A DNA stretch of 64,000 bases, from positions 1 through 64,000 of the forward strand of contig JAKAVQ010000003.1 of assembly GCA_021817245.1 (NCBI GenBank), given 5' to 3'. The notes below the pieces were generated by a model, which ran no database searches, was not told the origin of the DNA, and saw only the letters and a list, made by a program, of their open reading frames with translations. Numbering within the stretch: the stretch's first letter is position 1; each line of letters begins with the position of its first letter. Shown in pieces: positions 1 through 64,000 of the stretch. The position numbers and the translations under genes are program-made. This DNA is from Thermoplasmata archaeon. Lineage in GTDB: Archaea; Thermoplasmatota; Thermoplasmata; Lutacidiplasmatales; UBA184.

Positions 1-2
1 GG

Positions 3-83
3 GCCGTCTACGTGATCGTCCGTCGACCGGGCGCCCAGATTGAAGAGAAGGCTACCCACCGGAGGCAAACGATCCCTCGATGA
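3..83 (+). CDS. C-terminal end of an unidentified protein (cut by window edge)
   Basis: An open frame enters from the left edge and ends at a TGA at 81-83. It gives 26 residues ending in a basic tail (ETQ-poor, with EEKATHRRQTIPR at the end). The start of the fragment, AVYVIVRRPG, reads like a beta strand followed by a basic turn. There is too little sequence to identify a family, and it could be chance. Confidence 0.3.
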   Translation, partial: AVYVIVRRPGAQIEEKATHRRQTIPR

Positions 84-214
84 ACCGCAGTTCAGCGGGG
101 GTCAGCACGGAAATATGTCCCACAGCCAGGTGCCAGAAATACCTTCTTCCGATCGTCTTGATGGCCCGTGGGGGAGCGCGCTGCCGGCGCAAGCACTCCG
201 CCGGGAGTTGTGTT
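84..214. other. Short spacer without a recognisable gene
   Basis: No ORF with plausible codon use and no RNA gene is visible between the fragment at the left edge and the stop of the DinB-like gene. The spacer separates converging genes and may hold terminators, but I see no clear hairpin. Confidence 0.5.
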
Positions 215-700
215 CTAGAATCTCGCCGTCCGTGAGAGATCGATGGCAGGGGGTTCGACGTCCATCTGCCACAAGAGGGCGTTGAGCTCGCCCTTGTGCT
301 GGAGATCGCCCTCGATCATCTGCAGGAGCATGGAGCGGACGGTGATTGACCTCTGGTCCACATGGATGAAGAACTTCCGGTCGAGGTCTCGGGGGTGCAG
401 CTTCTTCAGGAAATCGGTCACCCGGCGGTCCACCCCGTCCGTCGCCCGCTCGGCCCGCCTACGGCTCAGCCGAAGGCCCAGCGGAAAGTCTTGGAAACTC
501 TCCCCGGTGTACGCCTGGATGAACCAGAACCGGTAGTCGTCCAGGATGTGCAAGTACATGTCGACCAGCGAGGGAAAGGTAGCACCGCGGTCCCGGTATC
601 GCTCTCGTACGGGCAGCTTCCAGATTATCTCAAGATACCTCCGGAGTTTCTGAAAGTGGTACCGATACAGGGCGCGGATGAGCTCCAGCTCGGTCGCCAT
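215..700 (-). CDS. DinB-like four-helix-bundle protein
   Basis: A 161-aa protein with the look of the DinB/YfiT metal-binding four-helix bundle. It has an N-terminal helix (ELIRALYRYHFQKL), a central helix with YLHILDDYRFW, and a C-terminal helix with GDLQHKGELNALLWQM. That last segment matches the family pattern in which a late His followed by G/R-E/Q-L coordinates a divalent metal. Bacterial relatives are often thiol transferases or damage-induced proteins; the role here is unknown. The open frame extends upstream to 880, but the ATG at 700 begins the conserved domain. A TATA-like CCTTAGC (728-734, minus strand) lies about 31 nt ahead. Confidence 0.75.
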   Translation of the reverse strand: MATELELIRALYRYHFQKLRRYLEIIWKLPVRERYRDRGATFPSLVDMYLHILDDYRFWFIQAYTGESFQDFPLGLRLSRRRAERATDGVDRRVTDFLKKLHPRDLDRKFFIHVDQRSITVRSMLLQMIEGDLQHKGELNALLWQMDVEPPAIDLSRTARF

Positions 701-821
701 GGTCCGTGGCCCTCCACTCCCCTCAGGGCTAAGGTCTTGCGGCACCGATATCCGTCTCGACTCCGACGTGCCAGAGGCAAGCCGCGCGACCGCGGCGCCT
801 CCGTCCGGTCCCCCGACCAAT

Positions 822-1757
822 TCAGGCCACCCGGGCCGGCCCCGGCGAGGAGCTGGGACCGTCCTTGAGTCCGCCGACAAGGTGGATGAGCTCGATCAGG
901 ATATCGCTGCGGGGGGGTTCCTCGAGGGCTCCCCGGCAGAGCGCGTCGACCACGATCACATAGCTCGTCGTCGTCGCAGCACCGACGCTGACCCGCAGGG
1001 ACCCGGGCTGCGTCACCCACGGGTTCTGCCGGAGCCGCTCCTCGGCGAGCGGGAGCAGCACCTTCGGATCGACGTCGGGGGAGACCTCGTACTTCGTACG
1101 CACCCACCGCTCCGCGACGTCGTGAGCGAGCACCGCCGCCTGAATCACGACGTTGTTCGGCAGTCGCACGAGGGTCCCGTCGTCGCGACGAAGGACGGTG
1201 TACGCGATCCCGATCGACCGGAGGACACCGGTAAATCCGATGACGAGGAGGTCGTCCGAGTAGAACTTCGGCGGGTACGCCGGGCCGAGGAACGGGTACT
1301 GCCAGGTCGAGACCGTGATCCGATCCCCTTCCCGGAACGGCCGGACGACGAGCAACGTGACGCCCGCGATGACGTTGCCGAGGGCGGTCTGGGCTGCGAG
1401 GCCGATGACGAGACCGGCGAACGTTCCGCCGGCGAGGAGCGCGGTCCCGTTGATCCCGAGCGCGTAGAGGACCACGAGGACGACCACCACGTAGGCGACG
1501 AGGCGGTACACGTCGAGCACCCGGTAGGCGCGATCCGGGCCGAGTCGCCGCTCCGACTCTCGCCGAAGCGCTCGCCCGACGAAAAGGATCAGGAGGACGC
1601 CGACCCCCGCGACGAGCGCGGCCACGAGATACCGATCGAGGGAGGAAGGGACCACGCCACGGACGCCGAGGAAAAGGTACAGGGTGGCCGCGAGGACGAT
1701 CGCGGCGCCGCTCCCGAGGGCGGCGAGGACCCAGTGGCCCCGATTCGCTGTTGCCAT
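822..1757 (-). CDS. MscS-family small-conductance mechanosensitive channel
   Basis: A 311-aa membrane protein. Three hydrophobic segments lie near residues 8-27, 42-60 and 80-100. A glycine/alanine-rich pore helix follows (GGTFAGLVIGLAAQTALGN), then the MscS beta-domain hallmark VVRPFREGDRITV and the RLPNN motif. The C-terminal alpha/beta domain is present. MscS channels open on membrane tension and release solutes during hypo-osmotic shock. The ATG at 1757 is favoured over longer in-frame starts because a TATA-like box lies 25 nt upstream and the N-terminal extension of the longer frame is arginine-rich and unlike the family. The protein is divergent from DP2. Confidence 0.9.
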   Translation of the reverse strand: MATANRGHWVLAALGSGAAIVLAATLYLFLGVRGVVPSSLDRYLVAALVAGVGVLLILFVGRALRRESERRLGPDRAYRVLDVYRLVAYVVVVLVVLYALGINGTALLAGGTFAGLVIGLAAQTALGNVIAGVTLLVVRPFREGDRITVSTWQYPFLGPAYPPKFYSDDLLVIGFTGVLRSIGIAYTVLRRDDGTLVRLPNNVVIQAAVLAHDVAERWVRTKYEVSPDVDPKVLLPLAEERLRQNPWVTQPGSLRVSVGAATTTSYVIVVDALCRGALEEPPRSDILIELIHLVGGLKDGPSSSPGPARVA

Positions 1758-1778
1758 ACGTCGGGATACCGTACGACG

Positions 1779-1786
1779 CCTATACC
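1779..1786 (-). promoter_or_regulatory. TATA-like box of the MscS gene
   Basis: GGTATAGG on the minus strand is centred about 25-26 nt upstream of the ATG at 1757. That is the spacing expected for a leaderless archaeal transcript. It lies in the spacer between MscS and DP2 and may influence both. Confidence 0.5.
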
Positions 1787-1902
1787 CCTGTCTCGGCGCG
1801 GGGTGTGCGGCGGCTCCCGACCTGCGCGCCGCGGCAGGGCCGGTCCTCTCCGCGTCGGTCCGCCGGTGCGCGTCCCTCTCCAAGAGCGTTCGGCGCACGC
1901 TT

Positions 1903-4900
1903 ATGAGTCGCGACCCTTCTTGCGCTCGCGTGGAGCCGTACTATCGGTCGATCGAGTCGCTCGTCGACCGGGCGTACGGCGCTGCCGGAGCGGCCCGACG
2001 GATCGGTCTCGATCCCGAGATCGCTCCCGAGATCCCGCGCGCGCAGGACATGGCGATGCGAGTCGAGAAGCTGCTCTCGCACTTGCCGATCGCCGGCATC
2101 TCGACCGAGATCCGGGAGCTCGCGACCCGCATGCCGCGGGAGGAGGTCGCGGTCTCGATCGCCCGGCGGCTCGCGCGGGACGAATCGAACGGCGGATCGA
2201 TCGCCTCACGGGTCGATGCGGCGCTGCGGGTCGGGCTGGCCATCCTCACGGAAGGCATTCTCGTCGCTCCGCTCGAGGGGCTCGCCGAGGTCCACGTGCG
2301 GGACGACCGGGGCCGCCCCGGCTACATCGAGCTCTACTACGCGGGGCCGATCCGTGCCGCCGGAGGGACCGCCCAGGCGCTGAGCGTGCTCCTCGCCGAC
2401 ATCGTGCGCCGCGACCTGGGACTCGCTCCGTACCGTCCCGACCGCGAGGAGATCGAGCGGTACAAGGAGGAGATCCCGCTCTACAAGTACCATCAGCACC
2501 TCCAGTACGTCCCAACACCCGAGGAGATCGCGCTCGTCGTGCGAAACGTCCCGGTCGCGATCTCGGGGGAGTCGACCGAAGGCGACGCCGAGGTCAGCGC
2601 CTTCCGGGATCTCCCGAGGGTTCGCACGAACGGGATCCGCGGAGGCGCCTGCCTCGTCGTCGCGGAGGGGCTCTGCCAGAAGGCATCGAAGCTCCGCAAG
2701 GTCGTGGAGAAGCTCGGCCTCGACGGTTGGGAGTTCCTCGCCGAGCTCGGGCACCGCTCGCCGGACGAGGAGGAAGCGCACACGCCGAAGTACCTGCAGG
2801 ACTCCGTCGGGGGTCGCCCGGTGCTCGCCCATCCGAGCCACCCCGGCGGGTTCCGACTCGTCTACGGCCGGTCCCGCACCACCGGGCTTGCGGCCTGCGC
2901 CGTGAATCCGGCCACGATGGTGATCCTGCAGCACTTCGTCGCGATCGGCACCCAGGTGAAGCTCGAGTACCCGGGCAAGGCGACGGCCATGGCGGTCTGC
3001 GACACCGTCGAGGGGCCGATCGTGGAGCTCGACGACGGCAGCGTCACCGCGGTCCACGACCTCGACCGGGCCGAGGCGCTCCGCTCGCGGGTCCGTCGCA
3101 TCGTCGATCTCGGCGAGCTGCTCGTCTCGTTCGGGGAGTTTCTGGAGAATAACCGCGCCCTCGTCCCCGGCGCCTACGCGATCGACTGGCATCTCGAGGA
3201 ATTGCGGACCGCCGGCCTCGACCCCACGATTGCCGGAGCCCCGGCGACCTACGCAGAGGCCGTGTCCCTCTCCCGAGCCCACGACGTGCCGCTCCACCCG
3301 CGGTGGCTCCTCTTCTGGCACGACCTTACGACCGCCGAGATCCGCGCGCTCTCGGAGTTCGTCGAGCGGACCGGTCGCTGGGTGGGATCCTCGGTCGAGC
3401 TGCCGGCCGATCCCGCGTGGCGGGACGCCCTCGAGCGCCTCGGTTTTCTCTTCTATCCGGTGGAAGGCGATCGCTGGCGGGGGGAGCCCGACCCGAGCGC
3501 CGGCCTCCTCGGCGGACTCGGGCTCGAACCGTCCGAGGGGATCCTGATCCGGCGGGCGCCGCTCGACCCGGACGAGACCGACCCGATCCGCTTCGTCTCC
3601 CGCCTCGCGGGGGTCACGGTCCGCGCTCGCAGCCCTTCCCGCATCGGGGGACGGGTCGGACGACCGGAGAAGGCGTACCAGCGGACGATGCAGCCAAACG
3701 TCCACGGGCTCTTTCCCGTCGGTGGGGCGGGCGGCCCGAGCCGTTCGGTCCCCGAAGCGGCGCGTCGGTCGATGCGGGACGGGGTCGCGGTCGACCTCGG
3801 AACGCGACACTGCCCGGCCTGCGGGAAGACGACGGTATGGAACCGGTGCCCCTGCGGCGCCCATACGGACGTGACCGAGACGGTCGTTCGGCAGCCGCTT
3901 CCGGTCGCCCGTCTCTGGAGCGATGCCCTCTCGCGGCTCCATCTTGTCAAGGTCCCGGTCGTGAAGGGGGTGAAGGGGCTGACCTCTCCCCGGAAGGTGC
4001 CGGAACCGATCGAGAAGGGGATCCTGAGAGCAGTGCACGGCATCTCGGTCTACCAGGACGGCACCGCCCGGTTCGACCTCACGGACCTGCCGCTCACCCA
4101 CTTTCGGCCCACGGAGATCGGCACCGATCTTCCGACCCTGCGCCGGCTCGGCTACGAGTGGGACTGGACCGGCGCGGAGCTCACGGATCCGGAGCAGCTG
4201 GTCGAGCTCGCGCCGCAGGACCTCATCGTCTCGCGGTCGTGCGGGGAGTACCTGACCCGGCTCGCCCAGTTCGTCGACGACGAGCTCGTGCGGTTCTACA
4301 ACCTCGATCCGTTCTACTCTGCCGATCGGCCCGAACAGCTCGTGGGACAGATCGTGGTGGCGCTGGCGCCCCACACTTCGGGAGGGGTCGCCGGCCGGCT
4401 CCTCGGCTTCACGGATGCCGAGGCGTGCTTTGCCCACCCGGTCTTCCACGCCGCGAAGCGGCGAAACTGTGACGGTGACGAGGACTCCGTCACCCTCCTG
4501 CTCGACGCCCTCCTCAACTTCTCCCGCTCCTACCTGCCCGAGAGCCGGGGGGCGCTCATGGACAAGCCCCTCGTGCTCACGACGCGGCTCGTCGCGACCG
4601 AGGTGGACAAGGAGGCCCACAACGTCGATGTGGCGAGCCATCACGGGCTCGCGCTCTACCGGGCCGCGGCCGAAGGGCGGATGGCGAAGGAGATCGAGCC
4701 GATGCTCGAACTCGTCGCGCATCGCCTGGACTCCCCTCGGGCGCTCTCGGGGTACGGATTCACCCACGACACCTCGCGGATCGCCGGCGGGCCCGTGCGG
4801 TCGGCCTACCGGGACGGGCGGTCGATGACCGACATGGTCGAGCGGTCCGTGCTGCTCGCGAGCCAGATCCGGGCGGTCGACGTCGCCGAGGCGGTGACCC

Positions 4901-5268
4901 TGGTCCTGAATGCGCACTTTCTGCCCGACGTCATGGGCAACCTGAAGAGCTACGCGACGCAGAGCTTCCGCTGCAAGGAGTGCGGGGCGAGCTACCGCCG
5001 CCCGCCGCTCACGGGGCGGTGCGGAGCGGCGGCGCCGGGCCGGGGGAAGTGCGACGGCGAGCTCCTCTCGACGGTCTACGAGGCTTCCGTCCGCAAGTAC
5101 CTCCCGCTCTCCCAGCGGCTCGGGGAGATCGACGGGATCACCCCGTACGTCCGCCAGCGGATCCAGATCCTCTCCGACTCGGTCGCGACGCTCTTTCCGG
5201 GGTCGACCGCCCAGACCACGCTCGATCGGTACCGGCCGGGCCCCGCGGCCGCGGTCGGGGGAAGCTAG
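1903..5268 (+). CDS. polC: DNA polymerase D (Pol II) large catalytic subunit DP2
   Basis: At 1121 aa this is typical for DP2, the catalytic subunit of the archaeal replicative D-family polymerase, which has a double-psi beta-barrel fold like RNA polymerase. The N-terminal domain with EIYYAGPIRAAGGTAQALSV-like sequence is conserved (here ELYYAGPIRAAGGTAQ). A zinc site CPACG...CPC lies near 637-655. The catalytic motif N-C-D-G-D-E-D is at 855-861, where most DP2 proteins have NADGDED. A C-terminal zinc module CKEC...C...C lies near 1025-1053. No intein interrupts it, although DP2 genes often carry one. The ATG at 1903 fits the family N-terminus; the open frame upstream to 1684 is arginine-rich shadow. 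The small exonuclease subunit DP1 is not in the window. Confidence 0.97.
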   Translation: MSRDPSCARVEPYYRSIESLVDRAYGAAGAARRIGLDPEIAPEIPRAQDMAMRVEKLLSHLPIAGISTEIRELATRMPREEVAVSIARRLARDESNGGSIASRVDAALRVGLAILTEGILVAPLEGLAEVHVRDDRGRPGYIELYYAGPIRAAGGTAQALSVLLADIVRRDLGLAPYRPDREEIERYKEEIPLYKYHQHLQYVPTPEEIALVVRNVPVAISGESTEGDAEVSAFRDLPRVRTNGIRGGACLVVAEGLCQKASKLRKVVEKLGLDGWEFLAELGHRSPDEEEAHTPKYLQDSVGGRPVLAHPSHPGGFRLVYGRSRTTGLAACAVNPATMVILQHFVAIGTQVKLEYPGKATAMAVCDTVEGPIVELDDGSVTAVHDLDRAEALRSRVRRIVDLGELLVSFGEFLENNRALVPGAYAIDWHLEELRTAGLDPTIAGAPATYAEAVSLSRAHDVPLHPRWLLFWHDLTTAEIRALSEFVERTGRWVGSSVELPADPAWRDALERLGFLFYPVEGDRWRGEPDPSAGLLGGLGLEPSEGILIRRAPLDPDETDPIRFVSRLAGVTVRARSPSRIGGRVGRPEKAYQRTMQPNVHGLFPVGGAGGPSRSVPEAARRSMRDGVAVDLGTRHCPACGKTTVWNRCPCGAHTDVTETVVRQPLPVARLWSDALSRLHLVKVPVVKGVKGLTSPRKVPEPIEKGILRAVHGISVYQDGTARFDLTDLPLTHFRPTEIGTDLPTLRRLGYEWDWTGAELTDPEQLVELAPQDLIVSRSCGEYLTRLAQFVDDELVRFYNLDPFYSADRPEQLVGQIVVALAPHTSGGVAGRLLGFTDAEACFAHPVFHAAKRRNCDGDEDSVTLLLDALLNFSRSYLPESRGALMDKPLVLTTRLVATEVDKEAHNVDVASHHGLALYRAAAEGRMAKEIEPMLELVAHRLDSPRALSGYGFTHDTSRIAGGPVRSAYRDGRSMTDMVERSVLLASQIRAVDVAEAVTLVLNAHFLPDVMGNLKSYATQSFRCKECGASYRRPPLTGRCGAAAPGRGKCDGELLSTVYEASVRKYLPLSQRLGEIDGITPYVRQRIQILSDSVATLFPGSTAQTTLDRYRPGPAAAVGGS

Positions 5269-5285
5269 CGCCGCTCGGAACGCCC

Positions 5286-5290
5286 AAATA
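5286..5290 (+). promoter_or_regulatory. TATA-like box of tRNA-Arg
   Basis: AAATA in an otherwise G+C-rich stretch is centred 28 nt before the mature tRNA 5' end, as expected for an archaeal tRNA promoter. Confidence 0.5.
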
Positions 5291-5315
5291 GGCCGGTCCC
5301 GTGCGCCCGTCCGTC

Positions 5316-5416
5316 GGGCTTGTGGGGTAGTCTGGACTATCCTGTTGGCCTTCGAAGCCAACGACCTGGGTTCGAATTCGCCGGCGATCGCCGCGACGGA
5401 ACTCCCAGCAAGCCCG
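5316..5416 (+). tRNA. tRNA-Arg(UCG) with a 26-nt intron in the T-loop
   Basis: The acceptor stem GGGCTTG (5316-5322) pairs perfectly with CAAGCCC (5409-5415), and G5416 is the discriminator. The D-arm starts T8-G9-GGGTAG and has G18G19 at 5334-5335. The anticodon stem TTGGC/GCCAA encloses the loop CTTCGAA with anticodon TCG (5352-5354), so it reads CGA-type arginine codons. The variable loop is four bases. The T-stem CTGGG (5366-5370) pairs perfectly with CCCAG (5404-5408), but 33 nt lie between the arms instead of 7. Removing 5377-5402 leaves a standard loop TTCGAAT. CCA is not encoded. A simple scan without T-loop intron support would miss this gene. Confidence 0.93.
5377..5402 (+). other. 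tRNA intron at position 59/60 with canonical bulge-helix-bulge
   Basis: The precursor folds into an exact 3-4-3 bulge-helix-bulge. The outer helix is the T-stem CTGGG/CCCAG. The 4-bp central helix is TTCG (5371-5374) with CGGA (5397-5400), including one U-G pair. The 5' bulge is AAT (5375-5377) and the 3' bulge is ACT (5401-5403). The inner helix is TCGC (5378-5381) with GCGA (5393-5396), extended by GGC/GCC around a GATC loop with one bulged C. Splicing between the second and third base of each bulge, as archaeal tRNA endonuclease does, removes 26 nt and restores TTCGAAT. Confidence 0.88.
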
Positions 5417-5584
5417 TCCCCGCGGCCCCGGGGCCGGCTCCGGTATCGGGGAGCACCGCTCCGGGGGGGAAGCTAAGTACTCGGACGCGTCCCTCGAGTT
5501 CGGCGGAGGCGTCCGCCCGCCGGATCCCCGGCGAACCGCCGCTGCGGCCAATGACGCCTGCTCCCGAAGGTCGGAGTAGGCACC

Positions 5585-6541
5585 GTGGACGCAACCGAGC
5601 AAGTCGTCAATCTGATGCAGGCAGCGACCGTGCTGCTGCTCTCGCCGCTCCTCGCGGGGGTCCTGGCCCGCTTCAAGGCCTGGACGGAGTCCCGACAGGG
5701 TCCGTCGATCTTCCAGCCCTACTTCGACCTGCGCAAGTACCTCCGTAAGGAGACGCTTCTGCCCGACGGCGCCTCGCGCGTCTTCGTCCTGGTCCCGTAC
5801 GTCTCCTTCGGGACGTACCTCGTGATCTCGGTCGTCGTGCCGATCATCACGCCGTATCCCATCCCGTTCGCCTCGACCGTCGACTTCCTCGGGGGCGGGC
5901 TCCTCTTCGGGCTCGCGGGTACCTTGGCACTGCTCGCGGCGCTCGACTCGGGCAGCAACTACGCCGCCCTCGGCGCAAGCCGCACAGCCACCTTCGCCGC
6001 CTTCGCCGAGCCGACGCTGATCATCGTGTTCTTCGCCGTGGCCGTGATTACTGGAACGAACAACCCGTACGTCACGAACCACCTCCTCGCCTCCTCCGCG
6101 TCCGCGTACCTGTCGCCGACCCACCTCTTGGTGACCGGCGCGTTCTTCCTCCTGCTCCTCGCCGAGACGGGCAAGCTGCCGGTCGAGAGCGCCGGTCTCA
6201 TGGAGTTCGGGATGCTCGAAGAGGGACGCTCCTTCGAGCACTCCGGCCGCCTGCTCGGCCTCCTGCGCTGGAACGGCTGGATGAAGCAGTTCCTGCTGTA
6301 CTCGGTCTTCCTCAACGTCTTCGCCGTGCCGTGGGGGATGATCGCGGCACCGACCGTCTTCGGTGCGGCGGAGAACGTCGGGCTCCTCCTCGCGAAACTG
6401 CTGCTCCTCGCCGGGGGGCTCGCCTTGCTCGAGGCGACGATCGCGAAGGTCCGGCTGTTCAAGATCCGGGATTTCCTCACGCTCTCCTTCTCGCTCGCGA
6501 TCCTCTCGGTCTTCGCGTTCGCGGTCCTGGGGGTGGCGTAG
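5585..6541 (+). CDS. hyfC: Hyf/complex I membrane subunit, NuoH/HycD-HyfC type
   Basis: A 318-aa protein with about eight membrane helices that matches the NuoH/HyfC family linking the ion-pumping arm to the peripheral arm. The first cytoplasmic loop has the family signature RFKAWTESRQGPS followed by QPYFDLRKYLRKE. Near residue 195 the acidic loop AETGKLPVE corresponds to the conserved quinone-cavity or coupling loop of NuoH. The GTG at 5585 is chosen because the protein starts directly at the first helix. It is the first gene of a six-gene operon with overlapping or near-adjacent junctions. Upstream lies about 170 nt of leader or spacer after the tRNA, with a possible TATA-like CTAAGTA near 5473. 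Confidence 0.9.
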   Translation: MDATEQVVNLMQAATVLLLSPLLAGVLARFKAWTESRQGPSIFQPYFDLRKYLRKETLLPDGASRVFVLVPYVSFGTYLVISVVVPIITPYPIPFASTVDFLGGGLLFGLAGTLALLAALDSGSNYAALGASRTATFAAFAEPTLIIVFFAVAVITGTNNPYVTNHLLASSASAYLSPTHLLVTGAFFLLLLAETGKLPVESAGLMEFGMLEEGRSFEHSGRLLGLLRWNGWMKQFLLYSVFLNVFAVPWGMIAAPTVFGAAENVGLLLAKLLLLAGGLALLEATIAKVRLFKIRDFLTLSFSLAILSVFAFAVLGVA

Positions 6542-7189
6542 GTGCCGGTCACCTCCGAGGTCTCGGCGCTCGTGGGCGTCGGGATCCTCCTCACCGCGCT
6601 CTACCTCCAGTCGGAGTCGTTCGTCGCGCCGCTGATCCGGGGCATCGCGATCCAGTCCCTGCTCCTCGCGGTGCTCCTCGGCTGGCTTGCCTGGACCGAC
6701 GCAAGCCCCGACCTCGCGATCCTCGCCGCCCTCACCATCGCGATCCGGGCGCTGTTCATCCCGGCGTTCCTGCGACGGCAGATCCGTGCGTTCCGCTGGC
6801 GGTTGCGCGAGGTCCACGCGGCGCACCGGGTGACCGGCCACGCGCTCGCCGCGGTCGCGCTCGCGATCATCGCCTGGTTTGTCTTCCAGGAGACCCTCGC
6901 CCCGGTCTTTCCCGAGAAGGGTGCCGCGCTGCCGTTCGTTCTCCTGGTCCAGGGCCTCCTGATGCTCGCCACCCGGACGAACACGCTCGTCCAGGTGATC
7001 GGCTACCTCGAGGAGGAGAACGCGATCGTCTACGCCGGCGTGCTCTTCGCCAGCACCTTCCCGCTGTTTGTCGAGACCGTCGTCTTCCTCGACGTCCTCG
7101 GGGTCGTGCTCGTCGGGGTCATCCTGTCGATCCAGCGAGATGTCACGGGCGTGCCGGAGGCCGCGGGCCTCGAGGAGCTTTCGGGATGA
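6542..7189 (+). CDS. hyfE: Hydrogenase-4 component E-like membrane subunit
   Basis: A 215-aa, strongly hydrophobic protein with about seven helices. It contains the NuoK-like portion typical of HyfE, with acidic residues in GYLEEENAIVYAG. NuoK-type subunits carry buried glutamates that relay protons in the antiporter array. The GTG at 6542 follows the preceding TAG without any gap, so translation is probably coupled. The 3' end overlaps the next gene by ATGA. Confidence 0.88.
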   Translation: MPVTSEVSALVGVGILLTALYLQSESFVAPLIRGIAIQSLLLAVLLGWLAWTDASPDLAILAALTIAIRALFIPAFLRRQIRAFRWRLREVHAAHRVTGHALAAVALAIIAWFVFQETLAPVFPEKGAALPFVLLVQGLLMLATRTNTLVQVIGYLEEENAIVYAGVLFASTFPLFVETVVFLDVLGVVLVGVILSIQRDVTGVPEAAGLEELSG

Positions 7190-8625
7190 CCGCCTTCCCC
7201 GCGTCGTCGTTCTGGGTATTCCTCGTTCTCGCCGCCCCGGCGTCCGCGTCGGTCCTGGCGCTCGTTCCCCACGCGGCGGCGAGCCGTTGGGCGGCGCGCA
7301 CCGGTGCGCTCCTCGCCCTCCTCGCGGCCGCGGCCCTGCTCGTCTCCTCGACCGCGGGCCGCTGGGGTCCGTACCTCGGCGTCGACGCGCTCAGCGAGGT
7401 GTTCCTTCTGATGGTCGCGAGCATCTACGCGACCAGCGTCTGGTACTCGGACGGGTATCTCGCGGCCGTCCACCGTCCGTTCCTGACCCCCCAGGTCTAC
7501 TACGCGCTGCTCGGCGCGTTCGCCTTCGCGATGCTTGCGACGCTTGTCGTCACCGACCTCGGGCTGATGTGGATCGGGATCGAGGCGACGACGGTTGCGA
7601 GCGCGCTCCTGGTTGTCCTGGAGCGGCGGCCCACGAGCGTGGAGGCGGCGTGGCGGTACACCCTGATCGCGTCCGCGGGGCTCACGGTTGCGCTGTTCGC
7701 GCTCCTCCTGATCTACGCGTCGACCGGCTCTCTCGACGCATTCCGCCTCGCCGCGTCGCCGCCCCCTGTGACCCGCACCCTCCTCATGGCGGTCGCGCTC
7801 GCGCTCGTCGGGTACGGTACTAAGGTCGGGCTTTTCCCGATGCATACCTGGCTGCCCGACGCCCACTCGGAGGGCCCCTCGCCCGTCTCGGCGATGTTCT
7901 CGGGGGTCCTGTTGCCGACCGCCCTCTACGCGTTCCTGCGCGTCTACGCGCTCGTGCCCCGGCCGGTGCCCCCGTCGATCGAGGCGCTGCTGCTCGCCTT
8001 CGGGCTCCTGACGGCGGTCCTCGGCGCGTTCCTCCTCCAGCGCCAGCGGTCGTTCAAGCGGATGTTCGCCTACTCGAGCATGGAGGTGATGGGGCTCGCG
8101 CTCGTCGGGGTCGGGATCGGCGGGATTGCCCTCTACGGGGCTCTCCTGCTCCTGTTCGCGCACGCGTTCGCAAAGTCGTCGGCGTTCTACTGCGCGGGCA
8201 ACGTGCTCCGCGCTGACGGCACGACCCACATCGACGACATCCGGGACCTCCGGCACCGGCTCCCCCGCACCGCCGGGGCATGGGTCCTCGCCTCCAGCGC
8301 CGTGACGGGGGCACCCCCGTTCGGAACGTTCGTGGGCGAGCTCCTGATCGTCGCCGGGGCGATCACGGCAGGCCTCACCCCGGTCGCGCTCGTCGTCATC
8401 CTTGCGATCCTGGTCGCGTTCCTCGGCGTGAACTCCCAGGTCGGCCGCATGGTCTTTGGGGCGCCGTCCGGCCTCCGCCCAGCAACGCCGTCCGGGCCGG
8501 ACCGGGGCGCCGGCATCGCCTGGCTGAACGTCGGTGTCGCCCTCGTGCTCGGAGTGGTGGCGATCCCCTACCTTGGGCCGGCGCTGCGCTCCGCGGCAGC
8601 CCTCCTCGGGGGCAGCGCTCCATGA
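7186..8625 (+). CDS. hyfF: Antiporter-like subunit, HyfF type (NuoL/M/N family)
   Basis: A 479-aa proton-pumping subunit homologue. The conserved glutamate of helix 5 is visible in MWIGIEATT, and the helix 7 lysine in GYGTKVGLFPMHTWLPDAH, followed by the family signature SPVSAMFSG. A second lysine/histidine helix has RSFKRMFAYSSMEVMG. These are the residues that move protons or sodium in Mrp, complex I and Hyf systems. The ATG at 7186 overlaps the HyfE stop by four bases, and its own stop overlaps the next start in the same way. The longer open frame to 6331 is out of register with the family. Confidence 0.92.
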   Translation: MTAFPASSFWVFLVLAAPASASVLALVPHAAASRWAARTGALLALLAAAALLVSSTAGRWGPYLGVDALSEVFLLMVASIYATSVWYSDGYLAAVHRPFLTPQVYYALLGAFAFAMLATLVVTDLGLMWIGIEATTVASALLVVLERRPTSVEAAWRYTLIASAGLTVALFALLLIYASTGSLDAFRLAASPPPVTRTLLMAVALALVGYGTKVGLFPMHTWLPDAHSEGPSPVSAMFSGVLLPTALYAFLRVYALVPRPVPPSIEALLLAFGLLTAVLGAFLLQRQRSFKRMFAYSSMEVMGLALVGVGIGGIALYGALLLLFAHAFAKSSAFYCAGNVLRADGTTHIDDIRDLRHRLPRTAGAWVLASSAVTGAPPFGTFVGELLIVAGAITAGLTPVALVVILAILVAFLGVNSQVGRMVFGAPSGLRPATPSGPDRGAGIAWLNVGVALVLGVVAIPYLGPALRSAAALLGGSAP

Positions 8626-9947
8626 CGTCCCGACCCTGGAGCGAGTCCCTGCGGGGACCCGCCGGCGCGCTCGGCACGGAGCACGCCCCGGCCTACCTCC
8701 CGATCGACCGCGCGTTCGCTCTGGTCAACGACTACGGGACCGGTCGTGCGCTCCTCTGGAGGGGTCCCGCGCCCGCGGAGGCGAACGAAGTCGCTACCCT
8801 CTGGCGACGCGCGGCCGAGGCTCCGCGGCCGCACCGCGTCGCGCCAGAGGAAGTGGTCGAGGGGTACGGGGTCTTCACGTTCCCGTACGGACCGATTTCG
8901 ATGGGGGTCCCTGAGAGCGGACGGTTCGACGTCCGGACCTACGGGGAGCGGATTCTCACCCTCGGACCGGTGGCGGGGTTCAAGTCGCGTCGGATCCTGG
9001 GCGCCCTTCCGGGGCTTACGCCGGAGGACGCCCTCCTGCGCGTGGAGCGGCTCGCCGGTAACTTCTCGGCCGCCCACGCGGCGGCGTTCCTCGCGGCGGT
9101 CGAGAGTGCCGCCGCGATCGAGGTCGCCCGCACCGAGCTGTGGACCCGCGCGCTCGCTCAGGAGCTCGAGCGGATTTACAACCACCTCCACCAGATCGCC
9201 CGCGTCGCGGAGGCGGCCAGCCAGAACGTTGGCCTGGCCCAAACCCATGCGCTCGCCGAGGAGATGCTCCGCATCGAAGGGAGGACCTTCGGGCATCGAT
9301 GGCTGTTCGGCGCCCTCGCTCCGGGAGCTCCGACCCGCCGTCTCGATCCGGAAGGGAGGAGATGGCTTGGGCGCGCCCTCCGGGAGCTCTCGGGCCGGTT
9401 CGAGGTGCTCCTCGAGTTGTTCCTCGGGTCCCGCACGTTCGTCGACCGTCTCCAGACGACCGGCGTCGTCTCCCGCGAGCGGGCGGTGCGATGGGGGGCG
9501 GTCGGGCCGGTCCTGAGAGCCACCGGCGTGGCCTGGGACGACCGGCTGCGCGCCCCATCGGTCCCGTACACCGACCTCTTCCTCGAGCTTCCGCGTGAGG
9601 ATGGGGGTGACGCCCTCGCCCGGATCCTGGTGCGCGCGCACGAGGTCCGCTCGAGCGCGCTCCTTTTGGAACAGCTCCTCGACCGCTGGCCCGGCGACGC
9701 GATGGCCCGGGAGGCGCCCGCGCCTCCGGTCGGCCCGGGCCGGGGCCTCGGTCGGGTCGAAAGCCCGAGCGGGGACCTCGTGTACGAGGTTCGGCTCACG
9801 AACGGGCGTATCGCGAGCGTCGGGATGCGCTCGGCGAGCCACGCGAACTGGCCGGTCTTCGCCGAGAGCCTGCGCCACGCGGTGTTCACGGACTTCCACT
9901 TCGCCTGGGAGAGCTTCGGGCTCGTCTTTGCGGAGACCGACGCCTGA
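8622..9947 (+). CDS. hyfG: Hydrogenase/complex I large-subunit homologue (HyfG/NuoCD type) lacking all NiFe cysteines
   Basis: A 441-aa protein aligned by eye with HycE/HyfG: VFTFPYGPISMGVPESGRF, then FKSRRILGALPG, ERIYNHLHQI and AEEMLRIEGRTFGHRWLFG. Active group 4 hydrogenases have RxCGxC after the VER helix and DPCxxC at the C-terminus to bind NiFe. Here the first site reads VERLAGNFSAAHAAAF and the C-terminus reads HFAWESFGLVFAE. The whole protein has no cysteine. It therefore cannot be a hydrogenase and resembles the Ehr (energy-converting hydrogenase related) group or NuoD. It overlaps the previous stop by ATGA. Confidence 0.9.
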   Translation: MTSRPWSESLRGPAGALGTEHAPAYLPIDRAFALVNDYGTGRALLWRGPAPAEANEVATLWRRAAEAPRPHRVAPEEVVEGYGVFTFPYGPISMGVPESGRFDVRTYGERILTLGPVAGFKSRRILGALPGLTPEDALLRVERLAGNFSAAHAAAFLAAVESAAAIEVARTELWTRALAQELERIYNHLHQIARVAEAASQNVGLAQTHALAEEMLRIEGRTFGHRWLFGALAPGAPTRRLDPEGRRWLGRALRELSGRFEVLLELFLGSRTFVDRLQTTGVVSRERAVRWGAVGPVLRATGVAWDDRLRAPSVPYTDLFLELPREDGGDALARILVRAHEVRSSALLLEQLLDRWPGDAMAREAPAPPVGPGRGLGRVESPSGDLVYEVRLTNGRIASVGMRSASHANWPVFAESLRHAVFTDFHFAWESFGLVFAETDA

Positions 9948-9957
9948 GGAGGGGCGA

Positions 9958-10716
9958 GTGTCGAGCTGGGTGGGGCAGGCGATCCGACGTGGCCGGCTCA
10001 CGACCCGGTACCCGGCGGAGCCGGCGACCGAGCTTGAGCTGCCGATGCTCGCCCGGGCGCCCCGACCCCCGGCCGTCGTGCCGGATCGGCTCGGGGCGAT
10101 CGCCGCGTGCCCCGTCGCGGCGCTCTCGGCGGCCGGTGGGAGTGGGATCCGCGCGGACGAGGGGCGCTGCATCCGGTGCGCCCGGTGCGCGGCGCACGGG
10201 TTCGACTTCAGCGGTTCGGCCGAGTGCTCCCGGCCGGACCGTGCCGGCCTCCTCGTCCCCCCGGTGCCGAGCGGACCGGGCGCTCGGGCGGTCCCGCTCC
10301 GTCAGCTCGGACGCTCGGTTCACGTCTTCCTGGTCGATGCCGGGAGCTGCAACGCGTGCAATCACGAGGTGCTCGCGCTCACGAACCCGTACTACGACGC
10401 CCAGCGCCTCGGCATCTTCTTCACGAACTCCCCACGCCACGCCGACGTGCTCCTCGTGGTCGGGGTCCCGACAGCCGAGATGACCGAGCCGGTGCGGCGG
10501 GCGTTCGAGGCGCTCCCCTCACCGAAAGCGGTCGTCGCGGTCGGGGTCTGCCCGATCGGCGGGGGGGTCTTCCAAAGCACCCCGGGGCTCGCGGGCTCGC
10601 TCGAGGAGCTCGTGCCGGTCGACGCGTTCGTGCCGGGGTGTCCTCCCGCGCCGGTGAGCGTGCTCGACGCGATCCTCGGGCTCCTGGGTCGGTCCCGGGC
10701 CCGGACGGAGGGGTGA
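9958..10716 (+). CDS. hyfI: NuoB/HyfI-like iron-sulfur subunit with N-terminal ferredoxin-like domain
   Basis: A 252-aa protein. The C-terminal half is NuoB-like and keeps all four expected N2-cluster ligands: the pair in DAGSCNACNHEV, one in GVCPIGGGVF and one in PGCPPAPVSV. The N-terminal half carries AACPVAAL followed by CIRCARC, which together can supply four cysteines for one [4Fe-4S] cluster in the usual ferredoxin order. This looks like a one-cluster remnant of the NuoI/HyfH ferredoxin fused to NuoB, since no separate NuoI gene is in the operon. The start is GTG at 9958, preceded by GAGGAGGGGCGA. Confidence 0.88.
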   Translation: MSSWVGQAIRRGRLTTRYPAEPATELELPMLARAPRPPAVVPDRLGAIAACPVAALSAAGGSGIRADEGRCIRCARCAAHGFDFSGSAECSRPDRAGLLVPPVPSGPGARAVPLRQLGRSVHVFLVDAGSCNACNHEVLALTNPYYDAQRLGIFFTNSPRHADVLLVVGVPTAEMTEPVRRAFEALPSPKAVVAVGVCPIGGGVFQSTPGLAGSLEELVPVDAFVPGCPPAPVSVLDAILGLLGRSRARTEG

Positions 10717-10722
10717 ACCGCC

Positions 10723-12729
10723 GTGGATCTCGCGGGAGTTCTCCTCACGGTCGCCATTGCCAGCTTCTTCGCCGGCGCACCGCTCTCCCTCATCCGCCGC
10801 GACCTCGGCTACCTCACGACGTTCGGGGCCGCGCTCCTCTTCGGGGCGGTCGCGGTCGATGCCCTGCTCTTCGGACCGGTCCGAGGAGCCGCGTGGGGCG
10901 GCCCGCTCGGCGACGTGGAGACGCTCTCGCTGGATGCGCTCTCCGCGTTCTTCGCGCTCGCGACGTCGGTCGTCTGGGCCGCGACATCCGTCTACTCCGT
11001 GTGGTACGACGACCGCCCTTCGCCGGTCCTCGCCGTCACCTACGCGCTCACGCTCGGAGCGATCGCGCTCCTCGTCACCGCGTCGAGCGAGGTGTTGTTC
11101 CTGATCGGCTGGGAGACGATGACGCTCGCCTCCTACGGGATGATCCTCGAGGCCCGGGGCCGGACCGACCGGGTCTACTCGGCGGCGTTCGTCTTCCTCG
11201 CGTTCGGAGAGGCGAGCACGTTGCTCGTCCTTCTCGCCTTCGCGGGCCTCTTCGTCGGCACGGGCTCGCTGGCGTTCGGTCCGACGCTCTCGGGAACCGT
11301 CCTTCCTTCGCTCGTCTTCGTCGCGGGTCTCCTCGGCTTCGGACTCAAGATGGGAACCGCGCCGTTCCACATGAGCGAGTGGCTGCCGATCGCGCACTCC
11401 TCCGCCCCCTCGAACGCCTCCGCGGTCCTCAGCTCGACGCTGACGCTCGCCGGCGCGTACGGCCTGTTCCGGCTCGTGAGCCTCCTGCCGGGCCCTCCGG
11501 ACTGGTGGGGGGCACTGACGCTCGCGATCGGTGCGATCTCGGTCCTCCTCGGGGCGCTCTTTGCCGCCGTCAGCGAGCACTCGAAGGGCCTGCCGGCCTA
11601 CAGCACCATCGAGAACAACGGACTGATCCTGGTCGCGCTCGGGGTCAGCCTGCTGGCCGGGGCGAACCATCTCACGCTCCTCGCAGTCTTCGCGCTCTTC
11701 GCGGCGTTCTACCAGGCGCTCGCGCACGCGCTGGCGAAGACCGTCCTCTTCCTCAGCGCGGGGTACGTCGAGCACCTGACCCGCACCTTCGACCTCTCGT
11801 CGGTCGAGGGCCGGGCGACGGGTCCCGACCGGGCTGCGCTCGTCGGGACGCTGGCTGCGTCGCTGAGCCTCGCCGCCGGCCCTCCCCTCGCGGGCTTCGT
11901 CAGTGAATGGATGGTCCTCGAGGCGCTCTTCCAGTCGTACCGCTTCGGCGAGACTTGGGCGCAGTTCGTCGGGCTGCTCACGGGGGCCGCGGTCGCCCTC
12001 GGCGCCGGCCTCATCACGGTCGCGATGGTCAAGTTCGTCGGGTTTGCCTACCTGTGGAAGCCCCGCTGCGCCCGGGCGCCGTCGGAACGCGGGAGTCTCG
12101 GGCCGGTGGTGGGCGCCGTCGCGTTCGCCGTTCTCACGGTCGGCATCACGGCCCCGTGGATTCTCGTCCTCCTCGCCCCTTCGGTCTCCGTGGTCATGGG
12201 CTCGTCGGTCGCCGCCCCCATCGGTGGTCTCCTCTCCGTCCCGAACGGCTGGTCGATACTTTCGGGGGCGCCGTTCGGGATCCTCTCGCCCCCGATGGTG
12301 CCGATCGCGATCGCGGCGGGAGTGCTGGTCGCGGTCGGCTACGACCGTCTCGGTCGGCACCGGGCGGTCCGGCGAGTGCCGGTCTGGATGGCGGGGAGCG
12401 CCCCGGCCCGGGAAGGGGAAACGTACACCTCGTTCGGCTACTCGACCGGGATCCGCCTCATGATGAGTTCCGCGCTCCGGACCCGCGAGGTCCGGGCGAA
12501 CGCCGGAGCCATCACCACCGTTGGCTTCGAGGCGGTGGAGCCGTACAGTGTAGAGCTCGAGGTCTTCGACGTGTTCAAGTTGTTCTACGACGGGTTGCTG
12601 GTCGTTGGCGAGGGGGTGAGCCGCGTCCTCAAGGAGCGCGTGATGCCGGGGCAGCTTGGCCGGTACCTCGCGTACGTGCTGGTGGCAGTCCTCGTGGTCG
12701 TCGTGTACATCGCGTCGGTCTCGACCTGA
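10723..12729 (+). CDS. hyfB: Large antiporter-like subunit, HyfB type (NuoL family)
   Basis: A 668-aa membrane protein. The helix 5 glutamate lies in FLIGWETMTLASYG, and the helix 7 lysine in GFGLKMGTAPFHMSEWLP, followed by SNASAVLSSTLTLAG. Two further lysine/histidine helices follow (EHSKGLPAYSTIENNG and HALAKTVLFLSAGY). The C-terminal extension (about residues 540-668) has a soluble stretch and one last helix, as in HyfB/NuoL proteins with an amphipathic arm. The GTG at 10723 lies 6 nt after HyfI. It is the last gene of the operon and is followed at once by a hairpin. Confidence 0.92.
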   Translation: MDLAGVLLTVAIASFFAGAPLSLIRRDLGYLTTFGAALLFGAVAVDALLFGPVRGAAWGGPLGDVETLSLDALSAFFALATSVVWAATSVYSVWYDDRPSPVLAVTYALTLGAIALLVTASSEVLFLIGWETMTLASYGMILEARGRTDRVYSAAFVFLAFGEASTLLVLLAFAGLFVGTGSLAFGPTLSGTVLPSLVFVAGLLGFGLKMGTAPFHMSEWLPIAHSSAPSNASAVLSSTLTLAGAYGLFRLVSLLPGPPDWWGALTLAIGAISVLLGALFAAVSEHSKGLPAYSTIENNGLILVALGVSLLAGANHLTLLAVFALFAAFYQALAHALAKTVLFLSAGYVEHLTRTFDLSSVEGRATGPDRAALVGTLAASLSLAAGPPLAGFVSEWMVLEALFQSYRFGETWAQFVGLLTGAAVALGAGLITVAMVKFVGFAYLWKPRCARAPSERGSLGPVVGAVAFAVLTVGITAPWILVLLAPSVSVVMGSSVAAPIGGLLSVPNGWSILSGAPFGILSPPMVPIAIAAGVLVAVGYDRLGRHRAVRRVPVWMAGSAPAREGETYTSFGYSTGIRLMMSSALRTREVRANAGAITTVGFEAVEPYSVELEVFDVFKLFYDGLLVVGEGVSRVLKERVMPGQLGRYLAYVLVAVLVVVVYIASVST

Positions 12730-12730
12730 G

Positions 12731-12755
12731 ACCGACGGCGATCGCCGTCATCGGT
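12731..12755 (+). terminator. Hairpin just after the hyf-like operon
   Basis: ACCGA-CGGC-GATC-GCCG-TCA-TCGGT starts one base after the HyfB stop. The inner GACGGC/GCCGTC arms are perfect and the outer ACCGA/TCGGT arms can extend it. No strong T-run follows, so termination is an inference. Confidence 0.4.
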
Positions 12756-13559
12756 CCGGGCCCGAACGCTTCCGCGACCCGACGCCCGGCGAGCTGCCGC
12801 CCCGATCGAGTGCCACCGGCAAAAGGAGCGCCGCGGACCGGGCGTCAGGGGCGCCGACTCCGAGAACTCGGGCGGAGCGCTGTGGAACGCCCGAGGGCGC
12901 CGACCAGGGTCGAGCTCACCAATCTCGTGACTCCGGGCAGGCCGTGACACCGGCCGGACGCTCGCCCGACCCTGTCTCGCCCTACGGTGCGGCCGATCCG
13001 GCTCGATTCGGCCACGTCGAGCAGGGGGATCCGACACTGCCGACCCGGACCGCGAGGACGGCGAAGACGACCGTCGGGGTGAGGAGAAAGGGCAGGTCGA
13101 CCGGGACGATCCGGAGGCAGCATCCGGGCTCGAGGCCTGCCCGGAGGAAGTGATCGGAGAGGGGGCCGACCCGAGGCGACCCTCCTGTGAAGACGAGGCT
13201 GGAGCGCCGGCACGCTCCGATCGGCCAAGCGGTTGCGACGGCAAGGGGCGTTCGGTCACGGCCGTCGTCGTGTAGCCCACGGGCCTACTGCGGTGGCGGT
13301 CGGCGCGCCGACCCGCCGCGCTCTCGAGCAGAACGGGACGGCGCGCTCGGCGAAGATCGCGTCCCCCCGATCGCCTCGATGACGAGGGAGGAGGCCCGAG
13401 GTCGAGCGCCAAGGATAATGGCAGGGTCGGAAAGAGCATCTCTCGTCGCTCCGGTCGGTAGGGAGGCGGATGATCAGGATCGCTCGGACCTTCCTGGGCA
13501 CCGGCTCCCGGCCCGCGGAGGTGGAGGAATCTCCGGCGCGAACGGGGAGGCCTTCCCCC
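12756..13559. other. About 800 bp without a convincing gene
   Basis: No frame on either strand reads as an intact protein, and I recognise no structural RNA. On the minus strand, the stop-to-stop frame 12982-13284 has normal codon use in part and contains VPVDLPFLLTPTVVFAVLA. This resembles the middle of MobA/CobY-type nucleotidyltransferases but has no start codon in a sensible place. An upstream piece in the same frame (ending at the stop 13285-13287) reads DPAIILGARPRASSLVIEAIGG. The region may be a decayed gene, but this is weak. Confidence 0.4.
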
Positions 13560-14042
13560 TTACGGCACGACTGTCACCGGGACGGTCGAGCCGACCACGA
13601 CCCGGCCCGAGACCGAGCCGAGGAGCAGCCGCTCGGCACGGCCCAGACCCCGGGTGCCCACGAAGATCGCCGTCGCGCCAACCTCCTGGGCGACCCGGAG
13701 GAGAACCTCGGCGGCCGGTCCTTCCCGGCTCAGTGCCTCCGCCTTGATCCCTTGCGCACCGGCCTCGGCGGCGAGCCGCTCCAGCGTGTGGGCGACCGCG
13801 CGGGCCGGGAAGCCCGCCTCCTCTTCCGTCAGGGGTTCAGCCAGCCGACGGTCCCGCTCAGTGGCGTGGACGAGCCAGACCCGCGAACGAAGCTCCCGGG
13901 CCATTTCGAGCGCGAGCCGTGCCGCGCGCATCGAGGCCGGGGAGGCGTCGAACCCGACCACGACCCGCTCGAGGGCCGCCCGCGGAGGGCCCAGCGGCTC
14001 GGCGGGAGCCCGTAGCGCCAAAGCATCGCCCGGGGTGCTCAC
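13560..14042 (-). CDS. Universal stress protein (UspA family)
   Basis: A 160-aa protein with a single Usp domain. The first beta strand is RVVVGFDASPASMRAARLALEMA. The nucleotide-binding signature G-2x-G-9x-G-S is seen in GTRGLGRAERLLLGSVSG near the C-terminus, so it is probably an ATP-binding type. Such proteins are induced by starvation or stress; their mechanisms vary. The ATG overlaps the stop of the upstream gene by four bases (14039-14042), so the two are co-transcribed. Confidence 0.92.
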   Translation of the reverse strand: MSTPGDALALRAPAEPLGPPRAALERVVVGFDASPASMRAARLALEMARELRSRVWLVHATERDRRLAEPLTEEEAGFPARAVAHTLERLAAEAGAQGIKAEALSREGPAAEVLLRVAQEVGATAIFVGTRGLGRAERLLLGSVSGRVVVGSTVPVTVVP

Positions 14043-14575
14043 GGCGCGCTCCTTCCGTGGGGCAGGTACCGTTCGGCGGCACGGTCGGCGTCAGGGTCCG
14101 GAGGAAGATCGGGCCCCTCCTCCGTCCCAGAACGGGTCCGCACCATCGACTCGAGCGCCTTGACCCGGCGGGTCAGCGCCTGATTCTCCCGGAAGTACCC
14201 GGCGGCCTCGAAGTGGACCCGCGCCCGGTCGCTCGCGCAGGCGCTCAGGGCCCGGGCGAGCTCGGCGACCCGCTGCCGGGGCTCCGTAGCCGGGCGTCCC
14301 CGGCTGGGTGGGCCCGGTGGGGGGACCATAGGGAGCACGGAACGGAGCCAGACTTCGAACCCCATCCATCCGAGCTCGTCGAGGTCGATCCAGGGACGCA
14401 GGAGCTCGGCGATCGACCGGGGGAATCCCGGGGCCTCTTCGGCGCGGGGCTCGGTCGGTCCTCGTTCCTCCCTCCGATCCTCGCCTTCCAACCCCCGGGA
14501 CATCGGTTCCTCCCAGGGGTCATTGGCAGCGCGTGCGGTTCCCGTACCGGTAGCCCGGACGGAGGCTGACCCCAC
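14039..14575 (-). CDS. Unknown acidic/helical protein upstream of Usp
   Basis: A 178-aa protein that I do not recognise. It has a conserved-looking hydrophobic patch IAELLRPWIDLDELGWMGFEVWLRSVLPM, a proline-rich linker and a C-terminal helix (FRENQALTRRVKALESM) that could form a coiled coil. It is loosely reminiscent of PhaE-type polyhydroxyalkanoate synthase partners, but no PhaC is present and I do not claim this. There are two start candidates. GTG at 14575 has a TATA box 27 nt upstream and would be leaderless. ATG at 14503 has GGGAGGAAC about 8 nt upstream. I keep the longer form. Confidence 0.6.
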   Translation of the reverse strand: MGSASVRATGTGTARAANDPWEEPMSRGLEGEDRREERGPTEPRAEEAPGFPRSIAELLRPWIDLDELGWMGFEVWLRSVLPMVPPPGPPSRGRPATEPRQRVAELARALSACASDRARVHFEAAGYFRENQALTRRVKALESMVRTRSGTEEGPDLPPDPDADRAAERYLPHGRSAP

Positions 14576-14599
14576 AGCCGGCCCGCGGAGCGCGGCCGC

Positions 14600-14607
14600 G
14601 TATATGG
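14600..14607 (-). promoter_or_regulatory. TATA box of the unknown-Usp pair
   Basis: CATATAC on the minus strand is centred about 28 nt before the GTG at 14575, in a very G+C-rich context. Confidence 0.5.
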
Positions 14608-14644
14608 GCCGTTCCCTCGGCCGGGCGAGGGGTCGAGGGACGGC

Positions 14645-14950
14645 CTAGCGGAAGTAGCCCGGGCTCTGGGTCGCCTCGGCCCGCTTCTCTTCCTCGGGCT
14701 TCGCCGCCTCGAGGATGTCGATCGTGAGGATCGCCGGGGTCGGCACGAGGCGGATCCGTCCCTTCGGCTCTCCCTCGGAGCCGTCGAGCTCGATCGCGAG
14801 CGCGTTGTCGCCCCCGATCGAGACCAGACCGCGGAAGAAGCCGCTCGAGACGATCGCCTGGTCGTCCGGTCCGGCCGAGCGCAGCCGGACGTGCGAGCCC
14901 GGAGTGAACGCGACCGGCGGGCGCTTCGCGGAGGAGTTCGTCGCGCTCAT
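14645..14950 (-). CDS. Small conserved-looking protein, probable beta-barrel
   Basis: A 101-aa protein with a central region rich in alternating hydrophobics (HVRLRSAGPDD, GFFRGLVSIGG, NALAIELDG, KGRIRLVPTPAI) that suggests a small SH3- or OB-like barrel. A charged C-terminal tail follows. No family is recognised. Its ATG overlaps the stop of the winged-helix regulator by four bases (14947-14950), so the two are translated together and may act together in gene control. Confidence 0.7.
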   Translation of the reverse strand: MSATNSSAKRPPVAFTPGSHVRLRSAGPDDQAIVSSGFFRGLVSIGGDNALAIELDGSEGEPKGRIRLVPTPAILTIDILEAAKPEEEKRAEATQSPGYFR

Positions 14951-15465
14951 CGCGCCGCCCCCCGCTCCCGGCTCGGTCGCACCGTGATCGTCGGTTTCGG
15001 CGTCGGCTCGCTCGCCCGCTTCTCGATCAATCCCTGCAAGTGATTCACCGTCTCCCGGTACCGGCGGAGGGCGTTCTGAGCATTGGCCTCCGTGAAGTCC
15101 CACGCGCGGGCGAAGTTGCCGTAGCGCAGTCGGTAGCCCTTGCGTCCCTTCCCATCCGCCGAACCCCCCACCTCTTCCAAGAGATCGAGGGCTTTGAGTT
15201 TGTTGATGTGCCGGTAGACCGTCGGTTTCGAGGTCTTGAGGACCGCCGTGAGCTCGTCGATGTACCACGGCCGCGCGGCGTCGCGCAGGAGGCAGTCGTG
15301 GACCAGGCGGTACGCGAGGCTCTGCGCGACCGGTCCCTCGGAGCCACGGCCCTCGTCGCCCTCGGGGAGGTAGCCGATCATCCGCAGGAACTCCCGCAGT
15401 ACCTCGTCGAGGTCGGAGATCGGGGTGAGCGGTGTCGAGTAACGCAACGCGAGTTCGAATGGCAT
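14947..15465 (-). CDS. Winged-helix transcriptional regulator
   Basis: A 172-aa protein. The DNA-binding unit is clear at about residues 66-105: YIDELTAVLKTSKPTVYRHINKLKALDLLEE is the helix-turn-helix, followed by a wing with KGRKGYRLR. The N-terminal 60 residues form a separate helical part. The C-terminal helix (NAQNALRRYRETVNHLQGLIEK) could dimerise. The effector is unknown. A strong AT-rich promoter lies directly upstream and the molybdenum hydroxylase operon diverges from the same 100-nt spacer, so control of that operon is plausible but unproven. Confidence 0.85.
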   Translation of the reverse strand: MPFELALRYSTPLTPISDLDEVLREFLRMIGYLPEGDEGRGSEGPVAQSLAYRLVHDCLLRDAARPWYIDELTAVLKTSKPTVYRHINKLKALDLLEEVGGSADGKGRKGYRLRYGNFARAWDFTEANAQNALRRYRETVNHLQGLIEKRASEPTPKPTITVRPSRERGAAR

Positions 15466-15493
15466 GCCGGCCCGTTGCCAAAACTGCTCCTCG

Positions 15494-15503
15494 GATAAAA
15501 AAG
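15494..15503 (-). promoter_or_regulatory. A/T-rich promoter element of the winged-helix gene
   Basis: CTTTTTTATC on the minus strand is about 33 nt before the ATG at 15465. It is the most A/T-rich stretch for kilobases. On the plus strand a weaker CGCTAAGC (15533-15540) lies about 30 nt before the start at 15566. Confidence 0.55.
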
Positions 15504-15565
15504 CGGTCGGCGTTCCCCCCGCGGCCGCGAAACGCTAAGCCTCGACGGCGCGCTGGCCCGGGCCG

Positions 15566-16408
15566 ATGCCGGAGTTCGAGCTCGTCACGCCCGCGACCCC
15601 CGACGAGGCGATCGCCACCCTGCGCGCCTCCGCTCCCGGCGACGTCGCCGTCCTCGCCGGCGGCACGGACCTGGCGGGCGACCTCGACCAGGGCCGGGTC
15701 GCGCCCCGGCGGGTCCTCTCCCTTCGGCGCCTTCCCTGGCGCACCCTCGACTGGAACGGAGAGTCCCTCACGATCGGGAGCACGCTCCCCCTGAGGACCC
15801 TCGAGCTCGACGCCGACCTCGCGCGCCGCCTCCCCGGCCTCTACGCCGCGGTCCGCGCGGTCGGATCGGTCACGGTCCGCCACCGCGCCACGATCGGGGG
15901 GAACCTCGGCCGGGCCGCACCCGCGAGCGACCTCGTCCCGATGCTGCTCGCCCTCGACGCCGAGGTGGAACTGCTCGGCCCCGACGGACTCCGGACGATC
16001 ACGGTGGACCGGCTCGTCCGGGCGTCGCGCGAGACCGCCCTCGGTCCGGCCGAGCTCATCCGGGCCGTGCGGATCCCTGAGGCGCGTCCGAGCGCCTACC
16101 TCTGGCAGCGGGTGCGGCCGTTCCACGACATCTCCCACATGGCGGTCGCGGTGGCGTTCTCCCCCTCGCGCCGCTCCTGGCGGGTCGCGGTCGCGGGCTT
16201 TCCTCCCCGACCTTTGCTCGTCCCGGAGGCGGAGTCCGCGCTCGCCGGGACGCGGCCGGACTTGGTATCGGTGGAGCGCGCCGCGGAGGCGGTCGGCCGG
16301 CACGCCCCGATCGTCGCCGACCGCCGAGCTTCCGAGGAGTACCGGCGCCGGCTGGTGCGTCCGCTCCTGCGGCGTGCGGTCGCGGCGGCCGGGGGAGGGG
16401 GAGCTTGA
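15566..16408 (+). CDS. Molybdenum hydroxylase FAD-binding medium subunit (CoxM/CutM type)
   Basis: A 280-aa protein of the FAD-binding subunit family of CO/xanthine/aldehyde dehydrogenases. The two flavin signatures are present: VLAGGTDLAGD near residues 30-40 and ATIGGNLGRAAPASDL near 110. It would pass electrons from the FeS subunit to an acceptor through FAD. It is slightly shorter than most family members. It is first in a three-gene operon M-S-L and overlaps the next start through TTGA. Confidence 0.93.
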   Translation: MPEFELVTPATPDEAIATLRASAPGDVAVLAGGTDLAGDLDQGRVAPRRVLSLRRLPWRTLDWNGESLTIGSTLPLRTLELDADLARRLPGLYAAVRAVGSVTVRHRATIGGNLGRAAPASDLVPMLLALDAEVELLGPDGLRTITVDRLVRASRETALGPAELIRAVRIPEARPSAYLWQRVRPFHDISHMAVAVAFSPSRRSWRVAVAGFPPRPLLVPEAESALAGTRPDLVSVERAAEAVGRHAPIVADRRASEEYRRRLVRPLLRRAVAAAGGGGA

Positions 16409-16881
16409 CCGCGGGCCCCCTCTCGCTGACGGTGAACGGGCGCTCCCGGCGGCTCGAGGCGGTACCGTATTCCGAGCGACTTCTCGACACGCTGCGCCTC
16501 CGCCTCGGGCTCAAGGGGACGAAGGAGGGATGCCGATCGGGCGGCTGCGGCGCGTGCTCCGTGCTCGTCGACGATCGCAGCACGCTCTCCTGTCTCACGC
16601 TCGCCCACGAGGTGGAGGGAAGCTCGGTGACCACGATCGAGGGCGTCGCCGAGGATCCGGTGGGAGCCCGGGTGCGCGACGCGTTCGAGGCCGCCGGTGC
16701 GGTCCAGTGCGGCTACTGCACGCCCGGGTTCGTGATGGCGCTCACCGGCCTTCTGAAGGAGGAAGGGCGGTCCCGTCCATTCTCCGAGCTCCTCGAGGAC
16801 CTCGGAGGGAACCTCTGCCGGTGCACGGGGTACGCGGCGATCGTCCGCGCGGCGGCCGCATTGAGGGAGGGGGACGAGTGA
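16405..16881 (+). CDS. Molybdenum hydroxylase 2Fe-2S small subunit (CoxS type)
   Basis: A 158-aa protein with the two [2Fe-2S] domains of the family. The plant-ferredoxin-like N-terminal cluster is bound by CRSGGCGACSV plus a later SCLT cysteine. The C-terminal helical cluster is bound by QCGYCTPGF and NLCRCTGY. It transfers electrons from the molybdopterin site to FAD. The probable start is TTG at 16405 overlapping the previous TGA, because the domain begins within a few residues. The next gene begins with GTG overlapping this stop. Confidence 0.95.
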   Translation: MTAGPLSLTVNGRSRRLEAVPYSERLLDTLRLRLGLKGTKEGCRSGGCGACSVLVDDRSTLSCLTLAHEVEGSSVTTIEGVAEDPVGARVRDAFEAAGAVQCGYCTPGFVMALTGLLKEEGRSRPFSELLEDLGGNLCRCTGYAAIVRAAAALREGDE

Positions 16882-19091
16882 CGGCGGTCCCCCTGCGCCC
16901 GGACCTCGCCCTCAAGCTCGGGGGCCGCGCCATCTACGGGATCGATTTCGAACTCCCCGGGATGCTCTACGGCGCGCTCGTGCCCGCCCCGATTGCCCAC
17001 GGCCGCCTTACTTCGGTCGACCTCTCCGCCGCCCGCGAGCGGCCCGGGGTCGTCGCGATCTCGGCGGACGACGTGTCAGGGCTCACGGGCGGCCATACGG
17101 GCGACGCGGAGCGGCCGCTGTTCGCCCGCGAGACGGTCGTCTACCGTCATCAGCCGGTCGCCGCGGTAGCCGCCCCCACGCTGGCGGAGGCCCGGGCCGC
17201 GGCCGCTTCGGTCCGCGTCGTCGTGGAACCGCTGCCGGTCGTGAGCGATCTCGAGGCGGCGTTTCCCGAGTGGCCGGGATCCGACGCGGCGGCCTCGCCC
17301 CGGGTCGCTGCGCACGTCCATGCCCGCCGCGGAGACGTCGACCGAGCGTTCCGGGACGCGGAGAAGGTCGTCTCCGAGACGTATCGCACGGGGAGCGTTC
17401 ACCAGGTCGCGCTCGAGCCGCACGCGTCGGTCGCCGAGGTGACCGGGGATCGCTATACCGTACACACGACGACGCAGAGCCCGTTCGGGGTCCGCGAGGA
17501 TGTCGCCTCGCTGCTCGGCCTCCCCGAGGAGTCGATCGTCGTCGACGGGACCTGGGTCGGCGGCGGCTTCGGTGGAAAGGGCGCGAGCTTCCTCGAGGCG
17601 TACGCGCTCCTGCTCGCCCGGGCGTCGGGGCGTCCGGTCCGCCTCGCGCTCAGCTACCGCGAGGAGTTCCTGCTCGGACGGACGACCTTGCCGGCGGTGG
17701 TCCGCTTCGAGACCGGGGTCACCGGCGGGCGGATCGTCGCGCGCCGCGTGCGCCTCCTTCTGGACGTCGGGACCTCCCTCCCCGGCCGCGACTTCGCCAC
17801 CGGCTACTCGATCGGGTTCCTCCTCGGTCCCTACACGGCCCCGGCGTTCGAGGTCGAGGGCTACGCGGTGCGAACGAACAAGCCGGCGTTCGGACCGCAT
17901 CGCGCCCCGTTCGCCCCCCAGTGCGCGTTCATGGTCGAGTCCCACCTCGAGCATGTGGCCCGGGAGGTGGGACGCGACCCGGTCGCGTTCCGCCGCGACC
18001 ATCTCTGGAGGGAGGGCATGGCGACGCCGTTCGGCCAGACGGTCGGTCCGTTCGGCCTTCCTTCGGCGCTCGACTCCGCCGCGGAGCTCGCCGCCCGCTG
18101 GCGCCGAGATCGCCCCGAAGGGCACGGGGTCGGTATCGGCGTCGGCTTCTGGTCGACCGGCACCGGCGCGGGCGGAGAGGCGCGCCTGAGGCTGTCGCCC
18201 GAGACGCTCACGATCCTCCAGGGGGAGCGGGAGATCGGCAGCGGCAGCGTCCTGGTCGGACTTGCGGCGGTCGCCGAGCGGCGGAGCGGCCTCCCGCGCG
18301 GGCGGATCCGGGTCGAGTATGCGGACACAGCCCACGCTCCGTACGATGCCGGGGTCTTCGGAAGCCGGACGGTCGGCGCCCTCGGACGGGCGGTCGACGA
18401 CGCCCTCGTCCGTCTCCTCGCGACCCTGGCCGAGCGCGGCGGCGCAACCGCGCCGCTCTCGCTCGCGGAGGAGGGCGGGGAGATCGTCGTCCGGGGGGCG
18501 TCGGGCACCACCCCGGTCCGCGCGCTGTTGACGGCCGAGGAGCTCGCCGGCGGAGGGCTTGCTGCCGAGGGAAAGCACTACGGTCGGTCGGGATCGATCG
18601 ACGAGAGCCTCGTCCTCGACGGAACGTTCTACCCGTACACCGATTTCACCGGTGCGGCCCACGTCGCCGAGGTCGACGTCGACCGGGAGACGGGGTCGGT
18701 CCGGCTCGTGCGGTACGCCGCGTTCCAGGATGTCGGGACCGTGATCGACGGGCCGGCCGCACGCGCCCAGGTCGAAGGGGCGGTCGCGATGGGTCTCGGG
18801 GCTGCGCTCACCGAGGAGGCGATTTGGTCGGAGGACGGCCGACTCCTGAACGCCGGTCTCGTCGACTACCGCATCCCGACGATCACCGAGGTCCCGCCGC
18901 TCGACGTGACGTTCGTCGAAGGATTCCTCGGCGCGGGGCCGTTCGGGGCGAAGGGGCTCGGGGAGCCTCCGATCATCCCGGTGCCGGCCGCGGTCGCGTC
19001 GGCGGTGCGCGATGCGACGGGCGCGCACGTCACCGAACTGCCCCTGACCCCGGAGCGCGTCGCGCGAGCGCTTAAGCCGAACGAACCGTAG
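16878..19091 (+). CDS. Molybdenum hydroxylase large catalytic subunit (xanthine/aldehyde dehydrogenase family)
   Basis: A 737-aa molybdopterin-cytosine-dinucleotide-type subunit. The glycine-rich cofactor loop is GTWVGGGFGGKG near residues 222-235. The C-terminal GAKGLGEPPIIPVPAAV carries the expected catalytic glutamate. Form I CO dehydrogenases have AYRCSFR in the active-site loop; the corresponding loop here is NKPAFGPHRAPFAP. CO oxidation is therefore unlikely and the substrate is open (aldehyde, purine or other heterocycle). The GTG start overlaps the CoxS-type stop. No XdhC/CoxF or MobA-like maturation gene is next to it. Confidence 0.9.
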   Translation: MTAVPLRPDLALKLGGRAIYGIDFELPGMLYGALVPAPIAHGRLTSVDLSAARERPGVVAISADDVSGLTGGHTGDAERPLFARETVVYRHQPVAAVAAPTLAEARAAAASVRVVVEPLPVVSDLEAAFPEWPGSDAAASPRVAAHVHARRGDVDRAFRDAEKVVSETYRTGSVHQVALEPHASVAEVTGDRYTVHTTTQSPFGVREDVASLLGLPEESIVVDGTWVGGGFGGKGASFLEAYALLLARASGRPVRLALSYREEFLLGRTTLPAVVRFETGVTGGRIVARRVRLLLDVGTSLPGRDFATGYSIGFLLGPYTAPAFEVEGYAVRTNKPAFGPHRAPFAPQCAFMVESHLEHVAREVGRDPVAFRRDHLWREGMATPFGQTVGPFGLPSALDSAAELAARWRRDRPEGHGVGIGVGFWSTGTGAGGEARLRLSPETLTILQGEREIGSGSVLVGLAAVAERRSGLPRGRIRVEYADTAHAPYDAGVFGSRTVGALGRAVDDALVRLLATLAERGGATAPLSLAEEGGEIVVRGASGTTPVRALLTAEELAGGGLAAEGKHYGRSGSIDESLVLDGTFYPYTDFTGAAHVAEVDVDRETGSVRLVRYAAFQDVGTVIDGPAARAQVEGAVAMGLGAALTEEAIWSEDGRLLNAGLVDYRIPTITEVPPLDVTFVEGFLGAGPFGAKGLGEPPIIPVPAAVASAVRDATGAHVTELPLTPERVARALKPNEP

Positions 19092-19100
19092 TGGACCCCG

Positions 19101-20258
19101 ATGTCGATTCCGCTCGCCGAGGTCCGGCACATCGTCGGCGACTATCCCCGGACCCCAACCGTCGGTACCGTCGGCTCGCACTCCGCGATCGACGTCGCCG
19201 ACGGGGCGGTGACCGAGGGGTTGCCGAGCCTCGTCCTCGCGGCCGAAGGGCGGGACGCGACGTACGCCCGGTACTTTCGGACGGTCCGGGATCACGCCGG
19301 GGGCCGCCGCCGCGGCTGCGTCGACGAGGTCTGGACCCTGCCCCGGTTCGCCGACCTGCTCGGGCCGGCCGTTCAGGAACGCATGCGCCACCACGGGGTC
19401 CTCCTCGTGCCGAACCGGGCGCTGAGCGCCTACGTGCCGCTCGATGGGATCGAGCGGGAGCTTCGGGTGCCGATCGTCGGCTCCCGAGCCCTGCTACGGA
19501 TCGAGGAACGCTCGGAGCGGGAGAACTACTACACGCTCTGCGCGGCGGCGGGAATCCCGATCCCCCGGGAGTTCCGCTCCCCCGAAGAGATCGACCGGCT
19601 CGCGATCGTCAAGCTCCCCCACGCGACCCGTCGGCTCGAACGAGGGTTCTTCTCCGTTGCGAGCGTCGAGGAGTACCACCGCAAGAGCTCCCACCTCCTC
19701 GCGCGCGGGACGATCTCGACGGAGGACCTCGCGCATGCCCGCATCGAGGAGTACGTCCTCGGCCCGGTCTTCAACTTCAACTTCTTCTTCTCCCCGCTCG
19801 TCGAGCGCTCGGTCGGGCTCGAGCTGCTCGGTGTGGACGAACGGCGGGAGAGCAACCTCGACGGCCTCGTCCGCCTTCCCGCCGCCCAGCAGCTCGAGCT
19901 CTCGGAGTCGGCCCGGATCCCCGAGTTCACGGTCGTTGGCCACGGGACGCTCACGGTCCGCGAGTCGATCCTCGAGGAGGTCTTCCGGTTGGGCGAGAAG
20001 TTCGTGGACGCCACCCGGTCCCGGTACCCGCCCGGCATCATCGGCCCGTTCTGCCTGCAGACCTGCATCGACAAGGACGGCCACCTTACGGTCTTCGACG
20101 TCGCGGCCCGGATCGGCGGGGGGACGAACGTCCACCTCGGCCTCGGCCACCCGTACGGCAACGCGCTCTGGCGGATGCCGATGAGCACCGGCCGGCGCAT
20201 CGCCCTCGAGATCCGCCATGCCGTCGATTCCGGCCGCCTCTCGGAGATCGTCACATGA
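19101..20258 (+). CDS. purP: Formate-dependent FAICAR synthetase PurP
   Basis: A 385-aa ATP-grasp protein of the archaeal PurP family, which makes FAICAR from AICAR, formate and ATP in purine biosynthesis. Diagnostic pieces are GSHSAIDVADGA near the N-terminus (substrate loop), the ATP-grasp segment with RIEEYVLGPVFNFNFFF, and the C-terminal VFDVAARIGGGTNVHLGLGHPYGNAL. The ATG at 19101 begins just before the conserved EVRHIV. It follows the molybdenum enzyme by 9 nt and overlaps gcvT by ATGA, so the three may share transcripts. Confidence 0.93.
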   Translation: MSIPLAEVRHIVGDYPRTPTVGTVGSHSAIDVADGAVTEGLPSLVLAAEGRDATYARYFRTVRDHAGGRRRGCVDEVWTLPRFADLLGPAVQERMRHHGVLLVPNRALSAYVPLDGIERELRVPIVGSRALLRIEERSERENYYTLCAAAGIPIPREFRSPEEIDRLAIVKLPHATRRLERGFFSVASVEEYHRKSSHLLARGTISTEDLAHARIEEYVLGPVFNFNFFFSPLVERSVGLELLGVDERRESNLDGLVRLPAAQQLELSESARIPEFTVVGHGTLTVRESILEEVFRLGEKFVDATRSRYPPGIIGPFCLQTCIDKDGHLTVFDVAARIGGGTNVHLGLGHPYGNALWRMPMSTGRRIALEIRHAVDSGRLSEIVT

Positions 20259-21436
20259 GTTCCCCGGCACCGCCGCCCGCGCGCCCCCTCCGACGCACTG
20301 CGCTCTTCGACTTCCACCGGCGGCATGGGGCGCACCTCGTGCCGTTCGCGGGCTGGGAGATGCCGCTCTACTACTCGAGCATCCTCGCCGAGCACCGGGC
20401 GGTCCGCGCCTCGGTGGGCCTCTTCGATGTCTCCCACATGGGGATCCTCACGGTCGAGGGCGGGCATGCGGCCGAGCTCCTCGCGCGCCGGACGACGGCG
20501 AACGTCACCGCCCTCGTCCCGGGGCAGGTCCGTTACACGTTCCTTCTCGAGTCGACCGGGAAGATCGTCGACGACCTCCTCGTGAGCCGGATCGATCCCG
20601 GCGAGGAGCTCGCGCGCTCGTTCGTTGTCGTTCCGAACGCGAGCCGGGCGGACGAGATCGAGGAGATCCTCCGCCAGCACCGCGGACCGGACACGAAGAT
20701 CGGCCGGCACAACGGCGCGGTCTCCCTCCTCGCGCTCCAGGGCCCCGGGGCGCGCGCGCTCCTCGAGCGCCACTTCGGCTGGGAGCTCGCGAAGCTGGGG
20801 TTCTATCACGCCGCATTCTTTTCGGAGAAGGGCAACGGAGCGCGGACGGGGCTTCTCGGCCTCCCGTTCCCCGCCGCGCTCACCGACCACGTTCTCGTCA
20901 GCCGGACCGGCTATACCGGCGAGCTCGGCTACGAGCTGTTCGTCCGGTCGGAGGTCGCCGACGCCCTCGCCGAGCGGCTGGTCGCGGAAGGTGCGGTGCC
21001 GACGGGCCTCGGCGCCCGCGACACGTTGCGGCTCGAGAAGGGCTACCTGCTCTCGGGTCAGGAGTTCCACCGCGACCGTTCTCCGCTCGAGGCGGGGCAG
21101 GACCGGTTCGTTGACCTCGACCACGAGTTCGTGGGGCGTGCCGCGCTCGAGAAGGAGCGGGCCGACGGTCCCGCCCGGCGACTGGCCGGGATCGAGGTCG
21201 AGGAGGCCGGGGCGATCCCTCGGCACGGAAGCCCCGTCCGGGCCGGCGGCGCCGTGGTCGCGGAGGCGACCAGCGGGGGCCTTTCCCCGAGCCTCGGCCA
21301 CGGGATCGCGCTCGCCTACCTTCCTCAGGATCTCGCCGCGCCCGGCACCGCGCTGACGGTCGAGATCCGTGGGCGCGAGGTTCCGGCGAAGGTCGTGCCC
21401 CTCCCGTTCTACCGGAGCGCTCCGACGCGAGCGTAA
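20255..21436 (+). CDS. gcvT: Aminomethyltransferase (glycine cleavage T protein)
   Basis: A 393-aa GcvT-fold protein. Folate-binding family marks are LVPFAGWEMPLYYSSI, EHRAVRASVGLFDVSHMG, the NASR segment, LALQGPGA and SRTGYTGELGYELFV, followed by LEKGYLLSGQEF. The conserved DVSHMG, with its catalytic Asp just upstream of the Ser, is intact. It would release ammonia from aminomethyl-lipoyl H protein and load 5,10-methylene onto the pterin. The H, P and L genes are not in the window. The ATG overlaps purP. The pairing makes sense because both belong to one-carbon/purine metabolism. Confidence 0.92.
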   Translation: MSSPAPPPARPLRRTALFDFHRRHGAHLVPFAGWEMPLYYSSILAEHRAVRASVGLFDVSHMGILTVEGGHAAELLARRTTANVTALVPGQVRYTFLLESTGKIVDDLLVSRIDPGEELARSFVVVPNASRADEIEEILRQHRGPDTKIGRHNGAVSLLALQGPGARALLERHFGWELAKLGFYHAAFFSEKGNGARTGLLGLPFPAALTDHVLVSRTGYTGELGYELFVRSEVADALAERLVAEGAVPTGLGARDTLRLEKGYLLSGQEFHRDRSPLEAGQDRFVDLDHEFVGRAALEKERADGPARRLAGIEVEEAGAIPRHGSPVRAGGAVVAEATSGGLSPSLGHGIALAYLPQDLAAPGTALTVEIRGREVPAKVVPLPFYRSAPTRA

Positions 21437-21440
21437 ATAC
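21433..21440 (+). promoter_or_regulatory. TATA-like box of the AAA/TPR gene
   Basis: GTAAATAC lies about 34 nt before the ATG at 21471 and overlaps the gcvT stop codon. Confidence 0.5.
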
Positions 21441-21470
21441 TCGGAGCCCCCCATCTAGCGGACCAGCGTC

Positions 21471-23882
21471 ATGGCGGCCGTAGCCGGGGACGGCCGGCCG
21501 TTCGTCGGCCGGACGGAGGCAGTCGATGCGCTCTACCGACGGTTCGAGGACGCACGCGCCGGGGTCGGCGGGGTCACGCTCCTGGTGGGCCCGACCGGGG
21601 TCGGGAAGTCGACGCTGCTCGACGAGCTCGTGCGCAACATCCGGGCCCGAGGGACCCAGGTACTGGTCGGTCGGGCTCCGGCGCTCGATGCCCCGCCGCC
21701 GTTCGCGCTGATCCGCTCCGCGCTCGAGAGCGCCCGCAGCGAGCTCGCTTCGGAGGAGGGGTTCGTCCCCGGCGTCCCCGGGGCGGCGCCGTTCCTGATC
21801 GGCTTCGCCCCCCGGCTGGACGACGCCGCGCGGAGCTCGCCCGTCCGGATCGAGGAGCGGCTCCTCTCGGCCCTCGGCGAGGTCGACGAGCGCGGCGAAT
21901 CGATGCGCGAGCCGATCTGGACGGCGGTCGCCGAGCAGTTCTTCGCGTTCACCCAGCGGGGACCGACGGTGCTGGTCCTCGAGGACCTCCACCGAGCCGA
22001 CGAGCCGTCGCTCGGGGCGATCGAGTACCTCGCGCGGCAGCTGGAGAACCGGGCCCTGTGGATCATCGCGACCGCCCGGCCGTTCGAAACGCTCTCTGCC
22101 GCCCGGCGCGCACGGCTCGAGGCGCTCGAGGCCGTGACCCACGCGCGTCGCGTCCCGCTCCGGCCGTTCACGTCGGACGAGGTCGGCCACTACCTGCGGT
22201 GGCGCGCGCCGGACCGCGACTTCACGGCCGACGAGATCGCCCGCCGCTACTCGGAGACCGGCGGGAACCCGCTCCTGCTCGAGCAGTTCGACCGTCGGTT
22301 CTCCCCGGGCCCCCCGCGCGCGCGCCCCGAGGCGCCGGGAAACGGGGCGGCCGCCCCGGCGCAGGTCCCCGCGCTCTCAGAGGCCGAAGAACGGGCTCTC
22401 GCGGTCGCCGCGGTTCTCGGGCCGGAGTTCCCGTTCGGGCTGCTCCTGCGCGCGAGCGGAGAAGACGAGGAGCGGCTCGCCGAGACCATCGACCGGCTCG
22501 TCCACGAAGGCGTGCTCTTCGAGCGGCCCGGCGAGCTCCTCGCCTTCGCGGACGACCGGCGGCGGGAGCAGGTCTACGACGCGCTCACCGAGAGCCGGCG
22601 TCGGCTCCTGCACCGCCGGGCCGGCGAAGCCCTCGAGGCGACCGGGAGCGCCGACATCGCGACGATCTACGCGCTCGCCCGCCACTTCCACCTCGGCAAG
22701 GCCGACGAGCGGTCGCTCCAGTACAACCGCGCGGCGGCCGAGATCGCCGACCGGGCGTTCTCCCCTGAGGTCGCCCGCGAGCACCTCGAGCGGGCGCTCG
22801 AGAGCTTCCGGCGACTTCGGCCCGACGACGTCGACGGTGAGGCGGAGCTTGTCCTCGAGATCGCGCGTCAGACCGACCACCTGGGCCTTCTCAAGGAAGC
22901 GGACTCGTACCTCGAGCGCTATCTCGAGCGCCGGGCGTCCCTCCGCCTCTCCCCCCACCTCCGGGCGCTGCTCGAGCTCTATCGGGCGCAGGTCCTCACC
23001 GACCGTGGCGACTGGTCGGCGGCGGAGGCCGCGACCGCCCGCGTCCTTGCGGGGACGGAGCTTTCCACCCACCCTCTCGTGCGGCTCGGCCTCCACCGGT
23101 TGCGGGGCGAGGCGCTGTACTACGAGGGCCGCTACTCAGAAGCCCTCGCCGAGCACACCGAGGAGCTCCAGCTCGCGCGGGAGAGCGGCAACGAGCGGGC
23201 GACCGCGCTCGGGCTCGTCCGTCGCGCCTACGTGCGGGCGATGCTCGGGCAGGCGGAAGGGGCCATGGCCGAGGCCCGGAACGCCGCCCAGATCCTCGAG
23301 CGGGTCGGCGACGCGCGCGAGTCGGCCCAGGCCCATCTCTTCCTCGGCGTGGTGATCGCGGGAAGCTCCTCGCCCGCGCCGCGCTATGCCGAGGCCGCCG
23401 ACGAGTTCGCGGAGGCGATCCGGCTCGCCGAGAAGGCACACGACGCGCGCCGGGTCGGCTGGGCGCTGTTCAACTCCGCCGACATCCTTCGCGAGGCCGG
23501 TCGGCTCGACGAGGCGGCCGAGCGGACGCGGAGGGCGCGGGAGATCCTCGAGCGGATGGGCGACCGATTCGGCCTCGTCCAAACGATGATCGTCCAGGGG
23601 AAGATCGAGCTCGACCGTGCCGAGTACGACCGCGCCGAGGCCGACCTCCTCGATGCCTACCGGCTCGTCCGCGAGCTGCGGGCGCCGGCCGACGAGGTCG
23701 ACGTCGTCCTCCGCCTCGCGCAGCTCTCCTACGCCCGGGGCGACCGGGCGACCGCCCGCCGGCGCGTCGCGGAGCTCGAGCGGCAGAACCTGCCCGCCCT
23801 TCGGCCGGATGTCGCCGGGGATTTCGAGCGGCTGAAGACCGCCCTCCGGGGGAAGGAAGGGGAGGATGCCCCGAGCTCCTGA
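21471..23882 (+). CDS. AAA-type ATPase with TPR repeats (signalling/regulatory)
   Basis: An 803-aa protein. The N-terminal ATPase domain starts FVGRTEAVDALYRRF and has Walker A GPTGVGKST (residues 40-48) and Walker B LVLEDLHRADEPS. It resembles the AAA_16/STAND ATPase seen in MalT-like regulators and adenylate-cyclase-linked proteins. A helical sensor region follows, then from about residue 400 a long run of TPR-like helices (for example YEGRYSEALAEHTEELQLARESG). No DNA-binding or cyclase domain is present, so the output is unknown. It probably senses or scaffolds partners. Its stop region overlaps nadC. Confidence 0.85.
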   Translation: MAAVAGDGRPFVGRTEAVDALYRRFEDARAGVGGVTLLVGPTGVGKSTLLDELVRNIRARGTQVLVGRAPALDAPPPFALIRSALESARSELASEEGFVPGVPGAAPFLIGFAPRLDDAARSSPVRIEERLLSALGEVDERGESMREPIWTAVAEQFFAFTQRGPTVLVLEDLHRADEPSLGAIEYLARQLENRALWIIATARPFETLSAARRARLEALEAVTHARRVPLRPFTSDEVGHYLRWRAPDRDFTADEIARRYSETGGNPLLLEQFDRRFSPGPPRARPEAPGNGAAAPAQVPALSEAEERALAVAAVLGPEFPFGLLLRASGEDEERLAETIDRLVHEGVLFERPGELLAFADDRRREQVYDALTESRRRLLHRRAGEALEATGSADIATIYALARHFHLGKADERSLQYNRAAAEIADRAFSPEVAREHLERALESFRRLRPDDVDGEAELVLEIARQTDHLGLLKEADSYLERYLERRASLRLSPHLRALLELYRAQVLTDRGDWSAAEAATARVLAGTELSTHPLVRLGLHRLRGEALYYEGRYSEALAEHTEELQLARESGNERATALGLVRRAYVRAMLGQAEGAMAEARNAAQILERVGDARESAQAHLFLGVVIAGSSSPAPRYAEAADEFAEAIRLAEKAHDARRVGWALFNSADILREAGRLDEAAERTRRAREILERMGDRFGLVQTMIVQGKIELDRAEYDRAEADLLDAYRLVRELRAPADEVDVVLRLAQLSYARGDRATARRRVAELERQNLPALRPDVAGDFERLKTALRGKEGEDAPSS

Positions 23883-24753
23883 CCGCCGGGTCCCCGGGAT
23901 CGCCGGTCTCGTGCGCCGCGCGCTCGCGGAGGACCGGGCCGCCCGGGACCGGACCACCCGCCTCCTGCTCTCCCGCGCGGTGCCGGCCGTCGGGACCGTG
24001 CGCGCCCAGGCCGAGGGAATCCTCTCGGGAATGGCCGCGGTCCGCGCGATCGCCCGGGAGCTCGACTTCCGAATCGCGACGGCGCTCCCCGATGGGAGCC
24101 GCGTTCGGCCCGGGACCGTCGTCGCCCGGCTCGAAGGCGACGCCCGTCGCATCCTCGCCGGCGAGCGAACGATCCTCAACTTCCTCATGCACGCGAGCGG
24201 GGTCGCGAGCGCGACCGGCCGCGCGGTCGCCGCGGCCCGGGGGGCCCGGCGTCCGCTCGAGGTCTGGGCGACGCGCAAGACCCTTCCCGGGCTCCGCGAT
24301 CTCGAGAAGGCGGCGGTCGTCGACGGCGGCGGCCGGCCCCACCGACGGGACCTCTCGGACGCGATCCTCGTGAAGAACAACCATCTCGCGCTCCTCCCCC
24401 GTGCCGAGGCGGTCCGACGCGTCGTCGCCGGCGCCCGATCCGGCGAGCGCGTCGAGGTCGAGGTACGGTCCGTGGCGGAGGCGCTCGACGCGGCCCGGGC
24501 GGGGGCCCCGATGCTCCTCCTCGACAACACCGCTCCGTCGGAGGCGCGCCGGATCGTCCGCGCGCTCGAGCGCGCCGGACTGCGCCGGGGTCGCTGGATC
24601 GAGCTCTCGGGCGGGCTCACCGCGGCGAACCTCGGTCGCTACCGCGCGGTCGGCGCCGACGCCGCGAGCCTGGGGACGCTGACGCATTCGGCCCCGGCCG
24701 TGCCGTTCCATCTCACGCTCCGCCCCGCTCGCTTAAGTCGGCCCGCCGACTAG
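23866..24753 (+). CDS. nadC: Nicotinate-nucleotide pyrophosphorylase (carboxylating)
   Basis: A 295-aa NadC that converts quinolinate and PRPP to nicotinate mononucleotide in de novo NAD synthesis. Visible residues are the ERTILNFLMHASGVAS helix, the phosphate-binding ATRKTLPGLRDLEKAAV loop, LVKNNHL with the catalytic lysine, VEVEVRS with the acidic pair, LLLDN and ELSGGL. It overlaps the end of the AAA/TPR gene by 17 nt and lies 13 nt before nadA. The NadB or aspartate dehydrogenase that would feed NadA is not in the window. Confidence 0.95.
   Translation: MPRAPDRRVPGIAGLVRRALAEDRAARDRTTRLLLSRAVPAVGTVRAQAEGILSGMAAVRAIARELDFRIATALPDGSRVRPGTVVARLEGDARRILAGERTILNFLMHASGVASATGRAVAAARGARRPLEVWATRKTLPGLRDLEKAAVVDGGGRPHRRDLSDAILVKNNHLALLPRAEAVRRVVAGARSGERVEVEVRSVAEALDAARAGAPMLLLDNTAPSEARRIVRALERAGLRRGRWIELSGGLTAANLGRYRAVGADAASLGTLTHSAPAVPFHLTLRPARLSRPAD
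24732..24737 (+). promoter_or_regulatory. TATA-like CTTAAG before nadA
   Basis: CTTAAG inside the 3' end of nadC is centred about 32 nt before the nadA ATG. A GGGAGGA ribosome-binding site also precedes nadA, so both coupled and independent transcription are possible. Confidence 0.4.
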
Positions 24754-24766
24754 CAAAGGGAGGACG

Positions 24767-25672
24767 ATGTCGCTCGCGGAGGAGGTCCTCCGGCTCAAGG
24801 ACGCGCGGAACGCCGTGCTGCTCGCCCACAACTACCAGCGGCCCGAGGTCCAGGACGTCGCCGACTTCGTGGGGGACTCGCTCTACCTCTCCCGCAAGGC
24901 GATGGAGTCCGACCGCGCGGTGATCGTCTTTGCCGGCGTGCGGTTCATGGCCGAGACGGCGAAGATCCTGAACCCGGCGCGGACGGTCCTCCTCCCGGAC
25001 CTCAAGGCGGGGTGCGGGCTCTCCGACTCGATCACGGCCGAGCAGCTGCGGGCGTGGAAGGCCGAGCACCCCGGCGCCGCCGTGGTCGCCTACATCAACA
25101 CCTCCGCGGAGGTGAAGGCGGAGTCCGACTACTGCTGCACGAGCTCGAACGCGATCAAGGTCGTCGAGCAGATCCCCCCGGACCAGGAGATCCTCTTCCT
25201 GCCGGACATGTTCCTCGGCGACTACGTACGACGCCGGACCGGCCGTTCGATGCACCTGTGGGTCGGCGACTGCCCCGTCCATGCGAAGCTGCGTCCCGAG
25301 GTGCTGGCCCACGCCCGCGCCGATCACCCCGGCGCTCCGCTGATCGCCCACCCGGAGTGCGGGTGCGCCTCCCAGGTGCTTCCCTACGTCGATCGGGTGC
25401 TGTCGACCGACGGGATGCTCCGCTTCGCCGAGGAGACCCGGGCGCCCGAGGTCCTGGTCGCGACCGAGGTCGGCATCCTCCACCGGATGCACAAGCTCAA
25501 CCCGACGACCCGGTTCTCCCCGATCGACAGCGGCGCGATCTGTCCGTACATGAAGGAGATCTCGCTCGAGGACGTCCGCGACTCCCTCGCCGAGCTCCGG
25601 TACGAGATCGACGTGCCGCAGGACGTCGCCGATCGCGCCCGCCGCGCGCTCGAGCGGATGGTCGCGGCGTAG
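24767..25672 (+). CDS. nadA: Quinolinate synthase
   Basis: A 301-aa NadA that condenses iminoaspartate with dihydroxyacetone phosphate, using a [4Fe-4S] cluster. Family blocks are VLLAHNYQRPEVQDVADFVGDS, FAGVRFMAETAKIL, KAGCGLSDS, YCCTSSNA and HPECGC, together providing the three expected cluster cysteines, then TEVGILHRM. The length is normal for the archaeal form. The ATG at 24767 follows GGGAGGACG. Confidence 0.96.
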   Translation: MSLAEEVLRLKDARNAVLLAHNYQRPEVQDVADFVGDSLYLSRKAMESDRAVIVFAGVRFMAETAKILNPARTVLLPDLKAGCGLSDSITAEQLRAWKAEHPGAAVVAYINTSAEVKAESDYCCTSSNAIKVVEQIPPDQEILFLPDMFLGDYVRRRTGRSMHLWVGDCPVHAKLRPEVLAHARADHPGAPLIAHPECGCASQVLPYVDRVLSTDGMLRFAEETRAPEVLVATEVGILHRMHKLNPTTRFSPIDSGAICPYMKEISLEDVRDSLAELRYEIDVPQDVADRARRALERMVAA

Positions 25673-25690
25673 GCAACGGCGCTCGGGCCG

Positions 25691-26059
25691 CTACAGGCCG
25701 AAGAGGTGCGGCACGGTGGCCGCGCCCAGGAAGAGCGAGTAGGCGTCGCCGAGCAGGAGCAGCGCGCCGAGGAAGACGACCCCGACCGCGGCCCAGCTCG
25801 GCTTGCGCGTCAGGTAGAAGTGGGGGCTCAGCGGGTTCACCCGGGTCGACAGGAACGAGAACCCCGAGACGAGCAGGGCGAGGCCGAGGAGCCCCGGCGC
25901 GAGGAACGTGTACTCCCCCAGGTAGAGTCCGACGAGGATGATCGCCACCGCCACCGGTACGGCGGCGTGGGACCGTCGGGCCGCGGCCTCGTCAATGGGA
26001 GCGGACCGGTAGCGCGGAGGCGACGCGTACGACCGCGGGTACGCCCGGCCGTCGGACAC
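25691..26059 (-). CDS. Small membrane protein with about three helices
   Basis: An estimated 122-aa protein. Hydrophobic stretches are AVPVAVAIILVGLYLG, FLAPGLLGLALLVSGFSFL and WAAVGVVFLGALLLLGDAYSLFLG. The short loop between the second and third has TRVNPLSPHFYLTRKPSW. I recognise no family. The open frame runs to 26365, but the upstream part is arginine-rich shadow of the zinc protein on the other strand; GTG at 26059 is my choice of start. It is convergent with nadA and divergent from the zinc protein. Confidence 0.65.
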   Translation of the reverse strand: MSDGRAYPRSYASPPRYRSAPIDEAAARRSHAAVPVAVAIILVGLYLGEYTFLAPGLLGLALLVSGFSFLSTRVNPLSPHFYLTRKPSWAAVGVVFLGALLLLGDAYSLFLGAATVPHLFGL

Positions 26060-26129
26060 GAGCCGAACAGCTGGGGAACAGTAGATGAACCTCCGGGTCC
26101 AGCGGCAACCGTACCGACCGGGCTCGACC

Positions 26130-26137
26130 GTTAAGAG
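26130..26137 (+). promoter_or_regulatory. TATA-like box of the zinc protein
   Basis: GTTAAGAG lies about 30 nt before the ATG at 26163, supporting that ATG over the in-frame ATG at 26085. Confidence 0.5.
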
Positions 26138-26162
26138 GGGCCACTCGCTCGCCCTCCGCACC

Positions 26163-26501
26163 ATGCGGCTCGGACCCTCCCGAACGGAGACGGCTCCCCC
26201 GGGGACGGAGATCCCTCCCTTCGAGCGGAGTCCCCGCCTGCGCGAGCCTCCGCCGTACCGCACGGGCCCGGCCGGCGCGCCCGCGTCCTGCGTCAGCTGC
26301 GCGACTCCGGTCGTCGTGCGAGCGATGCCCTCGCTCTGCTGGGGCTGCGGGCGTCCCCTCTGCACGGACTGCTACTGGCGCCACGAGACCGCCCCGGCCG
26401 CCCATCGGTGCGAACGCTGCGCCCGTTGCGCCTCCGACGGCGGGCTCGCGATCTCGGGCGGCCGGTCGACGGCACCGACCGGATTTAGCGACGTGCCGTA
26501 G
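26163..26501 (+). CDS. Small cysteine-rich zinc-binding protein
   Basis: A 112-aa protein. The N-terminal 45 residues are proline-rich and probably unstructured. The rest has CVSC, CWGC, CTDC, then a His pair and CERCARC, which is enough for two or three zinc sites resembling B-box or treble-clef fingers. No catalytic domain accompanies it, so a protein- or nucleic-acid-binding adaptor is the most that can be said. It is convergent with PolX and ends 17 bases past the PolX stop on the other strand. Confidence 0.7.
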   Translation: MRLGPSRTETAPPGTEIPPFERSPRLREPPPYRTGPAGAPASCVSCATPVVVRAMPSLCWGCGRPLCTDCYWRHETAPAAHRCERCARCASDGGLAISGGRSTAPTGFSDVP

Positions 26502-28149
26502 ACCGCGCGCGATCTGCCGACGGGCCGAGCGGGGCGGTGGCAAGGTCGGCCGATCCGGCGCCCGCGCGGCGCGCGAAGCCGAGCGCGATCGCGGCGGTCG
26601 TCGCGTCGGTCCCGGCCCCGCACCCCGACGGAAGCGCAAGCCGTGCGCCGGCCTCCCGCGCGAGTCGGGCCGCCGTCGAGTCGAGCCGCTCCGGTCCCGG
26701 ACCTACCTCGACCCCCGCCCCCTGGGCCCGGGCCCAGGCGACCCACCCGGCGAGGCGCTCGGGCGATCCGTCCCGGCCCGGGCCGAGGTGCGCGACAACG
26801 CCGATCGGAAGCCCCCCGCCGCTAATCTCCCGGCCGGGCGGCAACGGCCCCGCCCGGGGCCGGACGATCCGGTACTCGGCCCCGGGGGACCCCTGGTGGA
26901 TGTCGGGGGCCTCGCCGTACACCTCCTCGAGCACCCGGCCGACGCGGAGGCCGCCCCCCGACCGGAGCGCGCGCTCCACGGCCAAAGAGAGTTGGATCGC
27001 GTTCCCGGCGAGGTCCGTCCCCGCCACCACGATCCCGAGGAATCGGAGGCGCCGCCCGCGAGCACGGTCGAGCAGCGCCTCAGCCTCGGCGACCGTGGCG
27101 GAGGGGGGCAGGTGCACGTGGAGGTCCTCGCGGACGTCCTCCGCCTCCACGAGGCGGGGCACCACGCCCTTCGCTGCCGCCTCGATCTCCCCCCGGTCCT
27201 CGCGGAGCTCGGGCGGGATGTAGGGGAGACCGAGCGCTCCGTAGACCTCCTCCTCGGTTCGGCCGGCGAGGCGCTCGTCGCCCCGGAACACGCCGTACTC
27301 ATTGACCTTGAGCCCGCGGTCGCGGGCGATCGAACGCAGGTGGACGTTGTGGTCCTTCGAACCGGTGAAGTACTGGAGGGCGGCGCCGAACGCCGCCGGC
27401 TCGACGACCCGCAGATCGACCTGGAGGCCGTGGCGGAGGACGACCGTCTCCTTCGTGGTTCCCCGAAGCCGGACCTCGCGAACGTCCGGCAGCGCCGAGA
27501 ACGTGTCGAAGACGCGCTCCGGCGCCTCCGAGGTCGCGAGGATGTCGAGGTCTCCGACGGTCTCCCGGCCGCGACGGAAGCTGCCGGCCGCCTCCGCCCG
27601 TTCGACCCCGGGCACGGCGCGCAGCGCCGCGACGAGCCGCTCGGCGATCGGATAGACCTCCTCGATCGGCGGACGGCCGCCGGACCCGGCCGGGGCCGCC
27701 CGGGCCGTCCCGAGCGCTGCGCGGACCTGCGCAATCTTCTTCGGGCCGAAGCCGACGCGCCCCTCGAGCCGGCCGGCGGCGATCGCCTCCTCGAGCTCCG
27801 CCGGCCCCTCCACCCCGAGCTCGACCCAGAAGCGCCGGGCGGTCTTCGGTCCGAGTCCGGGGAGTCGCAGGAGCTCGACGATCCCGGGCGGCACCTCCCG
27901 CTTCAGCCGCTCGTAGTAGGCGACCCGGCCCGTGGCGAGGTACTCGCCGAGCTTCTCTTCGATCGCCTCCCCGACGCCGGGGATCGTGCGGAGCTCGCGG
28001 CGGGCGGCGACTCGGGCGAGGTCCTCGGTCAGGGTCTCGATCGACCGGGCGGCACGGCGGTACGCCTCGGGCTTGAACTTCTCGCCGAGGACGTCGAGCA
28101 GGTCCGCGATGCTCCGAAAGATCTCCGCGGCCTCGGCGTTCGAGGGCAT
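26485..28149 (-). CDS. polX: Family X DNA polymerase with degenerate PHP domain
   Basis: A 554-aa PolX. Helix-hairpin-helix units are at about residues 50-70 (TIPGVGEAIEEKL) and 90-110 (LPGLGPKTARRF). The nucleotidyltransferase core has GSFRRGRETVGDLDIL with the DxD metal ligands, a third acidic strand VDLRV, and YFTGSKDHN and NEYGVF for sugar selection. This suits gap filling in base-excision repair. The C-terminal PHP domain starts DLHVHLPPS but lacks the SDG and TDH motifs that bind metals in active PolX exonucleases. The ATG at 28149 opens the first helix; a longer frame is shadow. Confidence 0.93.
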   Translation of the reverse strand: MPSNAEAAEIFRSIADLLDVLGEKFKPEAYRRAARSIETLTEDLARVAARRELRTIPGVGEAIEEKLGEYLATGRVAYYERLKREVPPGIVELLRLPGLGPKTARRFWVELGVEGPAELEEAIAAGRLEGRVGFGPKKIAQVRAALGTARAAPAGSGGRPPIEEVYPIAERLVAALRAVPGVERAEAAGSFRRGRETVGDLDILATSEAPERVFDTFSALPDVREVRLRGTTKETVVLRHGLQVDLRVVEPAAFGAALQYFTGSKDHNVHLRSIARDRGLKVNEYGVFRGDERLAGRTEEEVYGALGLPYIPPELREDRGEIEAAAKGVVPRLVEAEDVREDLHVHLPPSATVAEAEALLDRARGRRLRFLGIVVAGTDLAGNAIQLSLAVERALRSGGGLRVGRVLEEVYGEAPDIHQGSPGAEYRIVRPRAGPLPPGREISGGGLPIGVVAHLGPGRDGSPERLAGWVAWARAQGAGVEVGPGPERLDSTAARLAREAGARLALPSGCGAGTDATTAAIALGFARRAGAGSADLATAPLGPSADRARSTARR

Positions 28150-28179
28150 CGGGCCCCGAGGGAGAGCCACCGGGACAGA

Positions 28180-28188
28180 GATACCTTG
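28180..28188 (-). promoter_or_regulatory. TATA-like box of polX
   Basis: CAAGGTATC on the minus strand lies about 33 nt before the PolX start at 28149. Confidence 0.35.
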
Positions 28189-28204
28189 CGGGCGCCCCGG
28201 AGCC

Positions 28205-29005
28205 TCACGGGACGAGCCCGGATCCGAGGTCGAGCCAGACGCGGCGGTCGACCGGTCGGAACCCGAGGCTCTCGTAGAGTGCACGGGCGGCCACGCGGTC
28301 CTCCCGGACGTAGAGCGCGACGCGCGCCCGGGCAGCTCCGGCGGCGCGGAGGACCTCCTCGACGAGCGCGCGGCCCCGGCCCCGGCGGCGGGACTCCCCC
28401 TCGACGTAGACGCCGCCGAGGATCCAGACCCGGGGCAGCCGGACCTCCGCCCGGGCCGCCCCGACGAGCCGGTCCCCTTCGAACGCCCCCCACGTCAGCT
28501 CGGCCTCCGGGTCGAGGTACGGGTACTCGCGCACGACCGGGTCGCTCTGCCGCCGGGCCCACTCCCTAAGCCGCGGGACGTCGGACCGCGTGAGCGGTCG
28601 TACCTCCTCAGGACGCGCCCGTGGGCCGACCGGTCGAAGCGCCGCGTCGTGGGCGAAGGCGAGGAGCGGGTAGCGGTGTCCGGCGCCGCGCGCGGCCTCG
28701 ACCCACGGAACGGCCTCCTCGGGAAGGATCACCACGCACGGTCGCTCGGGGAGCGACGCGGTCAGGGCCCGGGCCGCCGGGTCGCGGCCGCACCAGTGGA
28801 CGATCGCGGTGGTCGGGTGTCCCAGCCAGACCAGCAGATAGCCGACGGTCTCGGAGCCCCGGACGGCCGAGAAGAACCGGATACGGCCCGGGTCCCGCTC
28901 GAGGTCCCAGAGCGCGAAGGCGTGCGCGATCGGGTCCTCGGCGCACGCCCGTTCAAGCCAGGTACGGTCGATCGTCGGCCGGACCTCGACCGGCGGGCCG
29001 GTCAT
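28205..29005 (-). CDS. GNAT-family N-acetyltransferase
   Basis: A 266-aa protein. The C-terminal half is a GNAT domain: the acetyl-CoA loop is ESRRRGRGRALVEEVLRAA (R/Q-x-x-G-x-G/A), followed by RVALYVREDRVAARALYESLGFRPV. The N-terminal half (about 1-130) is a second, diverged GNAT-like fold that may help dimerise or bind substrate. The substrate is unknown. A minus-strand TATA box 25 nt ahead of the ATG supports the start. Confidence 0.88.
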   Translation of the reverse strand: MTGPPVEVRPTIDRTWLERACAEDPIAHAFALWDLERDPGRIRFFSAVRGSETVGYLLVWLGHPTTAIVHWCGRDPAARALTASLPERPCVVILPEEAVPWVEAARGAGHRYPLLAFAHDAALRPVGPRARPEEVRPLTRSDVPRLREWARRQSDPVVREYPYLDPEAELTWGAFEGDRLVGAARAEVRLPRVWILGGVYVEGESRRRGRGRALVEEVLRAAGAARARVALYVREDRVAARALYESLGFRPVDRRVWLDLGSGLVP

Positions 29006-29024
29006 GCTGGGGGTATCCGCCGGA

Positions 29025-29034
29025 GCTAGTTAGC
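29025..29034 (-). promoter_or_regulatory. TATA-like box of the GNAT gene
   Basis: GCTAACTAGC on the minus strand is centred about 25 nt before the ATG at 29005. A plus-strand GTAAATC (29076-29082) serves the divergent gene at 29104 with similar spacing. Confidence 0.5.
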
Positions 29035-29103
29035 CCTCCCGAGGATCCCCCGCGAACCCCCGGGCGCGGGCAAGCGTAAATCCGAGCGCCGGGTCGGAGC
29101 GCC

Positions 29104-29973
29104 GTGCGCGCCCACCGCCCGACACCGGAGTTCCCCCGGCACCTCGAGGCACTCTACGCGCGATTTCCCTTCGCTCGCTCGCTCGAGGACGACCCGATCT
29201 CCGCGCTCCGGCCGCTCGCGTGGGACCCGTTCCGCGCCGAGGTCGCAGGGATCTTTGGGGCGACGCTCGCGATCGGCAACACGACCGCGATCCGAGGCGC
29301 GATCGGCCGTCTCTCGGAGCTGGTCCACGGGGACGTCGCGCGGCTCGTCGACCCCGATCGGACGCGGGAGCGCGCGCGGCTCCTCGCCGGGTTCCGTCAC
29401 CGATGGATCCGGGGCGACCAGCTCGCCCATCTCGGCTCCGTCCTGGGCCGCTACTACGGCGGGCATCGCTCGCTCGAGACCGCGTTCCTCCTCGGCTTCG
29501 AGGAGAGGGGGTTTGCGGCCGGCCTCGACACCCTCGCCCGTACGTTGCGCGGGAGCGGTCGGTCCCCGCCGGGGTACCGGGCGCTCTTCCCGAGCCCCCT
29601 CGACGCCCCGGGGAGCCCCTGCAAGCGCCTCACGCTGTTCGTTCGCTGGATGGTCCGATCCGGCACTCCCGACCTCGGCTGCTGGCGTCGGGTCCCGACC
29701 GGGGCCCTCCGGGTCCCGCTCGACCAGCACGTGCACTGGATCGGCTACCATCTCGGGCTCACGGCGCGACGTACCCGCTCCTGGTCGGCGGTCGAGGAGG
29801 TCAGCGAGGCGCTCCGGCGCATCGATCCCCTCGACCCGGTCCGATTCGACTTCGTCCTCTGCCACACCGGCATCTCGGGCGACTGCCCGAAGGAGCGGGA
29901 CCTCGCCGTCTGCGGACCGTGCTCCGTGCGGCCCGACTGCCTCCTCTGGCGGGGCCGGAGGGTCGCCGAATGA
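29104..29973 (+). CDS. DUF2400/TIGR02757-type helix-hairpin-helix, FeS-like protein
   Basis: A 289-aa protein of the family usually annotated TIGR02757. Visible marks are DPISALRPLAWDPFRAEVAG near the N-terminus, PCKRLTLFVRWMVRSGTPDLG in the middle, the VPLDQHVHWIG loop and a C-terminal four-cysteine cluster C-x8-C-x2-C-x5-C. The last resembles the iron-sulfur loop of endonuclease III-like glycosylases. A DNA-binding or repair role is inferred, not shown. The GTG at 29104 has a TATA-like box 25-28 nt upstream. It overlaps the next gene by ATGA. Confidence 0.85.
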   Translation: MRAHRPTPEFPRHLEALYARFPFARSLEDDPISALRPLAWDPFRAEVAGIFGATLAIGNTTAIRGAIGRLSELVHGDVARLVDPDRTRERARLLAGFRHRWIRGDQLAHLGSVLGRYYGGHRSLETAFLLGFEERGFAAGLDTLARTLRGSGRSPPGYRALFPSPLDAPGSPCKRLTLFVRWMVRSGTPDLGCWRRVPTGALRVPLDQHVHWIGYHLGLTARRTRSWSAVEEVSEALRRIDPLDPVRFDFVLCHTGISGDCPKERDLAVCGPCSVRPDCLLWRGRRVAE

Positions 29974-30377
29974 GCGGTCCGGACGCTTCGGCGCTTCCGA
30001 TCGACGCCGGCCTCCGGGCGCGGTTCCGTAGCGCCGGTCCGAAGATCGCCTGGCGCGACGCGCCCCCCGGACCGGCGGGGGCGCGGCGCCATTCGGCCCG
30101 GATTGCGCACCTGAACGACGAGGAGGCCCGGGTCGAGTCGTGGGGCCGGCCGCCGCGGGCAAGCGTGCAGGTCGACTCGGGCCCCCTCGGCGCGCTCGTC
30201 CTCGTGCTCGAGATCGACCGGCGGGGGCTAGTCCCGCGCCTGGTGGCGCGAGCCGCCGGCGCCGATGCCGCGTTCCCGAACGGGGCGATCCGGGCGGAGT
30301 GGGGAGCCGCCGCCGCGGCGACCGGGGGCCCGACGCTGCGGGATCTGATCGACCTCGCCCGGTACGCGCTCCCCTAG
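29970..30377 (+). CDS. Hypothetical protein
   Basis: A 135-aa protein that I do not recognise. It has a mixed alpha/beta look with one conserved-looking strand pair (ASVQVDSGPLGALVLVLEIDRRGL) and ends in RDLIDLARYALP. It has no cysteines or membrane segment. Translational coupling through ATGA to the DUF2400 gene suggests a shared task. Confidence 0.65.
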   Translation: MSGPDASALPIDAGLRARFRSAGPKIAWRDAPPGPAGARRHSARIAHLNDEEARVESWGRPPRASVQVDSGPLGALVLVLEIDRRGLVPRLVARAAGADAAFPNGAIRAEWGAAAAATGGPTLRDLIDLARYALP

Positions 30378-30396
30378 CGGGGCATTTCGTTCATCT

Positions 30397-30411
30397 ACCG
30401 AATTGTTCGGT
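30397..30411. promoter_or_regulatory. 15-bp palindrome, candidate MarR operator
   Basis: ACCGAATTGTTCGGT is a perfect inverted repeat (ACCGAA/TTCGGT around TTG, arms of six) in an A/T-rich 55-nt spacer ahead of the MarR gene. A second imperfect repeat ACTTC-n8-GAAGT (30419-30436) overlaps the likely core promoter. MarR proteins normally bind such palindromes in front of their own operon. Confidence 0.55.
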
Positions 30412-30457
30412 CACAAAAACTTCAACTACGCGAAGTATTTGCCGACGACGATCCACG

Positions 30458-30940
30458 ATGCCCTCGACGGTCCCGGTCCCCGAGCTCAAGATCTCCGAGT
30501 CCGACCTGCTCGAACCGATCCGGGATATCTCCCGCGCCCTCCTTCAGCGGCTGACCCCGCGCCTCGCCGAGGCGGGGCTCGCGCCGTCCACGTTCTGGTC
30601 CCTCCACCATCTCGACCAGGGGCACGGGCCGCATCCCGGCGAGCTCGCCCGCCGTCTCGGGGTGACCCCGGCCGCGTGCACGGCGTCGGTCGACCAGCTC
30701 GTGGCCTCCGGCTACGTCGTGCGTCGCCCTTCGCCGGGCGACCGTCGCCAGATCGTGCTCGCGGTCACCCCGAAGGGACGGCGGGCGCTCGATGCCGTCT
30801 GGCGCGGGTTCGACGTGAGCCTCCGCAAGATCCTCGCGGGGATCCCGGCGGAGGACGTCGCGATCACGGCGCGCACGATCCGGGCGATCGCGGCACGGCT
30901 CGCGGCGTCCGATCCGCTCGGGTCCGAGGAACGCCCATGA
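30458..30940 (+). CDS. MarR-family transcriptional regulator
   Basis: A 160-aa winged-helix protein. The recognition region is HPGELARRLGVTPAACTASVDQLVASGYVVRR, followed by the wing PSPGDRRQIVLAVTPKGRRAL, both typical of MarR. N- and C-terminal helices would form the dimer. It probably represses itself and the exporter gene that overlaps its stop by ATGA, and is released by a toxic ligand. The palindrome just upstream supports autoregulation. Confidence 0.92.
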   Translation: MPSTVPVPELKISESDLLEPIRDISRALLQRLTPRLAEAGLAPSTFWSLHHLDQGHGPHPGELARRLGVTPAACTASVDQLVASGYVVRRPSPGDRRQIVLAVTPKGRRALDAVWRGFDVSLRKILAGIPAEDVAITARTIRAIAARLAASDPLGSEERP

Positions 30941-32532
30941 GCGCGTCGAACGGCCACCTCGCGCGCACCGCCGCCGGGACATCCTACGACCCCCGGTCCG
31001 CCCGGAACGTCCTGATCGTCCTCGCCGGCATGGCGCTGATGGTCACGTACGTCGAGACCATGGTGATCCCCGCGTTCAAGTCGTTCGTCCTCTTCTTCGA
31101 CAACGCGCCGGCGACGACCGTCGTCTGGATCGTCTCGGCGTATCTTTTGGTCGGCACGGTCGCGACCCCGATCTTCGGCAAGCTGGGCGACAAGTACGGC
31201 AAGAAGCAGATGCTCGTCCTCGTGATGAGCCTCTACGCGCTCGCCGTGAGCCTCGCCGGCTTCGCCCCGAACATCGGCGAGGCGTTCGGCGTCGACCGCG
31301 CGCACCAGATCTACGTGCTCATCGGGATCCGGGCGTTCCAGGGGCTGGGGATGGGGATGTTCCCCCTCGCCTTCGCGATGATCCCCGAGGTGTTCCCGGC
31401 CGCGCGGGTCGGCCAGGCCCAGGGGGTCGTGTCGGCGATGTTCGCGAGCGGCGCCTCCCTCGGTCTCGTCGGCGGCGGCTACATCTCCTACACCTGGGGC
31501 TGGCAGCTCACGTACCACACCGTGATCCCGGTCGCGGTCACGCTCGCGGTCCTCGCGTACCTGATCCTCCACGAATCGCCCCACCGCGCGCCGAACCCGA
31601 TCGACTTCCCGGGGATCGCGAGCCTCGGCTTCGCGCTCGGGACGGCGATGTTCGGCCTGACGGAAGGGACCTATTGGGGGTGGGGGAACTTCGCGGCGGT
31701 CCACCTCGGGACGGTCCCCTGGGGAGTGCCGGAGTTCTTCCTGCTCGCGCTCGCGGGCACGGTCTTCTTCCTGGCGTGGGAGCCGCGGTCCGAGCATCCG
31801 GTCGTCTCGTTCGCCGCGCTGAAGCAGCGGAACATCTGGGTGTCGAACGTGAACGGGGTCTTCGTCGGCATGGGGATGTTCCTCGTCTTCATCGCCCTCA
31901 CGATCCTCGGAGAGTACCCGTTCGCGCCGGGGTTCGACCTCAGCGAGTTCCAGATGGGGCTCGTCTCGGTCCCGGCCGCCCTCTCGATGCTCGTGATGGG
32001 CCCGCTGTGGGGCCGCTTCGTCTCCCAGTGGGGGCCGAAGCCGGTGATGATCGTCGGGTTCGCGGTCATGGGGCTCGGGGGCGTCGGGCTCGTCGCCGCG
32101 CACTCGACGATCCTCGAGCTCATCGTCTTCTCGATCCCGGCGCTGGTCGGGAACGTCGCGGTGCTGATCGCGATGTCGAACATCATCGTCCTCTCCGTGC
32201 CCCCGAAGGAGCTCGGGATCCAGACCGGGATGAACCAGACGTTCCGCAACCTCGGCAGCGCGATCGGACCCGTCATCGCGGCGACGGTGACCGCGAGCTA
32301 CATGACGACGGTCCTCGTCGGTCCGCCCGGGCACCAGGTCCCCGCCCCGACGTACCAGGGGATCGGCTTCGAGCTCGTCTTCGCGATCACCGCGGCGTCC
32401 GCGCTCGTCGGCCTGCTCCTGTCGCTCGCGCTCCGGAACTACCGGTTCCTCGCCGACGGGAGCCGTTCCGGGCATGCGACGCCCGCAACGGGCGCGGCGC
32501 CGCCGCCAAGCCCCGAACCGGCCCCGGTGTAG
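30937..32532 (+). CDS. MFS multidrug exporter (DHA2/EmrB-QacA type)
   Basis: A 531-aa protein with about 14 membrane helices. The family loop between helices 2 and 3 reads LVGTVATPIFGKLGDKYGKKQML, and motif C-like sequence occurs in the fifth helix region. The extra central pair of helices fits the 14-helix DHA2 group of drug/proton antiporters. The C-terminal tail is disordered and proline/alanine-rich. Coupling to a MarR regulator strongly suggests an inducible efflux pump. Confidence 0.9.
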   Translation: MSASNGHLARTAAGTSYDPRSARNVLIVLAGMALMVTYVETMVIPAFKSFVLFFDNAPATTVVWIVSAYLLVGTVATPIFGKLGDKYGKKQMLVLVMSLYALAVSLAGFAPNIGEAFGVDRAHQIYVLIGIRAFQGLGMGMFPLAFAMIPEVFPAARVGQAQGVVSAMFASGASLGLVGGGYISYTWGWQLTYHTVIPVAVTLAVLAYLILHESPHRAPNPIDFPGIASLGFALGTAMFGLTEGTYWGWGNFAAVHLGTVPWGVPEFFLLALAGTVFFLAWEPRSEHPVVSFAALKQRNIWVSNVNGVFVGMGMFLVFIALTILGEYPFAPGFDLSEFQMGLVSVPAALSMLVMGPLWGRFVSQWGPKPVMIVGFAVMGLGGVGLVAAHSTILELIVFSIPALVGNVAVLIAMSNIIVLSVPPKELGIQTGMNQTFRNLGSAIGPVIAATVTASYMTTVLVGPPGHQVPAPTYQGIGFELVFAITAASALVGLLLSLALRNYRFLADGSRSGHATPATGAAPPPSPEPAPV

Positions 32533-32576
32533 CCCGACCGCGGCGGCGCGACGGTCCGAGGCCGGGGGCGGCGTTC

Positions 32577-35366
32577 TTACGAACAGCCGCTGGTCGACCC
32601 GCAGACCGTGCAGGCGTAGCAGGTCCCCGAACGGACCATGATGCCGCCGCAGACGGCGCACGACGGCGCGTCCTCGCTCGTGACGATTCCCTGGGCGGGC
32701 TCCGCGGCGAAGGCGTCGAGCGGCCGGGTCTCGAACTTGGTGGCCGCGGGGGCCGCGGCGGGCTTCGTCGAGGCGACCGGGGTCCCGTGGCCATTTCCGT
32801 TCCCGTCCGCCGGGCCCTCGAGGCCGATCGCGCGCCGGTCCTCCTCCGTCAGGAACTCGAGGGCCAGCCAGCGGGCCACGTAGTCGGGGATCGACTTCGC
32901 GAACCGGATCTTCGGGTTGTTGGTGGCCCCCGCCGGTTCGAAGCGGAGGTGGGCGAGCTTGCGGACCAGGTCCTTGAGCGGCACTCCGTGCTGGAGCGCC
33001 ATCGACATCGAGATCCCGAGCGAGTCCATGAGACCGTTGACGGTCGATCCTTCCTTCGTGACCCGGAAGAAGACCTCGCCCGGCCGCCCGTCAGGGTAGA
33101 GCCCGACCGTGACGTAGCCGTCGTGGCCGCCGACCGAGAAGTGGTGGGTGATCGCCTTCCGCTCGTCGGGGAGGCGCTCGCGGGCCGGTCCGCGCGGGCC
33201 GACCGGGGCACCGGCCTTGCCCTTGCCCGTCTCGAACGGTTGGGACGCCTTGCAGCCGTCCCGGTACAGCGCGACCGACTTGATGCCGAGGCGCCAGGCC
33301 TCGAGGTAGATCTTCTCGATGTCCTCAACGGTCGCCTCGTTCGGCAGGTTGATCGTCTTCGACGCACCGCCCGAGAGGAACGGCTGGACGGCGCCGAGCA
33401 TCTTCAGGTGCCCCATCGGAGGGATCGTGCGGCTGCCACCGGCCGGGGCGAGGGCGCAGTCGAAGACCGCGAGGTCTCCGGCGTCGAGGCCGGGGGCTCC
33501 CTCGATCGTGCCGGTCTTCTCGACGTGCTCGGAGATCGCGCGGGCCTCCTCGGGCGCGTAGCCCAGCGCGGCGAGGCCGTCCGGTACGGTCCGGTTCACC
33601 ATGCGCAGCACCCCGCCGCCGACCAGGTTCTTCACCTTCACGAGCGAGAGCTCCGGCTCGAGGCCGAGCGTGTCGCATCCCATCAGGAGACCGATCGTGC
33701 CGGTCGGGGCGATGACGGAGATCTGGGCGTTGCGGTACCCCCAGAGCTCGCCGGCCTTCACCGTGTCGTGCCAGCGGTCGGCCGCCGCCTGGACGAGCGG
33801 CGTGAGGCGCGCATCGTTGAGCGCGACCTGTTCTGCGGCGCGGGCGTGCTTGCCCATCACCCGGAGCATCGGGGCCCGGTTCTTCTCGAAACCGGCGAAC
33901 GGGCCCATCCGCTTCGCGATCTCGCTCGACATGTGGTACCCTTCGCCCGAGAGGAACGCCGAGACGCCGCCGGCGAGCGTGCGGCCGGCGTCCGAGTCGT
34001 AGGCGAGCCCGTAGTGCATGAGGAGGGCCCCCAGGTTCGCGTAGCCGAGTCCGAGCGGTCGGTAGTCGTGGGAGTTGTGGGCGATCGACGCCGTCGGGTA
34101 GCTCGACGCGTCGACGAGGATCTCCATCGCGAGGATCATCGTCCGGACGGCCTGGCGGAAGAGCTCGACGTCGAGGAGGCCCTTGCCGTCGAGGAACTTC
34201 ATGAGGTTGATCGAAGCGAGGTTGCAGGCCGAGTCGTCCAGGAACAAGTACTCGCTGCAGGGGTTCGATGCGTTGATCCGGCCGGTGTTCGGGCAGGTGT
34301 GCCAGTCGTTGGTGACGTCGTCGAACTGCACGCCGGGGTCCCCGCAGCGCCACGCCGCGTAGGCGAGCTTGCGCCAGAGCTCTCGGGCCCGGAACGTCCC
34401 GCCGACGGAGTGGTCGGTCCGATTGGTCGTCTTCCACTCGCCGTCGTGCAGGACCGCGTCCATGAAGGCGTCGGGGATGCGGACGGAGTGGTTCGCGTTC
34501 TGGTAGGCGATCGAGGCGTAGGCCGAGTCCGGGTCGGTCCCGTCGAAGTTCGACGAGTAGCCCTCGCGGATCAGCGCGAGCGCCTTGTCCTCCTCGCGGA
34601 CCTTGCAGTCGATGAAGTCCACGACGTCCGGGTGGTCCATGTTGAGGATGACCATCTTCGCGGCGCGGCGGGTCGTCCCGCCGGACTTGATGACCCCCGC
34701 GAGCGCGTCGAACGCCCGCATGAACGACACCGGCCCCGACGCGATCCCGCCCCCGGCAAGCCGTTCGTGGCTGCCGCGCAGCGGAGAGAGGTTCGTCCCG
34801 GTCCCGCTGCCGCCCTTGAAGAGGCGGCCCTCGCTGGTCGCGAGGGCGAGGATCGAGTCCATGTCGTCCGAGATCGACTGGATGAAGCAGGCCGAGCACT
34901 GGGGGGGCTCGCGCACCCCGACGTTGAACCAGACGGGGCTGTTGAACGCCGCCATCTGCTGGACCATGAGGTAGGAGAGGCTCTCCTCGAAGGTCGCCGA
35001 CTCGTCGGCGGTGTCGAGGTAGCCGAGCTCGAGCCCCCGCTGCGCGATCCAGTGACAGACGCGCCGGATCATCCCGTCGATCGAGCTCTCCCGCCGCCCC
35101 TGGAGGATGCGGAAGTACTTCGACGCGGCGATGTTGACGCTCGTCTCGGACCAGGTCGCCGGCGCGCGGATCCCCTTCTGCTCGAAGATCACCTTCCCCT
35201 CGGCGTTCTTGATCAGCGCGTCGTGGCTCCTCCACTCCACGGTGTCGAAGGCGGTCTTGCCGCGGGGTACGAGACGGGGAACAGGAATCGGTTCGCGTCC
35301 GATCCGGGCCGGTCGGGGGACCGGTTCCTCCGGCGCGGGCGCCGCGCGCTTCTTTGCGATCGCCAT
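32577..35366 (-). CDS. nrdJ: Adenosylcobalamin-dependent ribonucleotide reductase (class II)
   Basis: A 929-aa NrdJ that makes dNTPs with coenzyme B12 as radical source. Blocks seen are FNSPVWFNVG, the substrate loop GGSGTGTNLSPLRGS, SGGTTRRAAKM, NPCSEYLFLDDSACNLASINL with the active-site cysteine and glutamate partners, and APTGTIGLLMGCDT. The C-terminus has a linker and a zinc-ribbon-like CAVCG...CYACTVCG cysteine cluster used for re-reduction of the active site. There is no intein. The ATG at 35366 has GAGGAAAGAGG upstream. Confidence 0.97.
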   Translation of the reverse strand: MAIAKKRAAPAPEEPVPRPARIGREPIPVPRLVPRGKTAFDTVEWRSHDALIKNAEGKVIFEQKGIRAPATWSETSVNIAASKYFRILQGRRESSIDGMIRRVCHWIAQRGLELGYLDTADESATFEESLSYLMVQQMAAFNSPVWFNVGVREPPQCSACFIQSISDDMDSILALATSEGRLFKGGSGTGTNLSPLRGSHERLAGGGIASGPVSFMRAFDALAGVIKSGGTTRRAAKMVILNMDHPDVVDFIDCKVREEDKALALIREGYSSNFDGTDPDSAYASIAYQNANHSVRIPDAFMDAVLHDGEWKTTNRTDHSVGGTFRARELWRKLAYAAWRCGDPGVQFDDVTNDWHTCPNTGRINASNPCSEYLFLDDSACNLASINLMKFLDGKGLLDVELFRQAVRTMILAMEILVDASSYPTASIAHNSHDYRPLGLGYANLGALLMHYGLAYDSDAGRTLAGGVSAFLSGEGYHMSSEIAKRMGPFAGFEKNRAPMLRVMGKHARAAEQVALNDARLTPLVQAAADRWHDTVKAGELWGYRNAQISVIAPTGTIGLLMGCDTLGLEPELSLVKVKNLVGGGVLRMVNRTVPDGLAALGYAPEEARAISEHVEKTGTIEGAPGLDAGDLAVFDCALAPAGGSRTIPPMGHLKMLGAVQPFLSGGASKTINLPNEATVEDIEKIYLEAWRLGIKSVALYRDGCKASQPFETGKGKAGAPVGPRGPARERLPDERKAITHHFSVGGHDGYVTVGLYPDGRPGEVFFRVTKEGSTVNGLMDSLGISMSMALQHGVPLKDLVRKLAHLRFEPAGATNNPKIRFAKSIPDYVARWLALEFLTEEDRRAIGLEGPADGNGNGHGTPVASTKPAAAPAATKFETRPLDAFAAEPAQGIVTSEDAPSCAVCGGIMVRSGTCYACTVCGSTSGCS

Positions 35367-35749
35367 GGGGCCTCTTTCCTCGAAGGGGACCGATGTCGCG
35401 TCGAGGCGACCGTTCCACGCCGCGGAAGCCTATCTCGCCGTCACCGGCCCGTCGAAACGCCCCTGGAGAGGGGCCGTTTCTCGCCGGCGGGACGCGCTCC
35501 GCACCATGGAAGGTGTCACGTAGGACACCGGGAAAACCCTCCGCGGCTCGCCTACCATGACCGACTATAAGGTTACTCGGTTCGACGCTCGGCGCGTCGG
35601 CCGCGCGTGTGCGTCGTCCGAAGCGCTCAACGCGTTCCTACGGAAGAACTGTTGCGGGTACGTCCATCCGCCCGCGGCCAAACGGAGCGCCGTGACGGCC
35701 CGGCCCTCCCCCCTCATCGGGGGCCGCTCGCGAGGAGCTCCGGCGAAGA
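35367..35749. other. Spacer with possible long nrdJ leader
   Basis: No reliable gene is visible in this 380-nt stretch. On the minus strand CTTATAG near 35569-35575 could be a TATA box, giving a leader of about 180 nt before nrdJ. The plus-strand ATG at 35557 opens a frame that overlaps the zinc-ribbon gene and has poor codon use; I do not call it. Confidence 0.4.
35454..35480 (-). promoter_or_regulatory. Stem-loop in the presumed nrdJ leader
   Basis: GAAACG and CCCC pair with GGGG and CGTTTC around a six-base loop, with one unpaired base. The 10-bp stem lies 88 nt before the nrdJ start. It could be a leader control element or a terminator for transcripts crossing the spacer. Confidence 0.4.
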
Positions 35750-35944
35750 CTACGGCCGGCCGTCGGGGCCGCGTCCGATCGCGGGCGACCGGCGAGGGTG
35801 GTCCGTCGGCGGCGGGAGGAGCCGCATCGTGCACGGCATGATCGCGCCGCAGTCTCCGCAGAAGAGCCCCTCCTCGGCGACCCAGAGGAACGCCCCGCAC
35901 CGCTCGCACTTGCGCGGGTCGTCCGGATCGTTGCGACAGACCAT
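35750..35944 (-). CDS. Small zinc-ribbon protein
   Basis: A 64-aa protein with CRNDPDDPRKCERCGAF and later CGDCG and C, the pattern of a rubredoxin-like or zinc-ribbon knuckle pair. A proline/arginine-rich tail follows. A TATA box GTAGATATTG at 35967-35976 is centred 27 nt before the ATG, supporting an independent leaderless gene. The function is unknown; archaeal proteins of this size often bind nucleic acid or a larger partner. Confidence 0.7.
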   Translation of the reverse strand: MVCRNDPDDPRKCERCGAFLWVAEEGLFCGDCGAIMPCTMRLLPPPTDHPRRSPAIGRGPDGRP

Positions 35945-35966
35945 CGACGACCCGAGAGGCGTCCGG

Positions 35967-35976
35967 CAATATCTAC
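35967..35976 (-). promoter_or_regulatory. TATA box of the zinc-ribbon gene
   Basis: GTAGATATTG on the minus strand is centred about 27 nt from the ATG at 35944. Confidence 0.5.
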
Positions 35977-36010
35977 GCTCGGAAGGGTCGGCGGAACGAA
36001 GGAACGGGTA

Positions 36011-36037
36011 CGGGGAACCTCATCGCGAGGTTCCCCG
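36011..36037 (-). terminator. Perfect 11-bp hairpin after the 71-aa gene
   Basis: CGGGGAACCTC pairs without mismatch with GAGGTTCCCCG around a five-base loop. It starts about 21 nt beyond the stop of the gene ending at 36058. On the minus strand it is followed by pyrimidine-rich TACCCGTTCCTTCG. Terminator or 3'-end stabiliser is the likely role. Confidence 0.55.
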
Positions 36038-36057
36038 GAAAGAGTAAGGGAGCGCCT

Positions 36058-36273
36058 TCAGGCGTTCTTCATCTTGGCGCGCGAGACGAAGCCCTTCTTG
36101 TCCAGGAAGTACATGTAGCCGTCCTGGCGGGTGATCTTCTCCGTCCCGACCCGGCCCTTCTTTCCGGACTTGTTCAGCTTCGTGGGGGTCTTCCAGAGGT
36201 ACCCGTCCTTGCCGAGATAGTACAGGTAACCCTTCTCTCGCTTGATCTGCTCCTTGCCTACGCGCTCCGCCAT
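36058..36273 (-). CDS. Small two-repeat conserved protein
   Basis: A 71-aa, very basic protein with an internal duplication. EKGYLYYLGKDGYLWKTP (about residues 13-30) is echoed by QDGYMYFLDKKGFVSRAK (about 50-67), with KSGKKGRVGTEKI between. This aromatic beta-hairpin repeat occurs in small archaeal proteins of unknown function. The charge suggests nucleic acid or a ribosomal partner. A CAAATAG box at 36309-36316 (minus) and GAGGTCG before the ATG give a short leader. Confidence 0.8.
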   Translation of the reverse strand: MAERVGKEQIKREKGYLYYLGKDGYLWKTPTKLNKSGKKGRVGTEKITRQDGYMYFLDKKGFVSRAKMKNA

Positions 36274-36330
36274 GTTGGCGACCTCTACCGGCGAGAAGAA
36301 TGGCCCTCCTATTTGAATGTACTGACGGAG

Positions 36331-37584
36331 TTACGGCGGAGAAATCGATTTTCCCTGACGGTAAACGCCCGTCGGAATTGCGTCGAACCGGTAGCCGAGA
36401 TGGTCGGTCGACGGCACGTCGAAGATCGCGAAGTCCGCCGGCAGCCCGGGGCGAAGACGTCCCGCCGAGGCGAGCCCGCTCGCGTGCGCTGCGTTGACCG
36501 TCGCCGCCGACAGCGCCTCGGCCGGCGTGAGGCGTCCGCCGTGGACGGCGTGGGCGAGGACGAGCGGCATCGACTCGACCCAGGAGTTCGGAGAGCAGTC
36601 GGTGCCGAGCGCGACCGGCACGCCCGCGTCGACCATCTCGCGACCCGGGCTGGCCCGCCGGGGCGCCGCGGCGAACGCGGTGAGCGGCAGCAGCACCGCC
36701 GTGACCCCGGCGCGGGCGAGAAGCGTACGGTCGCGGGCCGAGGTGGCGAGGAGATGGTCGGCCGATCGGACGCCGAGCCGGGCCGCGAGGCGGGCCCCTC
36801 CCGAGAGGACGAACTCGTCGGCGTGGATCTTGGTGCCGAGACCGAGCGTCGCCGCGGCGCGGAGGATCCGCTCCGACTGCGGTGCCGTGAAGAAGCCGGG
36901 CTCGCAGAAGACGTCGCAGAAGCGCGCGAGCCCCTCGCGCGCGACCTCGGGCAGCGTCCGACGGACGATCCGGTCGACGTAGGCGTCCGGTCGGCGTGCG
37001 AACTCGGGAGGGACGGCGTGGGCCCCGAGGTACGTCGGGACGATCCCGACCCCGGACCGACGGGCGAGGCGGGGCAAAAGTCGCAGGAGCCTGAGCTCTC
37101 CGTCGTGGTCGAGGGCGTACCCGCTCTTCACCTCGACCGAGGTGGTTCCGTACGCGGCCATCCGCCGAAGGCGCGCCTGCGCGGCAACGAGGAGCTCGCG
37201 GTCGCTGGCCCGTCGCGTCGCCCGAACGGTGGCAAACAACCCACCGCCGGCCCGGGCGATCTCGGAGTACTGCGCGCCGGCGATCTTGAGCGGGAGCTCA
37301 AAGGCGCGGTCGCCGGCGAAGACCGCGTGGGTGTGCGCGTCGACGAACCCCGGCACGAGGACCCCGCCGGCCCCGTCGATCCGGTGCCCGCCGGGAAGGA
37401 GCCGGACCGACCCCCCGAGCCGGCGCCTCGGTCCGACCCAGACGACCCGGCCCGCCCGTACGGCGAGGGCTCCGTCGGGGATCCGGCCGAGCTCGGAGAG
37501 GGCGCGTCCGGTCCGGGGGATCGGCCCCCGATCGAGCGTCGCGATCTCGGCGAGGTTCGCGACGACGAGGTCCGCCGGGATCAT
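36331..37584 (-). CDS. hutI: Imidazolonepropionase
   Basis: A 417-aa amidohydrolase of histidine breakdown, opening imidazolonepropionate to N-formimino-glutamate. Family marks are GFVDAHTHAVFAGDRAFE (metal-binding HxH), the substrate loop YSEIARAGGGLFATVRATR, KSGYALDHDGELR, HADEF and GTDCSPNSW. The ATG overlaps the RNase Z stop by four bases, so the two form an operon. No HutU, HutH or formiminoglutamase gene is near. A degraded relative with another amidohydrolase role is possible but the loops fit HutI well. Confidence 0.93.
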   Translation of the reverse strand: MIPADLVVANLAEIATLDRGPIPRTGRALSELGRIPDGALAVRAGRVVWVGPRRRLGGSVRLLPGGHRIDGAGGVLVPGFVDAHTHAVFAGDRAFELPLKIAGAQYSEIARAGGGLFATVRATRRASDRELLVAAQARLRRMAAYGTTSVEVKSGYALDHDGELRLLRLLPRLARRSGVGIVPTYLGAHAVPPEFARRPDAYVDRIVRRTLPEVAREGLARFCDVFCEPGFFTAPQSERILRAAATLGLGTKIHADEFVLSGGARLAARLGVRSADHLLATSARDRTLLARAGVTAVLLPLTAFAAAPRRASPGREMVDAGVPVALGTDCSPNSWVESMPLVLAHAVHGGRLTPAEALSAATVNAAHASGLASAGRLRPGLPADFAIFDVPSTDHLGYRFDAIPTGVYRQGKSISPP

Positions 37585-38483
37585 GGCTGGTGGATCAGGT
37601 GGTCGAGGAGGTCTCGCGCCGCCCGCGTGCCCGGGAAGACGATGCAGGCCTCCTCCTCGAGCGGCGCGAGCTCCTTGTAGCGGGCGGAGAAGTGTGTGAG
37701 GAAGAGCGCGGAGACCTCGGCGGCGCGCGCGAGCGTTGCGGCCTGACGGGCCGAGGAGTGGCCCCACTCGTTCGCTTGGCCCTCGAGCTCCTGGGCGGTC
37801 GTCGCCTCGTGGATCAGCACCGTCGCCCGGTGCGCGAGCCGCTCGACGTCCGGGCTCGGTGCGGTGTCGCCCGAGTAGACGACCGATCGGCCGGGCCGGG
37901 GCGGACCCATCACATCGGAGGGATGCACGACGCTCGAACCGACGTGGACCGGTTCGCCGGCCTCGAGACGGGCGAAGTCCGACCCCCGGATCCCGAGCGC
38001 CCGGGCGCGCGCCCCGTCGAACCGACCCCGCTTCGGAGCCTCCTCGATACGGTACGAGAGCGCAGGGACCGGGTGCTCGGCGTGGGCCGTCCGTACCGAG
38101 TATCCCTCGAACTCGACGGTCGACCCCGGCGCGAGCGGATGGACCTCGATGGGAAAGCGGAGGGTGAAATAGCCCATGCCGAGCGCCCGGCCGACCATCT
38201 CCTTCGTGTCCGGCGGGCCGTAGATGTCGAGCGGCTCGGTGCGGTGATTGAGGCTCATGCTCTGAATGAGCCCGGGGAGGCCCAGGAAGTGGTCCCCGTG
38301 GAAGTGCGTGAGGAAGATCCGACGGACGCGCATGAACGAGACGCTGGACTGGAAGAGCTGGCGCTGCGTCCCCTCGCCGCAGTCGAGCAGCAGGAGCTCG
38401 TGCTCGAGGTCGAGCGCGATCGCGCTCGCCGAGCGTTCCTTCGTCGGCCAGGAGCCGGCGGTCCCGAGGAAGGTCAGTTGCAT
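37581..38483 (-). CDS. rnz: Ribonuclease Z (tRNA 3' endonuclease)
   Basis: A 300-aa metallo-beta-lactamase-fold nuclease that trims tRNA 3' trailers before CCA addition. It fits the CCA-less tRNA in this window. Marks are LTFLGTAGSWPTKERSAS, LLDCGEGTQRQL, the zinc motif THFHGDHFLGLPGL, VVYSGDTAPS, LIHEATT and LFLTHFSARY. The ATG at 38483 has a TTTTA box 27 nt upstream. It is first in the operon with hutI. Confidence 0.95.
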   Translation of the reverse strand: MQLTFLGTAGSWPTKERSASAIALDLEHELLLLDCGEGTQRQLFQSSVSFMRVRRIFLTHFHGDHFLGLPGLIQSMSLNHRTEPLDIYGPPDTKEMVGRALGMGYFTLRFPIEVHPLAPGSTVEFEGYSVRTAHAEHPVPALSYRIEEAPKRGRFDGARARALGIRGSDFARLEAGEPVHVGSSVVHPSDVMGPPRPGRSVVYSGDTAPSPDVERLAHRATVLIHEATTAQELEGQANEWGHSSARQAATLARAAEVSALFLTHFSARYKELAPLEEEACIVFPGTRAARDLLDHLIHQP

Positions 38484-38504
38484 CCTCTCGCGGCACCGTT
38501 CCGC

Positions 38505-38514
38505 CCGTAAAAGG
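38505..38514 (-). promoter_or_regulatory. TATA-like box of the rnz-hutI operon
   Basis: CCTTTTACGG on the minus strand is centred about 27 nt before the ATG at 38483. Confidence 0.5.
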
Positions 38515-38603
38515 GCGAGGGGGACCGACCGATCCCCCGGAGAGGGGCAGGTCAAGCCGAATGCACCGAAGGGGGAAGGGACTCCCCCCGGTCGGACCGG
38601 GCG

Positions 38604-39761
38604 ATGGTCGATTGGGACCGGGTCGACACGCTCCGCGCCCGGGGGTGGACCTGGGACCGCATCGCCTCCGACCCCCGGGTCGGGTTCCACCCCGACCGCT
38701 CCGTGCACGAGCCCGGGCCCGCGTTGAGGGCCGTCTACCACCGTCACCGGATGCGGGAGGGTCGGTCGGTGCCGCCCGAGCCGCCCCGGCGACGGGCCAC
38801 GGAGGAGGAGCGTCGCTGGACCCCGGGCCGGATCGGAGCCTTGTTGACCCCATTCTTCGCGGTGTGGTTCCTCCTCGCCTACTTCGCGCCGTCGCCGGTC
38901 GGGCTGATCCTCCCCGCGGTCCCGTTCCTGCTCCTCGGGCTCGCGGCAGCGGCCTTCCTCCTCCTCTTCGGCCTGTGGCGCACGGAGGGCCGCCGATGGA
39001 CGCGCGCCCTCCGGGGAGCGCTCGCGGTCGGGGTCGCGCTCGGGCTCGTGGTCGCGGGGTTGATCGCGGTCGGGGGCATCGCGCTCTACGGCTGCCCCGT
39101 GCTTCCTTCCTCCGCGAGCGCCAGGACGGAGCCCGGACCGGGGTGGACCTCGGTCGCGGTCGTGCCGTGGCAGGACACTGGGCGTCCGGTCCTCTTCTCC
39201 TACGGGTCGACCTGGTGCCCGTTCTGCTCGGCGAGCACCTGGGCGATCTGGAAGACGCTGGCCTCGTTCGAGCCGTCGCCGCCCCCGACCCCGACGACCA
39301 CCTACTCGGCGGAGGGCGGGATCCCCGAGGTGGTCCTGAGCGGCCTCTCGGTCGGATCCTCCGTGGTCGCGTTCGAGGTCGCCGAGGACACCTCGGGCGT
39401 CGTGGGGTCGGTGCCTCCGCTCACGTCCTGCACCCAGCGGGCGTACGTGGGAGCGTACTCGGACGGAGCGATCCCGTTTGTCGTCGTCAACGGCCAGTAC
39501 GTCCACGGCGGCTCCTCGCTCGTACCGGCCAGCGCGCTCCAGCCGTGGGCGAACGGGGCGAACGGCGGCGTCGCGGCCGTCCTGGACTCGGTCGAGCACG
39601 AGAACGGCAGTGCCTGGACGGAGGTCCAAGGCGCGACCTGGTGGTTGACGGCGTTCGTCGTACGGTCCACGGGGACGCCGGTCGGCACCTTCGCGACGGA
39701 GTACGGCTGGTCGACGGCGACCCGGAACGCCGTGACGACGGATCTCGCGGCGATGGCCTAG
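38604..39761 (+). CDS. Membrane-anchored thioredoxin-fold protein, DUF929-like (copy 1)
   Basis: A 385-aa protein. Residues 1-50 form a charged, tryptophan-rich N-terminal module (MVDWDRVDTLRARGWTWDRI). Three hydrophobic segments follow at about 77-98, 100-124 and 136-160. A thioredoxin-like domain begins after 175, with the redox motif CPFC at 205-208 preceded by GSTW, and a later PFVVVNGQYVHGG cis-proline-like strand. This architecture matches archaeal DUF929 proteins. The thiol domain probably faces outward. A nearly colinear copy of identical length lies 101 nt downstream and a VKOR homologue after that, pointing to disulfide formation. Confidence 0.85.
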   Translation: MVDWDRVDTLRARGWTWDRIASDPRVGFHPDRSVHEPGPALRAVYHRHRMREGRSVPPEPPRRRATEEERRWTPGRIGALLTPFFAVWFLLAYFAPSPVGLILPAVPFLLLGLAAAAFLLLFGLWRTEGRRWTRALRGALAVGVALGLVVAGLIAVGGIALYGCPVLPSSASARTEPGPGWTSVAVVPWQDTGRPVLFSYGSTWCPFCSASTWAIWKTLASFEPSPPPTPTTTYSAEGGIPEVVLSGLSVGSSVVAFEVAEDTSGVVGSVPPLTSCTQRAYVGAYSDGAIPFVVVNGQYVHGGSSLVPASALQPWANGANGGVAAVLDSVEHENGSAWTEVQGATWWLTAFVVRSTGTPVGTFATEYGWSTATRNAVTTDLAAMA

Positions 39762-39862
39762 TCGCCCCCTCCCGAAGGCGGGCGGAACGCTGCCCGGCGC
39801 GCCCGGGGTGCTGCGGGGGACCGGAGGCAAAAGAGGAAAAGGAACCCCCGGTTCGCCGGTCC

Positions 39863-41020
39863 GTGGTCGACTGGGACCGGGTCGAGGAGCTCCGGGAGAA
39901 GGGCTGGGACTGGGACCGGATCGCCGACGACCCCAAGGTCGGGTTCCATCCGGACACCTCGGTCCGGGAAGCCGGCCGGGCGCTTCGCGGGCTGTACCAC
40001 CGGCAACGCTCCCGCGAGCGGCGCCAGGAGCCCACCTCGGTGAAACCGAAGAAGGCGATCGAGGAGCGGGAGCGTCGCTGGACGCTGCTCCGTATCGGGT
40101 TCCTGCTCGCGCCGCTGCTCGGGATCTGGTTCGTCGCCGCCTACTTCGTCCCCTCGCCCGTCGGCATCATCGTCCCGGCGCTGCCCTATCTCGCCCTCGT
40201 CTTCGCGGTCGCCGCGTTCCTGCTCGTCTTTGGGCTTTGGCGGGCCTCCGGTCCGCGGTGGTCGACGGCGCTGCGGACGACCCTCGTGACCGGGATCGTC
40301 CTCGGTCTCGTGATCGCGGCGGTCCTCGCGCTCGGGGGGGTGCTGTTCTACGGCTGTCCGTACCTTCCGTCCGCCGCGACCGGGACCTCCCAGCCGGGCC
40401 CCGGCTGGACGTCGGTCCAGGTCTCCCCGTGGCAGGAGAACGGCAAGGTCGTGGTCTACTTCTACGGCGCCACCTGGTGCCCGTACTGCTCGGCGAGCAG
40501 CTGGGCGCTCTACAAGGCGCTCACCGAGTACGGCACGGTGACGGGGGTCCAGCTCGATTACTCGAGCGCCACTGACGTCTATCCCACCACCCCCGAGGTC
40601 GTGCTCGCGAACCTCCAGGTCTCGTCGAGCGTCGTCGCCTTCCAGGTGAGCGAGGACACCTCCGGGGTCGAGGGGTCGTTCCCCGGGACGTCGAACTGCT
40701 TCCAGCAGGCGTACTACTCGGCCTACGGCGGAGGGTCGATCCCCTTCGCCTCCGTCAACGGCCAGTACATCCACGGCGGAGCGACCCTCATCGATCCGGC
40801 CCTCCTCCAAACCTGGGCCGGCTCCGGCGCCTCCACCGTCCAGTCCTCGGTGCTGAGCGAGAGCGGCTCCCCGTGGAGCGTGATCCAGAGCCAGGCCTGG
40901 TGGGTGATGGCGTTCATCGCGAAGGGCTCGGGGGTCCCGGTAAGCCAGCTCGCGAGTACCTACCACTGGTCTCCCGCGACCGCGCAGTCGGTCTCGACGG
41001 ACCTCGGCCAGATCCGCTGA
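39863..41020 (+). CDS. Membrane-anchored thioredoxin-fold protein, DUF929-like (copy 2)
   Basis: A 385-aa tandem paralogue of the preceding gene with the same layout: MVDWDRVEELREKGWDWDRI at the N-terminus, three hydrophobic segments, then a thioredoxin-like domain with CPYC preceded by GATW. The active-site dipeptide differs (PY instead of PF), and CPYC is the motif of glutaredoxin and of several disulfide oxidoreductases, so the two copies may have different redox potentials. The N-terminal linker is shorter on proline and richer in lysine. The GTG start is inferred from alignment with copy 1. It is followed after 15 nt by the VKOR gene, with GGGAGGAG before that start. Confidence 0.85.
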   Translation: MVDWDRVEELREKGWDWDRIADDPKVGFHPDTSVREAGRALRGLYHRQRSRERRQEPTSVKPKKAIEERERRWTLLRIGFLLAPLLGIWFVAAYFVPSPVGIIVPALPYLALVFAVAAFLLVFGLWRASGPRWSTALRTTLVTGIVLGLVIAAVLALGGVLFYGCPYLPSAATGTSQPGPGWTSVQVSPWQENGKVVVYFYGATWCPYCSASSWALYKALTEYGTVTGVQLDYSSATDVYPTTPEVVLANLQVSSSVVAFQVSEDTSGVEGSFPGTSNCFQQAYYSAYGGGSIPFASVNGQYIHGGATLIDPALLQTWAGSGASTVQSSVLSESGSPWSVIQSQAWWVMAFIAKGSGVPVSQLASTYHWSPATAQSVSTDLGQIR

Positions 41021-41035
41021 ACCGGGAGGAGACCC

Positions 41036-41521
41036 GTGCGGACCCGAGCCCTCCGGAACCTGATCTTCCTCGCGGCGGGGATCGGGCTCATCGTCGCGAT
41101 CTTCGCCGCGCTCGAGTACTACGAGGCGTCGCTCCGCAGCCTCTGCACGATCAACTCGTTCTTCTCCTGCTCGACCGTTGACACGAGCAACCACACGACG
41201 ACCCTCGGCCTCCCGGACTACCTCTGGGGGATCGGGGGATTCGTCCTGATCCTCATCGTCGCGGGGATCTCCGAGAGCCGTCCGAAGGACCGGCGATGGG
41301 CGTACGCCCTGCTCGGGCTCACGACCGTCGGGGTGGGATTGACGCTCTATTTCCTCTACGTGCAGCTCGCGCTCATCGGGGCGTTCTGCGTCGTCTGCGC
41401 GACTTCCTACGCGTTCGGCTGGCTCGCCTGGGCGGGATCGCTCGCGCTCGTTCGCCGGGTCGTCCACCGCACGTCGCCGGGTCCGCCCGGCGCGCCCGCC
41501 GGGTCCGGCCCGACGGGGTAG
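41036..41521 (+). CDS. Vitamin K epoxide reductase (VKOR) family protein
   Basis: A 161-aa protein with four or five membrane helices. The two cysteine pairs of VKOR are present: C37 and C45 in the first outer loop (LCTINSFFSCSTVD) and the quinone-side CVVC at 118-121 near the end of a helix. VKOR reoxidises a thioredoxin-like partner and passes electrons to quinone, replacing DsbB. The two upstream thioredoxin-fold proteins are obvious partners. GTG start with a strong GGGAGGAG. The C-terminus has a short proline/glycine tail. Confidence 0.92.
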   Translation: MRTRALRNLIFLAAGIGLIVAIFAALEYYEASLRSLCTINSFFSCSTVDTSNHTTTLGLPDYLWGIGGFVLILIVAGISESRPKDRRWAYALLGLTTVGVGLTLYFLYVQLALIGAFCVVCATSYAFGWLAWAGSLALVRRVVHRTSPGPPGAPAGSGPTG

Positions 41522-41620
41522 CGGATCGGCCGCCCGGCCCCTCCGGGCGGTCTTCGGCCAGGGAACCCCCGTGGGGGGCAGTTCCCTATCGGTACAGGAG
41601 GCCCGCGGCGTGGGCTCGGG

Positions 41621-41628
41621 TTATATAC
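41621..41628 (+). promoter_or_regulatory. Strong TATA box of the ATP synthase K-E-C operon
   Basis: TTATATAC is the best TATA match in the window, about 34 nt before the atpK ATG, so the leader should be very short. The strong box fits the high demand for the proteolipid. Confidence 0.7.
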
Positions 41629-41658
41629 CTGACCTTGCTCGGCCCGCCCGGTTGGCCC

Positions 41659-41877
41659 ATGGCAGACCCCTATGCAACGCTCGCCGCGGGGATCGCGATC
41701 GCGGGTGGACTCATCGGTACCGGTATGGCCCAGTCCGGCATCGGCGCCGCCGGTATGGGGATCATCGCGGAGAAACCGGAGAAGTTCGGTCAGGTCCTGT
41801 TCTTCTTCGTGATTCCCGAGACGCTCTGGATCATCGGCTTCGTGCTGGGGATCATCCTCTTGCTCGGGGTCATCTAG
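41659..41877 (+). CDS. atpK: A-type ATP synthase proteolipid subunit K (c ring)
   Basis: A 72-aa hairpin of two membrane helices. Helix 1 has a glycine zipper (AGIAIAGGLIGTGMAQSGIG), and helix 2 carries the ion-binding glutamate E54 in FFVIPETLWIIG. A single hairpin with one glutamate is the simple c-ring form. The Q-x-G and S/T positions do not clearly show a sodium site (Q25 is present in MAQSG), so proton or sodium specificity cannot be settled by eye. It is first in the K-E-C operon. Confidence 0.93.
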   Translation: MADPYATLAAGIAIAGGLIGTGMAQSGIGAAGMGIIAEKPEKFGQVLFFFVIPETLWIIGFVLGIILLLGVI

Positions 41878-41908
41878 GTAGGCCGGTTCGCGCTCTCGAC
41901 CCTCCCCC

Positions 41909-42460
41909 ATGACGCTCGAGAGCCTGGTCGAGGAGATCCGTCGGCGGGGCGAGGCGGAACTCGCGGCGATCGAGTCGGCGCGAGCCGCCGAGACGACCCG
42001 TCTTGCGGCAGAGCGGGACCGCGCGGTCTCGGAGATCCGGGAGCATGCCGTGCGCTCGGCCGAGACCGACGCGGCCCGCGAGCGGGCGCAACGGCTCGCG
42101 GCCGCGAAGCTCCAGGCCCGGAAGCTCCTCTACGAGGCACGGGAGAAGCGATTCGCGGCCGGCATGGCCGAGACCCGGGCGCTCCTCGAGTCGTACACCC
42201 GCGCCCCCGAGTACGCGGCGGTCCTCAAGCGGATGCTCGCCGCCGCGAACGACGCGCTCGGCAAGCAGCTGCGCGTGAGCGGCCGCGCCGAGGACGCGAC
42301 GCTCCTCGGCAAGGTCGCCGGGAAGGCGTTCGACCCCACCCCCCGGCCGATCCTCGGCGGGCTGATCGCCGAGACCGTCGACGGCGCCCGCCGCCTCAAT
42401 TTCTCGTTCGACGAGCTCTTGCGCCTCCGGGAGGACCGGGTCCGCGAGCTCCTCGCGTGA
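41909..42460 (+). CDS. atpE: A-type ATP synthase peripheral-stalk subunit E
   Basis: A 183-aa protein. The first 100 residues form a long charged coiled coil (EEIRRRGEAELAAIESARAAE and onwards), and the C-terminal globular part has GGLIAETVDGARRLNFSFDELL, the conserved end of subunit E. With subunit H it forms the peripheral stalk that holds A3B3 against rotation. It follows atpK by 31 nt and precedes atpC by 13 nt. Confidence 0.92.
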   Translation: MTLESLVEEIRRRGEAELAAIESARAAETTRLAAERDRAVSEIREHAVRSAETDAARERAQRLAAAKLQARKLLYEAREKRFAAGMAETRALLESYTRAPEYAAVLKRMLAAANDALGKQLRVSGRAEDATLLGKVAGKAFDPTPRPILGGLIAETVDGARRLNFSFDELLRLREDRVRELLA

Positions 42461-42473
42461 AGGGACCGGGACG

Positions 42474-43550
42474 ATGGCGGGCTCCCCCTACGCGAGCGCG
42501 CTCGGGCGGCTGAAGCCGGAGTTCTCGACGTTCCTCGGTCGGGAGCTCTACTCCGCGCTCGTCGGCGCGAAGGAGCCGAACGAGCTCGCGAAGCTTCTCG
42601 AGACGACCGCGTACGGACCGGACATCGCCCGGGCCCGCGCGACCCACTCCGGCGGGACGATGCTCGAGGTCGCCATCAACCGCACGTTCGTCCGACGGAA
42701 CCGTCACGCCTACGAGGCGGCCCCGTTCGCGGGCCGCGGGATCGTCGCCGCGTACCTCGGTCGCTGGGACCTCCAGAACATCGAGATGATCCTCTCGGCG
42801 AAGGCGCTCGGCCGCACGATCACCGAGACGGAGGACCACCTCGTCTCGAGCCGGGAGATCCCGGCCGGCCTCTACGCCGGCGTGATGACGCTCGACGATT
42901 TCCGGATCGTCCTCGGCCAGCCGACGCTCGAGGCGACCGTCGCGGCGCTCGTGCGCTACGGCTACGGGGCGACGATCCTGCCGCTCCTCGAGGCGTTCGA
43001 GCGCAACCACGACATCTTCCCGATCCTCGTCGCCCTCGACCGGCAATACTACCGCGCCGTGCTCGAGGCGGCCCGCTTCTTCCAGGGCGACGAGTGGGTC
43101 GTCCGGGGGTTCCTCCAGAGCGAGATCGACGTGCGGAACGCGCTCCTGCTCCTCAAGGGCAAGAGCGCCGACCTCCCGCTCGAGTCGGTGCTCGGACGGT
43201 GGCTCGACGGCGGCGCGCTCTCGAGCTCGGCCGCGCCGGACCTCTACGGTGCCCGCGGCGTCCCCGAGCTCGCCGAGCGGCTCCAGACCCGCTTTCCTTC
43301 GGTGGCCGAGGGGACCGCGGAGTTCGGGACCGGTGGGAGCCTGACCGGCTACGAGATCGCGCTCCAGCGGGACCGGGCGCTCACCGAGCTCAAGCGCCTG
43401 CGGGCCTACCCGCTCTCCCTCGGGGTGATCTTCACCTACCTGCTCCTCGCCGAGCTCGAGCGGGCGGACCTGCGGCGGATCGCCTACGGACGGATCTACG
43501 GCTTCGGCCCCGAGCGGCTCACGCCGCTCCTGATCTCGCCGCGCCTGTAG
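42474..43550 (+). CDS. atpC: A-type ATP synthase subunit C
   Basis: A 358-aa protein of the V-type C/d family, the helical funnel linking the central rotor to the c ring. Recognisable segments are YASALGRLKPEF at the N-terminus, repeated three-helix units such as VAAYLGRWDLQNIEMIL, and a C-terminal LGVIFTYLLLAELERADLRRIAYGR. Length and repeats match. It is the last gene of the K-E-C operon and converges on atpI across 80 nt that hold a hairpin. Confidence 0.93.
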   Translation: MAGSPYASALGRLKPEFSTFLGRELYSALVGAKEPNELAKLLETTAYGPDIARARATHSGGTMLEVAINRTFVRRNRHAYEAAPFAGRGIVAAYLGRWDLQNIEMILSAKALGRTITETEDHLVSSREIPAGLYAGVMTLDDFRIVLGQPTLEATVAALVRYGYGATILPLLEAFERNHDIFPILVALDRQYYRAVLEAARFFQGDEWVVRGFLQSEIDVRNALLLLKGKSADLPLESVLGRWLDGGALSSSAAPDLYGARGVPELAERLQTRFPSVAEGTAEFGTGGSLTGYEIALQRDRALTELKRLRAYPLSLGVIFTYLLLAELERADLRRIAYGRIYGFGPERLTPLLISPRL

Positions 43551-43591
43551 TGTAGGTGTAGCCCGCGGCGCACGCTGTAGCGCGACGGAGA

Positions 43592-43622
43592 GGGCCGACC
43601 GTCCCGGGAAACCGGGCGGCCC
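43592..43622. terminator. Hairpin between convergent ATP synthase operons
   Basis: GGGCCG (43592-43597) pairs with CGGCCC (43617-43622), and within it CCCGG pairs with CCGGG around a GAAA tetraloop. The symmetrical placement between atpC and atpI suggests a bidirectional terminator. Confidence 0.55.
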
Positions 43623-43630
43623 TTCGTCCG

Positions 43631-45637
43631 TCAGTTCTCGGGAACGCCGGGAAGGATCGGCGACGGGGTCGGCCGGCCCTCGGGAACGTCCGGCGAGATC
43701 GTGTGGCGCCGCGCCCGGCCGAACGGGCGGAACGGCTGGCCGTTCCCCGAGTAGAACTTCGAGAAGTACTCGACGAAGATCAACCGCGCGCCCTGGATCC
43801 CCGGTTCGAAGACGCCGAGGATGACATTGAACGACTGGCCGACCACGAGGATGACGATGCCCGCGACGATCCCGGCGATCGTCCCCCCGAGGACGAGCCC
43901 GCTCCCGATCGAGTTGATCACGAGCGCGAGGATCACGCTCGCGAGCAGGATGCCGACGAGCCGCGTGTAGGAGAGGATGTGGCTCACGACCTCGATGAGC
44001 CCCATCATCCCCATCTGGAGGCCCTCGCCGCCGAGGAGGAGGGCCAGGCCGACGACCATGAGCCCGAGGTAGACGCCGAAGAGCGGGTGGGCGGAGAGCG
44101 AGGTCTGGTGGCGGATGACCGAGAGGCCGAAGAAGGCGACCCCGAAGGCGAAGGCGATCCCGCCGATCTTCCCGAGGACCCCGCGGGGGCGGTGATGGAA
44201 GAACTCCTTGAGCGCGCCGAAGGCGAATCCGAGGACGACCATCCCGAGGCCGACGTAGCCGGCGAAGAGGAGGAGGATCGGGACGCCGCTCCGCCCGGCC
44301 GGGTCGATCGGGGCCACGTAACCGGTGAGGAGGCCGAGGAGGTGGAAGCCGAAGAACTCGTCCCAGTAGAGGCCGAGGCCGATCGCGATCGCGCAGCCCG
44401 GAAGGAGCGCGTAGGCGAGCTGCTGCATCCCTTTAGGGCCCATGATCATCTTGACGAAATTGCGGCCGAACTTCGGGAGGAACCGGGCCCCTGGAAAGCC
44501 CGCGATCATCCACAGCGAGATGAGGAGGATCACGAGGCCGTAGCCGAAGTCGCCGAGCATGAAACCGAAGAAGATCGGGAAGGCGATCGAGAAGACGAGC
44601 GTCGGGTCCCACTCCGTCGCCTGGGGGAGGGAGTAGAACCGGACGAAGAACTCGAAGCGCCGGACGCCCTTCGGGTTGCTCATCAGCGTCGGCGGCTCCT
44701 CGTGCGTCGGCACGTCGTAGAAGTAGAGCCGCCCCGCCGTCACGGCCCCGAGGACCGACTTCAGGCGGTCGACGTCCCGGGCCGGGACCCACGCCTCGAG
44801 CGCGAAGGTTGCGCGGCTCGCGCCGAGCTTCGCGAGGACCTCCGACTTGCGGTTCTCGATCTCGAGCGCCTCGTCGATCGCCGCGACCGTCGGGTACCAT
44901 TCACGCGCGATCCTCCCGAGCCGGTCCGCGATCTCGCCGCGGCGGCGCTCGATCTCGTTGCGGCGGACCCGGAGCTGGTCGAGCTCCTCGGCCGTCGCGC
45001 CCGAGAGCGCGGGGATGGCGGTGAGGCGGACCCCACGGGCTTGGGCGAGGCGCCCGAGCGCGTCCGCGCCGGCGGGACGGCTCACGATGACGAACCGGAC
45101 GGTCTCCTCCGCCGGACCGACGAGGAACCGGGCGTCGGCCTCGGGCGGAAGCGAGCCCCGGAGCTCGGCGAACCCCTCGGCCGGGGCCTCGCCGTAGAAG
45201 GAGAGGTAGCTCGCGCTGCGCAGGTACTCCAACCGGTCGGGGTAGAAGGAGAGGTGCTCGAGCAGATCGGTCGTGTCGGCCGCGGCCTTGCGCTCGGTGA
45301 GGAGCCGGTCGTCCTCGCGCTTCAGCTCTCCGACTTCGGCATCGATCGGCACCCCGGCCGCCGCCCGGAAGACCTCGTCGAGCGAATCGAACCGGCGGGG
45401 GGCGACGTTCGGGGTCGCCGGGAGCGCGGAGAGCAGCCCCCGGAAGCGGAGCGTTTCGTCCCCGACGCGGCGGAGGGTTTCCGAACCCCGCTCGGGCCCG
45501 AGCTCGGCCATCGCCTCGGGCCGCAGCGGCTCGATCTGGGCGACGCGGAGGTCGTGGAGGGCGGTGAGCACCCGCTCCTCGTCCTCCCGCAGGCCGAGAA
45601 GGCCCAGCTTGACCATCCGGATCGGTCGGAGCGCCAT
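43631..45637 (-). CDS. atpI: A-type ATP synthase membrane subunit I (a subunit)
   Basis: A 668-aa protein. The N-terminal soluble part (about 1-330) folds as coiled arms contacting the stalk. The C-terminal half has seven or eight membrane helices, including the family signature PTLVFSIAFPIFFGFMLGDFGYGL and the proton-path helix LSYTRLVGILLASVIL, where the arginine would face the c-ring glutamate. It is the last gene of the F-A-B-D-x-H-I operon, 22 nt after atpH. This order differs from the usual archaeal cluster, which starts with H-I-K. Confidence 0.94.
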   Translation of the reverse strand: MALRPIRMVKLGLLGLREDEERVLTALHDLRVAQIEPLRPEAMAELGPERGSETLRRVGDETLRFRGLLSALPATPNVAPRRFDSLDEVFRAAAGVPIDAEVGELKREDDRLLTERKAAADTTDLLEHLSFYPDRLEYLRSASYLSFYGEAPAEGFAELRGSLPPEADARFLVGPAEETVRFVIVSRPAGADALGRLAQARGVRLTAIPALSGATAEELDQLRVRRNEIERRRGEIADRLGRIAREWYPTVAAIDEALEIENRKSEVLAKLGASRATFALEAWVPARDVDRLKSVLGAVTAGRLYFYDVPTHEEPPTLMSNPKGVRRFEFFVRFYSLPQATEWDPTLVFSIAFPIFFGFMLGDFGYGLVILLISLWMIAGFPGARFLPKFGRNFVKMIMGPKGMQQLAYALLPGCAIAIGLGLYWDEFFGFHLLGLLTGYVAPIDPAGRSGVPILLLFAGYVGLGMVVLGFAFGALKEFFHHRPRGVLGKIGGIAFAFGVAFFGLSVIRHQTSLSAHPLFGVYLGLMVVGLALLLGGEGLQMGMMGLIEVVSHILSYTRLVGILLASVILALVINSIGSGLVLGGTIAGIVAGIVILVVGQSFNVILGVFEPGIQGARLIFVEYFSKFYSGNGQPFRPFGRARRHTISPDVPEGRPTPSPILPGVPEN

Positions 45638-45659
45638 CGGTCGGTCCTGTCCCCGCCCT

Positions 45660-46019
45660 CTACTCCTCGAGGAGATCCCCGAGGACCGCCTTCAGGAGGC
45701 CGGCCGAGCGGTCGGAGCTCCGCGGAGCCGCGGCCCCGGTCGCCTGGGCGGCCTGGCGCTCGCCGTCGGCCACGATCTGCCGGGCCTCGACGTCGGCGGC
45801 GAGTCGGGCCCGCTCGACGGTCCGGGCATGATCGGCCTCCGCCTCGGCCCGCGCCGCAGCGACCGTGGCTCCCGCCTCCTCCTTCTGGCGGCGAAGGGTC
45901 GCCTCGCTCGCGCGCCGGGCGTCGGCGAGCCGGTGGTCCCAGTCGCTCTCGGCGTTCTTGATGCGTTTCAGCGCTTCGATCGTGCCGGCGTCGGACGCGG
46001 GCGTCTCGGAACTCGTCAT
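45660..46019 (-). CDS. ahaH: A-type ATP synthase peripheral-stalk subunit H
   Basis: A 119-aa protein dominated by a charged coiled coil (residues 12-90, for example RIKNAESDWDHRLADARRASEATLRRQKEE broken by alanine heptads). A short C-terminal helix GLLKAVLGDLLEE follows, typical of subunit H, the partner of subunit E in the stalk. The ATG overlaps the stop of a tiny membrane ORF by ATGA, implying coupled translation. Confidence 0.9.
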   Translation of the reverse strand: MTSSETPASDAGTIEALKRIKNAESDWDHRLADARRASEATLRRQKEEAGATVAAARAEAEADHARTVERARLAADVEARQIVADGERQAAQATGAAAPRSSDRSAGLLKAVLGDLLEE

Positions 46020-46141
46020 GGGAACCCCTTGTTGAGGAACGTGAACGCGAGGAGGAGGAAGACGGCGAGGGCGGCCAGCTTCACGGCGATGCTCACGGCC
46101 CAGATCGCGGAAAAGCGGCGGACGGCGTCGTTACGCGGCAA
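46016..46141 (-). CDS. Tiny single-helix membrane ORF between atpD and ahaH
   Basis: A possible 41-aa protein. After a basic start (PRNDAVRRFSAIW), one hydrophobic helix (AVSIAVKLAALAVFLLLAFTFL) is followed by NKGFP and a TGA overlapping the ahaH ATG. The TTG at 46141 overlaps the end of atpD; an internal GTG at 46096 would give 26 aa. It fills the whole gap between two subunit genes and has the codon use of its neighbours, so a small assembly or c-ring-associated peptide is plausible. No homologue is recognised. Confidence 0.5.
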   Translation of the reverse strand: MPRNDAVRRFSAIWAVSIAVKLAALAVFLLLAFTFLNKGFP

Positions 46142-46772
46142 CCCCGCCTCCCTCCTGCTCCATCTTCCGCTTGACCGCCTTCAGCATCGCGAACGAGTCC
46201 CTCTCCATCTCGTCGAATCGGAACTTGATGTAGCGCACCGTCGCCTCGAGGCGCGGGATCAGGACGTTCTCGATCGCGCTCGCCCGGCGCTTGGTCTTCT
46301 CGATCTCCTTCAGGAGCCGGCGGAGGGCGTTCTCCTTCTCGGCGATGTCGAGAACGACCTGGTAGATCCCCTGGAAATGGCGGATCGACTCCTGGACGCT
46401 CGTCGGCAGATCGAGGAGGGCGCCCGCGTCGGTCGGCGCGTAACCGCCCCGGTCGACCCGGGGGGTACGGACGCCCATCACGTTCTTCGTGGAGACCGCG
46501 ACCGGGCGCACGTCGGGCAGGAGCATCGAAATGTTCTCGAGCCGGGTCGGGCCCTCCATCATCTCCGCGTTGCGGATCGACTCGTAGCCCCGGGCGACGC
46601 GTTTCTGGAGGTCACCGCGCAGGCGGAGCGCCTCGCGCGAGATGGCGAAGAACTCCGCGATGAGCGCCGAGCGCTTCAGCTTGAGGAGGTTGAGGCCGCG
46701 CTTCGCGACCCCGATCCGCCGACGCGTGCGGAGCAGCTCGAGCCGCGTCGGGCGCACGTTCTCGATCGCCAC
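46131..46772 (-). CDS. atpD: A-type ATP synthase central-stalk subunit D
   Basis: A 213-aa protein forming the two-helix rotor shaft inside A3B3. The N-terminal helix starts with the typical VRPTRLELLRTRRRI, and the C-terminal helix has ENALRRLLKEIEKTKRRASAIENVLIPRLEATVRYI. The start is GTG at 46772, 25 nt after atpB. The last codons overlap the tiny membrane ORF. Confidence 0.94.
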   Translation of the reverse strand: MAIENVRPTRLELLRTRRRIGVAKRGLNLLKLKRSALIAEFFAISREALRLRGDLQKRVARGYESIRNAEMMEGPTRLENISMLLPDVRPVAVSTKNVMGVRTPRVDRGGYAPTDAGALLDLPTSVQESIRHFQGIYQVVLDIAEKENALRRLLKEIEKTKRRASAIENVLIPRLEATVRYIKFRFDEMERDSFAMLKAVKRKMEQEGGGVAA

Positions 46773-46797
46773 GATCTCCTCCCCCGCCGCGGCCGCT

Positions 46798-48228
46798 TCA
46801 GCTGCCGCCGACGGGCGGGTGGGCGCGGAACTGCTGAAGGTACTCCGGCCGGATCCGCTTGAGCTCGGAGTCGGGGAAGTCGGAGAGGATGTCCCAGGCG
46901 ATCGCGAGGCTCTGGTCGATCGTCCGGTCCTCGTCCGGGCGCTGGTTCACGAACTCCTTCTCGTACCGCTCGGCGGCCCGCAGGTAGATCCGGTCGGTGG
47001 CGCTCAGCGCCTCCTCCCCGACGATCGCCGAGAGCGCCCGCTGATCCTTCCCGGTCGCGTACGCGGCGAACAATTGGTCGGAGACCCCGCGGTGGTCCTC
47101 CCGGGTGCGGCCTTTGCCGATCCCGAGACTCATGAGGCGCGAGAGGCTCGGCAGCACGTCGATCGGGGGGTAGATCCCCTTCCGCTGGAGCTCCCGGCTC
47201 ACGTAGACCTGCCCTTCCGTGATGTAGCCGGTGAGGTCGGGGATCGGGTGCGTGACGTCGTCGGCCGGCATCGTCAGGATCGGGAGCTGGGTGATCGACC
47301 CCTTGCGGCCGTGGATCTTCCCGGCCCGCTCGTAGATCGTCGCGAGATCGGTGTAAAGGTACCCGGGGTAGCCGCGGCGACCCGGCACCTCTTCCCGCGC
47401 GGCCGAGACCTCGCGGAGCGCCTCGCAGTAGCTCGTCATGTCGGTGAGGATGACGAGGACGTGGAGGTTCCGCTCGTAGGCGAGGAACTCGGCGGCGGTG
47501 AGCGCCATCCGCGGCGTGACGACCCGCTCCATCGACGGATCGGAGGAGAGGTTCAGGAAGACGACGGCCCGCTCGAGCGCGCCGGTCGACTCGAACTCCT
47601 TCAGGAAGAAGTTCGCCTCCTCGCTCGTGATCCCCATCGCAGCGAAGACGACCGCGAACCCCTCGCTCGAGTCGCGCAGTTTCGCCTGGCGGACGATCTG
47701 GGCGGCGATCTGATTGTGCGGAAGTCCCGCGGCGGAGAAGATCGGGAGCTTCTGCCCGCGGACGAGCGTGTTGTTGACGTCGATCGTCGAGATCCCGGTC
47801 TGGATGAACTCGCTCGGCTCCTCCCGGGAGTACGGGTTCATCGCGCTGCCGACGATCTCGAGCCGGGTGTCGCTGACAATCTTCGGGCCGCCGTCCCGGG
47901 GCTCGCCGAGGCCGTTGAAGACCCGGCCGAGCATTTCGTCGGACACGGCGAGGGTCGCGACCTCGCCGAGGAACTTCACGCTCGTCTCCTCGACGTTGAT
48001 CCCCATCGTCGGTCCAAAGACCTGGACGATCGCAAGCCCTTTGCGAGAGTCGAGCACCTGGCCCTGGCGGCGCTCGCCGTTCGGGAGCGTGATCTCCACG
48101 ATCTCCCCGTAGGCGGCGTTCGCGACGTCGCGGACGAAGAGGAGCGGACCGGCGACGCGGTCGACGGTGCGGTAATCGATCGGGACCTCGGGGACCTCCT
48201 TCGGCGTGCGGGCGCCCTTCGTCGCCAT
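46798..48228 (-). CDS. atpB: A-type ATP synthase regulatory subunit B
   Basis: A 476-aa non-catalytic nucleotide-binding subunit. The P-loop position reads [16 protein letters not shown], the degenerate form expected for B. Other marks are [50 protein letters not shown] and the C-terminal RSLAI-type helix near [16 protein letters not shown]. It adjoins atpA without a gap and alternates with A in the catalytic hexamer. Confidence 0.96.
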
Positions 48229-49983
48229 CTACGCACCTCCCACGGCGCCGACGGCCTGGAGCATCTCGGCCTCCAGCTGGTCGAACTGGTTCTTGAGGTC
48301 GGCCTCGGGGATCCACTTCATCCGGGAGAGCTTGGTGCGGACGGGGAGCTTCTGCAGCTGGGCGACGGTCGCCCCTTTCCCGATCGCGTCCTGCTCCCGG
48401 TCCCCGAAGGAGAGGATCGCGCGGAGCATCCGGAGCTGCTTCTGGATCGATGTGTAGGTGTCGACGTCGTCGAAGGCGCTCTGCTGCAGGTAGTCCTCGC
48501 GGAGCATCCGGGCGACGTCGAGCGTCGCCTTCTCCCGCTCGGGGAGCGCGTCGACGCCGACGAGCTGGACGATCTCCTGCAGCTCGGCCTCCTTCTGGAG
48601 GGTCTCGAGCGCCCGCTGACGCAGCTGGACGAACTCGCCCGAGAGCTGCTCCCGGTACCACGGCTCGAGGTCCTTCATGTACAGCGAGTAGCTTTGCAGC
48701 CAGTTGACGGACGGGAAGTGCCGACGGGACGCGAGGGAGGCGTCCAGGGCCCAGAAGACCCGGGCGACGCGCAGCGTGTTCTGGCTCACCGGCTCGGAGG
48801 TGTCCCCGCCGGGCGGCGACACCGCCCCCACGACGGTCACCGACCCCGTGCGACCCTCGGGGGAGAGCGTCACGACCCGGCCGGCCCGTTCGTAGAACTC
48901 GGCGATCCGCCGACCGAGGTAGGCGGGATATCCTTCCTCGCCCGGCATCTCCTCGAGCCGTCCGGAGATCTCGCGCATCGCCTCGGCCCAGCGGCTCGTC
49001 GAGTCGGCCATGAGCGCGACGTCGTAGCCCATGTCGCGGTAGTACTCGGCGATCGTGATGCCGGTGTAGACGCTCGCCTCCCGGGCCGCGACCGGCATGT
49101 TCGAGGTGTTGGCGATGAGGATCGTGCGCTCCATGAGCGGGCGCTTCGACTTCGGGTCCTGCAGGTTCGGAAAGGTCGCCAGCACCTCGGTCATCTCGTT
49201 GCCGCGCTCGCCGCAGCCGACGTAGACGACGATGTCGGAGTCGGCCCACTTCGCGAGCTGCTGCTGCAGGACCGTCTTGCCGCTCCCGAACGGCCCGGGA
49301 ATGCACGCCGTCCCGCCCTTCGCGACCGGGAAGAACGAGTCGACGATCCGCTGACCGGTGACGAGCAGGATCTCGGGCGGCAGCTTCTGCGCGACCGGGC
49401 GCGGGACGCGGACGACCCACTTCTGCGCGAGATACAGCGGCACCGCCCCGCCGGCCGTCTGGACCGAACCGATTGCGTCGCGGACGGTGTAGGCTCCGCC
49501 CTTGAGCTCCTTCAGGGTCCCGCGCACGCCGGGGGGGACCATGATCTTGTGGAGGATGAGCGCCGTCTCCTGGACGGTCCCGAGCACGGTGCCCGGCGTG
49601 ACCTCGCCTCCCACCTTCGCACTCGGGGCGAACGTCCACTTCGTGGTCGGGTCGAGCGGAGGCGCCGCGAGCCCGCGGGTGATGAAGTCGCCGACGCTCT
49701 TCTGGATGACGTCGAGCGGGCGCTGGACCCCGTCGTAGATCGACTTCAAGAGCCCGGGGCCGAGCTCGACGCTGAGGGCCTGACCGGTGTTCTCGACCGG
49801 GTCGCCCGGTCGGAGGCCGGTGGTATCCTCGTAGACCTGGACCGTCGCGGTCCCCCCGACCAGACGGATGATCTCCCCGACGAGGCCGAGCGAGCCCACC
49901 CGCACGACATCGTACATCTTCGCGTTGTCAAGACCCTCGGTGAGAACGACCGGACCGGAAACCCGCGCGACGACGCCTGCCAT
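48229..49983 (-). CDS. atpA: A-type ATP synthase catalytic subunit A
   Basis: A 584-aa catalytic subunit. The P-loop is [12 protein letters not shown] near residue 230, the A-type signature [31 protein letters not shown] follows, and the non-homologous bulge domain (about 110-190) typical of A/V enzymes is present. There is no intein, which is worth noting because this gene often carries one in archaea. It follows atpF by 11 nt. Confidence 0.97.
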
Positions 49984-49994
49984 ACCTTACCTTC

Positions 49995-50333
49995 CTAGGA
50001 CGGAACCTGGAGCGTGACCCCGAGGACGCGCTTCGCGAGCGCGTTGATGCTCTCGACCTCGAACTCGCCGGTCGGGGTCGGGACGAACACCGCGAGGGGA
50101 TGGAGGGAGGCGTCCGCGCTCGCCCGCTGGGCCTCCGAAAGCCGGGCGCGGATCGACTGGCTTGCGATCACGAGGCTGAACCGGGACTCGCCCATCACGC
50201 GCAGGAACGCGTCGACGGCCGTTTCGGGCGTCACCTCGACGACGTCCCGGAGGCCGATCAGGCGGAACCCGATCGCGAGCTCGCGCTCCCCGAGCACGAC
50301 GGTCTCCCCCGGCTCCTTCGGCGTCTCGGGCAC
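49995..50333 (-). CDS. atpF: A-type ATP synthase subunit F
   Basis: A 112-aa Rossmann-like subunit of the central stalk. Marks are GERELAIGFRLIGLRDVVEVTPE, ESRFSLVIASQSI and a C-terminal PTPTGEFEVESINALAKRVLG. The GTG at 50333 has a strong TTAAATAG box 29 nt upstream, so the F-A-B-D-x-H-I transcript probably starts here without a leader. The first ten residues are hydrophilic. Confidence 0.9.
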   Translation of the reverse strand: MPETPKEPGETVVLGERELAIGFRLIGLRDVVEVTPETAVDAFLRVMGESRFSLVIASQSIRARLSEAQRASADASLHPLAVFVPTPTGEFEVESINALAKRVLGVTLQVPS

Positions 50334-50357
50334 GGCGTTGCCCGCGGGGTTCCGGCC

Positions 50358-50366
50358 TATTTAACG
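50358..50366 (-). promoter_or_regulatory. TATA box of the ATP synthase F-A-B-D-x-H-I operon
   Basis: GTTAAATAG on the minus strand is centred about 29 nt before the GTG of atpF, an almost ideal archaeal box. Confidence 0.65.
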
Positions 50367-50423
50367 CCTGCCCCGGGGCCCCCGCCGACCGGTCGGCGGT
50401 CGGCGACGGCGCGCGTGCTTCCG

Positions 50424-50702
50424 TCACTTGTAGGTCGAGTTGTGGACGTGGCCTTCGTCGTCGGTGATGAGGATGCACTCCCCCTCGCACTCGAAGAGGC
50501 AGGCCTCGCACACGATGCAGTCCGGGCCGTGCACCGAGACCGATTTCTCGCCGCGGAACTGGAACTTGGCGCCCACGGCCGGATCGTCGACCAGGTCCGG
50601 GAGCTGATCGCGGGGCCGCAGCTCGAAGACGTTCACCGGGCAGACGTCGCGGCAGTGCGAGCAGCCGGTGCACTTCCCAAGATCGATGTCGACCGTGACC
50701 AT
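50424..50702 (-). CDS. Ferredoxin-like 4Fe-4S protein
   Basis: A 92-aa protein with two cluster motifs, CTGCSHCRDVCPV near residues 11-22 and CIVCEACLFECEGEC near 62-76. The insertion between the motifs (about 40 residues) is longer than in short clostridial ferredoxins and resembles archaeal 7Fe or 2[4Fe-4S] ferredoxins. It could carry electrons to or from the Hyf-like complex or the molybdenum hydroxylase, but nothing in the sequence ties it to a partner. It is a monocistronic gene between atpF and a divergent glycosyltransferase. Confidence 0.9.
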   Translation of the reverse strand: MVTVDIDLGKCTGCSHCRDVCPVNVFELRPRDQLPDLVDDPAVGAKFQFRGEKSVSVHGPDCIVCEACLFECEGECILITDDEGHVHNSTYK

Positions 50703-50921
50703 GCGACGCGTCCCGGGCGGAACCAGACCCCGGGGTTCATTACGGCTCCGCCAGCGGGAGTCCGTGGCGCTCCGGGCGAGCGCGCGGGGCGATCGCCCGG
50801 GACCGTTCGGCCGCGTCGGGGTCGTTCTCCGGGGGCCCGGAGGGTTCTAGGCCGTCCAGGACAAAACGCTTTGAGCCGGCACGGCGCGCCCTCCCCCACA
50901 GGTACGGGAGAAACGCGTCGC

Positions 50922-52229
50922 ATGATCCACTGGATCGTCTTCGCCGCGATCTTCGCGGCCGGGCTCGTGCCGGTCGCCTACCTGCTCGCCAACGCCGCGC
51001 TCTCCCGACGTCGGGGGCGGGCCCGATGCGTCCCGGCCGCCCGACCGGCCGACATCACGATCGTGATCCCGGTGCACGCCGAGCGTCCCGAACGGTTCGA
51101 GGAGTGCCTCCGTTCGGCGGCCCGTCAGGGCGGCCCGGTCCGGGTCGTCGGCGACGGCTCGCTCGAGCCGTACCGGTCCCGGGCGCTTGCCGCGGGCGCG
51201 GAGTTCATCGCCCTCCCCAAGAACCTCGGCAAGAAGCGCGCGCTCGCGGCCGGGATCGCGACCGTGCGCACTCCGTACGTCCTCTTCGTCGACAGCGACA
51301 CCGTGCTCCCGGACGGGACGGCGCGGACCCTCTCGACGTACTTCGAGCCCGACGTCGGTGGGGTCGGGGCGAACCTCTACGTTCGGGAGAACGGCTCGGT
51401 CGCCGCGGGGTGCGCCGAGTTCGTCGAGCGGGCCCGGGAGGTCGTCCTCCGGGCGATGTCGTCGCGGGGAAACGTGCTGTACCTCGATGGCGCATGTACG
51501 ATGTACCGGACCGAGCTCGTCCTCCCGTTCGTGCTCTCCGCCGACTTCCAGGACCTGCGGGTCCTCGGCCGGCCGACGCGTCTCGGCGACGACTGGCTCC
51601 TCACCGACCACGTGCTGGCGGAGGGATACCGTACGGTGAAGGCGTACGAGGTCGGCGTCGTGACCCACCGACCGGAGGGGCTCGAGGAGTTCGCCCGCCA
51701 GAACGTCCGTTGGTCCCGTTCGAGCTGGATCCGGCTCGGGCGGTATCTCCGGGGAGAGGGGCCGGAGAACCCCGGTCTCTTCTATCGGTTCGAGCTCGCC
51801 GGCACCTACGCGCTGCCGCTCGTCGCGCTCGTGCTCGGCCTCCTCCGGCTGCCGCTCTACCTCCGGATCGCGGGACGGTTTCTCGCCGCGGCCCTCGACG
51901 CGGTCGGCGATGCGGTCACCCCGGTCGGCGGCGGGATTCCCGTCCACCTCTTCCGGCCGCTCTTCTCGCTCCAGATGATCGCCGGCCTCGTCGGTCTCGG
52001 TGCGTTCGCCACGGCGGTCGCGGTGCTGCTCCCGCCGGGGCGGCGCCTGCGGACCCTCGCGTACGGGACGCTCGGCGCCTCGGTCCTCTTCGCGAGCACG
52101 ATCTACGGGCTCTTCACCTTCTGGAAGGCGCCGAGCTGGCGCGGGCCCGGACCCCCGGCGACCGAAGGGGTCCCGGCGACGACCAGCCCGTCGACGCTCG
52201 GACGCTCCGGTCCGCTCGACGACCGCTAG
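50922..52229 (+). CDS. Membrane-bound family 2 glycosyltransferase
   Basis: A 435-aa protein. It has one N-terminal membrane helix, then a GT2 catalytic domain with ITIVIPVHAERPERFEECLRSA, the metal-binding VLFVDSDTVLPDG (DxD), LDGACTMYRTELV and DDWLLTDHVLAEGY. An acceptor motif region QNVRWSRSSW resembles the Q/RxxRW of processive synthases such as hyaluronan, chitin or cellulose synthase. Four or five C-terminal helices follow. It probably polymerises a surface sugar; the sugar is unknown. Confidence 0.88.
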   Translation: MIHWIVFAAIFAAGLVPVAYLLANAALSRRRGRARCVPAARPADITIVIPVHAERPERFEECLRSAARQGGPVRVVGDGSLEPYRSRALAAGAEFIALPKNLGKKRALAAGIATVRTPYVLFVDSDTVLPDGTARTLSTYFEPDVGGVGANLYVRENGSVAAGCAEFVERAREVVLRAMSSRGNVLYLDGACTMYRTELVLPFVLSADFQDLRVLGRPTRLGDDWLLTDHVLAEGYRTVKAYEVGVVTHRPEGLEEFARQNVRWSRSSWIRLGRYLRGEGPENPGLFYRFELAGTYALPLVALVLGLLRLPLYLRIAGRFLAAALDAVGDAVTPVGGGIPVHLFRPLFSLQMIAGLVGLGAFATAVAVLLPPGRRLRTLAYGTLGASVLFASTIYGLFTFWKAPSWRGPGPPATEGVPATTSPSTLGRSGPLDDR

Positions 52230-52266
52230 GACGGACCGGGAGAGCCGGTCGGCGGGCCCGGCGAGG

Positions 52267-52274
52267 GTTTAACC
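52267..52274 (+). promoter_or_regulatory. TATA-like box of the DUF72 gene
   Basis: GTTTAACC lies about 32 nt before the GTG at 52302. Confidence 0.45.
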
Positions 52275-52301
52275 GGCCCGCGGGCCTAGCCGTGCGGTCC
52301 C

Positions 52302-53078
52302 GTGAGCGACGTCCTCCTCGGTACCAGCGGCTGGGACTACCCGGAGTGGGTCGGACGGGTCTACCCGCCGCGGGGGGTTACCGACCGGCTCCGCTACTAC
52401 GCGAAGATGTTCCCGATTGTCGAGGTCAACTCGACGTTCTACCGGCTGCCTCCGCCGTCGGTCGCCGCGAGCTGGGTCCGCCGCACCCCGGCCCGGTTCC
52501 GCTTCGCGGCGAAGTTCCCCCAGTCGATCACGCACGACCTGAGGCTCGTCGGGGCCGAGGAGGAGCTCGCCCGCTTCCTTGAGGTGCTGAAGCCGATCCG
52601 CGATGCGGGGAAGTTCGTTGCCGCGCTCCTCCAGCTCCCTCCCTCGCTCCCGTTCGAGGCCGCGACCGTGCGTCGCTTCTTCGAGACGCTCCCGCGCGAC
52701 CTGCCGGTCGCCGTCGAGTTCCGCGAGCGCTCCTGGCTCGTCCCCGAGGCGTACGCGCTCCTTCGCGAGTTCGGGCTCGCGCACGCGATCGTCGACGGGC
52801 CGCACCTCCCGGTCGTCCTCGAGGTGACCGCGCCGTTCGCCTACCTACGCTGGCACGGCCACGGGAGCCCGCTGTGGTACGACTACCTCTATTCGACCCC
52901 CGAGCTCCTCGCCTGGGTCCCCCGCCTCCGTTCCCTCACCGAGAACGTCGCGACCGTCTACGGGTTCTTCAACAACCACTTCCGCGGGGATGCCGCCGTC
53001 AACTGCCGTACCCTCTCGGAGGAGCTCGGCCTCCCCCCGCCGGCGGGGAGCGGCCGCCTCGACGTAGAAGAGGGCTAG
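52302..53078 (+). CDS. DUF72 (YecE-like) TIM-barrel protein
   Basis: A 258-aa protein of the DUF72 family. Marks are LLGTSGWDYPEWVGRVYP, VEVNSTFYRLP, FRFAAKFPQSITHDLRL, QLPPSLPF, VAVEFRERSW, AYLRWHGHG and the C-terminal VYGFFNNHFRGDAAVN. The biochemical role is not established, although conserved acidic and aromatic residues line a barrel pocket. GTG start. Monocistronic by its flanking promoters. Confidence 0.93.
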   Translation: MSDVLLGTSGWDYPEWVGRVYPPRGVTDRLRYYAKMFPIVEVNSTFYRLPPPSVAASWVRRTPARFRFAAKFPQSITHDLRLVGAEEELARFLEVLKPIRDAGKFVAALLQLPPSLPFEAATVRRFFETLPRDLPVAVEFRERSWLVPEAYALLREFGLAHAIVDGPHLPVVLEVTAPFAYLRWHGHGSPLWYDYLYSTPELLAWVPRLRSLTENVATVYGFFNNHFRGDAAVNCRTLSEELGLPPPAGSGRLDVEEG

Positions 53079-53123
53079 AAACGGGCGGTTCTCGGGGCCG
53101 TTCCAACCTCTCCCGAACCGCCG

Positions 53124-53130
53124 CTTTAGA
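53124..53130 (+). promoter_or_regulatory. TATA-like box of the RecA-like/PolB cassette
   Basis: CTTTAGA lies about 38 nt before the ATG at 53166; a leader of around 10 nt would result. Confidence 0.4.
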
Positions 53131-53165
53131 GCGCTCCCGCCGCTGGATCCCGCGGAGGCCCCGAG

Positions 53166-54053
53166 ATGCTCGACGACGATCTGCCGTTCTCCCCGCCGCT
53201 CGACCCGGTCGGGACGGACGAAGCGGATCCGGGGCTCGAGCCGTTCCCGGCCGACCCGGTTCCCGAGACCTCGCCGATCCCGTTCCGGCTCCGGCTCGCC
53301 CCCCTTCCGCGGGCGCGGCGTCAGCCCGCCCGGCCGGTCCTTCCCTCGTCCCCCGCGCTCTTTCCCTGGCTCGCCCGGCGCCTCGCCCCGGGCGAGGCGA
53401 CGCTCTGGGTCGGTCCGCGGGCGGCCGTCGAACCGATCCTCGAGCTCCTCTACGCCGGGAACGCCGTGGTCCGCGGCCGCATCTCCCTTCTCGAGGGCGC
53501 GAACCGCTTCCACCCGTACCGCGTGGGAGAGCTCGGGCGGGCGTTCGGCGTGGACGCCACCCGGACGCTCGCGGGGATCCGCCTGGCCCGGGCGTTCACC
53601 GCCTACCAGATGGTCGCGCTGGTCGAGGGGTGGGCCCGCGAGGTGCGTCGGCGCCCGCCGACCCTCCTCGTCGGCCACGACCTCCCCACCCTCTTCGCCG
53701 ACGACGAGATCCCCCGGGAGGAGCGCGCGGCGCTCCTCCGGCACATCGCCCGGACGCTCGGCGACCTCCTGCACGAGGCCCGCGTCCCGCTCCTCCTCAC
53801 CCTCGCCCCGGGGGGGCTCGATCGGTTCCCGGGTCTCGCCGAAGCCGGTCCGCGGTGGTGCGACGTCGTCACGTTCGCGCGCGGGCCGGGGACCGTGCGC
53901 CTGCGGGCGCTCCGGGACGACGCCCGCCTCGCGCTCGTGCCCCGTCCCGCCGGCCAGCGGGGAATGGAGGAGTTTGGCGGAGGCTCCGCCGAGGAGGTGA
54001 TCGCATGGGACGTACCGCCCCGACCTACCGCCAGGCGCTCGAGGAGCGGATGA
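53166..54053 (+). CDS. RecA/RadA-superfamily protein without a P-loop
   Basis: A 295-aa protein. The first 60 residues are proline-rich. The core resembles RadA-like ATPases: a strand leading to LWVGPRAAVEPILELL where Walker A should be, LLEGANRFHPYRVGELGRAFGVD, the signature RLARAFTAYQMVALVEG, LLVGHDLPTLF at the Walker B position, and LRHIARTLGDLLHEARVPLLL. The GxxxxGKT motif is absent, so ATP binding is doubtful. The gene overlaps a small helical protein and stands just before a B-family polymerase with altered motifs; such triads are known in archaea. Confidence 0.78.
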   Translation: MLDDDLPFSPPLDPVGTDEADPGLEPFPADPVPETSPIPFRLRLAPLPRARRQPARPVLPSSPALFPWLARRLAPGEATLWVGPRAAVEPILELLYAGNAVVRGRISLLEGANRFHPYRVGELGRAFGVDATRTLAGIRLARAFTAYQMVALVEGWAREVRRRPPTLLVGHDLPTLFADDEIPREERAALLRHIARTLGDLLHEARVPLLLTLAPGGLDRFPGLAEAGPRWCDVVTFARGPGTVRLRALRDDARLALVPRPAGQRGMEEFGGGSAEEVIAWDVPPRPTARRSRSG

Positions 54054-54259
54054 AGCGCTGGGACGAGTTCGCGCGGCTCCTCACGACGCCCGAGGAGCGC
54101 GCCGCGTTCGAGATCGTCCGCACCGGCGCCCGACGCTATGCCGCCCAGGCGACGTACGTCGGAAGCCCCGACCTGCTCGAGTCGATCCTCCTGAGCGTGC
54201 TCACGGACCTCGCCGCGCGGCTGCACGCCGTTCCCGCGACGCGGGACTCCCGCCGGTAG
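54005..54259 (+). CDS. Small helical protein between RecA-like and PolB genes
   Basis: An 84-aa protein predicted to be all-helical (YRQALEERMKRWDEFARLL, RAAFEIVRTGARRYA, DLLESILLSVLTDLAARL). It overlaps the previous gene by 49 nt in another frame and abuts the PolB start with no gap. Its codon use is like that of its neighbours. No family is recognised; from its position I infer that it acts with the polymerase-like protein. Confidence 0.7.
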   Translation: MGRTAPTYRQALEERMKRWDEFARLLTTPEERAAFEIVRTGARRYAAQATYVGSPDLLESILLSVLTDLAARLHAVPATRDSRR

Positions 54260-56587
54260 GTGGTGAGCGCCCTTCCCGCGGGGCCCGACGGCTGGCTCCT
54301 CGACATCACCGAGAGCGGGGACGGCCGGTCGGTCGTCCTCTGGGAGAAGTCGCGCCGGGACGGCCGGGTACGGCGGACCGCCCTCGAGTACCGGCCGCCG
54401 TTCTGGGTGACCGGACCCCGCGCGGAGCTCGTCCGTCTTGCCGGGCGCCTCGGGTCCCACAGCGAGGTCGCCGCGGTCGCCCTCGGCTCGGGACGGCCGT
54501 CGCTCTTCGACCGCCGGCCCCGCCCGGTCCTCTCGGTGACTCCCGCGACGAACCCCGGTCGCCGCGCCCTCGCCCGGACGGTCGACGCTCTCGGCGGGTA
54601 CACGACGTTCACGCTCTACGACGTCGACCTCTCCCCGCCCCAGCTCTACCACCTCGCGCACGGGCTCTACCCGTTCGCTCCCGTCGCCGGCACGGGCACC
54701 CGCCTCACCGCGACCGAGCCCGCGGAGACGATCGACTACGTCCCGCCGCCGCTCCGCCTCGCCCGGCTCGAGGTGCGGCTCCTCGGGGAGCGGCGGGGCC
54801 GGATCCCCCCGCCCGACGGCCGGATCGGCGCGGTCCGTCTCGGCGAGGCGACGCTCGAGGGACCCGAAGAGGATCTTCTGCGCGCGCTCGTCGACGAGCT
54901 CGCCCGGAGCGACCCGGACGTCCTCCTCACGCAGGGCGGAGACTCCTTCGACCTCCCCTGGCTCTACCGGCGCGCGGCGGCGTGCGGGCTTGGGCCCGGG
55001 GAGTTCGCCCTCGGCCGCGAGCGGGTCGGGTTCGGGCCGGCCCGGCGGGCCAGCACGTTCGAGTCGTACGGGCGCGTCCTCCACCGCTCGGCGTTCTTTC
55101 CGACGCCGGGGCGCTTCCACATCGACCGCGAGAACTCCTTCCTCTACGACGACGCCGAGATCGCCGGCCTGGTCGACGCGGCGCGCCTCTCGCGCCTGTC
55201 GCTCCAGACGGTCGTCCGCCAGTCGCCGGGGACCTGCTTCACCGCGATGGAGATGGCGCACGCGCTTGCGCTCGGGGTCCACGTGCCGTGGAAGAAGAAC
55301 CGGCCCGAGGGGTTCCGCCGGGCCGACCGCCTCGTCGCCGCCGACCGTGGCGGTACGATCTTCCTCCCTCCGGTCGGCGTCCACGACCGCGTCGAGGAGT
55401 TCGACTTCGCGAGCCTCTACCCGCACATCATGGTCCGGAAGAACCTCTCCGCCGAGACGCTCGAGTGTCGCTGCTGCCCGCAAAGCCCGATCCGGGCCCC
55501 GGGCCTCGGCTACCGCTCCTGCCTCGGGCGGGTCGGTCTGATTCCGCGCACCCTCGCACCGCTGCTCGCCCGCCGGCTCGCCTACAAGGCCGCGCTGAAA
55601 CGCCCCGGGCTCGCCGCGGAGGAGGCGGCGCGCCTGCGCCGTCGTGTCAAGATGCTGAAGTGGATCCTCGTTACCGCCTTCGGCTACCAGGGGTACCGCA
55701 ACGCCCGGTTCGGCCGGATCGAGTGCCACGAGGCGATCAACGCCTACGCCCGCGAGCTGATCGCCGCCCTCGTCCCCGAGGCCGAGCGGGCCGGCTACGC
55801 GGTCCTCCACGGGATCGTCGATTCGCTCTGGCTCCGCCCGCAGGACCCCGACCGCATCCCTGACCCGGAGGCGTTCGCCGCCCGGATGAGCGCGCGGTTC
55901 GACCTCCCGCTCGGCTACGAGGGCCGTTACCGCTGGATCGTCTTCCTCCCCGCGGTCACGCACGGCTTGGGCGTGCCGAACCGCTACTACGGCTACTACA
56001 CGCACGGCGAGTTCAAGCTCCGCGGGATCGGCGGCCGCCGCCACGACACGACCGGCCTCGTCCGACGGTTCGAGAGCGAGATCCTCTCGCTCCTGCGCAC
56101 CGCGACGAACGCGGCGGAGGTCCGGGCCCTGCTCCCTCGCCTCCTCGCCCGGGCCGACCTCATCGCCGCCCGCGTGCGGGCGGGCGACTGGCCGGTCGAG
56201 GAGCTCCTCGTAAGCCACCGGATCGGCCAGCCTCCCGGGGCGTTCGTGACGTTCACCGACTCGGTCGCCGCGCTCCGGCAGCTCGACGAGGCCGGGTCGG
56301 AGCGGGGGGCCGGCGAGGTCGTGCGGTTCGTCCTCCTCGAACGCGCGAGCCGCTCGTTCCGCCACCGCGTCCGGGTCGCCGAGCTCCTGGACGGTTCGGA
56401 GCGATACGACCGGGACGCCTACCTCGAGCTCCTCGCCCGGGACGCCGAGACGCTCCTCGCCCCCCTGGGGGTCGACCGGGCGTCGCTGCTCGAGCGCTGG
56501 GGCGTGGCCGCGTCCCCGGAGCGGGCCCCGTACCGCTCCCCCGAACGGGCCGCGCAGTCGGAGCTTCCCGTCGGGAGCGGGGGATGA
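54260..56587 (+). CDS. B-family DNA polymerase with altered catalytic motifs (PolB2/Dpo2-like)
   Basis: A 775-aa PolB homologue. Motif A is EEFDFASLYPHIM near residue 380 with its aspartate intact. Motif B is KWILVTAFGYQGYRNARFG, where the usual NSxYG is TAFGY. Motif C is HGIVDSLW near 516-522, where YGDTDS is expected, so the first catalytic aspartate is replaced by Ile. In the exonuclease half only fragments remain (GGDSFDLPWL and YDDAEIAGL; the Exo I DIE is lost). This matches the archaeal PolB2 group predicted to be inactivated, although a Saccharolobus Dpo2 has been reported to work on damaged templates. GTG start at the previous stop. Confidence 0.88.
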   Translation: MVSALPAGPDGWLLDITESGDGRSVVLWEKSRRDGRVRRTALEYRPPFWVTGPRAELVRLAGRLGSHSEVAAVALGSGRPSLFDRRPRPVLSVTPATNPGRRALARTVDALGGYTTFTLYDVDLSPPQLYHLAHGLYPFAPVAGTGTRLTATEPAETIDYVPPPLRLARLEVRLLGERRGRIPPPDGRIGAVRLGEATLEGPEEDLLRALVDELARSDPDVLLTQGGDSFDLPWLYRRAAACGLGPGEFALGRERVGFGPARRASTFESYGRVLHRSAFFPTPGRFHIDRENSFLYDDAEIAGLVDAARLSRLSLQTVVRQSPGTCFTAMEMAHALALGVHVPWKKNRPEGFRRADRLVAADRGGTIFLPPVGVHDRVEEFDFASLYPHIMVRKNLSAETLECRCCPQSPIRAPGLGYRSCLGRVGLIPRTLAPLLARRLAYKAALKRPGLAAEEAARLRRRVKMLKWILVTAFGYQGYRNARFGRIECHEAINAYARELIAALVPEAERAGYAVLHGIVDSLWLRPQDPDRIPDPEAFAARMSARFDLPLGYEGRYRWIVFLPAVTHGLGVPNRYYGYYTHGEFKLRGIGGRRHDTTGLVRRFESEILSLLRTATNAAEVRALLPRLLARADLIAARVRAGDWPVEELLVSHRIGQPPGAFVTFTDSVAALRQLDEAGSERGAGEVVRFVLLERASRSFRHRVRVAELLDGSERYDRDAYLELLARDAETLLAPLGVDRASLLERWGVAASPERAPYRSPERAAQSELPVGSGG

Positions 56588-56601
56588 AGGAAGGAGGAAG
56601 G

Positions 56602-57918
56602 ATGGGGTCCCCCCGCGACGCAATGCTCCTATCCCGGACCCCGGTCCGTCCCCGGATGCGCATCTCGCGAACGACCGAGCGTCGGTTCGTCCTTGGCCTC
56701 CAGGGGCTCTGGCCGGGCCGACGCTGGAAAGGTCGCGGAGGCGTGCGTCAGGCGCTCGCCGCCTGCCGGGGGATCCAGGTCGACCCGCTCGACGTCGTCG
56801 GCCAGAACGCGGACCTCGTGCTCGCGAGCCGGGTCGCCGGCTACCGTCGGGAGCAGCTCGACGTGCTCCTCTACCGGGAGCGGGTCGCGTTCGAGTGGGG
56901 CGGGGGGGTTGCGATCCATCCGCGGGACCGGCTTCCGCTGTTCGCCTCCTGGGTTCGGACGCAGGGGCTGCCGGCCCGCTGGGAGCGGTGGGAGCGGCAG
57001 CATGCGGCGATCGTCGAGCGAGTGCGCCGGGACATCGAGGCGAGGGGACCGCTCGGCGCCCGCGACTACGACGACGGCGCGCGGACGAAGAACTACCGCG
57101 GAGGCACGCTCGAAGCGCTCGCGCTCTACCTCCTGTGGCGACGCCTCGAGGTGCTCGTGCACCACCGGGACGGGGTCGAAAAGCAGTACGACCGCACCGA
57201 CCGCCTGTTCGGGGAGGTGGGGGCGCCGTTCGACCCCGCGGAGACCCTCGATCGGAGCGCCCTCGAGACCCTCGGCTGGCTCGGTCTGTCGGGCCGCTAC
57301 GGGGTGAGCTACCTACGGACGCAGGAGGACGGACGGGGTCGCTCGTCCCTGCGCAAGTCCGAGATCCGCGAGCGCCTCCTCGAGCGCGGCGCGCTCGTGC
57401 CGGTCGAGGTGGAGGGAGAGCGGTTCCCTTCGGTCGTCCGTCGGGAGGACCTTCCGCTGCTCGAGACGGTCGCCGCCGGCGAGCTCCCCCGGAGCTGGCG
57501 TCCGCTCTCCCCGGAGCCCGAGGCGGTGCTCCTCGCTCCGCTCGACGTCGTCGTGGCCCGCGACCGGGCCCGCTCGCTCTTCGACTTCGAGTACCTTTTC
57601 GAGGTCTACAAGCCGGCCTCCGAGCGGCGCTGGGGGTACTACGTCCTCCCAATCCTCCTCGGCGATCGGCTGGTCGGCCGGTTCGAGCCGCGCCTCCGAT
57701 CGGGCGACGGCGCGCTGATCGTGGAGCGGGCCTGGTGGGAGGCCGGGGTCCCGCTCGCGACGGTCGTCGATCCGCTCGCGCGGGGGCTCCGACGTCTCGC
57801 CGATCGGCTCGGGACGCCGGAGATCCGGCTCGGTCGCATCGGTCCGACGAACTTCCGCGACCGACTCCGCGACCGTCTCGGGTCGCGAGCGACGCTCCCG
57901 TCGGACGGACCCGGGTGA
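56602..57918 (+). CDS. YcaQ/AlkX-like winged-helix DNA glycosylase family protein
   Basis: A 438-aa protein of the HTH_42 family. The N-terminal part has GIQVDPLDVVGQNADLVLASR, matching the catalytic Q-x-D motif of E. coli YcaQ, a glycosylase that unhooks interstrand crosslinks. Winged-helix units and a C-terminal beta domain (LLAPLDVVVARDRARSLFDFEYLFEVYKPASERRWGYYVLPIL, split here into its conserved pieces DFEYLFEVY and YYVLPILLGDRLVG) complete the family layout. I chose ATG 56602 because GGAGGAAGG stands just upstream; ATG 56584 overlaps the PolB stop and is possible. Confidence 0.88.
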   Translation: MGSPRDAMLLSRTPVRPRMRISRTTERRFVLGLQGLWPGRRWKGRGGVRQALAACRGIQVDPLDVVGQNADLVLASRVAGYRREQLDVLLYRERVAFEWGGGVAIHPRDRLPLFASWVRTQGLPARWERWERQHAAIVERVRRDIEARGPLGARDYDDGARTKNYRGGTLEALALYLLWRRLEVLVHHRDGVEKQYDRTDRLFGEVGAPFDPAETLDRSALETLGWLGLSGRYGVSYLRTQEDGRGRSSLRKSEIRERLLERGALVPVEVEGERFPSVVRREDLPLLETVAAGELPRSWRPLSPEPEAVLLAPLDVVVARDRARSLFDFEYLFEVYKPASERRWGYYVLPILLGDRLVGRFEPRLRSGDGALIVERAWWEAGVPLATVVDPLARGLRRLADRLGTPEIRLGRIGPTNFRDRLRDRLGSRATLPSDGPG

Positions 57919-57975
57919 GCCGCCGGGCCGACCGCGCGCGACGGGCCGGCCGGAACCGGGCCGGGGGGAACTTAC

Positions 57976-57983
57976 CTTTTAGC
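57976..57983 (+). promoter_or_regulatory. TATA-like box of the HEAT-repeat gene
   Basis: CTTTTAGC is centred about 26 nt before the GTG at 58005, fitting a leaderless transcript. Confidence 0.5.
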
Positions 57984-58004
57984 ATCCGCCCCGGTCCTAG
58001 GGCC

Positions 58005-59501
58005 GTGCCGCGCCGCGTCGCCGCGATCCGGGCCTCCCCGAAACCCCGATCCGACCGTTCCCGACGGGGGCGGCGACCGGCGCCGGGCCCGTCCGAGCGG
58101 GCGGCGGCGATCCGGGCGAGCGTCTCGGGCGGGTTCGTCGCGGACTTGGGACCCCTTCTGGTCGCGCTGAGCGATCCGGTCCCGGGGGTGCGCCAGACCG
58201 CCGCGGTCGCGCTCGGGCTCCTGCGGGACCCCCGGGCCCGCGCAACCCTCGAGACGGTGCTCACGGACCCCGACGCGCCGGTGCGGGCCGCCGCGGTCGA
58301 CGCGATCGGAGCGATCGGACGGAACGAGAGCCGGCCGATCGTCGAGCGGACGCTCGACGACCCGGACGCCAGCGTCCGGGCCCGGGCCGCCTACGCGCTC
58401 GCCGTGTACGCCCATCCCCGTTCCGTGGAGGCGCTCGCCTCCCACCGCGCCGACCCGGATCCCGAGGTCCGGCGGGCGATCGCGACCGCGCTGGGTCGCA
58501 TCGACGCCGCGGAGGCGCGACCGGTACTCCGGGGGATGCTCGCCGACCCGTACGAGCGGGTGCGGCGGGAGGCGGTCCTCGGACTCGGTCGTCGACCGAC
58601 TCCCGGAGAGCTCGGCACGCTCCGCCCGTTCCTGCACGACCCGTCGCGTCGCGTCCGGGTCGGCGCGGCGGTCGTCCTCGGGCGCCACCACGATCGGGAG
58701 AGCGTCGCCGACCTCCTCGAGCTCCTGCGCACTCCGGGGACCTGGGAGAAGCCCGCAATCCTGGTCGCGCTCGGCCGCATCGGGGACCCGCGGGCGCTGC
58801 CCGAGCTCGTGGCCGCGGCCGATCACGCGGCGCCCTGGGTACGGGTCTGCGCGATCCATGCCCTCGGCGAAATGCGCGCCCCCGCGGGCGCCACGGTCGC
58901 CCGCGAGCACCTCACCGACCCCGCCTGGTCGGTCCGCGGTGCCGCCGCCGTGGCGCTCGGGGCCGTCGGAAATTCCGCCGACCTTCCGCTGCTCCTCGAG
59001 CGCCTCCGGGACGAGCATCCGTGGCCCCGCCGCGGCGCGATCTACGCGCTCGGGCGGCTCGGTCTCACCGAGTCGGCGCCCCGCATCCGCGACGAGCTCG
59101 AGGACCGGACCGCCGAGGTGCGCCTGGCCGCGGTCTGGGCGCTCGGCCGCCTCGGGGATGACGGCGCCCGCGAGGGACTCGTCCGGCTGCTCCACGAGAG
59201 CCGGCCCGACGGACCCGTGACGGCCGTGGAGGTCCCCGAGGAGAAGAGCCGGCTCCGCTCCGACGCCGAGAGCCGCCTCTTTGACGCGGTCGTGCAGGCG
59301 CTCGGTCGGCTCGCCCACGGGATCCCCGATCCGCTCGTCCGCCGCGCGCTCATGGAAGCCCGCGAGCGGCTGAGCGACGAGGAGCTCGACCGCCGGGCGC
59401 GACTTCCCATGCCCGAGATCGAGCGGGACGCGGAGCCGCCGACCGTCCGGCGGCTCTTCGAGCGGGCGATCCCGTCGGGCGTCGAGGACGACGAACCGTG
59501 A
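58005..59501 (+). CDS. HEAT/PBS-lyase repeat protein
   Basis: A 498-aa protein made of about a dozen 30-residue helical repeats with the pattern D-P-x-x-x-V-R-x-x-A-A-x-A-L-G-x-(I/L)-G, for example VRQTAAVALGLLRDPRA, VRAAAVDAIGAIG and VRLAAVWALGRLGDDGA. The first 45 residues are basic and disordered. HEAT scaffolds bind protein partners; which ones is unknown. The GTG start is set by the promoter box. It overlaps the next gene by GTGA. Confidence 0.9.
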   Translation: MPRRVAAIRASPKPRSDRSRRGRRPAPGPSERAAAIRASVSGGFVADLGPLLVALSDPVPGVRQTAAVALGLLRDPRARATLETVLTDPDAPVRAAAVDAIGAIGRNESRPIVERTLDDPDASVRARAAYALAVYAHPRSVEALASHRADPDPEVRRAIATALGRIDAAEARPVLRGMLADPYERVRREAVLGLGRRPTPGELGTLRPFLHDPSRRVRVGAAVVLGRHHDRESVADLLELLRTPGTWEKPAILVALGRIGDPRALPELVAAADHAAPWVRVCAIHALGEMRAPAGATVAREHLTDPAWSVRGAAAVALGAVGNSADLPLLLERLRDEHPWPRRGAIYALGRLGLTESAPRIRDELEDRTAEVRLAAVWALGRLGDDGAREGLVRLLHESRPDGPVTAVEVPEEKSRLRSDAESRLFDAVVQALGRLAHGIPDPLVRRALMEARERLSDEELDRRARLPMPEIERDAEPPTVRRLFERAIPSGVEDDEP

Positions 59502-60439
59502 TCGTCCGCGACCTCCGGGCCGCGGACGCCCCGCGCCTCCTCGAGTTCCTGCGGAAGTACTTCCCCGAGGAGGAGGCCCTCCTCGGCACCCGCCCGGAGG
59601 GGTTCGAGCGCATCGTGCGCCGGATCTACCGATGGGACGTGCGGTTGGTGCTCGCCCTCCTGCGGGCCTTCGGCCGGCCGGTCTTCCGATTCTTCGTCAT
59701 CGAGGACGGAGGGCGGCTCGTCGCGACCACGTTGCTCACCTTCTCCCGGAGGGCCGGCTACGTCAGCATGGTCGTCGTCGACCCGGCGGTGCGACGGCGG
59801 GGCCTCGCGAAGGAGCTCCTCGAGCGGGCCCGCCGCGCGACCCGCGCCCGGGGGCTCCCGTACGTGGTCCTCGACGTCCTCGAGGCGAACGCGCCGGCCC
59901 GCGCGCTCTACGAGCGACTCGGCTTCGAGACCCTGCGGGAGACCGCCTACTTCGTCCACGGTGCGCCGTCCGAGGCCGGACCGGCACCCGTCGGGGTGCC
60001 GGGGCTGCGGCCGTTCGACCGCCGGGACGCGAGGGCGCTCGTCGAGGTCGCGCGGCGGTCCCGTCCTCCCGAGATCGAGGAGGTCCTCCCCTCCTCCGAG
60101 CGGGAGCTCTCGGGGTCGGCGTGGGAGGGGGAGCTGCTCGCGAGCCAGCTCGCCGCCTGGGTCCTCGACGACGGCACCGGCGCGCGGGCGTGGATCTCGG
60201 CCGCGGTCTCCCGGGCGACCGAGGCCGGCCACGTCTCGAGCCCGATCGTCGACCCCGCGCTTCCCGGGGCGCGAGCCGCCGACCTGGTGCGCACCGCGGT
60301 CGCCTGGTGCGCCGAGCGGGGGCGTCCCCGGGTGATGACGATGGTTCCCGCGGAGAACCGAGCCGGTCGGGCCGCGCTCGAGGAGGTCGGGTTCCGTCGT
60401 GCGATCCCCGTCCGCACGCTCTACCGGAAGGTCGACTGA
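59498..60439 (+). CDS. Double-domain GNAT acetyltransferase
   Basis: A 313-aa protein. The N-terminal GNAT domain has SMVVVDPAVRRRGLAKELLERA as acetyl-CoA loop, then YVVLDVLEANAPARALYERLGFE. The C-terminal domain (about 165-313) repeats the fold with a weaker loop (DPALPGARAADLVRTAV) and FRRAIPVRTLYRKVD at the end, so it may be structural. Translation is coupled to the HEAT-repeat gene. The substrate is unknown. Confidence 0.87.
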   Translation: MIVRDLRAADAPRLLEFLRKYFPEEEALLGTRPEGFERIVRRIYRWDVRLVLALLRAFGRPVFRFFVIEDGGRLVATTLLTFSRRAGYVSMVVVDPAVRRRGLAKELLERARRATRARGLPYVVLDVLEANAPARALYERLGFETLRETAYFVHGAPSEAGPAPVGVPGLRPFDRRDARALVEVARRSRPPEIEEVLPSSERELSGSAWEGELLASQLAAWVLDDGTGARAWISAAVSRATEAGHVSSPIVDPALPGARAADLVRTAVAWCAERGRPRVMTMVPAENRAGRAALEEVGFRRAIPVRTLYRKVD

Positions 60440-60461
60440 TCCTGCCCGTCGCGGCCCGGCG

Positions 60462-61724
60462 GTGCCGGTCGACGTCTACCTCTTCCCCGCGGTGATCGGC
60501 GGAGGGCTCGGGGACATCGACGAGGTGCTCGCGGCGGGCCGGTACCTCGCGCGTGCCGGCTTCCCGATCTACCTCCTGCGGCTTTCCGGACGGCCGCTTC
60601 CCTCCTCGGTCGAGGGGCCGTGGGACTGGCCGACGCTGGTGCGCACCGACCGTGTGTGTGGGCGGGGCCGCGCCGCGGTCACCGTGACCCCATGCTGGGG
60701 CGTGAGCGCCGCTCCGCGTCGCCCGGGTCCCCTTGGCCGGGCGGGGCCGTGGGCCGACGAGGCGGTCCGGGTCGAGTCGCACTACGGTGCCGACCGGACG
60801 GTCCACGTGAGCCTCGAGGAGTTCGCCCGGTCGCTGCCGAGCGCCGCAGAGACCCGCGAACGCCTGCGGGAGGGCGGGCTCCCGTCGCGAGCGCTCGGCC
60901 GGGAGGTCAAAAAGGCCCGGATCCGAGGCGAGGAGAGCGCGTTCCGCACGGCGTTCGAGCGGTTTCGCGCGTTCGACCGGCCGAACGTCCTGCATCTCTA
61001 CGCCGGGTTCGCTCCGAGCCCCGGGTTCCGCCGGGAGTTCCCGAACGCGGTCGCGTCGGGACCGCTCTGGAGCGGCCGGTACGACCGTACCGGGCGCCGG
61101 CGGTCGGCCCGGCGTGAGTGGGTGTGGTACGCGAGCCCGGCCAGCGCCGAGCGGATCGCGCCCGTCGTGCGCGCGGCGCTCACGGAGGCCGCGCCGGGAA
61201 CGCGTCTCTTCGTCCGCTCTCCGCGTCCGTGGTCGTCGGTCCCGCCCGGGGCGAACCTCCACGTCGAGGCCGTTCCGCTCCCGGAGGCGGCCTGGCGCCG
61301 ACGGTTCGCCCGGGCCGACGTCCGGATCGTCACCGGCAGCCGTTCGCTGCTCGAGGCGATCGAGCTCGGGGGGCCGTTCCTCTACTTCAACGGGGTGCTC
61401 GGAGCGGGGACGCGGACCCGGCGGCACCGACCCGAGAAGATCCTGGCGCTGCTCGCGTTCGCCGAGCGAGCGGGGGTGCCGACCGACGTGCGGCGCGACC
61501 TCGCCGACTTCTCCCGGGCGCGCCGGATCGGCCCGGTCGTCCGCCGGGTCGTTCGGCGGGAGGGCGGATGGCGCCGGTTCGCGATCCCGCGAGGGGCGTC
61601 CGGCTTCTCACCGCCGTACGACGCGGCGGGTGCGCTGGTCGTCGAGGTCGGCCGGGCCCTCGCCGCGCCGGGGGCCGACGCGGGCTCCGTCGTCCGCCGG
61701 ATCCGCCGCGCCGGCACTATTTAG
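60462..61724 (+). CDS. Unrecognised protein, possibly GT-B glycosyltransferase-like
   Basis: A 420-aa soluble protein. Its N-terminus, PAVIGGGLGDIDEVLAAGRYLARAGFPIYLLRLSG, resembles the first Rossmann strand and glycine loop of GT-B enzymes. The C-terminal half has DVRIVTGSRSLLEAIELGGPFLYFNG, like the nucleotide-sugar site of MurG-type transferases (a GS-S-xx-E-A-x-x-x-G arrangement). The evidence is fold-like only, and other Rossmann proteins fit as well. GTG start 22 nt after the GNAT gene. Confidence 0.6.
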   Translation: MPVDVYLFPAVIGGGLGDIDEVLAAGRYLARAGFPIYLLRLSGRPLPSSVEGPWDWPTLVRTDRVCGRGRAAVTVTPCWGVSAAPRRPGPLGRAGPWADEAVRVESHYGADRTVHVSLEEFARSLPSAAETRERLREGGLPSRALGREVKKARIRGEESAFRTAFERFRAFDRPNVLHLYAGFAPSPGFRREFPNAVASGPLWSGRYDRTGRRRSARREWVWYASPASAERIAPVVRAALTEAAPGTRLFVRSPRPWSSVPPGANLHVEAVPLPEAAWRRRFARADVRIVTGSRSLLEAIELGGPFLYFNGVLGAGTRTRRHRPEKILALLAFAERAGVPTDVRRDLADFSRARRIGPVVRRVVRREGGWRRFAIPRGASGFSPPYDAAGALVVEVGRALAAPGADAGSVVRRIRRAGTI

Positions 61725-61725
61725 A
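61718..61725 (+). promoter_or_regulatory. TATA box of the M29-like gene
   Basis: CTATTTAG overlaps the preceding stop codon and is centred 28 nt before the ATG at 61749. Confidence 0.55.
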
Positions 61726-61748
61726 CGAGCGGGCCCCTTCTTGCCGCG

Positions 61749-62858
61749 ATGCCGGGCGAGGGGACGAGCCCGCCGGCGGTCGCCCGCGCGATCGTCGGGA
61801 GCGCGCTCGCCCTGAAGCGGGGGGAGCACGTCGCGGTCGTCTCCTGGAGCCACTCGCTCCCGTGGGCGGCGGCGTGCGTCACCGAGGCCCGACGCATCGG
61901 GGCCCGGCCGTTCCTCCTCCTGGAGGACGAGGCCGCGTTCTGGGAGAGCGTTGAGGTCGCGCCGTCGGCGCGCGCGTGGGCCGGGCTCTCCGCCCCCGTC
62001 CGGGCCGCGCTCGCGCGGTCCGACGCGCTCGTTTACTTCCCGGGCCCGGCCGACCGGCCGCGCTTCCGGGCGCTCCCTCCGCGCCTCCTCGAACCGCTCC
62101 TCGGGGGCCACGACGAATGGCTGCGCCGCCCGAGGGCCTCCGGCGCGCGGGCGGTCCGCGCCCTCCTCGGCTACGCCTCGGACGCCCAGGCCGAGCACTG
62201 GGGCGTCCCCGGCGCGATGTGGCGCAGCCAGCTGATCCGGGCGACGACCGCGGTCGACTACGGGAAGCTGCGGGCCGCCGGTGCCCGGGCGGCGAAGCTT
62301 CTCGCCCGGGGCCGGGAGCTGCGGGTCATGGCGGCGAACGGCACCGATCTCACGCTCCGTCTCCGGGGCCGCACGCCGTGGATCGACGACGGACAGGTCG
62401 ACCGCGAAGACCTCCGGCGGGGACGCCACGTGACGACTTCGCCGGCCGGGGTCGTCGTGGTCGCCGTCGACGAGCGGGCGAGCGCCGGCACCGTGGTCGC
62501 GAACCGTCCGAGCTATCTCTCGGGCGGACGGGTCGACGGCGGGCAATGGGAGATCGAGGGCGGACGCCTCCGCAACTACTGGTACACCGAGGGGGGGACC
62601 GCGTTCGAGACCGAGTTCGTCGCCGCGCCCCGTGGTCGGGAGATCGTTTCCCTCTTCGCGCTCGGACTGAACCCCGCGCTCCCGCCCGGGGTTCCCCAGG
62701 CGGAGGACCTCGAGGAGGGGACGGTGACGATCGCGGTCGGAGGGAACTCGCTCTACGGCGGGAGGAACCGCTGCCGGTACCTCTCCTGGCTCACCGTCGG
62801 GGAGGCGACGGTCGCGGTCGATGGTCGGCCGCTCTCGGACCGGGGGAAGCTCCTCTAG
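61749..62858 (+). CDS. M29 aminopeptidase-like protein with lost metal ligands
   Basis: A 369-aa protein with the M29 (thermophilic aminopeptidase) layout: KRGEHVAVVSWSHS near the start, MAANGTDLTLRLRGR in the middle, then FALGLNPAL, GTVTIAVGGNSLYGG and a C-terminal [16 protein letters not shown]. In active members the NxPxGE glutamate, the HxAxG histidine and an HxD pair bind two metals. Here these read SPAGVVVV, VTIAVGG and RYLSWL. It is therefore probably not a peptidase and may use the fold for binding. It is leaderless by its promoter. Confidence 0.8.
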   Translation: MPGEGTSPPAVARAIVGSALALKRGEHVAVVSWSHSLPWAAACVTEARRIGARPFLLLEDEAAFWESVEVAPSARAWAGLSAPVRAALARSDALVYFPGPADRPRFRALPPRLLEPLLGGHDEWLRRPRASGARAVRALLGYASDAQAEHWGVPGAMWRSQLIRATTAVDYGKLRAAGARAAKLLARGRELRVMAANGTDLTLRLRGRTPWIDDGQVDREDLRRGRHVTTSPAGVVVVAVDERASAGTVVANRPSYLSGGRVDGGQWEIEGGRLRNYWYTEGGTAFETEFVAAPRGREIVSLFALGLNPALPPGVPQAEDLEEGTVTIAVGGNSLYGGRNRCRYLSWLTVGEATVAVDGRPLSDRGKLL

Positions 62859-63531
62859 GCTCGGCCGTCGGTTCTTCGACCGCCCGACGGCGCGGGTCGC
62901 GCGGGAGCTCCTCGGCGTCCTCCTCTCGGTCGGTCCGGCCCGAGACCCGCGGGTCGTGCGGATCGTCGAGACCGAGGCGTACGTCGGCCGGGATCCCGCG
63001 AACCACGCCTTTCGGGGACCGACCCGACGCAATCGGTCGATGTTTGGTCGGCCGGGGACGCTCTACGTCTATCGGATCCATCAGGTCGTCTGCGCGAACC
63101 TGGTGACGCGGCCGGGCGAAGCCGTGCTGCTGCGGGCGGGGGAGCCGCTGACCCCGGGCCTCGTCGGCCCGAGCGGACCGGGCCGGCTCTGCCGGAGCCT
63201 CGGCATCGCGCTCGACGACGACGGGACCGACGTCGTTCGAGGCGGCCGGGTCTCGCTCGCGCGCCGGCGCCCGGGCGAACGGGACCGCGGGGGTCGGGGA
63301 GCGGTGGTCGCCGGTCCGCGGATCGGGATCCGACGCGCGGCGGATCGTCCCCTCCGGTTCGCGCTCGCCGGAAACCCGTGGGTCTCCCGGCCGAGGCCGC
63401 CCGGGTGGGCGGGGATTACCGCAGCTTCGCCCAGGAGTAGCCGCGGCGGCGGGGCATCGAGCCGAACCCGCACGACGCGCAGACGCCCTTCTGGCGGTGG
63501 TAGGAGTGGCGACCGCACCGTCGGCAGATGA
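62821..63531 (+). CDS. 3-methyladenine DNA glycosylase (AAG/Mpg family)
   Basis: The frame codes for 236 aa, of which about 200 align with the family. Marks are [20 protein letters not shown], the catalytic-acid segment [44 protein letters not shown] with the intercalating-tyrosine region, and [23 protein letters not shown] at the usual end. The remaining C-terminal 35 residues are Ser/Arg/Gly-rich and run antisense into the ribosomal protein gene, so they may be an added tail. The ATG lies 38 nt inside the preceding gene, and no later start precedes the conserved domain. Confidence 0.88.
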
Positions 63532-63577
63532 TGTGCACGATCTTCCCGCCCCGCCGCGCCGGAGTTCCCTTTCCCAT
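63416..63577 (-). CDS. rpl37e: 50S ribosomal protein eL37
   Basis: A 53-aa zinc protein. It starts [20 protein letters not shown] (conserved GKGT), has the four zinc cysteines in CRRCG and CASCG and the typical HSYHRQKG between them, and ends [11 protein letters not shown]. It binds 23S rRNA near the exit tunnel region. A GGAGGAGGA site lies about 10 nt before the ATG. It follows lsm by 17 nt, the common archaeal pair. Its 3' part overlaps the glycosylase frame on the other strand by 116 nt. Confidence 0.96.
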
Positions 63578-63594
63578 CGACGAATCCTCCTCCG

Positions 63595-63807
63595 CTAGGG
63601 AGAGATATAGACGATCGAGTCCCCCCGGACGAGGGTGACGCCGGGGTGCGGCGTCACTTGCCCGCCGAGGACCTCCTCGGCGGTGGAGAGGACGAGGTTC
63701 AGGTGCTGGTCGTAGGCGTCGAGGACCCCTCGGTACGAGCGTCCGCCCTTCATCTCGACGAGGACCCGCTTGTGCAGGTTCTGCTGGAGGACCTCGAGGG
63801 GCTTCAT
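63595..63807 (-). CDS. Lsm (Sm-like archaeal) RNA-binding protein
   Basis: A 70-aa Sm-fold protein. Sm1 is [35 protein letters not shown], here seen as [13 protein letters not shown] and DQHLNLVL with the RNA-binding D-x-H-x-N loop. Sm2 is [11 protein letters not shown]. The heptamer ring binds U-rich RNA and chaperones small RNAs. It heads the lsm-rpl37e pair. Confidence 0.97.
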
Positions 63808-64000
63808 CGGGAGGGGCCCGGGCGAGACCGGGCGGGCTTCTTAACGGTGGCGGCCGAGCGTGCGCGGTCGCGGGGCGGGCGCCCGTCGGCGACGAGACCC
63901 CCGAGGAGCGTTCGTGCGACCCGGGCCGCGTCGCGCGGATGCGCCAGCGGAACGCTCGACCGGACGGCCGCCTCCAGCCGGCGGGCGATCGACCGGGGCG
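63804..64000 (-). CDS. C-terminal end of an upstream gene (cut by window edge)
   Basis: An open frame enters from the right edge and stops at a TGA that overlaps the Lsm ATG. About 65 residues are visible ([19 protein letters not shown], then [20 protein letters not shown]). The helical first part has normal codon use, but the last 20 residues are low in complexity and contain the lsm promoter. It may be real with a run-on tail or chance. No family is recognised. Confidence 0.35.
63838..63845 (-). promoter_or_regulatory. TATA-like box of lsm-rpl37e
   Basis: GTTAAGAA on the minus strand is centred about 35 nt before the Lsm ATG, so a leader of a few bases is expected. Confidence 0.45.

Follow-up and report, generated by a model that had tools for sequence, protein, structure and literature searches.

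A tRNA-Arg(UCG) gene with an intron in the T-loop

The stretch of 64,000 nucleotides analysed here (the window) contains, at 5316-5416 on the forward strand, what is almost certainly a functional tRNA-Arg(UCG) gene with an archaeal bulge-helix-bulge (BHB) intron at position 59/60, with splicing predicted to be carried out by the endonuclease EndA and the ligase RtcB. The source is a 2.31-Mb MAG, 92.9% complete, of a Lutacidiplasmatales-type member of Thermoplasmata, which agrees with the euryarchaeal character that an earlier reading made from the letters alone (the sequence-only reading) had ascribed to this genome. The intron itself is of a kind already known, 59/60 being among the intron positions listed in the available text of PMC4090602. 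We infer its transcription, cleavage and ligation, as well as its ancestry, from the evidence set out below. The features of the locus and of its neighbours are as follows.

1684-5268, + strand: gene for the DNA polymerase II large subunit DP2, upstream (Pfam PolC_DP2 N-terminal, central and catalytic domains)
5286-5291, + strand: TATA-like box AAATAG, 25-30 nt upstream of tRNA-Arg(UCG)
5316-5416, + strand: tRNA-Arg(UCG) gene, with a 26-nt insert in the T-loop
5316-5376, + strand: 5' exon, from the acceptor stem to A59 (sequence; alignment of 37)
5352-5354, + strand: anticodon TCG, in a 6-bp anticodon stem with the 7-nt loop CTTCGAA; ARAGORN gives Arg(tcg) before and after splicing in silico
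5366-5370, + strand: 5' strand of the T-stem, CTGGG, which is the outer BHB helix (partner 5404-5408)
5371-5374, + strand: exon side of the central BHB helix, TTCG, bases 54-57 (partner 5397-5400)
5375-5377, + strand: 5' bulge AA/T, with the predicted 5' splice site at 5376/5377; a 3-nt bulge in the RNAalifold consensus
5377-5402, + strand: 26-nt intron at T-loop position 59/60 (sequence; orthologous introns keep the register)
5378-5396, + strand: intron hairpin, with the helix TCGC/GCGA (5378-5381 with 5393-5396)
5397-5400, + strand: intron side of the central BHB helix, CGGA (alignment of 37 and RNAalifold consensus)
5401-5403, + strand: 3' bulge AC/T, with the predicted 3' splice site at 5402/5403; a 3-nt bulge in the RNAalifold consensus
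5403-5416, + strand: 3' exon with T60, the 3' strands of T-stem and acceptor, and the discriminator G; restores a 5-bp T-stem and a 7-bp acceptor
5585-6541, + strand: NADH dehydrogenase subunit (NuoH-like), downstream (Pfam NADHdh, 8.3e-29)

The DP2 start at 1684 is the listed start of the open reading frame, and the true start may lie later. CGA codons are read by the UCG anticodon, and since the adjoining DP2 frame contains 10 of them, this anticodon is needed.

Acceptor (GGGCTTG/CAAGCCC, 7 bp), anticodon stem and T-stem (CTGGG/CCCAG, 5 bp) are intact, with the 26 extra bases confined to the T-loop, as the sequence-only reading had described. The insert forms an exact 3-4-3 BHB, i.e., two 3-nt bulges around a 4-bp helix at the exon-intron junctions, in which the central helix TTCG/CGGA has one U-G among its pairs, and cuts after the second base of each bulge would restore the T-loop TTCGAAT, the T-stem (5/5) and the acceptor (7/7). 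The proposed BHB at 59/60 is thus present both in the sequence and in the consensus of 37 sequences considered below. The inner pairs of the intron helix are interrupted in the window's intron. When the insert was shuffled with its dinucleotides kept, 19 of 5000 shuffles did as well at that register, both in the central helix and in the run of intron-helix pairs; the pairing exceeds chance by this measure, and the orthologue alignment is far stronger support. The MFE fold of the lone 101-nt precursor RNA is other than a cloverleaf with a BHB, so the structure is absent from the single-sequence fold and is seen in the comparative one; the single-sequence MFE was therefore dropped as a candidate for the true structure.

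In the mechanism that we propose, the T-stem, the 4-bp helix of bases 54-57 with the 3' part of the intron, and the intron hairpin would position the two 3-nt bulges in the precursor. The fused EndA would then cut both bulges, at 5376/5377 and 5402/5403, and RtcB would ligate the exons into the seven-base loop.

Conservation of the intron among orthologues

Relatives of the DP2 protein mostly carry the name Thermoplasmata archaeon and include UBA184 (78%) and Candidatus Lutacidiplasma silvani AcS3-62 (67%), and in the latter, tRNA-Arg(UCG) likewise stands beside DP2 (L074, 7483-7595). These coordinates recur in a genome assigned to the window's own genus (G025, C20:7483-7595), which is probably that of AcS3-62, and on this ground the window is assigned to the Lutacidiplasmatales family (f1 among the family codes used here). 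Among 41 DP2 loci surveyed, the complete tRNA-Arg(UCG) gene was found in 36, all of them with the intron (36/36) and none intronless. As for the incomplete cases, one locus has only the start of the tRNA before a contig end cuts the remainder (L065), one extends just 62 nt beyond DP2 (L062), two stop within DP2 (L067 and L085), and at one DP2 locus no tRNA-Arg(UCG) was found (L072).

The alignment of 37 rows (the window and 36 orthologues) was not fitted to the structure, while an alternative alignment (A2) was left out, its introns being misaligned. The exons are nearly invariant and the sequence and length of the intron vary, with the register kept. RNAalifold, run de novo with no structure supplied, returned the 3-4-3 BHB as the consensus. 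All four pairs of the central helix are formed in 37/37 rows; in this Arg(UCG) set two of the pairs are invariant and two have one-sided changes only, which means no covariation there. The outer helix (T-stem) is also paired in 37/37 rows, with double changes in two of its five pairs, and the intron helix has both-sided changes in all six pairs counted, with 91.9% of its cells paired. For the whole structure, 98.5% of cells are paired in comparison with 91.0% in shuffles and 35-52% in slid registers, and none of 500 shuffles was as well paired. A TATA-like element is kept too: its first base falls between -28 and -31 in 35/37 rows, which have AAATA or TATA, and the other two have TTAATA and CTTTTA, at -31 and -32. 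Judged from these sequences, selection maintains the BHB structure as the intron sequence drifts.

T-loop introns in the source genome

A scan of the genome with RF00005 (E up to 10) gave 44 matches, all tRNA-like on reading, and four loci were added by R2, a covariance model built from T-loop-intron tRNAs (in which Gly is represented by an incomplete sequence, L122, and Ser(CGA), L041, has no row), which brings the total to 48 tRNA loci. T-loop introns are present in 15 of these, namely in Ser(GCT), Ser(GGA), Ser(CGA), Glu(CTC), two Asn(GTT), Arg(TCT), Arg(TCG), Ala(GGC), Gly(TCC), Gln(CTG), Asp(GTC), Lys(TTT), His(GTG) and Leu(TAG), so that the forecast of further such introns was borne out by 14 others. 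In all 15, predicted splicing brings back a T-stem of 5 bp and an acceptor of 7 bp. By position, the genome has 15 inserts in the T-loop versus six in the D-loop region and four at 37/38; Lys and Leu(TAG) have a D-loop insert in addition to the T-loop intron. In single-intron shuffle tests, the observed pairing was matched by 0 to 639 of 5000 shuffles; the results were weakest for Ser(GGA), Ser(CGA), one Asn copy (L036) and Asp, and for those four it is the common register and the relatives that make the case.

This inventory bears on the view that the window's locus is a pseudo-tRNA, i.e., a dead copy broken by the insertion, with a working Arg(UCG) gene elsewhere. We consider this extremely improbable. 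Although the locus scores under the cut-off of the Rfam tRNA model (19.8 bits, cut-off 29), and another copy could be missing from a MAG of this completeness, the intron is kept in every complete orthologue, with nearly unchanged exons and compensatory changes in the intron helix. Moreover, T-loop introns occur in the sole Asp and His tRNAs found, and in both Asn tRNAs. A second complete tRNA-Arg(UCG), which the sequence-only reading had named as the sign of a pseudo-tRNA, is absent from the RF00005 and R2 inventory of the 92.9% complete MAG. The tRNAs Trp(CCA) and Pro(CGG) were found by neither RF00005 nor R2, and are either missing from the assembly or hidden by introns.

Other inserts were seen in the same genome. 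Those of the D-loop region (L038, L040, L039, L046, L125 and L126) are in two Arg(GCG), one Met(CAT), Lys(TTT), Pro(TGG) and Leu(TAG), and GGGTAGCTACGGG opens the insert of the Arg(GCG) genes and of Pro(TGG). Four other genes, for Met(CAT), Tyr(GTA), Glu(TTC) and Leu(TAA) (L021, L022, L025 and L026), have an insert in the anticodon loop, apparently at 37/38; L025 was called Arg(tcg) by ARAGORN and was rejected as a second Arg(UCG), since its stem-loop, by eye, reads as Glu(UUC) with a 37/38 insert. Two similar tandems of Asn(GTT), with its T-loop intron, followed by a CAT tRNA (C17:18480-18678 and C15:20257-20455) both lie near contig ends, as though a repeat broke the assembly. A link of the introns to protection from mobile elements was also considered, to no effect. 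The genome has five phage-integrase matches, and by coordinates none of them adjoins a T-loop-intron tRNA, an observation that is neutral on such a link.

The intron set of the Lutacidiplasmatales family

The family was sampled with ten genomes from seven genera, the source genome included. In the nine further genomes, 123 R2 matches had an E of 1e-7 or lower; 27 of them measured about 73-76 nt and 96 were longer, and each of the 96 longer ones was read as a T-loop intron in the same register. Together with the 15 of the source genome, this makes 111 T-loop introns, all at one position, with lengths of 26-47 nt (median 32). Since loci for reading were picked by length (about 93 nt or more), the 96/96, as well as the 11/11 and 34/34 given below, are conditional on that choice. 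The R2 E-value by itself does not establish a T-loop intron, since in genome G004 a tRNA of 75 nt with no intron reaches 5.2e-11, so only loci read in sequence were counted. According to automatic anticodon calls, which are unreliable where a T-loop tRNA has a further insert (e.g., L276, L280 and L285), the intron is present in 10/10 genomes for Ala(GGC), Asp(GTC) and Gly(TCC), and in 9/10 for Arg(TCG), Arg(TCT), Gln(CTG), His and Asn. From this near-universal presence, most of the set is probably older than the family's genera, and the Arg(UCG) intron of the window would be one member of a one-position T-loop set that is, for the most part, probably ancestral to the family.

Across the 111 introns, loop bases 54-57 pair with the intron in 86.0% of cases at the predicted register versus 68.7% and 53.8% at one-base slides, and of the first four intron-helix pairs a mean of 3.53 are formed versus 1.72 in shuffles. 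The first bulge is AAN in 110/111, and the second has a terminal T in 110/111. An insert retained in the mature tRNA as a stable expansion segment, with an enlarged T-loop, is very unlikely in the light of these bulges and of the spread of insert lengths from 26 to 47. While the insert is able to form a hairpin, its 3-4-3 geometry and its pairing with 54-57 are features that EndA recognises and would occupy the normal T-loop bases, and genes for both EndA and RtcB (1.3e-171) are present in the genome.

In the central helix, exon base 57 covaries with the facing intron base: G57 stands opposite C in 49/52, and A57 opposite G in 48/59, T in 8/59 and C in 1/59, although the rows are kin by descent, so the Fisher value for this covariation is not a clean probability. 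All four pairs are formed in 52 of the central helices and 59 are imperfect; A57-G is the sole defect in 46 of the latter, and the remaining 13, among which are five Asn, depart from full pairing in other ways.

Occurrence across Thermoplasmata

In families f2 and f3 of the same order, each of the 11 long rows read had a T-loop intron, in several cases next to a second insert; the read set leaves aside some twenty other long rows of f2/f3, plus other long rows of the class sample. Outside the order, 34/34 long rows read were T-loop introns, spread over 12 families (f5, f6, f7, f8, f9, f10, f13, f15, f18, f20, f22 and f25) and often in Arg(TCT) or Lys(TTT). Of the 25 family codes that the sample of Thermoplasmata covers, at least 15 thus have T-loop introns. 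Outside the Lutacidiplasmatales family 45 introns were read, some of them near-identical; 39 of these pair 4/4 centrally, and the six others are A-G cases in f2 and f22. In the 120-genome class sample, R2 matched 91 genomes at an E of 1e-9 or lower, a cut-off that is no proof on its own, and none of the 91 is from f16, f12 or f24. When R2 was run on ten genomes of these three families at a cut-off of 1e-4, all rows were 75 nt or shorter among the matches listed (the best part of 258). Three f3 tRNAs (L138, L156 and L127) have an anticodon-loop insert together with a very short T-loop intron (13-14 nt).

The splicing endonuclease

EndA is a protein of 354 aa encoded by one ORF (C9:46347-47408), with two tRNA_int_endo domains; a search of the genome with an E cut-off of 10 brought up no others. 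In the second domain Y292, H300 and K331, which we take to be catalytic by analogy with A. fulgidus, are invariant in 23/23 orthologues, and so are R324 and R351; the first repeat, by eye, is without Tyr or His at the matching places. In enzymes of broad specificity, the CSL or ASL loop is an insertion that separates the conserved YG motif from the LSL strand and includes a conserved Lys. The first half of the protein is without the extra residues that A. pernix has at this site, and the catalytic half has no insertion there when aligned with A. fulgidus, whereas its alignment with A. pernix begins past the site. No CSL/ASL-type insertion is present in the alignment of 23 EndA orthologues. With R351 aligned to an A. 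pernix Trp as well, the sequence points to a plain alpha-prime2 enzyme. The AlphaFold2 monomer model (mean pLDDT 92.6) is closest in fold to the EndA fusion of Methanopyrus kandleri (5x89, TM-score by target 0.91) and to EndA of Archaeoglobus fulgidus (2gjw, 0.89), yet at 28-29% identity. Taken together, this points to an alpha-prime2-type fused two-domain protein with no visible crenarchaeal or ARMAN specificity loop.

According to the available text of PMC6379350, the alpha-prime2 enzymes of A. fulgidus and T. acidophilum are narrow, the two-subunit enzyme of M. kandleri is broad within constraints, and the broad specificity of A. pernix and ARMAN-2 is credited to loops. In the part of PMC8707768 at hand, homodimeric enzymes are described as cutting BHL-like motifs too, and the homodimeric EndA of Ferroplasma cleaves a minimal BHB at 30 C. 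The sequence-only reading had supposed an endonuclease of broad specificity. What was found is a single fused enzyme, most like the M. kandleri fusion and A. fulgidus, without a crenarchaeal-type loop, and the strict BHB of the Arg(UCG) intron fits a narrow enzyme acting at an unusual position, so the supposition is not required for this intron. It may still matter family-wide, where 59 of the 111 central helices are imperfect and the A57-G introns need some tolerance of the enzyme.

It is possible, though less likely than not, that the introns are real and that EndA became broad by a route besides the known loops and drove the whole intron set, which is compatible with the explanation preferred for the Arg(UCG) intron. 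The imperfect helices of the family, 46 of them by A57-G alone, speak for this, but most introns read beyond the family (39 of 45) pair fully, and the loop-site alignment to A. fulgidus shows no insertion, with R351 at the A. pernix Trp position. The class sample can be read in both directions. In the 120 genomes, the EndA matches of f16, f12 and f24 are weak (E 5.6e-9 to 2.5e-21; open frames of 289-326 aa), while other class genomes with an EndA match reach 5.3e-40 or better. The longer EndA (about 350 aa) and T-loop introns tend to co-occur across the class: many of the families with the longer protein have such introns, and the three with the short, divergent one have none among the matches listed. 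However, among the 20 listed genomes that R2 did not match, seven belong to longer-EndA families, and five genomes without an EndA match have R2 matches, perhaps via assembly gaps; the co-occurrence may possibly reflect a single clade split.

A more far-reaching reading, with chances a little below even, is that Thermoplasmata have old and widespread T-loop introns at one position, that these were expanded in Lutacidiplasmatales (to about a third of tRNA loci in the source genome), and that a two-domain EndA without any of the known specificity loops tolerates the recurrent non-Watson-Crick pair A57-G. If this is true, diversity of intron position would be independent of heteromeric or loop-bearing enzymes, and there would be another route to relaxed BHB recognition. 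A class with a fused EndA and widespread T-loop introns offers a direct test of the rule that links position to enzyme, and the recurrent A57-G mismatch is a concrete RNA feature for enzyme assays.

Relation to known systems

Numerous non-canonical introns are known from Thermoproteales (PMC8450103, available text), and the sequence-only reading had regarded introns such as this one as mainly a Thermoproteales matter. This is too narrow, as dense non-canonical introns are reported for Asgard archaea (PMC11291895) and some for three thermophilic euryarchaeal methanogens (PMC3218864), both according to the parts of these papers at hand, with Thermoplasmata added here. In the text seen of PMC4090602, PMC4033280 and PMC12397907, positions other than 37/38 are tied to heteromeric or loop-bearing endonucleases, and the first of these states that Euryarchaeota with alpha4 or alpha2 enzymes have one intron at the canonical position, with less than 10% of tRNA genes bearing introns. 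The present reading contradicts that rule, as it is stated there.

The T-loop introns share with the 59/60 introns of Crenarchaeota (e.g., Thermoproteales) the BHB, the several intron-bearing tRNAs per genome and the occasional tRNA with two introns, but here the host is a member of Thermoplasmatota, EndA is fused, and the introns are concentrated at one position. With the canonical 37/38 introns of Euryarchaeota they share the strict 3-4-3 BHB and an alpha-prime2-type EndA, while the position differs. Atabeyarchaeia and Freyarchaeia (Asgard) also have many tRNA genes with non-canonical and multiple introns; they belong to another phylum and, in the available text of PMC11291895, 92-95% of their tRNA genes have introns, a comparison that concerns intron density only. 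Our literature searches returned no paper on T-loop introns in Thermoplasmata, though older reports are possible. As far as these searches show, the wide one-position occurrence in Thermoplasmata, the expansion in Lutacidiplasmatales, the fused-EndA context and the A57-G pattern are apparently new.

Detection of intron-bearing tRNAs

The paper naming Lutacidiplasmatales (PMC9287336) obtained tRNA genes by tRNAscan-SE, and in the main text, as available, the word "intron" is absent. At the Arg(UCG) locus, ARAGORN gave a wrong gene end (5392), and a Rfam scan at the gathering cut-off yielded nothing useful. Of the 15 T-loop-intron tRNAs of the source genome, the Rfam tRNA model placed six below its cut-off and missed two others, and ARAGORN missed 11 (trimmed segments, intron option off). 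ARAGORN gave the expected anticodon for 4/15 before splicing in silico versus 14/15 after it, its one failure being Lys, with its D-loop insert. As T-loop introns hide tRNAs in this way, claims on tRNA-based completeness and codon usage for these soil archaea may be off.
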